Shown piece by piece: positions 1-64,000 of a DNA stretch of 64,000 nt. Position 1 is the first letter of the stretch, and every line of letters begins with the position of its first letter. The notes under the pieces are model-generated. The model had not been told where the DNA came from, did no database searches, and saw nothing but the letters and a program-made list of their open reading frames with translations. Position numbers and translations under genes: made by a program. Origin of the DNA: Microthyrium microscopicum (taxonomy: Eukaryota > Ascomycota > Dothideomycetes > Microthyriales > Microthyriaceae); assembly GCA_010405405.1 (NCBI GenBank), contig MU004244.1:561895-625894 (forward strand), written 5' to 3'.

Positions 1-1
1 T

Positions 2-3000
2 GCTGGATTCGGCACTCCTGTTAGAGCAGAGATCCCTCTATTTCACAGAAAAGCTAGAAAATCTGCCGGATCTGAGGTAGACTCTCCTATTGATCCATTC
101 AATGATACGCAAGGCGTCGAGAATCCGAGGAAGCGAATGCGCGTTTCTTGGGGAACTCCAGCTCGATGGAAATTAGCCAGTCTACCTCCATCACCGCCGA
201 AGAAGCGAGTTGATGGTGACAGTTTTTGGATTGGCAACGACGACAGCGACTCTGATGTCGAAAAAGACACTGGACTAGAAAACGATAATGATGGTGAAGA
301 CCATGAGGCAGTGGACTCTAGTGCAACTTCTCCAGTCAGCGAGGCGGAGCTCACTCAAATGGTAGAAGATGCTCGTCGAGATTATGGCAGCGAGAAGTTG
401 CAAGGCTTCAAAGACGATGGTCCTAGTAGTCCTGTCGGTTTCGAGCCGTATCGAGATACTACAGATGTTCCATTTGATCATACTTTCAATTTCCATGATA
501 TGCCTGGATTCGGACGAATGCCTTCTGATCTGTCAAACGACATGCCAAGTACTGCTTTGCAAAGTATGCAGAGCGCGCATACCAATGTCGAAGAGTTGAG
601 GGCAAAGAGTCCAGAGCCTGTTCAAAGTCAACCATCCTCCATGTTGATGGAAGACCAGAGCATGATAGCAAATATCACAGACTTCGGCGGTCTTGATAGA
701 GTACCACCCGATTTGCCACCTTTCATCGCGGCTGATTTGACGATGCTCGAAGATTTGACTGCTATCGAATCGGAGGTGCCTATGCACGATGAAGAACAAA
801 GTCAAATACCGGTCATCGAAATTGACAGTTCTGTCGAGACGGTACCTGACAACGCAGGCATATCCATTCATGACTTTACAGCTCCTATAGAATCCGTCAT
901 GTCCACTATGGCTCCACCTCCGCCGCGATCGCGTCCTGTCACACCGAAACTGGAACCGGTGGAATCGACTTCACTACCTATACCTTCACCCTTTCCGCAG
1001 GAGGATCTGACGAACCCACTTGATGCTGCATTGCAAGACTCGCCTGGCAAGAAGTCATTTAGACCTAAACTAAAAATGACGGAAATGATACCGGACCTGG
1101 ATTTTGGCTTTGGCTTTGGCTCTGGCGATACTCAACATTTACAACCCGAGGAGAGCCAATTCCAGCTAAGCGTGGATGCTGGCAAAGGAAATAGCTTGCC
1201 CGAACAGTCCTACACACCAACGACGACGCCGCCGGACCTGGCCTTCTCGGAAATCATGGTAGGATCATCTGCAGCCGAGGATTTTCATGAAGATGGCGAA
1301 CCTTCTGCTAATGTCATTGACGTAGAATCTCCCACACCAGGATTAAATGTGACCGGATCATCACCGCCAAAGGCAACTAAGGAGGATAATGTTGTTCCAC
1401 AGCGAAGGAGTTATGTTGTACAGGAAAATGAGGTCGGGGATGTTTTGGCTCGGTCATTTGGCACTCAATCAGCTACGAAAACCACGGAGTCTGTCCAACC
1501 TTCTAGTCGCTCGGCTCTCCTTGACTTAGATATTACACCTTCCACGAGCTTTGATCACTTATCGAATAGTTTTATAGGACAAGAGGCCCAGGAACCAGAA
1601 AAGGCGGGAGCTAGTTTTGGGGAATTCACATCAGCGCAGCTCGAAGAGATTTTCTCCAAGCCGGTTGCCCCTTCCAACGTTGATGAAGGGAAGGAGCAAC
1701 GGTCGCCCAGCATGGAGTCCGCCCCCGATTTCCGAACCTATGAGGACGACGACGATGGTTGGATGCCCCTTCCTGATTCTTCTTTTCATGAAAACCCCAC
1801 ACAAGATTTTGGAATTTCAACCCCTTCTGTAGCAGGATCTCCACTAGAAGGACAATCGTTCCCCACACAGCCCTTTGGCCAAGCTGTAAACGAAAGCTTC
1901 CATGACCTTTCCCCCATACCCGAAGATTCTTATTTCCCTCCCGACATTGGACAACCCAGCTTGCCACCACCAGAGAGTCAGCAAACGTTAGACTCGCCAG
2001 GGTTTTCATTTCAATCCACAGTCATGGGTCAGAACCAATCGCGATCGCAAGGCTCTACTGGAACCAGTTTTCCACCAGATTTATCGCGTCAAACTACAGC
2101 TGTGTCTGCAGCATCATATTTGCAAGAACCAAAGCAGAAGAAGCGCGTCGCGATAGTCGAAGATCCCATTCCTCACGACTCTACAGAAGGACCTGAAACA
2201 GATATCCAGATCGCTCAAAGTATCGAGGAGGATGATGTCGAACAGCCAGAGGCTCAAGTCTCACCATTCAAGATGCCTCATCCTCCCATCATGCAATCCA
2301 TTGAAAAAACAGAGCCGCCATCACCCGATACTCGTCGTGGCTCTACAGCTCTTTCCTATACAGATACACCTTTCACACCCGACCCCGCTTCAACCTTGAT
2401 GAGTGTTTCCCAGCCCTCCCAGTTCTCTCAAGTCGACCTCCTTCTTCCACCTTCGACTCCGTGGCCCGGCCTGCGCACCCCCATGTCCTACTATGTGCCG
2501 CTGGCCAATCTCATGACTTACATGAATGCTTCTTCGCAGTACGACTCATCCGTCGATACTCTTGCGATTGTCTACCGCGAAACGTCGGTGCCTGCTCGCG
2601 CTGACAAGGGCCGGAAAGACTGGTATACCAAAATTCGCGTTACACAACCTGGCTTCTATCCTAAGACTACACTACTTCAAGTTTTTCGTCCACACAAAGA
2701 GGACTTGCCGGTAGCCAGCAAAGGCGACGTACTTCTCTGTCGTGCATTCGAGGTCATTGGCATGAAGGGCGGCGGGGCAGGTATGAAGACGGCTAATGGT
2801 AGTGCCTGGGTCGTCTTCAAAGGTGCCACGAAGGATAAGACCAAGGAGGAGAGTCCTCGGAAGAAACGTAAAACGGCTCATGCCGGGGAGGGCGAGGAGA
2901 CAGAATTAATGAGTGGTCCGCCCGTTGAGTATGGCGACGAAGAGCGCGCTGAGGCAGAACGTTTGAAAGAGTGGTGGACTGACCTGCAAGCGAAAAAGTC

Positions 3001-3010
3001 TAGACACTGA
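2..3010 (+). CDS. POT1/CDC13-type telomeric ssDNA-binding protein, 5' partial
   Basis: The frame is open from base 2 with no stop, so the gene begins left of the window; the ATG at 137 is internal. About 1,000 residues are visible. Most of it is acidic, Ser/Pro-rich and probably disordered, with a short FGFGFGSG repeat near base 1110. The last ~170 residues are folded: from about base 2455 the segment SYYVPLANLMTYM, then DTLAIVYRETSVPARADKGRKD cut short here, a Gly-rich loop and SAWVVF resemble the telomere end-binding OB fold (Telo_bind) of POT1/CDC13. The tail is basic (KKRKT), a possible nuclear signal. Expected role: binding single-stranded telomeric DNA in the nucleus. The telomere assignment rests on family resemblance only. 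It converges on the NDK gene with 178 bp between stops. Confidence 0.72.
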   Translation, partial: AGFGTPVRAEIPLFHRKARKSAGSEVDSPIDPFNDTQGVENPRKRMRVSWGTPARWKLASLPPSPPKKRVDGDSFWIGNDDSDSDVEKDTGLENDNDGEDHEAVDSSATSPVSEAELTQMVEDARRDYGSEKLQGFKDDGPSSPVGFEPYRDTTDVPFDHTFNFHDMPGFGRMPSDLSNDMPSTALQSMQSAHTNVEELRAKSPEPVQSQPSSMLMEDQSMIANITDFGGLDRVPPDLPPFIAADLTMLEDLTAIESEVPMHDEEQSQIPVIEIDSSVETVPDNAGISIHDFTAPIESVMSTMAPPPPRSRPVTPKLEPVESTSLPIPSPFPQEDLTNPLDAALQDSPGKKSFRPKLKMTEMIPDLDFGFGFGSGDTQHLQPEESQFQLSVDAGKGNSLPEQSYTPTTTPPDLAFSEIMVGSSAAEDFHEDGEPSANVIDVESPTPGLNVTGSSPPKATKEDNVVPQRRSYVVQENEVGDVLARSFGTQSATKTTESVQPSSRSALLDLDITPSTSFDHLSNSFIGQEAQEPEKAGASFGEFTSAQLEEIFSKPVAPSNVDEGKEQRSPSMESAPDFRTYEDDDDGWMPLPDSSFHENPTQDFGISTPSVAGSPLEGQSFPTQPFGQAVNESFHDLSPIPEDSYFPPDIGQPSLPPPESQQTLDSPGFSFQSTVMGQNQSRSQGSTGTSFPPDLSRQTTAVSAASYLQEPKQKKRVAIVEDPIPHDSTEGPETDIQIAQSIEEDDVEQPEAQVSPFKMPHPPIMQSIEKTEPPSPDTRRGSTALSYTDTPFTPDPASTLMSVSQPSQFSQVDLLLPPSTPWPGLRTPMSYYVPLANLMTYMNASSQYDSSVDTLAIVYRETSVPARADKGRKDWYTKIRVTQPGFYPKTTLLQVFRPHKEDLPVASKGDVLLCRAFEVIGMKGGGAGMKTANGSAWVVFKGATKDKTKEESPRKKRKTAHAGEGEETELMSGPPVEYGDEERAEAERLKEWWTDLQAKKSRH

Positions 3011-3188
3011 GATACACTGTATGATACCCCCTCTGTACATTACTCAAAAGTGAAATGTTTTCACTGGCATAATAGCATTGAATTTACGAATTTTGACATA
3101 TATCTGACAAACTCTCTATTGAACTTTTGTTGGTACGAGCTATTCACATGCGGGTAAATGCTTGGAGACCCTCTATTCGAGAGATTCT

Positions 3189-3874
3189 CTACTTCTCGTA
3201 AACCCAGCTTTGTTGAGCGCTGGTCCAGTTGGTGATCTCGTCATCCTTGAACCACAACTTGATCTCCTTCTTTGCGCTGTCAACGGCATCGCTTCCGTGG
3301 CAGACGTTGCGGCCGACATCAATGGCGTAGTCGAAACGAATGGTGCCTGGGGCGGAGGCGAGAGGGTTGGTGGCACCGAGGATGAGGCGGCCGACTTTAA
3401 CGACTTCGCGACCTTCCCAGACCATGGCGGCGATTGGGCCGGAGTTCATGTCTGTGATGTTTGTTAGTCTCGATCAAGATATGGTGATAGCTTTGGGTAT
3501 ATAAGGGAACAGTAGTAGTGGAAATGAGCTGATAGAACGTACAAGAAACTAGACCTGGGAAAAATGGTTTGTCCTTGAGGTCTTCGTAGTGCTTCTCGAG
3601 ATGGGCCTTGCCAGGAGTGACCATCTTGATGGCGACGAGCTTGTAGCCGCGCTTCTCGAAGCGGGAGATGATGTCTCCAACGAGGCCACGCTGAGTATCT
3701 GGTTAGTTGAAGGCTCAATTGGGCTTCCCGATGGGGGGCCGAATGTTGTTGGGCTGAGAAAGCAGGAAAAGCGTACCTGAACGCCATCTGGCTTAATAGC
3801 AATGAAGCTATGAGGGGTCAGTTTGTGCGCATTGCCATAAGGCTGAGGAAGACGTACGTCTGTTCTGAAGTCAT
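3189..3874 (-). CDS. ndk1: Nucleoside diphosphate kinase
   Basis: Four exons (3874-3858, 3807-3777, 3690-3543, 3451-3189) join to 459 nt, 152 residues, the usual NDK length. The protein starts [20 protein letters not shown], the canonical NDK beginning, and carries the active-site histidine in NVCHGSDAV. It ends SWVYEK. The enzyme moves the gamma phosphate from ATP to other NDPs through a phosphohistidine and supplies GTP, CTP and UTP in the cytosol. The first exon is only 17 nt. It is transcribed away from glucosidase II alpha, with 426 bp between start codons. Confidence 0.97.
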
Positions 3875-4300
3875 CTTGAAGGGATTGAGGTTTCTGAAAG
3901 TGATTTGGGTCTGGTTTGATTGAAGAGAATGCAACGCAGAGAAGACAGAAAGTCGGTGTCGAGGTGAGTGGGGCTATCTGGGTCTTTTATATCTAAACTG
4001 TGCAGGAGACGCAAAAAGACGTGGTCGAATGGTGGGGCATTTTTCGTGCGCCACATCCTGTTAGCTTCTTCAGACGCTAGTCAGGGGTACCTGGCTGATC
4101 AGGGGCAGATCTAATCTCACTAGCCACCTTCCCGTGGCGCTCATGAAACGCGGTCCATGCGCGATCTTAGCTTGACTTCATGAGAGCATAAGGACACTCT
4201 CACAACACCAAATACGCCTCTTGTATACTATATCCTCCTATCACGAATCGATTTCTCTTTTGCACCACCTTCATTTCTGTTATCACATGTCGCTGGCGCC
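3875..4300. promoter_or_regulatory. Divergent promoter region, NDK / glucosidase II alpha
   Basis: 426 bp lie between the two start codons. The stretch is pyrimidine-rich close to the glucosidase start. No further open frame looks coding. No specific site is claimed. Confidence 0.5.
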
Positions 4301-7300
4301 ATGCAATCAAGGCAGCAACTACCGTCCTCATGGACTACGCTGCCTGTGATACTGGCCACATTGGCCTTACTTGTTAGTCCTGTTTGTATGTACAACTCAG
4401 CCGCAATGCACTTGGCATTACGATACTTATGCCGCCTTGTCTACTCTTTCAGGCCTCTGCTAATTGCACATCTTTCTCGTAGTCATGGTAAAGCACGAAA
4501 ACTTCAAAACCTGCGACCAGTCCGGTTTCTGTAAACGGAATCGTCAATTCGCGGATTCTGCCTCCGCAGACAAGTCGTGGTCGTCTCCCTACGCTCTGGA
4601 TGCTTCAACAATCAAGTTCTCAAAAGGCCAATTAGAAGGAACCATTTTGAAAAGCGTTGCTGCTGATGAGCAGATCCGACTACCTGTCGTGGTGTCGTTT
4701 CTTGAGACGGGAAGCGCACGAGTTACAATCGATGAGGAGAAGCGCCAAAAGGGCGAGATAGAGCTTCGACACAACAGTAAAGCGCGAAAGGAACGATATA
4801 ATGAATCAGAGAAACATGCAATTGTGGGCTCACTAAAGGGCTCGAAAGACGCCAAGGTGGCCGATGGTGCGGAAAAGGGCACAACTGTCATCTACTATGG
4901 CCCAGATGAGAAGTTTCAGGCCGTAATTACACACAAGCCGTTTGGTCTTACGTTCAAGAGAGATGGAAAGGCTCAGGTACAATTCAACGAGCGTGGATTG
5001 TTGAATGTTGAGCACTGGAGACCTAAGCCACCGGATGTTCCTGCTGAAGAGGAGAAGAAGGAAGGCGAAGAGGCAAAAGTCGAAGAGAAGAAGGTTGAAG
5101 AATCGGGCGAAGATACTTCTACCTGGTGGGAGGAGAGTTTTGGAGGTAACACTGATACCAAGCCTCGAGGACCAGAATCCGTGGCGTTGGATATTTCTTT
5201 CCCCGGATTTAGTGTGGTTTATGGTATCCCTGAGCATGCTAGCTCAATGGCACTCAAGCAAACTCGGTAGGCTTTGGATTTATGTTTCATAAGGTCACAA
5301 CTAACCTTGTTCCAGGGGTGGCGATGGAAACTACAATGAGCCATATCGTCTTTTCAACGCTGACGTTTTTGAATATGAGCTGGACAGCCCCATGACTTTG
5401 TATGGATCCATTCCATTCATGCAAGCACATAGCAAAGATTCCACAGTTGGTGTCTTTTGGCTTAATGGCGCTGAGACTTGGGTTGACATTGTCAAATCTA
5501 CCAGCAAGGCTAATCCTCTCTCCCTTGGATCCAAGGACTTTACTACTACTCAGACCCATTGGTTCTCAGAAAGTGGTCTCATGGATGTATTTGTTTTCCT
5601 TGGACCTACACCATCAGATGTCATCAAGTCTTATGGCGAGCTTACTGGAACCACAGCTATGCCACAAGAGTTTGCAATTGCCTATCATCAATGCCGCTGG
5701 AACTACGTTACTGATCAGGATGTAAAGGATGTCGACAAACGTTTCGACAAATTTAACATTCCATACGACGTTATCTGGCTTGACATTGAGTATACCGATG
5801 GCAAGAAGTACTTCACCTGGGATCCATTGACGTTCAAGAACCCTGATTCAATGATCAAGCACCTCGACAAACGCAGCAGAAAGCTTGTCACCATCATTGA
5901 TCCTCATATCAAGAACACCGACAGCTACCCAGTCGTCGATGCTCTCAAAAAGAAGGATCTTGCTGTTCACGACAAGGACAACAACATCTATGAGGGATGG
6001 TGTTGGCCAGGCTCATCGCATTGGATCGACTGTCTTAACCCAGCTGCCATCGAATGGTGGAAGTCCCTCTTCAAGTACAAGGCATTTGTTGGCACTGGCT
6101 CTAATGTTTTCATCTGGAACGACATGAACGAGCCCTCCGTCTTCAACGGTCCAGAAACCAGCATGCCACGCGACAATCTCCATTTCCAAAACTGGGAACA
6201 CCGTGATGTCCATAACATCTATGGCATGACTTACCACAACGCCACCTATCAGGCTCTACTGGCCCGCTCTAAGGCCGAGGAAAAGAGCCCACGCCGACCA
6301 TTCGTTCTCACTCGGGCTTTCTTCCCAGGCTCTCAACGCACTGCCGCTATGTGGACCGGTGACAACCTAGCTGAATGGTCTCACTTGGCCGCCTCTCTTC
6401 CCATGGTGCTGAACCAAGGTATCGCTGGTATGCCATTTGCTGGCGCCGATGTTGGTGGTTTCTTCGGAAACCCCAGCAAAGAGCTCCTCACCCGCTGGTA
6501 CCAAGCCGGCGCCTTCTACCCCTTCTTCCGCGGTCATGCCCATATTGATACACGCCGCCGCGAACCTTACGTCGCTGGCGAGCCATACACCGGCATTATG
6601 ACACAGGCGCTCCGTCTACGCTACTCACTTCTACCTGCCTGGTACACCGCTTTCCGCGAAGCTCATGTTTACGGCACACCAATCGTGCGTCCGAACTGGT
6701 TCGTGCACCCCGAGGACGAAGGCGGCTTCGCCCTTGACGACCAGCTCTACCTCGCCGATACTGGTCTTCTATTCAAGCCCGTTGTCGCCGAAGCTGCTAA
6801 CAGCGTTGATATCTATCTTGCTGATGATACACCTTACTTTGACTACTTCACATACAAAACCTACAAAGGCAAAGGCAGCCACACAATCGAAGCACCCCTC
6901 GAAAAAATCCCTCTGCTCATGCGTGCCGGCCATATCGTACCGCGTCGAGACCGCGCGCGCCGCAGTTCAGCTCTTATGCGTAATGATCCTTACACGCTTG
7001 TCATCGTGCTTGGATCGGATGGCAAAGCTGCCGGCGAACTTTACTTCGATGATGGAGAATCTTTCGACTACGAGGCCGGTGCTTACATCCACCGCACGTT
7101 CAGCTACGCCGATGGCAAGCTGTCCTCGGCAGACAAGTACCCTGAGAAGGGCAAAGGCTTCGACAAATATGCCAAGAGCGTCAGCAAGCTAAGAGTCGAG
7201 CGCGTAGTGGTAGTGAATCCACCAGCGGAGTGGGAGAAGGTTGCCAAGGTCAGCGTTACGCAGGATGGAAAAGAGAAGTATGTTAAGATGAGCTTCGTCA

Positions 7301-7386
7301 AGGGTGAGAGTGGACATGCTAGTTATGCGGTGGTAAGAGATCCGAAGGTGCAGATTGTTAAAGACTGGGGGATTGTGTTCGCGTAG
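4301..7386 (+). CDS. gls2: Glucosidase II alpha subunit (GH31)
   Basis: Three exons (4301-4385, 4483-5266, 5316-7386) give 979 residues, the normal size. Exon 1 encodes a hydrophobic signal peptide ending near LALLVSPV; the mature part opens VKHENFKTCDQSGFC, typical of this subunit. The GH31 catalytic core is clear: WLDIEYTDGKKYFTWD, the nucleophile motif WNDMNEPSVF and PFFRGHAHIDTRRREPY. In the ER this subunit, with its beta partner, trims the two inner alpha-1,3-glucoses from N-glycans for calnexin-cycle folding control. There is an acidic, Lys/Glu-rich insert near bases 5035-5110. Assignment to GH31 is secure; the ER role follows from the family and the signal peptide. Confidence 0.96.
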
Positions 7387-8814
7387 ATAGAGTAAGTTTG
7401 TGTCTGAAAAGGAAACGTTGAAAATGTGTATATTTAGATTGGCGTGGCGTTCTATCTAGTGAATTGATGTTTTGATCAAGGGAGGTATTTGTGCCGTGGT
7501 CTTCAATCAAGGGATACAGGGTATATCTGTCGAGTGGGAATCTAATTAGCCTATAGCATCTATTGGAAAGCACTCCCTAGCGACTACATTCAACTATTGG
7601 GGAAACTCTATCATGACAGCCCCCTGGAATCAACGGGCTGGACGCTCCAGGAGAAGATATGCTCGCGGGGAACTATGATCTTGCAGAATTGCCAAGCCCT
7701 TTTCCAGTGTGGACAGACTAGCTGGGACGTGGAATCCGCGGCGAACCATATTTTATTGGGATGACGGTACGTACTGACGGGTACTATATAGTACTAGAGT
7801 TGGAGATGCAATTTGGGTCCTCGAAGGCGGCAACGTACCGTTCGTTCTACCTTTTATCTAACGTACTCCACGGGTACCCCTGATGCCGAGTTCCTTGATG
7901 GCTCGCCACATTGCGTTCTAATTGGAAATTGCTACATCTCTGGACACATGGAAGGAGCATTTTATAAAGATGGAAACACGGCTGTACATCAAATCGTCCT
8001 GGAACCATGGTCAGAATGGCAAGACCGATCGGGAACCTTCCTACCCGCTGTCGAAAGTTTGTATGCCCGAGTTCGAATCCGCACACATTTTGTATTAGGT
8101 TGAAGTGTCAAGTTAAAGCCAGGACCAGCTACCTGATATAATGCGTAACGAACTACTTGTAACTAATAATAGACAGCTGAGCGTATGAAAGAAATGTGAG
8201 CTAGTTATGCGTAGGATTCTTCAGGCGCACATCTTCTGATCCTCCACATTCCAGATTAGGACAACTGCCCTGTAGATCTACTCACGAATCGGCCTCTGAT
8301 TTACTTGGTGCTATCCTTGAATATTTACACATTACACTAGGTGGTTGATCTCAGAACGCCACGGCTTGAAAGGCTATTTTTTATCAAATATACAGCTTCT
8401 AATTGAACATCTTGAGATCTTCAACAAAATAGGCGCAAGAACACCAATTATAGCTCTCCAAAAGTTCTGTTGATCGTGGTTAAAACTCCCCAAAGATCAG
8501 CGTTTTAGCTTCCACATGTTGAAATAAACAGGGATAGCACCAAGTACTTCTGCTTTCCACATTATTAGATACCGGACAAAGTTAGTGAAGTAAGATACTC
8601 AGTGGTGCTATTCTGGTATCATTTAGTTTTCGAGATTACGACGTCCATTCGCAAGACCTTGTCGTTCTTATCGGCGATTTCAATGGTGCCTTCTAAAGAT
8701 TCATTCTATATCATTATACCGCACGAACTGTCAATATGGCAGGATTGGGTAGCGTCACATCCAGGAAACTTTTCCAAAACTTGTCTTTTTATACTCGATT
8801 CGATCAAAAGTGCG
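7387..8814. other. Intergenic, about 1.4 kb
   Basis: No convincing gene. Short open frames here have no recognisable motif. A perfect 14-base palindrome, GTACTATATAGTAC, lies at 7781-7794. The right part must hold the tyrosinase promoter. Confidence 0.5.
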
Positions 8815-9996
8815 ATGCATGTTAGAAGGATTACCATAATTGCCAGTGTGGGGACCCTAGCACGACCTCAAGAAATTGCATCAGGCTGCACTAAACCCCT
8901 AATTCGAAAAGAATGGTGAAGAGATTCTTTCATCGCAAGCCATTCATCATTTTTGACGATATTCAGGCGCACTCTGTCCAGAGAAGCAAGACTCGATTAC
9001 ATATCCGCCATACAGTGTCTTCAAAAGCTGCCGGCCAGGGGCACAAACGACTTTCCAGTCATCTCTCGCTTCGACGACTTTGTAGCTACACATATCAATC
9101 AAACCGGATTCGTATACACACTTCCAAATAATGGTTCGTCAATTCCTCCAACGAAACACTTGCCCTTGACTTAACAAATCTCCAGTGACTGTCCAACCCC
9201 CTGGAATCCACGAGAACGGTGTCTTCCTCCCCTGGCATCGGTATGTCTCCCACCCGTCCCATATACTCATCTAACGCCCACCAGCTACTTCCTCGCCCTC
9301 TACGAACACGCCCTGCGTTCAGAATGCGGCTACACCGGCGCTCAGCCCTACTGGGACTGGACCCTCGATACACCCTCTATGAACGGCTCCTTCGTGAACT
9401 CACCAATTTTCGACCCCATCACTGGCTTCGGCGGCAACGGCACCATCCCGGACGCCAACTCAACATTCTCCTGTGTCTCTGATGGCCCGTTCGCCAATCG
9501 TACACTCCCATTATCCCGCGGCATCGACCACATGATCTCCCAACCGCACTGTCTGCGCCGAAATCTCGCGCCCTTCGCTACAGACCCAGGGTTAAGTTTG
9601 CAAAACGTCAACAGGTTGCTAAACCATACCAAGTACTGGGACTTCTCGATCGGCATGGACAATGTTGATGAGACTGCCGAAGTATTGGGCGTGCATTTGG
9701 CGGGCCATGGAGGGGTGGGTGGTGAAATGGGGGATATGTATACAAGTCCCCAGGATCCGCTGTTTTACATGCACCATGCGAATTTGGATCGGCTGTGGTG
9801 GATTTGGCAGCGGAAGAAGGACGGACGGGTGTTTGAGATTGGTGGACCGAGGAGTCCGAGAAGTGATATGGGGAACACGACGCTGGAGACGGTGTTGGAG
9901 ATGTATCCGTTCGTTGGAGCTAATGTGCCGGCTTGGAGGGCGATGGATTTGGAAAACAGTGATGGGAGGGGCGTTTTGTGTAATACTTATGAATAG
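8815..9996 (+). CDS. Secreted tyrosinase-type copper oxidase
   Basis: Four exons (8815-8915, 8967-9133, 9186-9240, 9285-9996) join to 344 residues. The start at 8815 gives a short N-terminus that may be a weak signal peptide before SGCTKPLIRKEW, a conserved opening of fungal short tyrosinases. The CuA site is complete: His in VATHINQT, His in GIHENGVF and His in LPWHRYF. The CuB site is also complete: VHLAGHGGVGGEMGD followed by FYMHHANLDRLWW. Such enzymes oxidise phenols or related substrates through a type-3 dicopper centre. The polypeptide ends soon after the catalytic domain, so there is no long inhibitory C-terminal domain; this matches the short secreted class. The substrate cannot be told from the sequence. 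It converges on a GH43 gene 263 bp away. Confidence 0.88.
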
Positions 9997-10259
9997 GGGT
10001 TGGCAAATAATGGAGTGGACAATTGGCCAAGGGGATGAAGGGTAATGCGGACTTTATGGTTGTTCTTAGATTATATGTACTGTGCTGGTGATGATTGAGA
10101 TCATCTCCCAGCTCCATCTACTGCAATTTGTGAGTACGATAGCATATTTTCGATCAATTCAAACTTACTTCCGTCTCAGATCTCCCTTCTCGCCGCGTTC
10201 GACGTCTATAGCTGAATCACAGCGCCCGATAGGCTCAAAGTCCATCCCATCCTCGTCTC

Positions 10260-11511
10260 TCAAAACTCGTTGATCTTCTTTTTCATCTTGTCCATAAATC
10301 CACTTAACCTCTTCGACCGGCTAAAGACATTCTGTTGGCCACCTCCTTGCGAACCAGGGAAACCGCCACCAGTACTTACGGCCAGAAACGCCGCCTCATT
10401 ACCCACCAATCTTCCAACAGTCCCACTCATATACGGTCCCTCGGCGGTCCATACCACCCGTTGCACGCGTGCCTTCCGGTTTTCCCATCCATCCGTCTCC
10501 CGATCTGTCCCATGGAACACAGCCCACGTCTCACCCATCGTCTGCACAAAGCTGCCGTGCCCAGGTCCATACGGGCCACCGCCATTCGGGCCGCGCGCAG
10601 TGAGCAGCGGGCGCCGAGATTTCGACCAACTGCGCGGATCGACTGGATCGCCGCCGAGATAGCGAATAGTATTCATCTTGTAGTCGCGAGTCCAGCTGCC
10701 GGCACACGAATACACAATGCCCTGCCAGCCACCATCTGGGCTAGACAGCCACTGCGGTCCTTCATTGATAGCTGATGCGTCGGAGCGCTCCCAGTGCTCA
10801 CGAGGCTGACAAATGCATACGGCCGGGCCAGCGGCAGTGGTAGCTGAGGTGAGGCGGATGATGAAAAGCTCTTGGACTTTGTCAGAGAGCTGGTGGTTGT
10901 CGAAAGGCCAGCCGGAGTAGATGAAGTAGAGGTAGCCACCAATGGAGGCGACTGTTCCGTCAATCGCCCATTGCTGTGGTGGTAGACCTTGGATGGGCCC
11001 GAGAAATTCCCAGTCTGGGACGCAGGGCGTTTGGGTGGATGGTGGGCCGCCGAGGACGTACATGCGATGGGATTTGTTGCCTTCAGGGGGATTTTCACAA
11101 GCGACGTATATGTACCTGTTGGTGGTCAGTTGGTGCTGGCGGTGAGGAGAAAATTGGAATGTACCATCTTCCCCCAATATCATGGAGTTCAGGTGCCCAT
11201 ACTCCGCCAGAGTAATGAGTGTTTGGCGGTGGGCGCCTTGAATTTTATTTAGAATACATTGATGCACAAGATGGTAGGTCAACGTACCATACTGTCGTCT
11301 TCTCGCAATTGGATCCTAGAGTAAGTAAGTTGTCGGAACACCATACCTCGACATGATCTCCAGCGGTAAAAGTCTATATCAAAAGATCAGTATCGTGTTC
11401 TAAGAATTGATCGCCAGGTCTTACCAGATAATATCTGCCATGAGCTTGAACGACAAATGGATCTGGCGTAGAGACGTCGGTGATAGTCAAGACAGTATTA
11501 TTGTATGACAT
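10260..11511 (-). CDS. Glycoside hydrolase family 43 protein, intracellular
   Basis: Four exons (11511-11425, 11373-11288, 11236-11165, 11115-10260) give 366 residues. The start MSYNNTVLTITDVSTPDPFV has no signal peptide and already includes the GH43 catalytic base Asp in TPDPFV. GGVWAPELHDIGGRWYIYVA is the family hallmark; the pKa-modulating Asp lies in WAIDGTVASI and the acid Glu in NEGPQWL. GH43 five-bladed propellers cleave arabinose- or xylose-containing polysaccharides. The Gly-rich, Lys-rich C-terminal tail (from about base 10360) is outside the propeller. Lack of a signal suggests action on imported oligosaccharides, or non-classical export. Confidence 0.92.
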
Positions 11512-12102
11512 GATCACGATTTGGCGAGCGTTAAACTCTGCGAAATATTGCAACAGACAGAAATCGAAGTGGACTTTTCCAGTTGAGAAGGACGCTCTTC
11601 AGTCGTGTGATCAGTTGGTGGAGCTAGGCGCAGAATCGCGGCGTGGACAAGTCGCGGTAATGCTCCTCGTGACATTGACCATTACTACTCAAATCTTGAT
11701 GCTGGATTGATGAGTAGGCGTATTGTGATTGTTTCGGCCTTGGCCCTTGAGACACCAGACAGTTGCTGTTTCGTGAGGATGCAGTGGGCAGAAATTCAGA
11801 ATTAACTGAACAGATGAAGTAAGAGGCGTCGAATAAAGGTGGGCCCAGTAAGCCTCGCTAATATTAGCGGTCAATTACCATCTGCCCCCGCTGAATTAGG
11901 GGACCAAGCATCATCAACTCCAATGTCTGCTCCTCTAACTTCACTTCATCTTCATATCAATGATTCTGGCAGCTCGATGACGGCGTTGTTCAGGAGAGCA
12001 CGCAAACGCCTAGGAACTTTTGTATTTTTATTTTGTATTTCTGATAATGTACTATTCTCCTCCAATATAGATTTGGTCCTTGAACGGGACCGACCACCAA
12101 CC
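11512..12102. other. Intergenic
   Basis: 591 bp between two minus-strand genes; promoter of the GH43 gene and 3' end of the VOC gene. I see no gene in it. Confidence 0.5.
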
Positions 12103-12595
12103 TCAGTTCTGAGGTTCGTTACAGCAAACCTCAATGTTATTTCCATTCATATCGTGGACAAACTATCATCATGTTAGAAAAGTCAATTAACGACAAAGCA
12201 AGACCACTTACTGCGCCGTAATAGTCAGGATGAATATTCGCTCTAGGTCCTGGTGCACCATTGTCTTTTCCGCCCGCCGCAAGTGCTGCCGCATGATATT
12301 TTCTGACCATTTCGTGATCTAATTAAAATCAGCATCGTTGCCAATTGAACAAAAAAAAGGTTTCATCACGAATCCTACCTTTGGCCCTCAGAGCAACATG
12401 AGCACCATTATCTCCTTCTTTCGCACCAGCAAATACCCAGATATCCGGCACGGGTCCATCGCCAAAACCGGCGGCTTGATTGGGCACTTCCTTTAGCTTG
12501 CTGTATCCGAGTGGCGCCAGGGCTGCTTCATAGTATTTGACTGTGTCATCGAAGCGGGCGGGTGTGGTTTTGATGAGAACGTGGTCGATAGGCAT
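12103..12595 (-). CDS. VOC (glyoxalase/bleomycin-resistance) family protein
   Basis: Three exons (12595-12379, 12318-12212, 12162-12103) join to 127 residues. It starts MPIDHVLIKTTPARFDDTV and has the vicinal-oxygen-chelate pattern: an early His, a YYEAALAPLGY helix, HVALRA in the middle, a second module beginning DHEMVRKYHAAALAAGG, and a C-terminal DMNGNNIEVCC containing the metal-ligand Glu. Members bind a divalent metal and act as isomerases, dioxygenases or binding proteins; the substrate is not predictable. The length is that of a single-domain fungal VOC protein. Confidence 0.9.
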
Positions 12596-13195
12596 CTTGG
12601 AGATATTGATGAGATCTGATCTGAGTAAATTGTCAGGGCGAGTTTAATCAGAGGCAATTGTGTTGTGAGAGCTGACGACACGCGGCGTAGATATTTTCAG
12701 CAAGGAATGAAGCTGAAATGACTACTCCTTTATACATTCACTCACAGATCTTTTACAACTCAAAAAGTTATTTGTGCATATGATTCTCTGCTTCCAGAAT
12801 CTACAGATTTGGAATCCTCAGAGAAATTCATTGGACGCTGACTGATCTAGCCGAACATGCCGCATAACGTTCGGAATCCACAAGACCTAAATTCGATAGT
12901 CATTTACAATCGCCAAAAACCCGACAGATAACTCCGTGGCGGTTCTCGCTAACTTTCTCTCATAATCCGCTTTAGGAAATACAACCCTGGTCATTTTAGC
13001 GTCATGCCGCAACATGCGGCGATCAGGCTTGCCGCTTATTGACATCGCGCTTATGGACCAACGTATTTCTTCCAAGGTCTTTGGAGGCACCACTTTGACT
13101 GATACAATACACAATCGAAACTGATCAGGTCATTTGCAAGCTTTAACAAGATTGTACCGTGCCACTCCGTTCGGGTAACAAGGAACAACGTAATC
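12596..13195. promoter_or_regulatory. Divergent intergenic region
   Basis: 600 bp between the VOC gene and the regulator-like gene, transcribed away from each other. A 75-codon minus-strand open frame at 12887-13114 has no motif and is not called. Confidence 0.45.
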
Positions 13196-14823
13196 ATGAA
13201 AGACGCAAACGCATATCAGCTCCATTGGATCGATACGACTAGCTCAGATGGACCGTTTGATAGATCGAAAGTACGACGCCAGACCATGCAAAAGGTAGCG
13301 TTAAGGCGGAAAAACCAGCCGAAGAAACCGCATCCGAATAGTAGACAGGTACCCATCTTCATACACGTGGACCAGGATAACGAGAGTCAAGAGCATCACA
13401 AGGATGAACAGACACACCCTGAGCTGGAGATCATAGACGCCGATGGATACCTACAGTCGGATGACACCATCATAGCTGGACTCACAGACCTCCACTGTCT
13501 GTCCCGTATAACATACCTCCCTGTCGACATTACATATCCGTCCATGCCTAGAAGATGCAAGGTAGACATATCAGACTTATCTCTCCTAGCTTCCATTGAT
13601 GTTGGAAGGTATACTGGCGAAAAACTTCTTAGGAATCCCCAGAATCTAGTCTTCTTCCTTGGAGGCAAGAACTGGTCTTTCTGTCGCTTCATCCCGTTCT
13701 TCTATAGCCGAAGCACTCTAGTGCAACATGCGACAGACTGTGTTTTAGCTCGCGTGAGGAGCTTTCTGAGTCCTGGAGAAGAATGGGAGTCTTTGGCGAT
13801 TTCATCGTACTCAAAGGCTCTTTGTATTTTGCAAGAGGCTATAAACTCTGCGTCACAGCCTCCTTCTGCGGATGTCTTGTGTGCTACGCAAATCCTGGGT
13901 TTATACGAAGTACGTATCAGACATTTTCTTGATGTGAGGTTGCTAACATGAGGCCCGGTAGCTGCTCAATCCGATCAGAAAAGGTGCGTGGTCGAAACAT
14001 GCCGCCGGTGCAGCCAGTATCATACGACTGCGTGGGCCTGATAGTTATGGTTCCGAGTTCGAGAAGAGTCTCTTGATGAGTCATGTAGGACCAATGGTAA
14101 GTTCTGTTCTTTCCTTGGTTGAAATCGATGATGAAGGTTTTGGTTCTGACACTACACCAGATCACTGAGGCTATACTGAACAACGAGAAGCTCTTTCTTG
14201 ACGATCCAATCTGGAGGACGGTCTTATTATCAGTAGTCACCGACAACCCCTTAGAGCCAGAACGAAGCACCATGGTCAATGCAATAGTTTCCATCCTCAT
14301 CGCCGTCCCCGGCCTCTTCAAAGACATCACGCACGCCATCTGCAACGACGACCAACAACCACTCACAACCACACTAGAATTAGTGTCACGCGCCAGGAAA
14401 TCCAAAGCAGCTCTCCGCCAATGGTATCGTACCTATTTTGGACTCTACGTTCATCCCACCAATGTGCATTCCGTTAACGACAATACCTTCAAGCTCATGG
14501 TGCTCTACTATATTTGCACCATATACGTCAATCGTCTGAGTACATGTATATTCTGGACTGATGAGGCGGACATTGAAGAGCTGGAAGAGGAGACGCAGCG
14601 GTGTGCGAAGTTTATCGTCACAATTTCCAAGGAGGAGGCGTATCAAAAGTTGCCGAGCTCGTTGCTTTTGGCGCAGAAAGTTCCTATTGCTGAGGCAGCA
14701 GTCCGATCTGCTGATGAATGGAGGGGGGATTGGAGTTTTGAGGAGGGTTCAAGTCGACTTTTCAAAGTATCGAGGAAGACATTTTCTCATTGGTGTGAGT
14801 TGTTTGGACGAAGGACAGTGTAA
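13196..14823 (+). CDS. Fungal transcription-factor-like protein without zinc cluster
   Basis: Three exons (13196-13909, 13962-14096, 14161-14823) give 503 residues. Near the start the protein reads HWIDTT, then KVRRQTMQKVALRRKNQPKK, a basic stretch seen at the start of many fungal regulator-like proteins that lack the Zn2Cys6 cluster. The rest is the helical fungal-specific transcription-factor-like region, with ALCILQEAI, ATQILGLYELL and HAAGAASIIRLRG as its conserved signature, and a helical C-terminus ending ELFGRRTV. Proteins of this type are presumed nuclear regulators; DNA binding is not proven. No targets are evident from its neighbours. Confidence 0.8.
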
Positions 14824-15925
14824 TGAGGTACCTAGAGACGAGAAATGAATGTGTGCCATTATCCACCGTATAAGCTTGGGTCCATCTCCGAATATTAAAG
14901 AAACATGGTTACGATGGTTTAATTCATCTCTGTCTTCTGAAGAAGCATGGCTTTCATAAACATTTGACACAGAAAAGCACTCAGAGAGAGCCAGCAGATC
15001 TTGATGTTGTCTGTCCCATAACTCAGCATCCCTGTCGTTTGTCTACCCCTGTATGTTAGAATGATTGACAGGATCCGTATCTACTTTATTGCGGGAATGG
15101 CTTTCTCAAAGGAAATAATTAGATTGTTTGGAAGGGTTCGCGCTAGAAATGAATTGCGCATTGATATTCCTGAGTTAGTAGTTTGCCGGGTTCGGCGCGT
15201 GAGGCTCCTTCAAGGTGCAGGAACCGGGATGACCGAGTATCCGAAAGGAATGTACCGTTAGCTTTGTATCAACGCATAATAGGATTTTATTGTGGATATT
15301 TTTATGGTGGTGAAGTAGGATAGTTGCCACGGATGTGAGACTAGAGCTAAGAGGGGACGCATGTGTACCCCACGTTTTTACGGACCCCTCAATAAGGAGT
15401 CTCTCTACATCGCCAACGAGAGGCAAGGAGTATACAGAAAAGGTCACTGCCAGCAAACGACGCTTTGAGACTGCTTCAATAGCTCCTATCTTATCCTCAA
15501 TCTGTGATTGTATGATCAGAAAATCATATCAAACAAAGACCTCCGAGCCATCAACAAACCAGGGTTCGCCAACAGCTCGGGATTGATATTATAGATAAAA
15601 TAAAGAGTTGACTAGCAGCAGCCGTTTAGCAGAGCCGTGCTTCTAGAAAGGCGGGCTAGATCACAAACAGTCTGATCACTACAAACTAAAGTAGAATAGT
15701 AGTGATTTTTGCACGGGGCGGTGCCGAGGATAAGAGTAAGAAGCATATTGGTCCATTTCTGCAACCTCTCAAAGGCCTCGGTCCAACCACCACCTCCACC
15801 ACCTTCTTCAAAACACCCCGACTTTCTCATCCAATTCTCCTCCTTCACGATTTCCATCCTTCTCTCAAGAGTCTTGATCCATCTGACAATCATATCCCGA
15901 TTTCATCCTCTAATACACATTCACA
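14824..15925. other. Intergenic, about 1.1 kb
   Basis: Nothing coding recognised. The right end is pyrimidine-rich and belongs to the nitronate monooxygenase promoter and 5' leader. Confidence 0.5.
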
Positions 15926-17208
15926 ATGGCTTCTCCTCGTACGTACCCGACTTCCCCGCAATGTGTCACATGCTACATTGAAGCTGGAGCTCACGATGCT
16001 CAATTGCTTCATGTATTGCAAAAGTCGGCAATTTTTAAATGAAAGTTGAGGCTAACATGAATCCTCCTCACAGAGCAACTCCGAACAGTCACCACTGATC
16101 TCTTGAAGATCAACCACCCAGTTATGCTGGCTGGTATGAACGTCGCCGCTGGCCCCAAGCTCGCTGCCGCCGTCACCAATGCCGGAGGTCTCGGTGTTAT
16201 TGGAGGTGTCGGTTACACCCCAGACATGCTCCGCGAGCAAATCGCTGAGCTCAAGAGCTTCTTGAAGGACAAAAATGGCCCATTCGGTGTCGATCTACTC
16301 CTCCCACAAGTCGGTGGCAATGCCCGCAAGACCAAGTGAGTAATCAAACAATTCCGCTTACAGCCGAACCCCGAACAAAAAAACATGGAACTAATCTCTG
16401 AGATAGCTACGACTACACCAAGGGCAAGCTCGGCGAACTCGTCGACATCATCATCGAATCCGGCGCCCGCCTCTTCGTCTCCGCCGTCGGTGTCCCACCA
16501 AAGGCCGTCGTCGACAAACTCCACCAACACGGCATCCTCTACATGAACATGATCGGCCACCCCAAGCACGTCAAGAAATGCCTTGAACTCGGCGTCGATC
16601 TCATCTGCGCCCAGGGAGGTGAAGGTGGTGGACACACTGGGGACGTCCCCACCTCCATCCTCATCCCCACCGTCGTCGACCTCGTCAAGAACTCCAAGAG
16701 CCCCATGACCGGCCAGCCCGTGCAAGTCATCGCCGCCGGCGGAATCTTCAACGGCCAATCGCTCGCTGCTGCACTCATGCTCGGTGCGTCCGCCGTCTGG
16801 GTTGGAACACGCTTCGTGCTCTCCGAGGAGGCTGGTGCACCACGCGCTCATCAAGAGGCTGTTCGCACTTCTGGATTTGACGACAATATCCGTACTATCA
16901 TCTTCACTGGTCGACCACTGCGTGTCCGCAACAACCCATATATCTCCAACTGGGAGGAGAACCGTGCTTCTGAGATCAAGAGCTTGACTCAAGGCGGTAA
17001 GATCCCAGTCGAGTACGACATGGAGACCCTCGGTGATGACATTGATGATGACACTCTTGACAATGCCCGCCCCTTCCTTATGGGTAAGGCCGCTGCTGTT
17101 GTCAACGAGAAGAAGAGCGCCAAGGTGATTGTTGACGAGATGGTTGGTGATGCTGTTAGCTGGTTGCAGCGCGGAAACGGCTACATCACAAGCAAGGGAA
17201 AGCTATAG
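15926..17208 (+). CDS. Nitronate monooxygenase (2-nitropropane dioxygenase family)
   Basis: Three exons (15926-15938, 16074-16335, 16407-17208) join to 358 residues. The first exon carries only 13 coding bases (M-A-S-P plus one base), easy to miss. The FMN-binding TIM barrel is evident: HPVMLAGMNVAAGPKLAAAV, NAGGLGVIGG, CAQGGEGGGHTGDVPT with the family His, and VIAAGGIFNGQSLAAALMLG. The enzyme oxidises alkyl nitronates such as propionate-3-nitronate, a mitochondrial toxin, using FMN and oxygen. Length and motifs match the fungal class. It converges on the channel gene, 576 bp between stops. Confidence 0.95.
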
Positions 17209-17784
17209 ATGTATGCCGTGTGGAAGGGAGTTGTTAGATTGAAATTGGAAGAGCACGGGGACAGGCGGGTAGACTAAAGTTGGAACATGTCTTTTTCCAT
17301 TTCTTGTCATCGGTGTTTGATTGATTGATTTTTGTATGCAAAAGTAGCATCGGTTAGGTGTATTGATCAAGAAATCCAACTCTCGCCGTATAAATACTTT
17401 TTTATGTAGCTGTGACACTGACGGATGTGAGGCTCTACCTAATTGTCGGTATACGCTAAATTGGTCCCGTATTCCGTTCCTTCCACCAGATCTGTGCCAT
17501 GTGGTGCGATCTATGACATGTGCACCAATTCACGATCTCTACCACAGAATGACCCATCCATGCCCACCGCTCATAATCTTACTATACATAAGATGATCAA
17601 GGGCAAGTCATTATTGTATGTAATAAAAAAGAATCGAAATCAATAATCAAGATACGATGAAAATTTCTATAAGGCTATTCGCCAATACCTAAAACAAAAA
17701 GCGCGCCTCGCAGATGCAAAAAAAAACAGGGGGACACTTTTCATCTTTCACATTACACAGAATCTCCAACTTGCCCCATCCAAG
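17209..17784. other. Convergent intergenic region
   Basis: 576 bp between two 3' ends; AT-rich with short A-runs near 17720. No gene seen; it should hold both 3' UTRs. Confidence 0.5.
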
Positions 17785-20640
17785 CTAGAACATCCGTCCC
17801 CTAACACTCTCACCCCCCGGCGTCGTCGCCCGACTAACCGGCTCCCCCCTAATCCCCATCGGTCCCGCACCACCCAACAACGTCGCCTCCGGCGCCGTTC
17901 GTTGCGGACTATATTCTCTCAGCCCACTAGGCTGGTGGTATCCAGGCGCGTACTGCGTGCCCGAATTACCGAGAAGTGAGTCTCGTGAATTCACACGTTG
18001 GCCTGTTGGTTGGGCGCCTGGTCTGAATGGCACGGGCGGAGTGCCGTTGCGGAATGGTTGGGATGCTAGTGGTGTTTGGGCGCGAGAGATAGGGTCGGAG
18101 TAGAGATCGTCAGAGTTTTTGAAATCATCACGATTCTTGAAATTTTCGAAATCCATGTCTGATTCGTTGACGAATTCAAAGGGGGATGATTTGAGGTTTG
18201 CTTGGGATGTTTTGCGCATGTGGTTGCGGGACATGGAATGCATGCTGTAGACGTCTGAGTAGCCGGCGACGGAGGCCATGTCGTCGTCTGAGTCGGAGTC
18301 GAGACGGCCGTTGTAGACTTTGGAGAGCATGTGTTGCGCTTTGGCGTGGACCATTGGTGTGAGGAGGGGCTTGTACATGGCTGGGTGGCCGAAGCGGATG
18401 GCGATTTGGTTGGAGCGGGTGGATTTGTCGTCGTTGATGACTTCTTCGAGTTTGTTGGCGCGTGTGGTGTAGTACTCGCATTGGCCGTCGTAGGTACGTT
18501 TGCAGTACAGTTTGAAGAGGAGGAGGAGTATTGGGAGGGGTGCCATGGAGCCTAGCATCATTATCCAGGAATTGCCTGTACCCTGGCGGCGAGCGTAGAT
18601 GATGGCTCCGACGACGATATCGGACAAGAAGATGGCGAAGAGCATACGATTGAAAAGTACTTTCCAGAACCGACCACCGGATTCAGTCTTGGTGGTGAAG
18701 ACGTAAAGCAGTAGATATTTCTTAAGCCATGCATCTAAACAAAAGTAGAACGCTGTGATGGGTAATACGATTGGTTGAATAGTTGCAAAGCATAGTGTGA
18801 CGGTGCTGTAGAACAGAAAGTAGTTGTAGTAGCTTGCATAGTCGAATGGCGGAGGAGCGCTTAGTTCGATGAGTTGGCGAGGTGTTGGGCTCATGAATCG
18901 TCTTTTGAATGATCCCCAAGCCAAGTTTGCAATTTGAGCAAGATCTATGGCAGCACCAAGATTTCGTTGCAGTAGCCAGGATGCCCAGAACGGACTAACA
19001 TTGCAGAGAGCAACAAGAAGTTTGGTCCAGATGTCACCGTCCTTAATTGAGGACAATATGTCCTTGTTCTGTTGTCTAGCGCTGATAATGGCGGCAGCGT
19101 ATTGCCAAACAGCCCCAAAGACGGAAAACATGAGCAAGTTGTTGAAAACAAAGAAGGCGTACAGCTTGCTCAGAACATGGCGATCTCGAGACGTCTTTGT
19201 TTTGTCTCCAGCTCTCATAGCCAACCGCCTGAAAAGAATCGGAAGTACATAATAGAATCCGGAGGTCAAGGCTGGAGCAAGAATACCTTGGACAGCAGCC
19301 CAAGTCTTGTTGTTTTTGTGCAATTCGGTGTTAAACGCAGGCCAAATAAGCCCGAGATTACCCAAATTAGCCAGAAACACAGCAATGAGTGCGTTTGGTA
19401 CAACCCAGAGAAGAGTCAAGATAGCGATCCAAAGATTGTTGAATGCGCCGCGGACTCTTCGCTGTTGTGGAGAGAGTGGCAAGTTCTTCCAAATAATATC
19501 TGATGGCCGAGGAGCAAGAGTGATGTTAGATCCTTGTGGGTGCTTCCTTCGTCCTGCGTAAGCGACAGCATGAGCATCTTCAACGCCTTCATAGCTTGCA
19601 AATCCGTAGTTCATCGCATTACGTTGATCCAATGTGGCACGAACTCCTTTGATTTTGGCTTCCAGATCTTGTACGCGCCTGGTGAGATAATTGATGGCAT
19701 CAACCTTGCCTCCTTTGGTATATTCTGGATCCTTCCTCGATGGCTTGCACATTGGACGATTGGGCGGGAGTTTGTCAGGATTCTTCAAGTATTTTGCCAG
19801 TACGCCTTCCAGTTGGCGTACAAGTTCCTCGTGCTCTTCGATCAGATCTGGCAAGCCCTTGACATTACGCCCGATAGATCCTCGTGGAACGACGCTACTG
19901 CTCTTAACCGAATCGACAATTCGCACGACACCTTCGTCAGTTGTCAAGTTCTTGGGAATGTCCGTAACCATTACTGTCCGCGAATTGAGGCTAGCCTGGT
20001 ACTCAACACTTTCAAAGTAGTGGCGTCGGAGTTTGGCGACTCCACGATAATTCCACCAGAGAAATCCAACAACCACGAGATTCATAATCCACGCAGCCGC
20101 GACTATACCCCAGAAGATGGTGCCAACAAGGAACTGTGGAGTCAGTTTCATGAAGGCGGAGATGCCAACTGTGCCTTTCAATTGTGATTTTCCTCCGATC
20201 AAGTAGAGAGGAACCAAAATGCCACAACCAACTACCGTCAATACAAGAAACATGTTTCGACACATGTTGGTGAATCGAATGAAAACAGCTGCATCCATCC
20301 CGACTTTTTCTACCAACATGGCCTCCTTGGCTCTAACAATCGGGCCCACCCATGCAAAGGGCCCTTTTCCTATTATGGGAGGGGCATGTTTTTGATCGGC
20401 ATGGCGTAGACGTGGTGCGTAGACAACGGAGTTGTAAGGTCGAACGAAGCAGAATGCAAGAGCAATAACGGCAGTTGCTCCAAACGCAGTAATGAGAGAG
20501 GATATGAAAGCTTGAGATTGTAGTTGTGTATGAAAGGGGTCAGAGACGAGTTGTAGAAATTGGTCGAGGGGGCTCGATGAAGTCGCTGGAGGCGCAGCCG
20601 CAGCGCGAGCTATAAGATTGAGCACACCTGTGGGCTCCAT
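17785..20640 (-). CDS. CSC1/OSCA-type (DUF221, RSN1/PHM7) membrane channel
   Basis: A single uninterrupted frame of 951 residues. The N-terminus has a transmembrane segment near residues 45-65 then VRPYNSVVYAPRLRH, typical of this family; two more segments follow near 115 and 165. A cytosolic domain with VMVTDIPKNL and FASYEGVEDAHAVAY comes next, then SDIIWKNLPLSPQQR and a multi-helix pore region up to about residue 690 (LWVVPNALIAVF, FYFCLDAWLKKYLLLYV). The tail is long, Ser/Arg/Pro-rich and presumably cytosolic. Family members are hyperosmolality- or stretch-gated cation channels or lipid scramblase relatives at the plasma membrane or ER. It is intronless, unlike most neighbours. Confidence 0.92.
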   Translation of the reverse strand: MEPTGVLNLIARAAAAPPATSSSPLDQFLQLVSDPFHTQLQSQAFISSLITAFGATAVIALAFCFVRPYNSVVYAPRLRHADQKHAPPIIGKGPFAWVGPIVRAKEAMLVEKVGMDAAVFIRFTNMCRNMFLVLTVVGCGILVPLYLIGGKSQLKGTVGISAFMKLTPQFLVGTIFWGIVAAAWIMNLVVVGFLWWNYRGVAKLRRHYFESVEYQASLNSRTVMVTDIPKNLTTDEGVVRIVDSVKSSSVVPRGSIGRNVKGLPDLIEEHEELVRQLEGVLAKYLKNPDKLPPNRPMCKPSRKDPEYTKGGKVDAINYLTRRVQDLEAKIKGVRATLDQRNAMNYGFASYEGVEDAHAVAYAGRRKHPQGSNITLAPRPSDIIWKNLPLSPQQRRVRGAFNNLWIAILTLLWVVPNALIAVFLANLGNLGLIWPAFNTELHKNNKTWAAVQGILAPALTSGFYYVLPILFRRLAMRAGDKTKTSRDRHVLSKLYAFFVFNNLLMFSVFGAVWQYAAAIISARQQNKDILSSIKDGDIWTKLLVALCNVSPFWASWLLQRNLGAAIDLAQIANLAWGSFKRRFMSPTPRQLIELSAPPPFDYASYYNYFLFYSTVTLCFATIQPIVLPITAFYFCLDAWLKKYLLLYVFTTKTESGGRFWKVLFNRMLFAIFLSDIVVGAIIYARRQGTGNSWIMMLGSMAPLPILLLLFKLYCKRTYDGQCEYYTTRANKLEEVINDDKSTRSNQIAIRFGHPAMYKPLLTPMVHAKAQHMLSKVYNGRLDSDSDDDMASVAGYSDVYSMHSMSRNHMRKTSQANLKSSPFEFVNESDMDFENFKNRDDFKNSDDLYSDPISRAQTPLASQPFRNGTPPVPFRPGAQPTGQRVNSRDSLLGNSGTQYAPGYHQPSGLREYSPQRTAPEATLLGGAGPMGIRGEPVSRATTPGGESVRGRMF

Positions 20641-21989
20641 GGTGGTTTGAATAAAGGAGGGAAGTCGAGGGATGTAGTATTTATGGTATGAGAAAGACTA
20701 ATTGTCGATCACGTTGGCCGGGAGGTGCTTATGGCGTAGTTGGTACGACCACTTTGCGGAAGGTTGTGAATCGGAACAAAGGGTGAAGCTTTATTATTAA
20801 AGGGCGAAGACAATGACAAACGGTGAGTGTCAATGCTCGGTTGTCAAAGAAAACTGGTGAATTTGCACAAAGAAAGGGTGTTGGCGTGTTCTATAGAAGA
20901 ATCGACAATGGAACCGGCCGCTGTTCGATGAGAAATTCAAAGGGTCATAACGATGGAGATATGCTGAGCACAACGAGAGTTGCAAAGAAGAAGCCGCAGC
21001 ACAAGAGGATGTGAAAGGAAGAAAAAAAGAGGTTATGGAGAAAAAGTTTGTCGGGAAAAGATGGTGTGGTGGGAAAGTGTAGGAATTGAAGAATGCAACT
21101 TTGTGTTGGAACTCCTGTCATCCATCATCTGCAGCCAAGATCAACCACTCCCAGAAAGGCAGAGATCCAGGGGCAAGACAAGGTTTAGGCCGAGTTGTTA
21201 AAAACCGCGTACACTCTCCCAAATCAAGCGTAAGCCTGAAGCAAACGCGCGCATGCATTTGTTCAAGGCCTGGAAAAAGCAAATGCATACTGGTCGGGTC
21301 TCAGTGGTTTCGCACTTGTCAGGCTGGCGTTTGTCGTGAACCAACCGATGGTCTGGCAGCGGGTGTTGGTCGCGCTCCCGACTGTTTACGATGAGGCTGA
21401 GCAATAAATAGATTATTCTTAGGATGCCACTTGCCCACGCACCCGCGGTTGGTACAGGTAGCGTTGCATGAAACATTGCAAGGTGTACAGTACCACACAA
21501 GGGAATGACAGGTACAGCGTTTAACCGTCGATCGCTCATCGCCGTCAATACATTAATATCCAATGTATCATTACGACGTCACTTGCATCTAACTTTCTAA
21601 ATATCTTTAACTTCACCCGCTGCTTTGGCATCATACGATAACCATCATATTGTTTCCTTTCGTAACTAAATTTAGTGCGGGATATGAATTTGTGAAGTCG
21701 AATCGCCCCTCGAAGTGGACATTTGGCAGGCGCCACGGCATCCACCAACGCGATTCTTTGCCACCACCCCAGTAACATCAAGATGCACTGCCAGCATCAA
21801 TACGGATTCATTATCGATTCTTCCCTGTTAATTCTCTGGGGTTTTACTGTTCAGCTGCGTTGATAAGTCGAAATCATACCAGTACAAGTCTATCGTGTGG
21901 AGAAGACGATCGGATAGCACTCCTTAATCATGAATGCAATCCTTACGCTCCATGCGCCTTTTATCAAAAATAGTCGTTATCAATACTAA
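20641..21989. other. Intergenic, about 1.35 kb
   Basis: Upstream of the channel gene and downstream of the kinase-like pseudogene. Purine-rich near 20990-21070. No convincing open frame. Confidence 0.5.
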
Positions 21990-23158
21990 CTACGTCTGAT
22001 TATCCTCTCCATTAAGAGGGCAAGAATTCGTCGCTTTTGTGTGATCGTGACTATCTTCTTCCTCATCTTCATCTTGTCCTTCTTTACTCTTCAAGAACTG
22101 TGAAGTATCAAACTCCTTCAAACCATCACCGTCCAGGACGAAACCAGCATCTCTCAAGCACGCCGTATATTCTGACCACAACACTTCCGCATCATCGTAT
22201 CTTCTGTATCGGCACTTCTTCAGGATCTCAGCGCCTGTAATACCATCGTATGCTCGAGGGAATTCAGGCACAGACATAGGTGGCCGAAGGTCCTTCCAAC
22301 GGCTCCACCAGTCTCCAGTCCACCAAATTTGAACAATAGTAGCCCAGTCATCAAGATCGCGCGCCATTGTCGGTTCGCCTTCCTGGTCCTCATCCCAACC
22401 CTTATCCCACGGCTCTGGAAATCTCAAACTAGACCCGTAGCCATCCTCGAAAGTTGCGTATAAGAACCCCACGACGCATAATGAGAGATCAGAAGTGAGA
22501 AATCTCGCACCAGGATGGCCGCACAAAATATCGCGAGAATGGAAGAATTTGATGAGTGATAGTAGTTGTAATGACCAATCGACGACGAGTGGTATGTATT
22601 CCGGGTTGAGAGGTGTAGGACTATCTTTCAGCTCTGGTGGATGCATTCTCTCACGGTGCTCGGCAATGAAGCGATACACAGGCGGGCCAGTAGGGCCAGC
22701 GAGAATCGGGAAGTCCAGTGTATGGACATCGTTCTATGTAGCGTAAGCTGCGCGAGTGGTCTTCTCCCAGCTTTTCGTAAGCGATACACGTCTTGAAGAA
22801 GTTTCGAGCGAATTGGTGCCAGTATGGCCCTGGTCTAAAGTCTTCATCAAATCCGTCAAACGCGAATGGGCGTAAGAGGCAGGTTGTCTGATCCAGCCAT
22901 TCTAATGTTCCTCATTCAAATCCCATTTGATATCAAGTTTTGGTATTTCGGCTAGATCCAAGAGCAATCAGCAAGGATTTTCAGAGACATCCGGGCCTTC
23001 GAGTTAGCCGTCATAGAGAAAACAGTGCAATATATACAGCCAGAAGAGAGCGCAACGTTCGTACCTGGAGCTGGTCGCGGATTTGTTTGATTTTGAGGAG
23101 GAGGTATTGGTGTGTAGTAAGGATGTTTCGGCTTCTGGTTGGGCTTTCTTCTTGCCAT
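21990..23158 (-). pseudogene. Kinase-like fold gene, frame-broken
   Basis: Read on the minus strand, recognisable protein runs through three frames. Near 22970-22900 it reads AEIPKLDIKWDLNEEH then stops. From about 22902 another frame gives EWLDQTTCLLRPFAFDGFDE, FARNFFKTCIAYEKLGEDHS and RYIERCPYTG. From about 22730 a third frame carries 229+ residues (PVYRFIAEHRERMHPPELKD, SLIKFFHSRDILCGHPGARF, DLSLCVVGF) to the stop at 21990. The last part resembles a degenerate protein-kinase C-lobe of the kind found in fungal FTA2-like or orphan kinase-like proteins: the HRD region is SRD and the DFG position reads VGF. No intron with proper borders and phase explains the frame changes, so I call it a pseudogene; two small sequencing indels are the alternative. 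The 5' end is unclear. Confidence 0.6.
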
Positions 23159-23636
23159 CTTGATATTGCTGTTGTCGGCTCCTTGATTTCCAATGGATGG
23201 CGGCGCCTAAATACACCTCGAAGACGAGAATCCTGCGGAAGATTGAGATAGAGTCGCAAGGACCAGCAAGCGTTACAAGTCCGATGAGCACTAACGCGTG
23301 CACTTTCTGGAGCAAGATGTTTGATTCAATACCCTCTTACGTGTATGGAAGAAAAGAACAGCTTGAACAAAGAAACGGGACATTAATGAAGAAGATCTCC
23401 TGGCGCATTGAGAACGCCACGAAATCCTTCGGAGCTCCTAACTTCCTCTCCGAATTTGCTTGAACATTTTCGGCGAATACACATCAACACATCGCGACCA
23501 TCACCTGCGAAATCTGCTATCATGCATATTAATGATCACAAGCTCTACTTCTGAGCGTCATTGATAGGAACAGCAGGAACGACGGGGCAATGCCCGCGGT
23601 TCTCCATCAATTGATTGCTATTGTTCGCCTTTTTTC
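23159..23636. other. Intergenic
   Basis: 478 bp between the kinase-like pseudogene and the HET gene stop. It may contain the original 5' part of the pseudogene; nothing else recognised. Confidence 0.4.
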
Positions 23637-25775
23637 TCATACCAGACACAATTTTTCGGCGCGAAAAGTCATGTCTTCAATGGTGAGATCACCGGTCGCC
23701 GAGCTTGTCCAAAGTTGCGGATACACGGCACGGTTTAAATACCGCCTTGAGTATGCTAGACCTACTCGTTCGTAGTGTCCTTCTGAGTTGCGTTTCACAA
23801 GAAGACCCACCATCATACCGCCACGGTTTGTCTTCGCACCTCTTGTACCTATATGCAGGAATTTGGTCGTTTTTCTCTCAAGACTGCTTCCAGTCAGTCG
23901 CTCCTCTAATCTCAAGGGCCACGTCAAGCCCAAGTCAATTACTCTAGCTTGAAGATAGATACGAGGAGATCGGTTCTCCAAGCTCGCCAAGTCGATTTCC
24001 AAGTCTTGAATCCAATATATGGAAGAATCAAGGTTTTCAAATCCAATTGGGCCCATCGCACCCGTAAAATACTGTTTTGGCAGGACTTCGTCCGCCGTGC
24101 CTAAGCTTCGAGACCAGCCATGGTCTTCCATTTGTAGTGGCGTATTGCTCTGCCATCCGGCCCATGACCAGCTAGGGAAGCCTTGACGGCGCGTGGCCTC
24201 CCCTTTATAACTCCAAGTCAGTGCCAAACTAATTGCCGTTAGTGTTGTGGTGAGGTGTGGATTGTTGATTTTCAACGGTATTCCCCAAAAATGAAACAAC
24301 CTTGGAGAGGCGACTCTTTGAAAGACTTTAAGTACACCCGAGATGGCATTCAGAGTGTCGCGTTCGAAAGTTAGAGTTCGCTTCGAATATTCATTGATCC
24401 TCAAAAAGAAATCGTCTATGTTACTCGCAAAACTAACAGGTGGATATAATCTCGAGAATGAGATCTCGTCAGGAAACCTTGTAGAGTGGCGAACATGCCA
24501 AAGATCTAAAGGCATTCTGATGGATTCTAGACAGTGCATTCCTAGACATTGCCAGTACACTTGGTGATCGGTAAATATCAGCCGTCTTTTAGACAATAGG
24601 CCTTCTTGATAGGTCCAGCCTCGACTGGCCCATTTAGAGTCCTGAATTGCTCCAACCGGATTTGGCAAGGAAGACACCAAGCTGAAGTTGCCTAATTTGA
24701 CGCGAGGCTGTCGCATTCGAGGTACACTTCCAACGCCTGCCAGACCGCTTGGTGAATCTTTTCCTGTGGCAGCGATGATAGTCAACAAGGATCCCTCATA
24801 TATGCTGTCCATTCTAGAGATCTGATTGTGGGTCTGTGTTTCATTCTCCTGATCTATACAGTATCTATCCACCCAAAGATACTGTTCTCCCAAACTTTTG
24901 ACCACCTGGATGGCATCTTCTATGACTGTAGGACAGTATTGCGGCAGAGTCGGGGAATATTTTGTATCAGCATCCAAGCTGTGGCTATCTTTCCATACGT
25001 AGCTTAATGCCAGGTATTTGACATTCCGAGAAGGTTCGATTACACAACGTGTATGGCAATCGATTAGTTTAAATCCTGACGGGTAAGATTCAGCGATCAG
25101 TTTGCACTGGTATCCATGGTTTTTGTTACAGAAGTGGATCCAATCTTTTATGATGTCCCAATCAATCCGCCTTTCATTCAAGATACGCCCTCGCAGCTTC
25201 TCTGGGTCGCCGGTAGCATTACTATCAGCTTGAAGTATAAAGCCTGGGCTCTGTCGGTCATAGATCGTTTGTTCCCAGCTTAGTTCTTGCTTCAAGTTCA
25301 ACCCGTTTGCGGCGCATTCATATTCATCAATTCTCGTCCCCCTCGGGAAAACACCAAACGAAATGGTCTTTGAGGTAGTTTTAAACCAAGGCATGTGCCA
25401 AATGTGATTTGCTGAAAAGGCTTTCAAGGCGAATTGGACGGTGGCCTGTCCCTGAGACGACCATATTTCTTCCAGTGTATCCGGATCAATACAACGTTTC
25501 TCCTCACGTAGCACCTCAACTTCTTGACTTGGTACTATCATGGCAAAGAAAAATCTACATGCTGGACATATCGATTGTGGACTTGGATTTCCTATGCAGG
25601 CTTCCCATTCGCTGAACTTTATGCTGTCGAAGCTGGCCAGGCCTGTCTCGTTCGAGAATATTGCATTGAGATCAAGACTTGCACAGTCTTCGCAGACCTC
25701 ATCATTAATCGCTCCCGGTTCTTGACTGATTTTGGCTTCCTCTTGAGCTTCAATCTTGTCATGTTCCATTATCAT
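23637..25775 (-). CDS. Heterokaryon incompatibility (HET) domain protein
   Basis: One exon, 712 residues. Residues ~20-90 form a Cys-bearing opening (EVCEDCASLDLNAIF, SICPACRFFF). The HET domain begins with YLALSYVWKDSHSLD and continues through VIEDAIQVVKSLGEQYLWVD, RYCIDQENETQTHNQISRMD and YEGSLLTIIAATGKDSPSGL. The usual follow-on WASRGWTYQEGLLSKRRLIF and VYWQC are present, then a Trp-rich GFPSWSWAGW. HET proteins trigger cell death on fusion of unlike hyphae and are related to TIR-like folds. The frame is complete with the family's usual size, so it looks functional. ATGs at 25775 and 25769 are both possible starts. Confidence 0.92.
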   Translation of the reverse strand: MIMEHDKIEAQEEAKISQEPGAINDEVCEDCASLDLNAIFSNETGLASFDSIKFSEWEACIGNPSPQSICPACRFFFAMIVPSQEVEVLREEKRCIDPDTLEEIWSSQGQATVQFALKAFSANHIWHMPWFKTTSKTISFGVFPRGTRIDEYECAANGLNLKQELSWEQTIYDRQSPGFILQADSNATGDPEKLRGRILNERRIDWDIIKDWIHFCNKNHGYQCKLIAESYPSGFKLIDCHTRCVIEPSRNVKYLALSYVWKDSHSLDADTKYSPTLPQYCPTVIEDAIQVVKSLGEQYLWVDRYCIDQENETQTHNQISRMDSIYEGSLLTIIAATGKDSPSGLAGVGSVPRMRQPRVKLGNFSLVSSLPNPVGAIQDSKWASRGWTYQEGLLSKRRLIFTDHQVYWQCLGMHCLESIRMPLDLWHVRHSTRFPDEISFSRLYPPVSFASNIDDFFLRINEYSKRTLTFERDTLNAISGVLKVFQRVASPRLFHFWGIPLKINNPHLTTTLTAISLALTWSYKGEATRRQGFPSWSWAGWQSNTPLQMEDHGWSRSLGTADEVLPKQYFTGAMGPIGFENLDSSIYWIQDLEIDLASLENRSPRIYLQARVIDLGLTWPLRLEERLTGSSLERKTTKFLHIGTRGAKTNRGGMMVGLLVKRNSEGHYERVGLAYSRRYLNRAVYPQLWTSSATGDLTIEDMTFRAEKLCLV

Positions 25776-26394
25776 TGGTATTCTTTCCGCTGCTTTCTGC
25801 GCAAAAAAGGAGGGTGTCTAGAATCCAATCTTAGTCAATAGGTAGATTCATAGCTACTCCGATGAATCCTTACGTTAATGGCTATCTCTACCGGTTCAGG
25901 AACGATACATCTATGGCCTTGCGGTCGCCTGTACGTGGCATGTATAAGGAAAAGTGAACAAGATCAGAGCTCTATGGCACGCATTAGGCGAGAGGATCGT
26001 AATTCAGATTTACCCAAGAACAATAAAAAGATTGCAAAATATCACGTCTGCAATCGACATGAAACTAGAGACGAGGGTCTTTTTATCGTCCAGTAAGATG
26101 TGCTCAAGCTATACACCGCCACTTCGTCCTGCAAAGCATCAGGCTGAGGCATAGCTCCTTTCACGGAGCACAGGCGAAAAGAAACTCTCCTACAGTGCAC
26201 AGAGAGGTAAAGCTACTGAAGGTTGAATTGAATCAGAGACAATGGAAAACAGATCGTAGAGTTTTTTTTCATAATTGATAGTGAATTATATCCTACTCGT
26301 TTGTAATAATAATATGCAGGACAATCGCCTTCGAACCATTATGCTCGTGGAATGTTTGCATTGGGTTATGGAGCTCGAAGGTAAGTTAGATTGT
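25776..26394. other. Intergenic
   Basis: 619 bp: promoter of the HET gene on the left, 3' end of the hydrolase gene on the right. No gene recognised. Confidence 0.5.
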
Positions 26395-27338
26395 TCATTT
26401 CCATCCCTTGGTTTGGATCTCAAAGCCACCAGCAATGAGAGGAGAGCTCTTGTCAAAGATGGCAGACTTGGCCTTGGTATCATTGCGGAAAACATATTCG
26501 AAGAATGCAACACCGGCCTTTCCGAAAAGACCACCTTGGATCTCGCCGTAAGTACCTCCGTGTCCAGCACCGTCCTTGTTGAACAAGATAGCTGGGGTGG
26601 TAGCTGGAATAGTCTTGTACTCTGCGAGTCCCTGAAAGTTGTCAGATTTTGCGGGAGGGAAATACTTAATTGAACAACTTACGTTCTTGTAGGCAATATC
26701 ACCAGTGCCTCCGAGGAAATAGGCGATTGGGTTCTTGACCTTGGAGATGTTGGGGTTGGTGGAGAATGAACCACTGTTGAACATGCCAGTAGCCTTGATT
26801 CTTGGATCGGACATTGTGACTGTCAAGGCCTCAATGCCACCACAGCTCTGACCGGCAGCACCAATTCTGGTCATGTCGATCTTTCCGTACTTTCCACCGT
26901 CACCACCCTTGGCAACCCAGTCAATGGATTGGGTCAACATGCTAGCGGTGGTTGAACCGCTGCCCATTGGGGAACCTGGGGTGCCTGGTGGGCCGTTGGC
27001 AATAATAACGTATCCATGGCTGGCGATTTCAGTCAAAAGGTTGACGAAAGCGGTACCCTGGTTGGCGCAAGCACCTTCAGAACTCGTCAGTTGACTTTCA
27101 ATTTTGAACATTATGCTCTCTCACCTTCTCCCCATACAATCAGAGGCATTGGCTCTGCTGGAGGGGTCTTTGGCGAATAGATGGTGTGCTTTGCGAGCGC
27201 TGGATCAGCCTTGTATGAAGCCTTGTGAGGGCCTGATCCACCAGAATCATCTTTGCGGTACGGGCTGACGATTGATCCGCCACCCTTTTGTGCGGCCACA
27301 GAGGCGATAAGCGCCGAGACGATAATAGATTGACGCAT
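26395..27338 (-). CDS. Secreted alpha/beta hydrolase
   Basis: Three exons (27338-27125, 27074-26683, 26631-26395) join to 280 residues. The start MRQSIIVSALIASVAAQ is a clean signal peptide. The core has PLIVWGEGACANQGTAF, HGYVIIANGPPG (oxyanion region), the nucleophile elbow GQSCGG with Ser at about residue 160, and a late GAGHGG that may supply the catalytic His. This is the fungal secreted esterase/dienelactone-hydrolase-like group; the substrate is unknown. The intron after the codon for the first Gly of GEGACA was chosen because it keeps phase. Confidence 0.88.
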
Positions 27339-28647
27339 TTTGAACTTTCAGTAAGGAACGTGTGGAGTAATTTCTGGGACTCAAAAAAGGGAATATTCTA
27401 CTTTATAGTCAAGGTCATCAATTGAATGTCGGGCGTTCCAAAGCAAGGGTAATGTAGATGGAAATGAGCCAATATAGCTGGGGACTGGCTTGTAAATTAG
27501 GCGATCGAAATACTGCGGATGAGAGATCTTCATACAACGCCAAACGCAAGTTAAGAGGAACTGTATAACAATTTTCGGGAGACCCGAAGCTGAATACTGG
27601 AGACCAAAGGTGACCACCAATTTAGGACGAATAGCTAGTATATTCGGCTCATACCGATAGATCGAAACCGTCCTCATTGGTATTAGACGATGGGACTTAA
27701 GTGACATATGACCTATATAGATACATTAAGAATCATATTCATTTAGCCACTAGGTAACCTCTTAAGTCATTAGATTTCGACAAGGATTCTCATCATATCG
27801 TTAGAACCCTTCTGCCCTATGCAACGCGTCGCTCATATTCAATTAGTCTTGCATAGATTGTGAATTGGTGCCAATGAACCATTAGATATGGGGCAAACAT
27901 GGTCTTGATCTCAGTAGAGGTTTGATTAGTGCTCTATGCTCACGTCATTTATCGCTACCGCCATACATCTTACGGAATCATAATTTCATCTTTCATACTT
28001 GGCGGATCGGCCAGAAATGTTTCTGTTGACACTTGTAAATGTAGGTTTTTTAGAACAAAATGCTATTATCCCGCGTCTCATAGGAGCCCCAGGTATGTAG
28101 GATGTAGTACTGTGAAATATACGTGCCATAACGATTTCCAATTTAGTGCTTCGTCCTTATCACCAACGACACGGAGTTCTTATAAGATGCATTTTCTGGG
28201 AAGCCCTCAGGAAGTCTCCAGTAATATTTAAGAAGCAAATAAATTTCTCATTCGTCATTGATCATGCAGTTCTTGAGGTCATAGTTTATGCTACAGTGTT
28301 GATAGCCATCATGATGATATTATTCCACCATCTCGGTATGATTCTGACTGCTACAGGATTTGACCATGGGTACAAATCGATCTGTATTTCAGGAAGCTGC
28401 TGTGAGCTCCTCCGCTGGTCATTCGCGTCATATCTTGATGACAAGACGTGAAGCCATTAGCGAGCAGCATTTTTAATCACCTTGTCAAGTGTGCCATCCG
28501 AAGTCTACTTTATCACGAAGTCAGCAGGCGCCAGTCGATTCGAATGAGATATCTTAAATCACTTACAGCGCACTAGCTCGGTTCGTTATTCCGTACCCTT
28601 GCAACGAAGGCAAAGTATCAAGCCGATAGTCCAAACGACTCAAAACT
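27339..28647. other. Intergenic, about 1.3 kb, AT-rich
   Basis: Between the hydrolase start and the 3' end of the Zn2Cys6 gene. Visibly richer in A and T than the flanks. No convincing gene or repeat found by eye. Confidence 0.5.
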
Positions 28648-30998
28648 CTACTGCGGTATGGGATCAGACAATCCATGCTCAAAGAAGTCGAACGTATCTG
28701 GGTCAATCTGATAGTCGCCGTTGTAACCTTGGAGAAATGTTGCAAAATCCGTAAAAGGTAGTCCAGGAACATTCAGCAGACTTTGATCAACTTGTTGTTG
28801 CTTGGCCTCTGTGCTGTCTCCCAACAAAGATGAGGAGTAATCTGCCACGAAGTGCCCGATTTTGTGAGCAACACTGCACTCCTCGATGGTATCAAGAACT
28901 TCAAGTGATTGGTTGATATACTCGATATGAGGCGATGATTTTCGAACGTCTGGTGATTCCTGGGCTAAATCCGATAAGAAAACAAGCAATCCAAGTGCTA
29001 TATATGTTGTGTTATGACCCCTGAATGTCATGTTAGTCTCTGTTTCTACCAACATAGATCGAGCTTACCAAGTCCGGTAGAAGTAATGCATGCGATAAGT
29101 CCAATGAAGGACCTTAATCATGTCTCTTGCAGCACTCCTACATTTTTCGACAGCAGGATATATTTGATCTGCAGGTATGAGTCCTTTTGCAACCAACTTT
29201 TCTCTGTGGATGAAAAAGAGATAGAACAAGATAACTTTGACGTGAAGATATCCTAGATTTGTCAGTAATGGTGATCTGCCCCAATTTGTTGATTGACTTA
29301 CTTATTTTCAAGGTCAACATTTGTAGCCTTGGCCAGTAAGGACTTCGCATGTTGCCTGAGTTTTGCAGTGACTCCACAGAAGATGCGGATGGCGGTCGAA
29401 TAATCAGAGGAAGATTGTTTAGCCACTGATCCAATTCCGACTCTATTTGTAGAGCTCGTCGTAGTTTCTCCTCCGGTCTTGCGCGGCTAAGGTATATCTC
29501 TGCCGAAACTTTGCGAATGATATGAGATAGTTGATGCGTGACAGGGATGATGACATTCTCGGTATCATCAATTGGAGGCAAAGGTCTGTTGTGATAGCTT
29601 TCGAAGCCAAGAGTATCTGGTCTACCCAGAGTGAAGCTCAACTCGATTTCCAGGTTGTAGAGCTCCCACCATGTCCTGCCAACGGTGAAATTTGGAGAAT
29701 CCTGGGGGAAATTTCGGTTGGCGAATTCCACCTTTCGATTTATGCCAGTAGAAAACGCTGTACGGATTGCTCTGCCGAGGAAAGCATATGCAAGATTCAG
29801 TTCCAATTGTTGCTGGCATATCAAAGCGAGCATAAATGGAGCTTGAACAGCCTCGAGGTCATTGACGGAGCCATTGCGACCAAGGGCGTGTTCGGCTTTC
29901 TCGAACAATAATCTGCTCCATTCCAGTCTGTTCATGCCATTGATAGAGGTCTCGGTCCAGATTCGAACACAAGCACCTAAAGAAAGTACACTGAAGTACA
30001 ATGCTAGAAAACTTGGCCGCAAGAAATGAGTTCGGCCGGTCCAGAGATCATTACATCTCTTCATAAACCAAGCTTGATCCAGGATAGGGTGAACAAAGTG
30101 TAGCGTTTTGAAGTAAGCATCAATGAACAGGAAAGCGTTCAGGGCGAATGTCTCCTCGCGAGAGATATCAAAATGCTGGTCATGTCCAACAGGCTGACCC
30201 AGAAAATGCTCGTTGTGGAACTCGTTGACAATAGATCGCTGACGCTCACATGGATCAATAGCAGGAGAACCCGCCTGTGAACTAGCTCGACTTTGTTGCT
30301 CCTTGTGTAGACCGTTGAACAGCGCGATTACTGATGTCTTGCCGTGAAACTCGAAATTCTTGGTTTGGCTGTTGATGTCCATAAGTTCCTCACTGTTCAT
30401 AGGGTTGGCCTCATCGGCTCCTTGATCTTGCCTCGCTCCACCAATACTGCTAAGAACAGGTGCCGGCGCATTACTTGTGACAGATTGCGGGGGTAGATTC
30501 TGTGATTTGACAATACTAGAGCTTGCGCCAGCTTCGTATGGCACCGAATAGGTTGATGCTGTTGAATTCGGAGACTGGTTTTCCGCGAATACTTTCTCGA
30601 AATTTCTTATCACTGCTTCTGCAGCATCAAGCTTCTTCTTGAGCTCTCCCACAGAACTACACAAACGGGCCGATTAGTGGGGGCATTTAAGGATAGAGTA
30701 ACTGATTGACCCACGCAATAGAAAAGTCTGTGACATTGCCAGTGTCGCTATCAGTGAGATGAAAAATGCATTCTATCCCTCTTCCTACGATTTGGTTAGC
30801 CAAAATGAAGAGGATTTTCACCAAGTCGACAGGGTCCATACTTCTACAATGCATGCATGGCAAATGCCCGTCGCACTTGTATTTCTTTGCTCTACAAAGA
30901 TCACACGCTAGGATTGTGCGATGGCGCCTTGACTTCTCGCCCGTTGTTCTCTTCCGCGCCTGCATTTTTTGATTTGGTGGATTAGAATTGTCAGTCAT
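28648..30998 (-). CDS. Zn(II)2Cys6 transcription factor
   Basis: Five exons (30998-30842, 30784-30715, 30656-29302, 29252-29069, 29020-28648) join to 712 residues. The Gal4-type cluster is complete: Cys 32, 35, 42, 48, 51 and 58 in CDLCRAKKYKCDGHLPCMHC plus RRRGIEC; intron 1 falls inside it. A short coiled coil follows (VGELKKKLDAAEAVIRNFEK), then a Ser/Pro linker and the fungal_trans regulatory domain (FLFIDAYFKTLHFVHPILDQ, TVGRTWWELYNLEIELSFTLG). An upstream in-frame ATG at 31133 was rejected because the added residues look non-coding. It lies 1.5 kb from a secreted GH43 gene transcribed the other way, which makes that gene a possible target; that is inference. Confidence 0.93.
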
Positions 30999-32474
30999 TT
31001 GGAGGCATCTCAGGATTGACTGTTGTAGGATAAAATGGCTTTGAGAAAACGCATGATATTCTTGAACGCAGCTGAGTAAAGGTGAAACGGGGTTTCGCCC
31101 TTGAATCCATAGAGTGAGTGTCTGTGGGCACAACCCTTAATGGGCCCAAAAAGTTAAGTGTAGATCTATGAACTGTCGTTCTGGGGATTAGATGAAATAT
31201 GATCCTGGAAAAGTTGTTTTAGTGGAACCGCACGGGTTATTGATTCTGGATTCTGGTAGGCATTGTCTTCAGGGAACGGAGAGTTTCCCACTAGAGTTAG
31301 TAACGGAAAGACCCATCGTCCGGAAGAAAGCCGACACAGATGAGTATGTGATTTGACCCAATAGCATATCGAAACAAAGTCAAAACCCAACCGTTGGTCT
31401 CCAACTATTTTTGAGTAGCACTAATCTACTCTAAGAAGTGTCTTCGAGGTTTGATCTCTGAACCAATCCACACGTGGTTTAGCTGATATTTGGCGAGACT
31501 TATAGGACACGTTCAATGAGAGTCTACTCATAAAATTTCCTAGGGCTATCACCCGCGCGCGTCAAGGGTCAGTCAGCTCTTATGGTGAGAGTACATGGTT
31601 TGGAAAACGTGCCTGAACTCGTGGCCGGTCGAGATCTACCGTAACCAGCACGATACAAACTACTTACTTGGGTAATGTATTGATACTTCCCACAACTGCT
31701 AGTGCCACTGCCTTATGTTTTGGCGTCATTATTTTCTTCAGAGAGTTTGAGCACCGGGAAGTTTACCCTAATATCATGCCAGCTTGAAAACGTTACTGAA
31801 CAGTTATCATGTCACATAACTATCAGAGAAGTATCAGATACTTCCCACGACATTGAACAGGAACAAATCCAGGACGCGCCAGTAATATATTCACCTTGAT
31901 CATATCAGGTCTGCGATATAGAAAGTCTTCCCCAGCACTTTGGGAGCCTTCCCAGGTAATGTATGTTTCTAAACGACTGCCGAATTCCCACTTTTTGACT
32001 GGGGAAATCAAATCAAATGTCAGCCTGTCTGGCAGTGAGTAGTCGCCACAAGCTAAATCAAACTACCGTGCAGATTGGAATCACGAGTTAGTGAATCTTG
32101 GTTCCAGAGAGAGAAAGGAGCTTGGGAATAACTAATGTGGCTGAGTTTAATATCTTCAGTGATTGTTGAGCAGCGACTCTATAGCGAGCTCTGGCCTATT
32201 GCTATGGACTCTCTTCCATATGACTATTCAGTAATAGAGGGCAGTAATAAGAGAGGCTTAAAATGTATAGAACATTCTATTATTCTTCCCAAGCTCCCGG
32301 AAACCTATGGTCGGGAATTCCGAACTGCGCATTTATTGGTCACTCTATCAAGGGTTGTAGGTATAGTGACTCGTGAATGTCCGAGCCAAAATAAAGAATG
32401 TAAGTAGGTGAATAGTATTGATAGCTAAAGCCTTTGCGAGGTAGACTCGAAGTAACGATTGTCAAGAGAACAAA
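30999..32474. promoter_or_regulatory. Long divergent intergenic region, regulator / GH43
   Basis: About 1.5 kb between the start codons of the Zn2Cys6 regulator and the secreted GH43 gene. I see no coding frame. It is the only place where shared control of the two genes could lie. Confidence 0.45.
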
Positions 32475-34605
32475 ATGCTGTTTCGAGTGCTTGCCGTAGC
32501 TCTCGCTGGCCTCCAGCTTGCATTGGGCGTGCCACTTGAGCAAAATGCAATTAAAGCGGAAGTTGGAGCAAAAGTAGATGTCGCGTTCTCGAACCATGTT
32601 AGATATCTTTTCGATACAGACGGGAACCAAGTAGACGCCTATGGCAGCAAGGTTAATTGTAAGAAATCATATCTTTAAAAAAATGATTAGACACTAACAT
32701 ATCCTAGTTCTAGGTAGGAAGCTGAAATACGAGGTACTCTATATTCATCCGAATGGCTAATAGTGACCCAGATGGAACATACTATTTGTATGGTAATGCG
32801 TATGGAGGAAGTGGGATGGGTCAGTCAGAAATCAGTCAATATTCGTCTAACGATCTGGTTCACTGGTAAGAGAATATCAAATAACACTTTATCCTCGAGA
32901 TAATAACATTTGTAGGAAATATGAGGGCCTCATATGTACCGGCTCAGCTGGATGTGGAGGTGGCCGACCTCATATCATATTCAACGAGAAGACTAAGAAA
33001 TACGTTCTCTGGACTGACAATGGATTTGATGGATATCAATACGCGACTTCTGATTCACCAAAGACTCCTTTCACTAAAGCATCCGCTCGTGCCAAGATTG
33101 ATCCGAAACACGATGCCTTGAAGCCAGCTGATTTTGGGATTGAAACAATTAGTAAGTTTAAATGCTCAAAAGCGAGAATTTTGAAGTCGTTCGCTAATCA
33201 TATCTTCAGATGGTACTGGATACGCGGCTTATTCAGTCCTAAACTTCAACTACAAGCAAGCAGGATCCATCTGGCCACCAATTAATCAATCAATGTACAT
33301 TAGCAAGCTTAATGATGACTACGTAAGCTTGAAGTTTGTGTTTCTAAACCAAACTCTGCTAACAAGAATCATAGACTTCGACAGATCTCAATGGCCGGTT
33401 GATAGCATCTGACAAAGGCTTCGATCTCATTGATAACGAAGCAGAGTCGCCTGATCTGTTTTTCCGTAATGGGTGGTTCTGTGAGTCTGATTCTACATGT
33501 GGAAACTTGGAGAAATTCTAACATACATACAGATGTTTCCGCCAGTAACACGTGCGGTAACTGTAACGGCTCAATTGGCCTACTTTATCGTGCGAAATCG
33601 ATTGATGGCCCATGGATTCGTCAAATTCTCTCAGGCGACTCTTGCGCAGGTCAAGTTGAAGGAGTCTTTCCAGTCAATACTGGCTCCGGAGAGCCAACTT
33701 ATGTCTGGCACTCCACTGCAGTTCGTAAGTGTTTCATTAAGTCTTCGAAGATCCAGGTCTAACGAAATTCAGCTGGAGGTCCAAGAGTGATGTGGAGTGG
33801 TCATATCTTCCAGCCGCTTGAATTCAGAGCAGATGGAAGTGCGAAAGAACTTGACTGTGCCCCCAAGGCCAGCTTTAAGATCTCTCATCAAGCTGGAACG
33901 AAGTCTGTCCCCACTGGTAAAGCTATGAGTGCCGCAGATGGATCTCCACATATCGCAGATGTAGGTTCTGAAGAGACCAATGACAGCCCTATTGTATACT
34001 GATTCTCAGCAGTACACTCCAGTCTGTGATTCCGACCTTTTCACTCTTTACCAAACATTTACTACCTCCAAAGCCGGCACTTTGAAGGAAGTGTCCGTCA
34101 ATGTCGCGAAAGGACGACAACTTATGCCTCTTGTCATCTCCGTCTTCAGATTCAGCTCTTATTCGGATCTAGTCGCCCCCAAGTAAGTTCATGTCACTAC
34201 CTGCATACATCAACTCCATATCTCCCAACGCCAAACTTCCTATCTGCCTTCAAAGTCTAACAATTCCCCAGCTACATCTACGAAAAACTCGGCTCAAGAA
34301 TGGTCTTACCGTCCTTCGCCACAGACCTACTAACGACCTTCAACGCCATCACCGTATCCAATCTGACCGCCACAGTCAAAGCAGGAGACCACATTGGCAT
34401 ATCAATCACCGGCTCCGACTTTTCGCCTTACTGCCATCTGGAATATGATACCAAGGCGTTTGCAAAGACCCTCGGTGCGTCGACCGCACCCAAGCTATTA
34501 GTTCAAGGCGCTGGGCAGAATAGCTGGAGAGGAGATAATGGGAAGGGAAGTCCGGTATATGAGAGAGAAGGGAAAAGTATCAAGTTCTTTGCTAGGATTG
34601 ATTAA
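32475..34605 (+). CDS. Secreted GH43-type hydrolase, exo-beta-1,3-galactanase-like
   Basis: Nine exons (32475-32658, 32772-32865, 32916-33151, 33210-33322, 33375-33480, 33533-33724, 33773-33960, 34013-34182, 34272-34605) join to 538 residues. The signal peptide is MLFRVLAVALAGLQLALG. YYLYGNAYGGSGMGQ, GGRPHIIFNEKTKKYVLWTD and the acid-bearing NEAESPDLFFRNGWFYVSAS are like the GH43_24 galactan 1,3-beta-galactosidases, whose usual catalytic-base Asp is absent; here too the first blade reads KVNYGTYYLYG. After about residue 365 there is a C-terminal module of unknown function. The border of intron 1 was chosen to keep frame and is the least sure. Expected action: trimming type II arabinogalactan outside the cell. 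Confidence 0.85.
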
Positions 34606-35028
34606 TGTGGTGATGAGTGGGTGTTGTGGATAGGAATTTATGAAATAGGGGTAGATGGAACTGGAGCTGGGATGGTAATGTTGATAAGTTTGGATCATTC
34701 ATGATCAGACAACGTCGAAAATCATGATGTAATTTCATCAATCGAAAAGATCGAGCGTCTTAGCCTTGCTAAGGTGAAGTTACGGAGTCGTCCCTTGGAA
34801 TTGAGCCATTGATGAAAAATGTTTAGGATATAGTAATCTCATTCGCGAGACAATTGGATTTATTCGCTCTCAAAGTGGTATCAAAATAGAAATGACAAAG
34901 ATGTGGTAAAGGACCGCTGAGAAAGGTATAATGGCACCAAAAAAGTGCATATGACCCGAATGCTCACCTCCAACGCCTTGAATATGCTGCATCAACTCAA
35001 AAGCAAGCTACTTAATCCAAATCCAATA
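34606..35028. other. Convergent intergenic region
   Basis: 423 bp between the GH43 stop and the carrier stop. No gene seen. Confidence 0.5.
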
Positions 35029-36337
35029 TTATGAAGGCCCAAGCAAACGGTCTTCTTCTCGTCGAGCCAATTCTTCCCTTCCTTCATGTTGCATCCGATG
35101 GACAAGCGTTTTTAACGTCTCATAAGTCAACATGGTAGTCATGGCTGCCGGTACAGCCCTGATGAGGTTCGTTCCCATACCGGAGTAGAAGGCACGCCAG
35201 CCTTCTTCCAAAATTATAGTTTTGATAGTCCGGAGCATGCCTTTGTAACGCGGTATATTGATCATGCCATCGGATGATGCAGTCCCAGGTCCTCTACTAG
35301 TTGCCGAATGGCCCATGCCACCTCGAAAAGAAATCTCCTCCATGGACGATGAGGGTGTTGTCCGTTGTTGGGTCTGCAATCGTGTTCTAAGGACCTCGTG
35401 TGGGTATGTTGCCGAGGTGGCACATACTTTGCTGATAAATGTTGCAGCACTTATTCCAACAAGATAATGTTTTTGTTCTGATTCTGCGTGGTTTTCTCCC
35501 ATCTCCAGTCCTGTGAACTGCAGCTTCAAATACTCGTACAGTGGAAATTGTATCGCAACATGGGAAAGTCCCAGGAGTGCTGGGCCTAAGCCAGAGTAAA
35601 ATACACGAAGTCCTTCTGAGTGGTACATCTTCCGGGCCGCATCTATTGTCCCTCGATATTGCCAAGGAGGCCGAGCTTCGGCTGGTGCTTTGATGCCAAC
35701 TTGGGACATAAGTCGTGTTTTGATGACCCATATTGGATTGGTGACGAGTGTTGAGCAAGCTCCGGCAGTGATGGAGGCATACACTTTACCAGTCCATTTG
35801 TTTTCTGGTACTATTAGAAACCCACATATGCTGGATAGTAAACTTATACATACCAACATGCTTGGCCCAATATGTCCTTGCTTCATCATACACGCTCATG
35901 TAAACCGCCCAAGTCGGAAGGTAACCAAGGAGCATAGGTCCCAATCCTCGGTACATCCCCCGTAAGCCATCCTGTATCCATATCGTCCTGGCCGTACCCA
36001 GAAATCCACGGTAAAGGGCGCTTGGGGGTGCTCCGCCAGGTCTCATTATTCTTCTAAACGATCCCTGTGCTTGTAACCGCGTCTTGATAACATCCAAAGG
36101 ACAAGTGACGAATCCCGACGCCATTCCAGCCACTGCGCCGCATAGGCTGTTCACCGTCGATTCCGGAAGCCTGGCGCAATATATCGACATCTGAGAGGCT
36201 TTGTGTTGAGCTACCTGAAGGGCCTGCGCGCTGACCTTTGGCCCCGAGGGAGGCAAGCCCGTCGTGGAGTTTTCTCTTGACATGGTAGGCCACCACCCAC
36301 TACCAGCTTTACGATCAACAGCTTCTGAGCAGTGCAT
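35029..36337 (-). CDS. Mitochondrial carrier of the NAD+/folate/FAD group (YIA6/NDT-like)
   Basis: Two exons (36337-35854, 35804-35029) give 419 residues, long for a carrier because of an N-terminal extension and a loop insertion. Three repeats each bear the carrier signature: PLDVIKTRLQAQG, PIWVIKTRLMSQVG and PHEVLRTRLQTQQ. The Trp in the second signature (PIW) marks the subgroup of NAD+, pyrimidine-nucleotide, FAD and folate carriers (YIA6, RIM2, FLX1, SLC25A32). The Ser/Gly-rich insert lies in the third repeat (about 35340-35260). It sits in the mitochondrial inner membrane. NAD+ import is the most likely role, but other members of the subgroup cannot be excluded. Confidence 0.9.
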
Positions 36338-37030
36338 GCATCCGTCCGTCTAATGATTGAGAGGAGTTGGTGTATCTTGGATATTCCAATGCGCGCGAGA
36401 GAACCCGCGGCGCTGGAGCAGATAACGATCTATCTGTTGGGCAGGTCCATTGCAATGGACTTCTGGCAGTGTGAGAGAATGATAAGGATCTAGAGGACGC
36501 CTGGTATGTATGGGTGGGTTATAAAGTTGATCAAGTGTCTGAAGTGGGGAAGCTGGAGTACAAGCGGGCACGAGGAAGAGCTGTCGCGTGGGCGGAGGCG
36601 GAGATTCAAGGATTGTGTTGGGACTAGGGATTGGCTCAATGGGTAAGCTTTTCAGGACGATATTGGGGCCTTTGGCGTGCGGTCTGGTGAGCGGAGATTT
36701 TGATGACTAACAAGTTGAGAGGAGAGGCAGTTTAGATCGCCAAGATGGAGGTTTTCGACGAAGAGTGATAGAAAGCGAGCTGAGTTGAAAGCATTGAGGG
36801 ATATCAAAATCAATGGATTTGCAAGATGACGTTGGACTGGCTGACTGGCTACAACTTGCCCTCCCGTGCTCTCCCGGCTCTACGAAGAACTAACCCCAAA
36901 CGATCATAGTGGGTTCATTACCACTGACTAAGCACCCTAAAGGCTCAACTTCATCTTTTGTTCCAACCCATTGGCAACATTGGACACTTGAAGATATCCA
37001 AACTCTCACCTCAATACTCTCACAATCGCC
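36338..37030. promoter_or_regulatory. Bidirectional promoter, mitochondrial carrier / QCR7
   Basis: 693 bp between two divergent nuclear genes for mitochondrial proteins. CCAAT-type elements are present near both starts: CCAAT at 36386-36390, about 50 bp before the carrier start, and ATTGG at 36630, 36970 and 36979, the last two 50-60 bp before the QCR7 start. These are candidate CCAAT-binding (HAP) complex sites; function is inferred. Confidence 0.5.
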
Positions 37031-37609
37031 ATGCCTCTCTTCACTAAAGGCTATACTGCCTTCACCAGGGCTGTCGCCAAACCCGTTGCGAACTCTTCCC
37101 TTCTGACATCCATGGCTAACGCCATTCAAAGCGCTGCTGGCTACCGAGCTCTCGGCTTAAGGTACGATACAATCTTGGAGCAACCAATTGCCTCCTCAAT
37201 GGCATGAAAGACAAGCTGGCTAACTTAGTTTCTTCTTCCAGAGCCGACGATTTAATCCCAGAGGAGAACGAGGTCGTTCAAAAAGCCCTCAGCCGCCTAT
37301 CACCTCAAGAACATTACGACCGTGTATTCCGCCTTCGACGAGGTTTCCAAGTACATACATACCACTCCGAATGTCAATCACTTTTCTAACGAGTTTGTAG
37401 CTGTCGCTAGCACACCACCTTCTCCCTCCCCATGAACAGACCAAGCCAGAAGAAGTACACGCGCCCAAAGATCGATTGCTGGTTTGCACATAACTTACTA
37501 TTATCAGGATATCTGCTACCTATCTCCATACATTGCCGAAATAGAAGCCGAGAACCAGGAACGCGAGGATTTAGATGCGGTCATAGTCGAACGGAAAGCT
37601 AAATCATAA
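37031..37609 (+). CDS. QCR7: Cytochrome bc1 complex subunit 7
   Basis: Four exons (37031-37161, 37242-37350, 37401-37454, 37508-37609) join to 131 residues, the usual size. [45 protein letters not shown] and the Glu-rich C-terminus with [12 protein letters not shown] match QCR7/UQCRB. This matrix-facing subunit of respiratory complex III stabilises cytochrome b and is needed for assembly. No cleavable presequence is expected in the family. Exon 3 is only 54 nt. Confidence 0.96.
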
Positions 37610-38323
37610 ACTCCTAATGTTGTACAGCAGTGTCTGAAAGTTGAGCCTATTTGGGGCATAGGTCGTCGAAGAGTTTCATGGCCTCTCGGAAGTGAATACA
37701 AATCTCATACACAATTCATCTTGAGTTCTTTGGATTGCTTGCGATTCTAAAATCGCGATTCTTTTGCAATGAGGTAGCCAAGTGCATGTAGGTTCCTTTC
37801 GCCACTAGCGATCTCAGTGATCCTTTTACATCGCAGAGTAAGGGAATAAAGCCCTGGAGGTTCTGGCTGTTTCTTCGTCAACTATCAAATCTAGCGAGTA
37901 GACAAAGACTAACAGTCTCGAGATTTTGCTCAAGACGACTTCAGCCTCAAAATGGCCATCTTGAAGGATCTGTCCATTGACCAATCAGCTAGTTTCGCGC
38001 AAAGCGCATAACAGCACGCCGTAACGCTCAGCCTGACGCGCATCTCAACTGTTCTTCTCCTGTGCTGGCTTCCTCGACCTGTGCTCATCAGAAAAACACA
38101 GATAATTGTCTGCGACTGTCTCTTGTCTCTGTGCTACCTCAAACATTCCCACTCCACATTTACATGTGCCTTTCAGCACCTACCTGTAGCTAAGCTCTAC
38201 CTCATAGAAGGTTCGAATCTCACGGAGCGCCCTGGCCCAATGGAAGATAGGCTTCATGACAAGCCTTGCTCCGGAAAGGAAGAAATCGGTCGCTGGGCGT
38301 ACGTAAACAATATTCAGTGAATA
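37610..38323. other. Intergenic
   Basis: 714 bp between QCR7 and the large zinc-finger gene. No gene recognised; a GGTTCGAATCTC run near 38213 is not a tRNA. Confidence 0.45.
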
Positions 38324-41300
38324 ATGATGACATTGGCTAATTACGTGGAAAGGTCCGACAAACCCGCCATTGTCACTTGTCTCAACTGTGGTATGTCTCA
38401 GTAGTACCTTGAAGGCCATTTCATTTCGATGTCAAATCTGACCCTACTGTTAGGTCTTCGCTATATACAAGACATTCACTCCAAACGACCAGTAACTCTC
38501 CAGGACCCATGCGGAGCCTGCACTAGGCTGGTATCTCGCGGCGGCGCTGACAACAAACCAACACTTGAGCCGAGAGTGCCTGAGGCGGCGCAAACGGTAG
38601 CACGATTAGGGATATCGGCCCATCAGGGCCCTCCGCGGCCCAGCAGCATAATGCTGAGGGATCCAAAAGATTTTATGCCATACAGTGATGGAAATAAAAA
38701 GGACGTGTACGATGATGAGATGCTGACCTACGCATCCAATCAATCAACGTCACCTTCTTCAGAAGTTCCTGGTCTTGTGCATCGGATAGGAAGACCGATG
38801 AAACGAGCACCTATAATTCGCGCACCGCGAAGTGTGCCGGAGGTCGAGATCGCTGCTGTAGCCCCAGCTCCCACGAAAGGCTTACCCTGGGCGCTCCCAA
38901 GCTCGAATCCAAGTGTGGAAAACTACACAGATCCTGCGTCAGAAGACGAAGAACTATGGTCCAGAAGCAGTCGGGGTCGCAGCTTGTATTCTGTGGCCGA
39001 CAGCTCCTCCACAAGAAACAGCGTCTTGACAATTTCCAGCAGAAGCAGTGTCTCGACCACCAATTTCATACCGACTTCCTGGCCTTTGCCGTCGGTTACA
39101 TTGGCTGCAGAAAGCCTCTCTCCGGCACCAGAATTGACAGTCTCCCACACAGATATGATGGCGCGCAAAGCACGTTTGGAAATAAAAGGTTTATTCGAAG
39201 TACTAAACAACTTAATACCACCAATGGCTACTGGAAAATCCTCCAGGATACAAGTTTTGACGAAAGGTAAGCTGACATCATGTAAAACGTTATGAGCTAT
39301 CTGACAGTCAACATAGCCATCAATTTCGTCCGAGAAACAACGATGGAGAGTACCGCTTCCCAAACGCGCTTTGAGCCCTTTCCAAAATCGGGTTCTTTGC
39401 AAACACGTAGCCAATTTACACAACGTGACAGCTTGACCGCTTTACGCGCCGGACTATACTATGCTGCCAAACAGAGCTACGCACGCCAACCTTCAAAACT
39501 CCAGGACTCGTCTCGCCCGGGTACTGTTGACCGTGGTCCTGGAATTATGCCAGAGTCTCCCTTATGTGAATCAGCCTTCATAACTTCGATACCCAGCAGT
39601 TCAGTTATCGTCCAAGCCATTTCTGGTCCACACACTTACCATCCGCCTCACGCTACTTCTAATTCTGAGGAACCGACTCTAGGACACTGCACTGAGTTGA
39701 AGCCTGTGAGTGACCACTTCAGCTTACATGATGCGACATCAGATTTGAAAGAATCAGACAAAAATGTGGTGTACAACACAAACTCAACAGTTGTAGACGC
39801 CTTACTTGCGACCTCTATGTCAGATCCAGATAGTCCTTCCATATCAAGCCAGTCCACTGAAATGAAGCAACCTGCTCCACAAATGAATGCCAAGGAGGGT
39901 AGTCGCAAAACGCATCACACAGCGGAGTCTTCCGTCTCACAGGAGGCAGGCCGGTCTAGGGAGGTCAATAGCGAGGGAGAGGATGGGTGTTGCGAAAACC
40001 TGTCAAAAGCATATTCCCAGCACGAGCGCAGTACATCGTCAGTCTTGGACAGCAACGGGAGCTCAGGAGATGAGAGTGCCAACAGTAAATCATCGATAAG
40101 CCAGTCAAGTAGTACTCAATCGAATACATCTTCTGCTTGGAACGAACGACCAACCACGCCAGAACAAGAAGAAGCTTTGTCCAAAATTTTGAGTCCTTGG
40201 AGGAGCAACATCCTTGGTCGATTAATGGTCGATTTCCATTCTCTTCTCGGCCAAAGCATTGATTGTAATACGGAAACTGCTGATACCAGTGGTAACAAAT
40301 CATCCGCCCCTTCAGATAGTAGCTCGGCCTCCAGGGAGATCAGAGATCTCCAAAGTAACGAACATTCTCGAGTCGCCAAACGCTCTAAAGATTGGGCAAA
40401 CAATCGGGAGGACGAGGAAGCCAGCGAGACTGAAGAAAAACAACCCCCAAAGAAGTCAAGGACATCTGAGGAGATGAATTCATTTCTGCTCAAATTGGCC
40501 TGTCCGTATTACAAACGAAACCCAGAGGTCCACAAAACCTGGAAGTCGTGCTCCGGCCCTGGGTTCGTTTCTGTACACCGCCTGAAGTGAGTTCAACCGT
40601 TTTAGGATGCGCTCATCACAAGTCTAATATGCCCACAGAGAACATTTGTATCGACGCCATGCCCTACGCATGCATTGCCCTCGATGTTGGCAGCTTTTCA
40701 AGAACGATGGTGAAGTTGATCTGCACCTTCGAAGTAAAAACATATGCGAGATAGAGGAAACCAAAACCCTTGAAGGATTTGATAAAGCTCAAGAAGCCTG
40801 CCTCAAGAGTCGCAAACGAACTAATCTTTCTGAAGTCGAGAGATGGAAAGACATATACCGCATTTTGTTCCCTGAAGATCCCAGCGACAGTGTTCCTTCA
40901 CCTTGTAAGATCTTTTCTGATATACCTTATCTTATGAGCTCAACAGCTGATGTTAAAAGTTTATGAAATCTCCAACGCCGAAGACGAAGCAGCATGGCAA
41001 CGGCTTAAGCAAGATGAAATATGCAGATACGAAAGCTTTCTGGGGAAGGAGCTTCCACGCTTAGTTCGAAGTGAGCTAAATAGCCGTTTATCGCACAGCA
41101 CATCTGTAGTAGAAGAGTTTCTACGCTCGCAGCTTGTTGAGATTGTACGTGACTGCCAAGTCAAGGCCTTCAAGTCCTATCAAGGTTTTGATTCCCCAGA
41201 TGCCATAAGCAAGGAGCCGAACCAATTTTCTTCGGTGACCGCAACAGAGAATTCCAGCTCCATGTTACATACTTTCTTGCAAGACTCGATTGCTTCTGAG

Positions 41301-41600
41301 TCTCTACTTAGCCACCAGACTCCTCTAGCAGCATATGCTCCTGTACAAGAAACGCTGGAGACAGTTGTCCCTTTGACAGCTTTCATGCCGTCCAGCTTCA
41401 CTGCAGCAGGGTCCTTTTCAGGCAAAAAGCAGAACAACCGGTCGGACTCTGGCTATGGCTCACAATTCGATTTTCCGGAACCCGCTCCTGCCAGTGAGCA
41501 ATGTGAGAAGTTGGTCGATTCTACTGGAAACAATCTTTGGCTTGAGCTTGAGTATGACAACATTCTATCTTTCATACAAGAAGAGGATGGCGAGGAATAG
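38324..41600 (+). CDS. Large nuclear protein with zinc ribbon, HLH-like and C2H2 regions
   Basis: Five exons (38324-38390, 38454-39266, 39317-40586, 40639-40904, 40960-41600) join to 1,018 residues. Residues ~19-50 hold two CxxC knuckles (TCLNCG and DPCGAC). At ~257-300 a helix-loop-helix-like motif spans an intron: ARKARLEIKGLFEVLNNLIP, then KSSRIQVLTKAINFVRE; its basic part is weak. After a Ser-rich linker with a basic patch (PPKKSR) comes the fungal module FLLKLACPYYKRNP, KSCSGPGF, KEHLYRRH, CPRCWQLF and a late His/Cys pair, then SPFYEI. This last module is common in fungal proteins, often near STAND-type proteins. The tail is acidic. Nuclear regulation is likely; the target is unknown. 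The first ATG is tentative, since an earlier 5' exon cannot be excluded. Confidence 0.78.
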
Positions 41601-42159
41601 TTCTGGTCATTTATGAGGCCTACAGGGTTGGATAACTGGCACCTAAGGGTGTGCCTATCTATTTCAGAGGCTTTTCAAAAGCTAGAGCCGGCACTTTTTC
41701 GAAAGATCTTGATGTCAATGGCATCTCTGAAAAAGATCTACCGATTAGTATTATATGTCAAAAAGCTGGTCTTTGAGACTTAACAACCTATCTTTGTGTT
41801 GAGATTGAACGGAGCAGTACAAATAATCGTGGAGTGCTCCTCTTGTCTGAGTTAATATAACAAAACCGGGTTTGCAATTGGCATTGACCACACTTAAGAT
41901 GCTTGTCACCCTACTCGAGGCATTCGTCCTCGATAATCATCCGTCTAGTTTTCCGCGAATTACAACTGACCAACGGTCTTGAACCGATGCGTGTCTGATA
42001 CGTCAGATTCCCCAGCGGTCAATCTACTTCCACGCTTAACAGGGCAGGCGATAGCAACAGTACCTGGCATATATATTCAGTCTTTTCGTGAACGTGCTTC
42101 TCTTGAACGTTTCGGTGCGAGTTCAACTGATCTACGATATATATCCACCTATATACAGG
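41601..42159. promoter_or_regulatory. Promoter region of the AA9 gene
   Basis: 559 bp with no gene. Two sequences fit the CreA consensus SYGGRG: GTGGAG at 41829-41834 and CTGGGG on the minus strand at 42010-42015. A TA-rich run is found at 42136-42156 just before the start codon. Six-base matches occur by chance, so these are only candidates. Confidence 0.35.
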
Positions 42160-42960
42160 ATGTTGTGGCACACAAACCTTCTGCTGCTGGCAGCAACCGC
42201 CCAAGCCCATTGTAAGATATTCACTTCATGTTATCGAAGTATACTGACCAGCATAGACAAATTCTCAAAACTAGTAATCAACGGTGTCCCAGAAGCAAAA
42301 GAATGGACCGCCGTACGCCAGACAAAAAGCTATCAGAGCAATCAAGGCGTCGACAACGTCAGTAGTCCCGACATGCGATGTTTCCAGCGACAACCAGGTA
42401 CTGCAACTGCAAGAGTCGCCACTGGGGAAAAGCTCGGTTTCGCTGCAAGTGCTGAAGTAAATCATATTGGACCTGTATCCTTCTATATGGCAAAGGTCCC
42501 GGAGGGCGCAAATATCAATACGTGGGAGCCGGCTGGAAAGGTGTTCTTCAAAGTTGGTGCTATTGATGCTGTTGGGGCGCCGAAACTTACTTCGACGGCG
42601 GCAACATGGCCTGCATATAGTAAGTGTTTCTCTGCTATCGACTCGATATCGGGAAGAAGCTAATTATTTATCTTTGCAGCCAAGAAGATAGTTGATTTTA
42701 CGGTACCCAAAGCCTTGCCCAATGGGAAATACATTGTTCGTGTTGAAAGCATTGCTCTTCATCAAGCTTCATACAAGGGCGGAGCCCAGATATATCTCGC
42801 TTGTGGACAAGTGGAAGTCACAGGTGGTGGAAATGGAAAGCCCAGTCCGTTGGTTGCTTTCCCAGGAGCGTACAACGCGGACGACCCGGGTTTATCATGG
42901 TCGTACTATCCCGTGAGAACTAGCTATACTGCTCCTGGCCCTCCAGTTTGGCATGGATAG
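42160..42960 (+). CDS. AA9 lytic polysaccharide monooxygenase
   Basis: Three exons (42160-42211, 42257-42619, 42680-42960) join to 231 residues. Exon 1 encodes the signal peptide MLWHTNLLLLAATAQA and ends one base after the codon for His17, the residue that becomes the copper-binding N-terminal His. The second histidine-brace residue is in VNHIGPVSFYMAKVP and the axial Tyr in GGAQIYLACGQVEV. GKYIVRVESIALHQA is also typical. The protein ends shortly after the catalytic domain (GPPVWHG), with no cellulose-binding module. AA9 enzymes cut cellulose or xyloglucan chains oxidatively with copper and a peroxide or oxygen co-substrate. Confidence 0.94.
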
Positions 42961-43173
42961 GAGGGAGAGTCGTCTTATCATGGTACATTGTGATCAAATA
43001 CTCTGTAAGGATCATGAATTGTACAAATAGAGTTCAGCTGGTCGTCAACCCAGATTGACAATATGTCACCATGTCATTGCTTTCGATGCCTATATAGGTA
43101 GCACTACCATATTTGACTAAAGGTCTTAGTGAAGTCAACAAAGAAAGCATTCAAGGACTCATTCTTAATGCCT

Positions 43174-44894
43174 CTAGTGATCTGCATGATCGTGGACCCG
43201 ATGAAGACGACATTCCAAGCATACTTGAATATGACATCGGCGACATCGAAGAACCCATTTCTTAGGCCTGCAGTCACAAATTTCGCAAACAAACCTGGGT
43301 CCGTCTACTCGATTGATCCGCTCAAATTTTCCAGGGTGGTTGCATTCGTGCTGGTCAATCAATTCTTGCCTCATTTCGACAACACGGACCTGCTGCTCTT
43401 CAGGCTGTAGAGGATGAACTGCCTCTCTTGCGACCACCTCTTCGGCTCTTGCAAGCAGCTGAGCCTCTTCCCAGACCGGACACTCGCATTTTTTCCATTC
43501 AACAGCGCATCTGTAGCAAAAGTGGTAGTTACACTTGCAACTGAAACCGATAGTTAGAGACAGTTGACATATTTTCAGACAACCACCTACGTGATGTGGT
43601 AACAACCAACGTTCAGCTCCACCATTGTGTTGCACGAAGGACATCGTTGCCATCCAAGCTCTTTGGCCAAGGCTAGTGTCGCGAGAAGTTCTTGATCAGC
43701 TTGACACACTCCATCGTGAGAAGGTTTCTTGCAATGAACACAAGTCTTGGTCTGACAATCACCGCAGCAGGCGAAACCATCCTCCCCAATATGCGCGGGT
43801 GGGACAAACGTTCCGCAACTAGACTTGCTGCAGTATGTTCTGTTCACCGTGGTGAATTCTACTTGCGCATTGTGGAACATTTGCCGCTCATTTGGAGTCA
43901 TCGCAGGGGATATAAATCGCAGCGGGATATCTTGACCGCAGCATTTCGGGTGGAACAGGCTTTCATCCTTAGCTGAGCTAAGGAATAGCTCTTTCAGGCA
44001 GTTTTTGCAGTAGATATGATCGCAAGGGACTATCAGCATGTCTTCAGGAGAGCTTTGCTCCATACACGCAATGCATGGCAGTTGGTATTCAGGTATGTTG
44101 TTATCGTCTTGCTTGTGGCGCTTTTCGCAATTGGTTGACGGATCAAGACCGGACTGTGAAAGATATGGATTAGCGGGTAGAACTGAACAGGATCGGGCTA
44201 GTCGATTACTTCAGACTCATCGACATCGAAGGTAAACAGTCGCTTGGCTACTCGATGCAAGATGAGTTCCTAAACTTCCCCGTTAGCTTGCGTAGGACAT
44301 CAAGGATGTAGCTGGTCAGTAAAAAGGTAAGAGAGGCAGAAGATCACGAAGCTCTGTTGCAATTGCTCCAGCATACTAAATGAGTCTCCCAGCCAACCGC
44401 AAACCGTTTCATGGGGAACTTACGATGTCTTGTTGAGCAGTCTTTCTCTTTCCCAAGTCTCCTTGCTCCTTTGGCTGAGCGTGAACAGGTCCGTCTTCCA
44501 CTTCGGCAGGCAAAATCAAGGGCGCCGGGTTCGCTTCTCCGTTCTGCTCACCCGGAGCGTTGACTACTCGATCAGGCTCCTGAACAGCACGACCTTCTCG
44601 AAAGGGCTCCTGAACAACAATGGCAACACCGCTAACATTGCCGCGTGGATGCTCAGCCCCAGCAAGACCACATGCGTACTGCTTATCATCCAGGACTTGT
44701 ACACGTTGTTGAAGTTCATTCTGAAAGCTTAACAAGGCCAGTAAACTGTCAGACGGTGGTGCTCCTTCTCTTGCTTGGCGCATGCCGTAGCTCACCTGAG
44801 CCCCGACATCTTCCAACTGCAAAGTAAGGGCGACGAGCTCGTCATTGACACCACCATTGGCAGGTAAAGGATTGTCTTGCGGCGGGCGATTCAT
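43174..44894 (-). CDS. RBR-type E3 ubiquitin ligase (left copy)
   Basis: Four exons (44894-44424, 44269-44210, 44153-43591, 43540-43174) give 486 residues. RING1 begins CIACMEQSSPEDMLIVPCDH with IYCKNCLKELF; the IBR has YCSKSSCGTFVPP and CCGDCQTKTCVHCKKPSH; RING2 is RCPSCNTMVELNVGCYH then CKCNYHFCYRC, with the predicted catalytic Cys at 361. A Cys-rich tail (FVCEICDCRPKKWVLRCRRC) follows RING2. RBR enzymes take ubiquitin from an E2 onto that Cys before transfer. The N-terminal ~200 residues have low sequence complexity and a short helix (ELVALTLQLEDVGAQV). Its divergent neighbour is a paralogue. The long first intron (~150 nt) is the least certain part. Confidence 0.9.
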
Positions 44895-45752
44895 CTTTGA
44901 TACAAAATCGAAAGAGAAAAAGAGAAGTGAAGTTACACATGAAGATGGGGATGGGAGCCTAAAGGACGGCTGATCAGTCTGCACGCTTCATGTTTCGTTC
45001 GCTCTTGCCTATCTTGTTGTTGATGTGTCTACTGACTTGATCGCTCCTGCTCCAGGCCTGGGAGCTTTTCGCAGGGTACTGAACCTCTTCTCTACCCAGA
45101 AAATCATAAAGGAGATAGTTTCAACCATATTACGACCTGGATCATACATGGGTGTAGCCAAAGGCAGTCTGAAGTCAGTACGCTGGTGACATTTTTGAGC
45201 AACGATTTACCACAATCTGGCTTGATCACTTCAAACTCTGTAGAAAAACATTGGTAGGGCTTGAAGAGACGTTGAAACTACTATCTTGCGCCTTCATACC
45301 ATGTGCTACTGGTTACGATGGATTTGGTATGTTGAGTGCTCAACGTAGTGTACATACTGTGCTCTTATCATGAGACTTGACAGAGTCAAAGTAAAGGAGA
45401 AGATCAATGGCAATATTGAGACATGCTAGTCGAGGCGTTGGGTACGGTTGAATAGCCAAACGCCATGCTTCAGATATCTCAACGCGTGATACACTTTTTA
45501 GGATATTATCGCAAGTACGCAGTTGAGGAGCATCGAGGGAAAGGAGCTGAGAATTTGAGAAGAGTTGAGCAGTTGAGATTTAAATGTTCACCTCGAAACA
45601 CCGCTAACCTCGTTCAGACTAGCCTCAGCCACCAGTTTTGCTTCTTCCACCAAAATAATCGAGCCCTCCCCGCCCTTGCACCTCAATTCAGCGCTTATTC
45701 GCCAACCTTGCATTTTCAGCCTTTTAGGCTATCGCCACTCTCCTTTCGCAGT
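44895..45752. promoter_or_regulatory. Intergenic region between divergent RBR paralogues
   Basis: 858 bp separate the two start codons. An in-frame extension of the right copy to 45465 adds about 96 residues with no counterpart in the left copy and is probably 5' UTR. Confidence 0.5.
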
Positions 45753-47341
45753 ATGGAAGTCATTACAGCGTTGGATAACGATATTGCAGCGCTTACAGCT
45801 CAGTTGCAAGAGATTCGGGTATTTAATAAGCAGTCAAAGGGCAAGCATGCGCTCAACAACCTACCTGACCACGAAATCGCATCATCTGCTTTCCACTCAG
45901 AAGTCGAACAAACGATTACTTCACTGCTCAACCTAAGAATTGCTCATTATATCGCCAACGACCTCCCTATTCCAGCAGCGATTGAACACGCCAGCATCTT
46001 GGATGACGAGCTGAATGGTATCTCAGCTTTGTCTATAATCGACCAGGAAGACGAAGATGACCCATTAGTTGGCCTGCCCGGCCCATCCACTACCGCCCCA
46101 ACGTCCCATTGTGTAGCCTGTTACTCTCAACTTCCTCTGGGTGATATCATCCGAACACCTTGTGGCGACCATTATTGTGGAGACTGTCTGAAGGAGCTGT
46201 TCTTGCTGGCCACCAAAGACGAAAACTACTTCCCTCCACGTTGCTGCCGACAAAAAGTCCCAATTGAGCTTATCACGCCAGTTCTATCTCCCGAAGAATT
46301 GAAAGCTTTTCAGTCAGCATCCATCGAGTTCACCACCAAGAACCGACTATATTGCAGCAATGTGGGCTGCGGAAAATTCCTTGCTCCACCCACGGCTTCA
46401 GGTCTGGACGTTGTGACGTGCGATAAATGCTTGTCTCAGACATGCATTCAGTGCAAGAAAGCTGAACATACTGGGTAAGGTGCTCACTTGTCATATCTTT
46501 TTGACGACATACAAAGATACCAAAACCTCCAGTGGTTCCGGTCCCATTCGACGGCTCCCATATCTTGTTGTGGAAGTACTTCGAGTTATGGACACTATCT
46601 CCTCAACACTGTGCCAGGATATCATGATTCTAGACTAACAAGGTCTAGTGACTGCCCCGAAGATGAGGCTTTGCAAGCTACACTTGTACTAGCCGCGGAG
46701 ATGAATTGGCAGCGTTGCAACGCTTGCAAATCGATGATTGAACTGGACACTGGCTGCTACCACATGCGGTAAGCTATGCGTTGCAAGTTTCTGTCTTATA
46801 CTAATATACTGGAAAATTAGTTGCAAATGCGGTCATCAATTCTGCTATATCTGCGGCGTTGAGTGGAAGAAGTGTCGCTGTGCGCAGTGGGATGAGAATC
46901 GATTGGTCGCTAGAGCCAACGTGATTGTCAATCGAGAGCCAGCCGGAAGACGACGTATGGCACCAGCAGAGCGGGCTCAACGTATGGGAGTGGTGAGACA
47001 GGAGCTGATCGAACGACATCAATGCACTCATCCGCGACGACTTGAGAAGATTGAGCGCCAACGTCCAGAACACGGTAAGCTTCCCTTTCTTCCAGACCCT
47101 TTTATTGTCCCCTTTCATCCCCAAATTATGTGATGGCTCTTACCGGATTCGATGAATCCCATCTCAATCTCGCTAATGACTTCCAGGTGCCAACTGGCCG
47201 GGCTTCCAATGCGAGATGTGTAACTCTAGACTGTTCTATCACATTCTACGTTGTACTCGATGCCACATTCAGGTCTGTGACCGATGCCGACGCAACCGAA
47301 TTGCTGCACGAGATGATGATGATGATGACGATGTTTGGTAA
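45753..47341 (+). CDS. RBR-type E3 ubiquitin ligase (right copy)
   Basis: Four exons (45753-46474, 46649-46768, 46821-47074, 47187-47341) join to 416 residues. The start MEVITALDNDIAALTAQLQE matches the helix near the N-terminus of the left copy. RING1 starts at Cys120 (CVACYSQLPLGDIIRTPCGD, YCGDCLKELF); IBR: YCSNVGCGKFLAPP and CDKCLSQTCIQCKKAEH; RING2: RCNACKSMIELDTGCYH then CKCGHQFCYIC, predicted catalytic Cys277. The same tail follows (GFQCEMCNSRLFYHILRCTR), and the end is a run of Asp from GAT repeats at 47312-47332. All zinc ligands I can place are present, so it looks active. Substrates are unknown. Confidence 0.92.
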
Positions 47342-47884
47342 TTTACAAAACATACGACTCTTGGGTAATGAAAAAAAGTCTATTAGACCATGTACAAATA
47401 TCATACACTCTCAGTATTCTTCAGCTTCTTTCATTGCGCCTGTACCTGTCTCCCCAAAGTCCCGTGAACGAGGCCTAGAATGGTCAGCCGTTGCTCAAGT
47501 TATGTCACACCTGCTCGTCCAATGCTGATGTTGTCGCCACTTCAAAGGCCAGAAGAGGAAAAACACTGCACATACTAACCTTACCATATCAGTCAACTGA
47601 CTGAGAGCCCAGAACTCAATTTTTAATTGAAAAGCCCCCTGAAATCCCTGGAGTAGGCATCAGTACGGTCCATTCCTAAATCTCAATTGCACAACTCACC
47701 GACCAGCAGACTCGCAAAGGAACTTTCCCTACGCACTCCATAGTGATACTTCTGTGACACAGGTTAGCTACCAACAGTGGCTAGGAAGGGCCTGCTCCGA
47801 AAAGTAAAGATCGAGCATTTGACTTATCGATACATGTGAGGCAAGTCTAATAGAAAACTCTAGATGTTTTTTTGCAGGAGATTC
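47342..47884. other. Convergent intergenic region
   Basis: 543 bp between the right RBR stop and the main exon of the DUF7703 gene. A last short exon of the latter may lie at about 47847-47859. Nothing else seen. Confidence 0.4.
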
Positions 47885-48541
47885 TTACCCAGCATGTATC
47901 AGTATTATACAAACATTTGCATAGATCAGATGATAGAGGGTACGCCGCGCCCCCACAGATGTTTTCTTGTCCAACATCCTCATGACACAACTGATGTAGA
48001 GTAGTGCGATGATGATTTGAACAGCCGCGTATATAGAAACTTCAATCCTAGCAAAAACACCGTCTATGCGAAGCCAGAGTGGGTTGAAGCTAGTGAATGC
48101 CCCAGTTGCAAATACAGCAGTAGGTATCATGACGAATATAACGTGACCGATACACAACAGCTTGAAAAATATCATGATTCGTTGCCCGGGGTTGACGAGA
48201 GATAATCGGGAATAAAGGACTAGAAACTCTGTTGGAGTGTAAGTCAAGTAACCTACATTGAGCAATAGTGTTGAAACCCAGAGTTTGGCCCTTCCAATGA
48301 GGAAATAAAAAGTCAGGAGGCCCATGATCCAAACGGTTCCACCGAGGGTGGCAACGACCACTGACCAGAAGTAAAGTCCTCGTTTTTGCCTGAATCGCGA
48401 CAAGGTGAGAACTAAGACTTCTAACGATGATAGGAGACCCATGGCGATGAAACTGCCCATTATCACATAATCGTTCTGTGTTGGCTTCCAGGGGTCACTG
48501 GATATCGCATAGTTGCCGTCGTTGTCTGTCGTCCTAGGCAT
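47885..48541 (-). CDS. DUF7703-type integral membrane protein
   Basis: The main exon encodes 218 residues with about six hydrophobic helices: DYVIMGSFIAMGLLSSLEVL, RGLYFWSVVVATLGGTVWI, LLNVGYLTYTP, FFKLLCIGHVIFVMIPT, VQIIIALLYISC and LYHLIYANVCIILIHA. The RGLYFWS and VLYSRLSLV motifs mark DUF7703, a fungal membrane family of unknown function with rhodopsin-like topology. A GTAAG donor overlaps the last codons (GCT GG|GTAAG). Splicing to the nearest acceptor adds only three codons before a stop, so the usual longer C-terminus of the family appears to be missing. Function unknown. Confidence 0.72.
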   Translation of the reverse strand: MPRTTDNDGNYAISSDPWKPTQNDYVIMGSFIAMGLLSSLEVLVLTLSRFRQKRGLYFWSVVVATLGGTVWIMGLLTFYFLIGRAKLWVSTLLLNVGYLTYTPTEFLVLYSRLSLVNPGQRIMIFFKLLCIGHVIFVMIPTAVFATGAFTSFNPLWLRIDGVFARIEVSIYAAVQIIIALLYISCVMRMLDKKTSVGARRTLYHLIYANVCIILIHAG

Positions 48542-49530
48542 GTTGAGCTAAGATCTGTTGGTACCAGTTTTAGGTAATTGATGAATCAAGGGGTGTACAA
48601 TAGGAAGTTCTTGTCCAGTCACTGAGACATCAAAATAAATTGAGACGGTTTGAGACAGAATTATGATTTATGGAAGATGTGATATACAGAAAAGGAGCCG
48701 AGAAGTCATCAGGGAGTTAAACGTAGTGAAGGTATCATGAGGCGAATTGAAGTTGCGAGTAGCATATTCCACTGTACTTCAGATACCATGATGGAAATCA
48801 CCCCTACTACTTACCGTAGTTGCTTTTAAGCTATGATTTTGATGATGTTATAGGTCACAGCTGGGCCCCGAGATCGTTATGCGGGAACAGCTATAGCTAG
48901 ACTACCAGAACTATCATTCGGTTAAATGACATCCGCTTGGAGAAAACTTTTGTGGATGTAGCAGTATTTCTTTCAAGGTCGCTGCTTTCAAAGTTCTAAG
49001 AAATCCAAAGTATTCTATGGCATCAAGATAACAACAGCACTAACCTTGAACGCAAAAGTTTTTAATCGTCATCCAAGAAAATGAGGTCAAATGGGGATGT
49101 TCTTCGTCATTGACGATTAGCGTGCCATGAATCGTACGATGAGCCAGCACGAAAAGACTACAAACATCTCCGGATAGTTGAATTTCACCTACTAAATTGA
49201 GTAAGAAACTTATCCAACTAATATGCGCACGAAATCGTGGGTGAAGGCGTGCCATCTGTCTTGCCGATTTCATGGGTGATGATACTTGAGGGATTCTTAG
49301 GAGCTGGCCTCATATGTATTTATGAATACCTGCCCATATTGGAAGCGGTCAAACGTAATTTGCCGTGATAGCATCTATCATATCAATGTATTATTATTTG
49401 CTGAACGGCAGCCAGGTTTCTCTAGCGATGGTGAACATCTAAAAGCATAACATACTTCGTTTTTGCTGACCAAGTGGACGTAATTCTGTGTCCATCGTAG
49501 TAGACGGGCCAGAGAACATAGAACGTCTAT
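48542..49530. other. Intergenic, about 1 kb
   Basis: A 77-codon minus-strand frame at 49040-49273 has no recognisable motif and no splice context I trust. Nothing else seen. Confidence 0.4.
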
Positions 49531-51009
49531 TTATATAACGTGTAATGGCATCCAACTGTCTATGATCGCCATTTCGGCGGATTCATAGAATCTGCAAGAG
49601 ATTTCGCCGCTCTCTTCGCGTTTACACGAGTTAGCTCCTCCTGTAGAGAGTAGCTTAAATTGTTTATGAATCCTATGTATTGCATTAGCGTAAATTCGTT
49701 TCATGAGTGCCTTGTATAATATGCACTTACCAACCTGCCGAACATCACCATGATTGCCGTTCCAGCCAGATTGATGACCAAGCTTTTTGAGCTCTACAGA
49801 GTTGACGTTGATAGTAAGGTCACAATTATTGACGGTAGACCCAAAGTTATTGGCCTTGAGATCTGGAGTGAATCCATGAAGCTGCAGAACCAGGCTCGTT
49901 TCTTCCGCCGAATCCGAATCAGATGGATGAACCAACCCGGCTCTGAAAAGAGGCCTTTCTTTCGCCTTACTTTGAGACTTTGCATCATGATCCCACGGCC
50001 TGTTTGGCCATTTTGCAGCATAAACAACGTAAAAGTCCTTGGTGAGTGGGCAACACCAACGACTCTCGAGGTTCTTTTTCCCTTCATGTTGGTACACTAC
50101 CCAGAATTGTTGAGCAGCTGGCTCTACTGCGAACATGATCTTCCCCTTCCCGAGCTCTGTGGCAAAATTAATTGATTCTCCTTCTTTGTTGACTCGTAAT
50201 GTGCCATTCCTGATAGAACAATTAGAATATAAGTCTACACGAGAGTTGCACGGCACATACCACTTTGCCTTAATTTTGAACTTCCTCGCGGGCACCGTGG
50301 TCTTTCTTTTCCAATCGACCATGATGGCTTCATCGTCGTGGTGTTTTGAGGCAAGCTTCTTTGAACAGACAGTATGAATCGATCCATATCCTGTGCCTGT
50401 GGACTTATCATCACAGAAAGAGGAGCTGGTTGACATCAGCTGCGTTTCTGATGGTATCTTTGGGCAGTCTGCAGTTCCAAATATTTCAGATGACGATAAG
50501 AAAGTGTGCCGAACATCATCAATAGCTCGGATTTCCGCCTTCAGCTTCTCAGCTGCTTCGTTTGTGCCTCTAAAATCTCAAATCAGTAGACACAGATGAG
50601 TTGGAATAACTCTATCTTACTGGGAAAAGGACACCTGAGACCACGTTAGCATCTGCGCATAGCCTTCCAATCGCATAGTCAAAAAGTATTCCTCTTTTGG
50701 ACGTAAAGGCCACTTCATTCCATTCCGTGGGCGCAGTCTTTGACATAATTCAGACAATGTTTTTTGAAGACTCCCGAGCACCAGATTTGTAGACGACGTC
50801 CAAGTTTCGTTAAATTCAGATTTGTTGAAAGTGTATTGGGCCAGATGGAGAGACGTCAGAATGTCGTTGACATTGCCTAATTGTTGTAGGACCTTCTTCG
50901 GCCCATCTGAGTTATCGAAAGCAAGCCTGACTCTAGCCAGTCTCTTGATGCTAGTGATGATTTTCAGAACGTCTGCTATTAAAGCGAAGGTCAAGCGTAG
51001 TTCTGCCAT
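49531..51009 (-). CDS. Undescribed family member A: NLR-type N-terminus plus novel C-terminal domain
   Basis: Four exons (51009-50621, 50569-50261, 50209-49731, 49640-49531) give 428 residues. The N-terminal ~150 residues (MAELRLTFALIADVLKII, then a helical bundle ending MKWPLRPKEEYFLTMRLEGY) resemble the helical domain found at the N-terminus of fungal NACHT/ankyrin proteins (PigL_N type). No ATPase follows. A linker leads to a beta-rich domain with GKIMFAVEPAAQQFWVVYQ, ESRWCCPL and LHGFTPDLK, shared with the next gene. The last exon is doubtful: with the strong GTAAGT donor it ends SWMPLHVI, but a paralogue-like MNPPKWRS tail stopping at 49560 lies in another frame. An upstream in-frame ATG at 51105 exists; 51009 was chosen because MAEL is typical. 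Function unknown. Confidence 0.65.
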
Positions 51010-51548
51010 AGTGGGTGGTACTGTAGAGTTACGGTGAGCAGGCGATAATGCTATGCACAAGACCAAACCAAATCCCCTTTCATGGTAGACATACTCTGCG
51101 GCCAAATCGCTTGGCGATGACTGTCTTTAGTGGTACTGATAACTGATTTTTCACATGATCGTGATGACTTGGTGCACTACCGGTTGGACATTCCAACAAT
51201 CACTTCTCAAAAACATTGGCATCTCTTGGCTCTGGATTTAAGATCTTTTTATTCATGAGGGCATTAACCGGTATACAAAATAAATGGCGCGCCCCATCGA
51301 CTTCGATGGCTCCCACTCGTTAGGCTCTGGTATCGAGTGCTTTATTGACCATATCGATGAGACGTTTGTACCGGCACAGTTTATCGAATGCAATGGAAAC
51401 CATAGCGCCTTTTGTTTAAAATCGTTCGTGGTAGCGCACGCGAGTTATTTGTCTATCATTTGAACGGTTGGCGTACAGTTTCCTTCATAAAGTGACTGCA
51501 ACACTAAGCAATGATGCTTTGTGCCTCTAGTGGACCAGTATCACTAGG
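51010..51548. other. Intergenic between tandem paralogues
   Basis: 539 bp between the start of copy A and the stop of copy B. No gene recognised. Confidence 0.45.
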
Positions 51549-53055
51549 TTAATCATTGTTGCTACGCCATCTAGGCGGGTTCATACCAGCGGCAACAAGT
51601 ATTCTTCTGCCTTCTTGTTGATCCTCGAGCGTACTGTTGCCGATTAATGCATCACTCAGCCTCTTGACGAAGTCATCATTACGGACATGGCCTGTTTCAG
51701 TGGTCAGTCAAGTAAGCGTGCGATAAACACCAGTAGAAAAGCACTCACTGTTGTGGCGATAACCCTTGTTACGTTTGAGCATATACGCTCGGTAGTATGA
51801 GCTATTAATCTTGATGTTGAGTACAGACCTGTGCTGAGCGAGCTGGGTCACACATGGCCTCATATCCGGAGTAAGTCCAAGAAACCGCACAGTTACCTTG
51901 GGCCAGACACAGGGACTCGGGGCATAGTAGCAGGCCTTGAAAGAAGGACTAGGTTGAGCTCGAGACCAACCTTCTCCAAATCGCAGAAAGCATTTCGAAC
52001 GATATTTTACCTTCAAGCTTGGGCTTAGCAGACATGACCAGCGACTTTCATGCGTTCCTTGTCCATCAGGTTGGAAAATTACCCAGAATAGTGAAGTAAA
52101 GTCTTCTATTGCAAATATGATGGTTCCTGCTCCAAGGTCTATTGAGCCATTGTTTGCGACACTTTCGTCTTGTACTTGCAATCGAGCTCCAGGCCTAGTG
52201 GTTATGGTCAGCTCGTTCAATACCTGAAATGAACTGTAGAAAGAAATTTACCACTTATCAAGGATCTGAAACTCCTTGTTTTTCTCTACATCCTTCTTCA
52301 TCATTGTGAATTGGTCAGTAACAATATTTTCACGATCATCTTCCTCTTCCTGAATTGTGCCACATGATCCCAATGACTGGTTAGTGATGGATGATTGTGT
52401 TAACTTGGATCGCGGCTTGCCTAGCATAGGAGTGTGTCTAATTGCTTCAAGTACAGAATGGGAGCACGAGACTACATTCTCAGTCGCAATAATGACCATA
52501 ATCTCTTCCGTTGCTTCTTCGGATTTCCGGTATGGCTCCGGAATGTCTTTCCTGTTTTTGTCAATTAGCTTGTGATCAAATGACAACCTAGGTATTTAAA
52601 ACGACAAGGACTTACTTCCGTGCGGAGATTTTTCTCAACCCATAAAGCTTCATGAGCAAGCAGTACAACCGCAGGAGCAGATCAATATGATTGTTGGGGT
52701 GATCAGGCCACGTTATTGTCCAGCGAAGATTGAGCTCTTCCTTTGGCATGAATTCTTCTATCGTTGTCTCGTAATCAAAGACAGCTTGTAGTCGTATAAG
52801 TCCGGAAGGTGTGATCAGCCTTTGTAGAATATTTGCTGGGGAAGCAGATATCGTAAACGATGAATCTTCTGCCATAGTATCTGATATAGCCTGAAATATT
52901 TTGAGAGGTGTGATTATTCTGAAAGATCTGCAGATTTCAAGCTTGCCTCTCTTTATGCTCTGGCCAAGTGACTTGGCGGCAGCATCTTTGGTTATGATCG
53001 TGGTGCTGTGGTACGCTATCGTACATGTGATGATCGAATTTATCCCGTTAAGCAT
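51549..53055 (-). CDS. Undescribed family member B: paralogue of the gene to its left
   Basis: Four exons (53055-52616, 52551-52252, 52194-51749, 51691-51549) join to 442 residues. The first exon ends in a region alignable with copy A (LRWTITWPDHPNN, LLLRLYCLLMKLYGL), so it may be a diverged version of the same helical domain. After a Glu/Ser-rich linker the shared domain follows: GTIIFAIEDFTSLFWVIFQ, ESRWSCLL, FLGLTPDMR, LNIKINSSYYRAYMLKR, and the tail VKRLSDALIG then MNPPRWRS. Introns 1, 2 and 3 fall at matching places and phases to copy A; intron 2 splits a Trp codon in both. The frame stays open upstream to about 53150, so a further 5' exon is possible. Function unknown. Confidence 0.65.
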
Positions 53056-53614
53056 CTCTGAGCTTGCAGCAACTACATGCTGGTACGTCGGATCGTAAAG
53101 TGCCCAGTATTTGTCATCTAGCGGCTCACCAGTATTGTTAAGGCTTTTAGCTTAGATGTTGTGCTGAACAAAAATATCAGGCCAAGATCATAATTGTCGT
53201 CATCGCATGTCGGCTTAGGTAGATGGTATTAATCTCAGCCTGAATCGGTAATGGGGACGCTCGAATATCACAATTGGCCAATTTCCCCGACTGGGTAAAT
53301 ATTCATTAGGTAAGCACTGTCACGCTCTGCGTGCTCGGGCACAAACTGATAAATTGATCGTCATGGTGAAGATGACAGGCAGGAAGCGTGTTGTCTGGAA
53401 TACAACACGACCTCATGTGTTGAGGCGGTTTTTGAGATAGAAGTTTGGGAAAGAACCATCTGGACTCAATTAAGCGTTGAATTCTAATTGTTTGTAATAA
53501 CACTTAAAGGTAATAGCCTCCTTCAAAGCTACAAGATCTCGGATCTATTTCTTGCAAGAGTTCATTTTTCGTGAATTTTCACTTCCCTCGATCATTTCCA
53601 GAGAGCCTGTGAAT
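53056..53614. promoter_or_regulatory. Divergent intergenic region
   Basis: 559 bp between copy B and a small plus-strand gene. The first ~100 bp may still be coding for copy B. Otherwise nothing seen. Confidence 0.35.
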
Positions 53615-54175
53615 ATGTCAGACAAAGATCGTTCCGGCCGGGGTAAACCATGTGCATACAAACAACTACTAAAAGCCAAAGAAGAGCGCGACCAACGTCG
53701 ATTACAAGAACGAGGACATAGTCTCTTGGCAGCACAGCAACTTCGTGACGAAAAAGAAGCAGCCGAGGATCAAGCTACATCCAGTTCGCAAGCCTATAGT
53801 TGGGAGAGCTTGTCAGCGGAAGAAATCGCTGCCGCCGCGGTAGAAGCTGCATCCGCTTCGAAACCTGTTGACCCGCAGGCCATGGCAAACGAAGCTTTGC
53901 GGGAAATGAACAGAGTAGATGGAGCACATGCTACCAGTCAGACTGCATCAGCGTCACAATTCGAAGAACTTGGTGGCCTTGGTATGCCTGGATATCACCG
54001 CGTTACAAGGAAGGAAGCTGCTCGCGCGGAACGCGAAGGCTTTGATGGCACTGATTGGCAGGGCATCTCGCCAACAGAAATTGCTGCTGCGCGTCGAGCT
54101 GAGCCTATTCCGCAACCTGGAAAGCGTGAAGAAGATGACTGGGAAGAGGTTCCGGAGGAAGGTGATTCGCCATAA
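53615..54175 (+). CDS. Hypothetical acidic, low-complexity protein
   Basis: A single exon of 186 residues from MSDKDRSGRGK; an ATG at 53552 in the same frame adds 21 residues and is less likely. It is rich in Ala, Glu, Arg and Gln, with a predicted long helix (KEERDQRRLQERGHSLLAAQ), two similar segments (WESLSAEEIAAAAVE and WQGISPTEIAAARRAE) and an acidic end (EEDDWEEVPEEGD). I recognise no family. The two W-x-x-[LI]-S-x-x-E-I-A-A segments suggest an internal repeat. Codon use looks genuine, so I keep it as a gene. Confidence 0.6.
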   Translation: MSDKDRSGRGKPCAYKQLLKAKEERDQRRLQERGHSLLAAQQLRDEKEAAEDQATSSSQAYSWESLSAEEIAAAAVEAASASKPVDPQAMANEALREMNRVDGAHATSQTASASQFEELGGLGMPGYHRVTRKEAARAEREGFDGTDWQGISPTEIAAARRAEPIPQPGKREEDDWEEVPEEGDSP

Positions 54176-54897
54176 GATAGGCATGTAAACGAAATAACGG
54201 GAGAAATGCTGTGTTCCAGTTATACATAGATGATTATGCAAAGGCGATACTCCAAAAACATTGATAATCATAACGTTTAGGTGCTCCAATTCATTGCCGT
54301 GTTGACCATCGCGGTCGCAGTAGAGGTATGAGGCTCTGCGACTGAGAGTGTGAGAGTATCCGCGACTTTGCAAATAGTCTGTATTCATTAGTCCGCTGAA
54401 TGGAGAGGCCCGAAAATCAGGATGTGAAACATGCTAGATACAAAACCCGGCATCATATCCGCAAAGTAAGTATCGCGCTCCCATTCACGTTGATATATGT
54501 CAGCTTGTTATAAACCACGGCTTTTACCGAGTGCTCCGATGCCCATCATATTCAATGAATGATTATGAACTGAAGGCCTTCGCGGAAAGCAAGCGCTTGA
54601 CATTGCAGCTGATGGCAGCCATTGTTGTTGGTAGGACTGTGCCATTCATTTTTCCAGTCTGTTGACCTAAAGAAGAGATGAAGTTGAGGAGAGCATCCCG
54701 TTGAGGAAGGAACACCAAAACGAAAAAAGGGGTACATGTGATATCGCGCTTATCTCGCGACTTAGCGTGTCAGGGGTAAGCTGTTTGACCTCAGGTGGCA
54801 AGCGCGTCATAAACAACTTCATCTTTTGCATGAACTCCCAGTTCTTCGTTGCTCCTTAACCTGGTCCAAGAATTAAATCTTTCTTGGTCAGGGAGCC
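54176..54897. other. Intergenic
   Basis: 722 bp with no convincing frame; includes the promoter of the SWIM/RING gene at its right end. Confidence 0.45.
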
Positions 54898-56015
54898 ATG
54901 GCCAACGTGGAGGTCATAGATCTCACCGGAGACTCGCCTCCACCTAAACAGGCTACCAAAATCCAGCAGACTCAAGCTCTTACACAATATCCATTACAAC
55001 AACCCTATTCTTCATACCCATACTCACAAGCATATACAATGGCGGTCCAGGAAAAACCTCAGTCTTCTCGCTCAAAGAAACGCAAGGCACCAGCGAAAGA
55101 TCACGAAGATGCTCAGCCTAAGGCTCAATCCAAAAGTTCAAAAAAGCGCAAGGCCGCAACAGATGGCGAAGAAGGCGACAACGAAAAGAGACTACGCCGG
55201 TAAGCAATACCCACTCAGATAAGTAACGCATACTGATCAACCCAAGATTCCGCCAAAAGGAAACTTCAGCCTACCTTCAACTCAAAGAACGAGCACTAAC
55301 CCAAAAAATGTTCGTCCTATCTAGAACCCGGCACTCAAACGACGACCATCCGCATGAAGACATCAAGATCGCCGGCACTACTGGGAACGTGTACACGATT
55401 CAAATCGATGAACAACCTACTTGCGACTGTCCCTACGGTCTAAAGAACCCGCAGTGCAAGCACATCATATATGCGCTCATCAATGTCCTCAAAGCGCCTC
55501 GAGAATTACAATACCAGCTGGCATTCATCGCATCCGAACTGCGCGAAATCTTCAACAATGCACCACCGATTGTGAACCACGAAGATGTCGAGAAAGCTGA
55601 AGAAGGCGAGGATCCTAAACGCAAACCAATTGACGGTGAGGACTGTCCAATCTGCTTCACGCCTATGGATGCCAAAGCAAAGGGGAAGGACAAGCCCGTG
55701 TTCTGCAAAGCTGCTTGCGGCAACAATTTCCATGCCGAGTGTTTCGATGGATGGGCAGCTACCAAGCGAAGTGCGAGAGCCAAGGTGACGTGTCCGTTGT
55801 GTCGAAGTCTCTGGGAGGAAGCAGCGGGGCCGGCTCAGAATATTGGATCTGTGTTGCAAGGCTTGGACTCGGCACAAGTTAATGAGGATGGTTACGTGAA
55901 TGTGGCGAGACAGGTTGGTATGACGGGACAGCGGGACTACAGCACTTATCATCAGCATTGGGTGAATCGGCATGTCAGAGGCTCGGGTGATCGGGGTGAT
56001 TACTTTGGTTTCTAG
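54898..56015 (+). CDS. SWIM and RING finger protein with SUMO-interaction motif
   Basis: Two exons (54898-55199, 55247-56015) give 356 residues. Residues 3-10 are VEVIDLTGD, a textbook SUMO-interacting motif followed by acidic and Ser residues. Two Lys/Arg clusters (SKKRKAPAK, SSKKRKAA) are likely nuclear signals. Then a SWIM zinc finger (CDCPYGLKNPQCKHI, C-x-C...C-x-H) and a RING (CPICFTPMDAKAKG, C...H-x2-C, CPLCRSLW). SWIM-RING proteins such as ZSWIM2 and the MEX type are E3 ubiquitin ligases. With a SUMO motif in front, a SUMO-targeted ubiquitin ligase is plausible but not shown. No introns interrupt the zinc modules. Confidence 0.88.
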
Positions 56016-56545
56016 TTTGGCTTCTTTGCTTGTACTATGTTTTGATTTTATCAATGTTGCTGGCGGTTTTGTGCTCTCTTTCTTGCAAGAGTACTGGAAT
56101 TTAGTCGAATACCCTGGGAGGTCGATTCTCATTTTATTGGTAAACTGCAGAAGAAGGTTGTTATTGCACTTTTATACCACAAAGTCTATCCAGTATTGGT
56201 AAAGAGACAGCAAATCAATTCATTAATAATCAGTAGAGCTTGAAATCCGCAGATAGCGTGATATCTGTCTATCCCATAATGTCCCTCAAACCCCCATAAT
56301 TACACCAATCGCTAAATTCAAGCCATGTGTTGCCGCTTGTTTGTGCCAGATGAATATTACTGACAGATCAAAACCCAGATCCGCCACAAAACATCGAGGC
56401 CCGATGTTGTTTCCAAAGTAGACCCCCCGAGACCATTAAACCAGGAGAGATCCATTTTCCCTGTTCCCAGCTCTTGTACAAATACCTCCGCACCAGCGCC
56501 ACAATATAAATACATATCCTCCAAGGCCCAAACGGACTCTTATCA
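56016..56545. other. Convergent intergenic region
   Basis: 530 bp between two 3' ends. No gene seen; frames here are same-strand shadows of the neighbouring gene. Confidence 0.45.
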
Positions 56546-57412
56546 TTACGAATCCTGCACCATATCATCATGATGCCCATCATGCCGCAAACTCCCACAC
56601 CCACCCTGCACTCCCGTATTTGTAAACGACCTCTCTCCATCCTCCGGTGGCGCCCTCGGTCCAACCATCCAATCTTCCATGGCCAGCCACTTACTCCAGC
56701 TTCGCTCACTCTCTTCGATTTCGGCAAGCTGCACGCGTTGTAAAGGCTTCATGAACGGCACGCTCTCATCCAACGCTCCAGACGAACCGCCGTCGTATTG
56801 GTATTTAACTTTCGCCCAGCCAACGCTCTTCGCCGCAAACATGTAATTCCGTCGCTCAATCTCATGCAATGGCCCAACGCCCTTCTTCCAGTCATTGCCG
56901 AAGAAGCCGTGCATAATCCCATCATCGTCGAACCCCGTCACCACGAGCCGTCGAATATATGGAATGAGTGAGAGGAACGGTAATGAGGGCGCAGGCGCTG
57001 GTGTGGTGGGTGATCGACTTGAGTGGTGGTTATTGGCGTACATGTGTGGATGGTGATGTGAAGGGAAAAACGCTGAGCTGGAAGGCGTGCTATGTCCTGA
57101 ACTCGATGCGGTGGGTAGTTGAGTGATTGGCGAGGGAGCCCATTGGAAGGGTAGGCGGATGTTGGTGAAGGCGGCGACGGCTTGGACCATGCCGCCGTGT
57201 TGTGCGTGGTTGATAAAGTAGCGCTGGCAGCTTTGGTAGGCGGGATACCAGGCGAGGAGCTCGAAAGGCGAGCCGTCGGATGTGGGTGCGAGAAGGGATG
57301 GTGAGTCGGTTATGCCGTTGAGGATGTTGTTGTTGAGTGTAGATGATGAGCCGTTTGGTGGGTGGAATTGTTGGGGCGGTGCGGAGGGATGGTGGTTGTT
57401 GTTGGATGTCAT
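56546..57412 (-). CDS. Conserved fungal protein of unknown function
   Basis: One exon, 288 residues. A Gln/Asn/His/Ser-rich start is followed by FELLAWYPAYQSCQRYF, a Ser/His/Pro-rich insertion, then the conserved core IPYIRRLVVTGFDDDGIMHG, GNDWKKGVGPLHEIERRNY and FAAKSVGWAKVKYQYD. I know this core from fungal proteins annotated without experimental support, sometimes as apoptosis-inhibitor-like. Two WxxWLAMEDW-type motifs sit near the end. No catalytic residues are evident. The C-terminus is less sure than the core. Confidence 0.75.
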   Translation of the reverse strand: MTSNNNHHPSAPPQQFHPPNGSSSTLNNNILNGITDSPSLLAPTSDGSPFELLAWYPAYQSCQRYFINHAQHGGMVQAVAAFTNIRLPFQWAPSPITQLPTASSSGHSTPSSSAFFPSHHHPHMYANNHHSSRSPTTPAPAPSLPFLSLIPYIRRLVVTGFDDDGIMHGFFGNDWKKGVGPLHEIERRNYMFAAKSVGWAKVKYQYDGGSSGALDESVPFMKPLQRVQLAEIEESERSWSKWLAMEDWMVGPRAPPEDGERSFTNTGVQGGCGSLRHDGHHDDMVQDS

Positions 57413-60224
57413 GGTTTCGTCTGGGAATATTTGGCGATGGAGCTGAAGAGGATGGTAGAGACGATGAATAAATAGAAAAGGTCGTGAGCAGAATGCAGAC
57501 TACTCTTAATGCTGGGCCCTGGCTAAAAAGAAGATGCGGCGGGAGGAAGTGGGCTAATGTAGTGTATGATGGAAGCTATCCGGCTGAGCTGGGATTGGAG
57601 CAGGGGTAGGCGAGGTCCAGTAAATTGGTAAAGTTCGATGCTCTTAATTTAAGATGGATTGGCGTTAGAAGAGCTGGACAGCTAACGAGAAATTGATGGT
57701 AAATTGATGCAGCGATCCAGAATTTGAGGGTGCGATAGCCAGCGGCGAAGGTGGGGAATTTTGCAAGACGAAGAGACAAGAGATGTGGGTTGAGAAGGCG
57801 AGATTTCAAATAACAAGTCAAGTCTAGAGCTCCTTTTGACTTTATATCGTTCTGGAAGATAGCCGTGAGATGAATAAGCTTGGAGATGGATGGATTGGTT
57901 GAAATTGATGGAAAGATGGATTGATGGAAATGAGAAAGGTCAGAGCACAAGACTCAAGAGTGGAAACCAACGGGAAGAAAGTTGTAGGAGATCAAAAGCA
58001 GCAGATGGCGTCCTATTTAGGAAGATGCGGGCCTCGCACAGCATTTGAATCCTTCCTTTCTCTCGACTCGTCGCCTGTCTTCCCTTCTTCCCTTCTTTGT
58101 GCCAGACTAGGAGTTGGAAGTTGCCCAAGGTTGCCGCACACCTTACTGTCGATCATTTCCAATCCCTCCCTCCCCATCCAGCATCATCACCACCATAACC
58201 CAATCAATCTTTGGGGCCATATGGGCCGCGATGGTAGCCATGACCTAGTACGAAGTAGACAAGACAATTGCAAAACTAAAGACTTACAAGACCGGAATCT
58301 TCGTTATGCGAACAAGCGAAAAGCCAGCCGAGTACACCATTCGGTCACCACGCCGCAGTCCATGATCACGACACCAGGGTATCAAGTTATCACCAAGCAC
58401 TGCTCTAAGTCTGGCGCAAGCTTCTCCAGTTTCCTCCAGACCCGGCAGACCGCAACAAGGAATAAAAGAGGCCCGCTTGCTTGAGCCTCGCCCTGTAAAA
58501 GTCTTGCTAATCCGTGGGGGTCAACACCAACAGCATCTCCAGTTTCTTGAGTCTTCCATTATTGACATTCCAAATATGTCACTGTACCACGGGTATTGGA
58601 GCATACATTGATGTAATTCAGGGTCCAGGCGGAGTCTATTCCGCAGTGGCATATTGCTACTTGGTACCTTCACATAGTATCGCAACACTTCCAACCTCTT
58701 TCATCCTCAAAGGCTCAATAAAAATGAGTGCAGCATAATTTCTTGACCTATTCAGCATGGGTTCGGGGCCACAATTATGCAATGCTGCGAGCCTTCCAGG
58801 TACTGCTACTGAACAGCCATCTTCAACCTTGACGCCTTTATGCGAACTTTTCAACTTCCGCTATCGTCATTCGACTTAGAACAACCTTAATCAAAGGATA
58901 CCCTACATAGCAGCATAACATGCATATCAACCTCTTCATCACCCTAGCTCAGCTGAACTAAAGTTTCTTGAACAAGGTTACAATTGCCCTCTACCAATTG
59001 AATCCTAGACAACAGGCGGTGGGAAAAAGTCATTGTGGTGCAAATACCACCAAGAAACCAGCGAGCCGGTAGTCAATGCTAGATTGTATCATTGTTTAAG
59101 GGTTCCTGGGCGCTACACACTTGACGCTTGCCAATTGAGTCCGCCTTGGCTTGACAATCCCAGTTAAAAGTATTGCCTTTTCTTCGCCCGTATTGTACCT
59201 GCGGCCTGAATGCGGAGAGTTCCTTCGAGTTGCCTTTCAAAAACCAACAGGAACCATTCAACCAATCTTTGTGCGACTCACCCAACACCCGGTCAGCTAG
59301 CCACGGTACAAACCTAGTGATATTTCTAGAAGCGTAGAGAGGAGAATCACCACATTAGTATACATAAAGACAAACTGGCGAGAGCTGTATACATGATATA
59401 CAATTATCACCCATGTCTTGCCCTGCATAAAAATTCCCCCAGCATACTTTTTGATAATACTCCAAGCATCCTCAATAGTCCTAGAAAGAATACCATGAAA
59501 TAATCCCATCAACCTTGCTCTAGTCAGTACCCCATGTTCAAAATCTCACCCCGAAGAATTTCGGACTCCAGCCTTGCTCCAGGATAATGAACCCTTGCTT
59601 TTCGCCAAATATTCGCTAAACTAGTGCGTTCGCAAATCATATTCATTCCCAGTTATTTGGTTCTTTGCCGCGTGCCCGCGTTCCTGACTTGCCTAACTAC
59701 GTCTCAACTCCAGAAATGGTGAGAGCTGCGAGAAACAGGACGAAGCATGGAAATGTTTCAAAAGTGGAGGATTTCCTTTTCTAGTCATTGATTTCCGAGT
59801 CCTTGGGAGATTTTTTTTCGGTAGGTAAGACAGTTGTCACATTCGCAAGAGTTATCGTCGATCCGTCCACTTCTTTCCCAATTCTTCTTGTTCTCACGTT
59901 CAAGAGCGATAACAAAACTTGCGAGGATTGGATGCTTTTCACACACCTCATAGTACATTGCGGTTCCCACGGAATGCGATGGGAGCCATGATAATGGCAA
60001 AGTCAGTACATCTCTCTCTCTGTGTGAGTGAACTGGGAGCAAAGCGTCAAAATTTATTGTCTCTCATTAAGTCTCCATTGCTTCAAACTCCCAATATTCT
60101 TCGACTCGCATCAAAATCACAAATCGCGACCGGCCAACGGTTACCGTGGAGTCAAATGTGACTAGAGCCAAAAAGTTCGATATTGAGCCAAATGGTCGCA
60201 GAAGTATCGCAAACGACACAGGTC
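57413..60224. other. Long gene-free stretch, about 2.8 kb
   Basis: The longest gap in the window. Open frames are short and lack motifs or splice structure. A CT/GT-rich run lies near 60007-60022. It holds the promoter of the unknown gene on the left and the 3' end of the deaminase gene on the right. I find no repeat, tRNA or transposon remnant by eye. Confidence 0.45.
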
Positions 60225-63130
60225 TTAATCAAGGTAGTCCCACCAGTCAGAAGAACGTTCACGCTTCCATGCTTGTTGTAATTCGTCACGACACTTCTGA
60301 ACAATCTCCTGCACATCCTCTTTCTCAATGGAGACAAGGTCATAGTAAAGGCCTTTGGAGACAGTCTGAAATATATATAAATCCCCTCTGAAATCGGTCG
60401 ACGGTTCTTTAAGATCATACTCATGATTGTGAAAGTCCTTAATCAAGTCGCAGTACCATTTGTTGTCCAGTGTGAACGCTTGGCGACGTTCTGCACAGAT
60501 GGTTATTGTTCTTTCCTCGAAGTCTGTTTTCTCTGAAACCAAGACCTTCGAGTATTGTATGTAGTTGGTAACAGGAAGCTTGATTCCAGTGAGATGAATG
60601 TCTCTAGTCAACCAAAGCAGCGGTATTGGCTCATCATCGTGATTCATGCAGATGTCGACAACCTCTCTCGCTGGTAAGCCGCCTTCAACTGGTATCCGAA
60701 TCACGCCACCGCTGTGTATTGTGTGCTCAAAGTATTTTTCTATTTTCCTGTAAGAAACGCGAATGTTTCGTCTATTCATCAATTCGCCATCCGGATGTGT
60801 CTCAGCATAACTCAAAGCTCCAGAAAAGCTGTAATCACGGTCAATCGAGCGCCGGAGTACCCTTTCAATGACATGGTCCTGGTTTTTCTTCAAGGCAAGC
60901 AGAAGCTGGTAGTGATTTTCAGTTCCTGTTTTTCCGAAGCTGAAAGGAAAGGCGCATGCTGACCACAGGTTGGCGTGCGTATCTCTTGTTCTAAAACGCG
61001 TTCCAATCAAGATGCCCCAGCAGGTGAAGCAGGAGAGCTTGCTACAGCCAATGTAATCGTAAACGTCGGCATCATCCTATAGCTCGTTAGTTCAAGACCA
61101 TGGGGCTGTTTTAGGCCATGCTATCAAAGGCAACTGCGCTGCACGAAAAACCAAAGTCTTTCCTGTGTATAACCAGAGCGCACCTGTAGAAGAAATTGCA
61201 CATCAAGGTAGCCATCGAGTGCTACGAAAGCTATGAAGCCCTGTGTGGTATCTCAACTAAGGTGAAAAGTGGAAAGGTGGGAAAAGACCGGGATTCTTGC
61301 TAAGTTCAATAAGATAATGCAGTGGCCATCGAACGCGATGGGAGACATCAAGTGCTTCGATGTCATGGACCTTCTTATCAATTGACCAAGAAGCGGTTGG
61401 GAGGTACGTAGGTACCTCATGTAGTATGTATTTACGGGAGTCCTACCAGAAATTTGTCCAGGATCTGAAGTTCGCAATGGAAATAGCGATGGATATCTGG
61501 CTTATTGACCAGACTTTTGGCAGTTTCTGTTGCCTCCTTTCGAAATTGCCCGTTCTTCGAAGCTTTAGCCCAACCTTCCAGCTTATTCGCAATGGCCATG
61601 TTGTCCTCTAGTGTCAAGTCCGGGGGTGGTATTGGCTCCGCAAAGTTAAGCTTGATTCCTCTGCCTTGCGAGACCTTGAGCTTTTCTCGGAAGTTTAAAA
61701 AGCTTTCAATAGCTTTAGGTACAGTTCCTAGTAATCTGAAAGGAGTCAGTATCAATGTCGGTAGAATGGTATTTCACTCGATTGGTCAAACGCGGTATAT
61801 TAATCGCAATACACAACAGCCCGTGAATGGTAAAGTGTCATCATATAGAAAGGATACCAACAGATAGGAGACAAGATGTGCTTCAAAGACACCCAAGCTT
61901 CTTGGTGTGACAATGAAAAGACATGGAAGCCGGGAAGAGGCATTTCTCGTAAACTGTAAGAACTTAAGGAGAGCATGTTGTGCGAACCATAGATTTTACA
62001 GCAACATAAGATGTTCAACGTCATGGTAGTTTATCAACGACAATCCAGATGTGTTTCCACTCTTGCGGTACTTACCTCACGGCTGAGAGGAGTTTACAAA
62101 ACGTCCGAACGAGCGCAAGCTGATTCTTACAGTTGTCCAAATCTTGCAACAGCCTAGGTGTGGCATAGGAATCTCGCTCAATATTGGGGCGTAAGACATT
62201 ATCATGGGCCTTTTTGAGTTCGCTTTGAGAAAAGCTAGTCCTGTCGGTACAAAGGGACTCAATGTCGTTCCAATCAAGATTGAATTTGTCAGGGTCCACC
62301 AATTCATCTTGGAAAATCCGGGATAGCAACTCGTAGGACTTCTGTATACCGGCAAGGTCCTTTTCAATCTTTTCAGGGTCGTCTAACTTTTGAGCGCCTC
62401 TGTGGGTCTTTGTCGGCGGGTCCTCGTTTACCAAGTTTTCTGGCTCAGTGTCGAGAGTTGGCCCCTTGCAAATATCTTTCCATAACAACCTGATACTGCT
62501 GGCATAGCTATTTTGGCGGTCACGCCAGAAGTACCTCATGTCAGATAACATGGAAGCAGGATCATTATTCCATTGTGAAGCAGGTGAATCATGCGAAGCC
62601 GGTAGGTCTTTCTGATTGAACCAAGCTTCAAGCCTTTCCCTAAACATGTCGTCCTCCTCTTCCGGCCCATCATTTTTTGCAATCCATAGCTCTTGTTTAG
62701 AGCCAGATAGCCTCAATGCCGTAGCAGTGACATGTTTGGCTGGTCTGTCAGTCAGTTTGACCCTTGCAAAGAGTAAAGCAAGGTAATCGAGCATCTCCCG
62801 TTCTACCTCTCCTGCTGTGAGACCACCATTCATCTCCTTTTGTGAGTGCTTTAGAGTTGACCGGAAGCCTTGATTTTTTTCTTGGCGGCGCAGATATTGG
62901 GCTGCTGCATAATATCCAAACTTGTCAAAACCTGGCAAATTCCAGACGAATTCATCGTTCTTCTCGGCTTTTGGTCTTCCTGCTTGAGGTTCTTGTCCCT
63001 GGAGAATGATTAGCCTTGCTCTGTTGCGATTTGGATCAAGGTTTAGGTGTGGCATAACAGGCTGTCTCACGTTGTTTAGAGATCGCTTTTGCTCCTCCGG
63101 ATTCTTCGGATCCCTGGATTTCTTTGGCAT
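60225..63130 (-). CDS. OTT_1508-like nucleic-acid deaminase family protein
   Basis: Four exons (63130-62076, 61735-61447, 61240-61184, 61076-60225) join to 750 residues, all junctions in phase. The zinc-deaminase signature is split by introns: His438-Cys439-Glu440 in YFHCELQILDKF, and Cys483/Cys486 in DYIGCSKLSCFTCWGIL, followed by the Arg-Thr-Arg-x-Thr-His segment. This is the pattern of the fungal OTT_1508-like deaminases (PF14441), relatives of cytidine/nucleic-acid deaminases. The first 350 residues are helical (VEREMLDYLALLFARVKL) and the last ~260 are unlike anything I know. Catalysis would be zinc-activated deamination with Glu440 as proton shuttle; the substrate is unknown. The 340-nt first intron is long for this window. 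Confidence 0.82.
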
Positions 63131-64000
63131 TATAACGGCCTAGGTAGGTCGGTATGTTTCAGATTGTCATGTGTCGGTAGTTCACCAAGTTGCTCGAGAG
63201 ACGTTCCTTTGAAATCTGCGGTCTGGTCGCACATCAAAGCAGACTGTTTTATACTACAAAAGTGCCGTGATCAGGCTGACATGGGTGTCCAGAGATGGCC
63301 GATTTAGTCAAAGGCTGCATGAAGGCGTAAGATTCTGCATACTGCATGCGCTGCGCCTCCAGTACTTTGTATCCAGCCGTGCTAGCATACATCACTTTGT
63401 CGTAGACTTGATGGCACAATAGTATGAAAATGCTGGTTACTAAATTCCTGCTTTACTTTTTAGCTTTGCTGCCTGTTCAAATGTTGGTCTAGATGCTACA
63501 TTTGAACTGTGAGCATATTTACATTAAGTACCTACGGTATGTACCCTATTTCAGATCTTTCAGACTGTGCCGAAAAGAAACTGCAACTACATATCTCCAG
63601 CACGCAGCTATATTGGAATGCTGTCACCATCTTCAGTTCTCTTGGGCCTTTCTACTCATCTTATAGCACCAGTTGGATCTCCTATGTTCCGCCATCGAGC
63701 TCTTCGTTATAATTTCGTGCCTGATCTCACGAGTATTTACTACGAGATATATCTTTGAGCTTACTCAAGCATTACTCTACACAACCACAAGCCGAGCAAC
63801 CCCGAGTTATCGCATCATCTTCTCCCCAGTATCATCTTCTCGAAGATCCCATCCCTCCTTTTACCATCAAAAAAAAAAAGAAACCGTGGAACAAATCAGT
63901 CTCTGAAGGAGTGCAGTATCAATTATCAACGCAATAGTAGTAAACCCCAATGATAACTCACAGCTTACTACCTAGTCTTACCTAAAGACAGCTCTAGATT
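63131..64000. other. Window end, upstream of the deaminase gene
   Basis: 870 bp containing the deaminase promoter. Short plus-strand frames at 63509-63937 have no motif. Nothing further supported. Confidence 0.4.

Follow-up and report, generated by a model that had tools for sequence, protein, structure and literature searches.

A local three-member family of undescribed proteins with a common promoter block in Microthyrium microscopicum

Two adjacent minus-strand genes of Microthyrium microscopicum, here termed A and B, belong together with a third copy, C, to a local three-member family that has so far been found only in this species. A and B lie in a stretch of 64,000 nucleotides, the window to which their coordinates refer, and the database lists the products of A and B as hypothetical proteins of this dothideomycete (order Microthyriales). 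The homology, the gene structure, the third copy and a promoter block common to all three genes are established. A, B and C thus constitute a real, undescribed and locally duplicated family, ordinary in kind because fungal genomes hold many such orphan families. The initial annotation had described a tandem pair; the adjacency of two paralogues stood, and the family proved to be larger than a pair.

Gene structure and extent of the family

Once spliced, A and B are both intact on the minus strand with GT-AG introns (Table 1). As first noticed by eye, they share three intron positions and phases: the exon lengths give phases 2, 2 and 1 in aligned places, and intron 2 interrupts the same Trp codon in both. 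Every motif quoted in the initial annotation is present in the two translations. The database protein of A (P0001, BT63DRAFT_430081, 428 aa, partial) is identical over its length. That of B (BT63DRAFT_483985) has 442 aa, as obtained from the upstream, annotated ATG at 53055, with exon 1 spanning 53055-52616. This start places the promoter block, within 53055-52876 (minus strand), inside the protein and is probably an annotation error, 60 codons too early. A start at 52875, from which B reads MAEDSS..., is the likely one because A and C begin with MAE, C being annotated so, and because the conserved promoter block is located 87-102 bp upstream of this start; all three proteins then share these first residues.

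Table 1. Features of genes A and B (window coordinates)
Feature	Position	Strand	Details or basis
Gene A (BT63DRAFT_430081)	49560-51009	-	4 exons, 429 aa; spliced from window DNA
Gene A exons	51009-50621, 50569-50261, 50209-49731, 49672-49560	-	splicing
Gene A exon 1, probable N-terminal domain	50621-51009	-	B/C exon-1 profile score; contains residues that B and C lack
Gene A exon 3, main part of shared C-terminal beta-rich domain	49731-50209	-	alignment with B
Gene A exon 4, tail	49560-49672	-	splicing; ends MNPPKWRS
Promoter block of A, GCCAAGCGATTTGGCC	51100-51115	-	91-106 bp upstream of the ATG of A
Gene B (BT63DRAFT_483985), preferred start 52875	51549-52875	-	382 aa; MAE starts and promoter block
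Gene B exons from preferred start	52875-52616, 52551-52252, 52194-51749, 51691-51549	-	splicing
Gene B exon 1, N-terminal domain	52616-52875	-	homology to C
Gene B exon 3, main part of shared C-terminal domain	51749-52194	-	alignment with A; model
Gene B exon 4, tail	51549-51691	-	splicing; ends MNPPRWRSNND; helix H399-431 in low-confidence model
Promoter block of B, GCCAAGTCACTTGGCC	52962-52977	-	87-102 bp upstream of the MAE start of B

Searches of the M. microscopicum genome (36.9 Mb in 20 contigs), first with A and B and then with C, located C as a third full copy at positions 657403-658751 of contig C15, on the same contig and strand as A and B and about 43 kb from B. Its database protein (P0003, BT63DRAFT_112948, 392 aa) implies junctions that likewise give phases 2, 2 and 1; these, with a different donor and acceptor, replaced an initial gene model of C in which intron 1 had phase 0. 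The initial model underlies the B-C exon-1 identity, the PF17111 profile test, the 5-mer count, the pairwise shuffles, the codon-position and dN/dS estimates, the profile and core-focused protein searches, the Pfam search of the alignment, the library search that gave a cytochrome line and the genome search with C.

BLASTP aligns A and B over 235 aa with 30% identity (E 2e-22), from the last part of exon 2 through exons 3 and 4, and on this alignment the two are paralogues. B and C form the closest pair (34% over 395 aa, E about 1e-62, with the initial C model), and A stands further apart (26% over 362 aa with C). A profile of B and C scored exons 3-4 of A at 93.1 bits against 7.3 bits for the best shuffle (1408 of 2000 shuffles reported), which places the C-terminal match of A to B and C far above chance and bears out the shared domain proposed at the outset. 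The proteins share a layout in which an N-terminal part is followed by a variable linker and then by the beta-rich C-terminal domain, and the tail ends in M[NK]PxxWR.

The N-terminal parts of A and B had been regarded as different, a view that probably does not hold. Those of B and C are clearly homologous (44% over 81 aa), and A appears weakly so: its exon 1 reached 9.2 bits in hmmsearch with the B/C exon-1 profile, exceeding every one of the 1738 shuffles reported out of 2000 (best, 8.9 bits), and its exon 2 was marginal against the B/C profile (8 of 1973 reported shuffles). Pairwise tests were weaker: for exon 1, the A-B score was reached by 134 of 2000 shuffles and the A-C score by 22; for exon 2, the corresponding counts were 1554 and 31 of 2000. 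Used as a genome query, A exon 1 matched nothing other than itself. Because of the profile and shuffle scores for exons 1 and 2, A probably, though not certainly, carries the same N-domain as B and C, diverged and with extra residues.

No fourth copy appeared at E up to 10 when the genome was queried with A, B or C, the tool's counts being lower bounds. At C15:626.5 kb, a weak tblastn match (38 aa, E 0.006) resembled chance on inspection, and C15:652.5 kb was rejected as a family copy, having an 88-column DNA similarity only and no open frame recognised as belonging to the family. That intergenic similarity joins 51266-51352, upstream of A, to C15:652529-652616 (72%, opposite orientation, about 39 kb apart). 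The genome contains the 601 bases downstream of A only once. Segmental duplication was likewise rejected: translated frames of five loci (C15:625.8-674.8 kb, including copy C) matched the window at A and B with a cut-off of 1e-3, and outside these genes the same comparison gave two weak non-family lines only (E 7e-4 and 7e-6).

A promoter block common to A, B and C

The block GCCAAGNNNYTTGGCC is common to the three genes about 100 bp before the ATG of the MAE start, GCCAAG starting 106 bp ahead of it in A, 102 bp in B and 114 bp in C. In B the block is an inverted repeat whose two 7-base arms are separated by a single base. Within the 150 bp before the starts, 13 of the 17 columns of CGCCAAGNNNYTTGGCC are identical in all three genes, compared with at most 10 in random triples (n = 1500, from five local sequences). 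The exact GCCAAGNNNYTTGGCC pattern occurs five times in the 36.9-Mb genome, against none for the reversed control; three of these sites are the A, B and C promoters, retrieved by construction since the pattern was built from them, and the other two fall within open frames (L023 2512-2527, frame 2000-2854; L024 2491-2506, frame 1502-2695). Given this derivation, the evidence for the block is its rarity elsewhere together with the random-triple test. The block can be read in frame with the ATG in B and C and in another frame in A; because the bases stay the same while the frame differs, it looks conserved as DNA. A, B and C may be co-regulated. The pattern GCCAANNNNNTTGGC was counted 84 times genome-wide and its reversed control 4 times. 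Because that control contains CG steps and serves poorly for comparison, no inference is drawn from the ratio; the pattern may represent a regulatory site of wider use.

Possible fold and function, and competing explanations

We infer that the family most likely consists of lineage-restricted intracellular adaptors. Under our preferred explanation, which as a whole is held tentatively and falls short of probable, the three genes are products of local duplication, and the C-terminal domain would be a diverged pleckstrin-homology (PH)-superfold module with the shape of a RanBD or EVH1 domain. By binding a partner, either a peptide or a protein, this module would make the protein an adaptor, which the N-terminal part may assemble or couple. 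The shared inverted repeat would probably serve a dimeric transcription factor that switches the three genes together. Hydropathy gives no clear membrane span, and the proteins are probably intracellular.

Structure prediction of the C-terminal domain, proposed in the initial annotation, covered B and C. In the low-confidence model of B, where pLDDT 70 is reached by only 9 residues, the domain shows seven strands followed by a helix, and the structural matches form an almost pure PH-type list. The C model is also of low confidence, with some strands unresolved and mixed matches among which PH-type rows are present but weak. The domain of B as modelled may resemble the PH superfold, with weak support from C. 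The N-terminal part was modelled as helical in both proteins of the model set, B and C (pLDDT about 22-44), and no viral model was matched at E below 0.001 in a fold search. The Ran-binding domain (Ran_BP1, PF00638; RanBP1, RanBP2, RanBP3) shows 7-14% identity in the structural rows; hmmscan with A, with B and with each sequence of the three-row alignment yielded no Ran_BP1 match at E up to 10, the curated cut-off not being reached. Unlike that domain, the family's C-terminal domain is preceded by an N-terminal part and a long linker. Ran_BP1 itself occurs at E up to 10 in at least four places in the genome (two on C5, one each on C11 and C14), none of them on C15. With EVH1 domains (Homer, Ena) and Dcp1, the likeness would lie in the overall shape of the model, and Pfam gave no sequence match.

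That the family is instead an orphan whose fold is unrelated to PH, or too diverged from it, is a serious possibility, if not one that we would call probable. The PH likeness would then be an artefact of weak models, and the genes would be ordinary fast-evolving, lineage-restricted duplicates. The low confidence of both models, the mixed matches of C and the profile libraries, which held nothing credible, speak for this reading, whereas the almost purely PH-type list of B and the PH-type rows, albeit weak, found for C too argue against it. We consider it improbable that these proteins are a new family of PH-superfold adaptors which sequence does not reveal and which originated or was reshaped within Microthyriales, forming a three-gene regulon with a dedicated operator that has no other exact copy outside open frames in this genome.

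Pfam, NCBIfam, PHROG, PADLOC and PDB sequences provided no credible match for the family, and Pfam hmmscan with the queries named above found no family at E up to 10. The remaining lines were at chance level (archaeal proteins, E 0.4-0.45, and one more at 1.4; a cytochrome, 0.4; RecN, 0.098; a phosphatase, 0.19). Absence from the searched profile libraries is thus established, in agreement with the original view that the family is undescribed and its C-terminal domain outside curated families. The initial annotation had also raised the prospect that the pair has no homologues; one more was found in the same genome, and none elsewhere. Three protein searches, limited in sensitivity, returned P0001-P0003 only, all from M. 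microscopicum. A family widespread in other fungi, with relatives missed by a word-based search, seems rather unlikely. In its favour, the protein search needs common 5-residue words, and A, which has no 5-mer in common with B or C, missed both when used alone though both are in the database; a profile search found B and missed C. Against it, a core-focused search using conserved words, in which only 18 candidates were scored, retrieved B and C and nothing else, and prokaryote and viral contigs contained no relative, although none was expected there. Literature searches on the species genome, the genus, the 101-genome set, Dothideomycetes orphan families and the locus tags gave nothing on these genes.

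The NLR-type N-terminus assigned to A by the initial annotation failed to find backing, and a reading of these proteins as degenerate NLR-type signalling proteins, in which a helical effector or signalling domain at the N-terminus would be joined to a sensor at the C-terminus, is very unlikely. By eye, the first 60 residues of A are reminiscent of fungal NLR N-termini, and such domains exist elsewhere in this fungus. The likeness to fungal HeLo and HeLo-like effectors (PF14479, PF17111) consists of the helical reading of the N-terminus of A in the initial annotation and a roughly similar length; the family, by contrast, has no profile match and no recognised ATPase domain, the latter as already noted at first reading, with no NACHT or NB-ARC family from Pfam in A, B or the three alignment members. 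PF17111 occurs in at least 10 places in the genome, 6 of them above the family cut-off, and a profile of all 10 same-genome stretches scored A at 2.4 bits, a value exceeded by at least 15 out of 500 shuffles made from its first 150 residues, whereas A exon 1 fits the B/C N-domain. None of these places lies on C15, nor does any of the at least 19 NACHT places (the ATPase survey covering NACHT) or the at least 6 HeLo (PF14479) places. According to one report (PMC9815663), HeLo and HeLo-like (PF17111) proteins are encoded beside NLR genes; at the A/B/C locus, the NACHT search found no NLR gene. With no support from Pfam, the PF17111 profile, the NACHT and HeLo surveys, the genome search with A exon 1 or the B/C profile against A, the immune-receptor link should be dropped unless a structure revives it, and on present evidence the family has no bearing on fungal immune receptors.

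Elsewhere in the genome, four of the six PF14479 places found cluster at C5:160317-163555 (minus strand, genome G000) and are probably tandem HeLo genes. Within the window, a gene with a heterokaryon-incompatibility HET domain (PF06985, E 7e-33) lies at 23640-25817 (minus strand), about 24 kb from the family, and two similar cysteine-rich RING/IBR-like genes form a head-to-head pair at 43587-44987 (minus strand, judged by eye) and 45456-46478 (plus strand, matching IBR, PF01485, E 6e-8).

Exon 3 shows greater similarity at codon positions 1 and 2 (51-58%) than at position 3 (30-43%), and NG86 estimates are dN 0.74 and dS 1.55 for A-B and dN 0.66 and dS 1.30 for B-C, A-C being saturated. The codon-position pattern and dN/dS together indicate that the three proteins are constrained yet far diverged. 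Decaying duplicates without function, which the high divergence and a dN of about half of dS might suggest, are the least credible alternative, given that open frames, splice sites, intron phases, conserved motifs and the promoter block are kept in all three genes.

Significance of the family

Species-restricted orphan tandem families of filamentous fungi resemble A, B and C in their small local size, the lack of a named domain and the absence of relatives found elsewhere; compared with them, the present family is notable mainly for its common promoter block and for intron phases conserved at about 30% protein identity. The block and a possible PH-like domain unrecognisable by sequence are its best features. 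The family would add to the large unannotated share of fungal proteomes. It offers a test case that is small and clean, with a single promoter block in front of three diverged paralogues, in which both the factor binding the block and the ligand of the domain can be sought.
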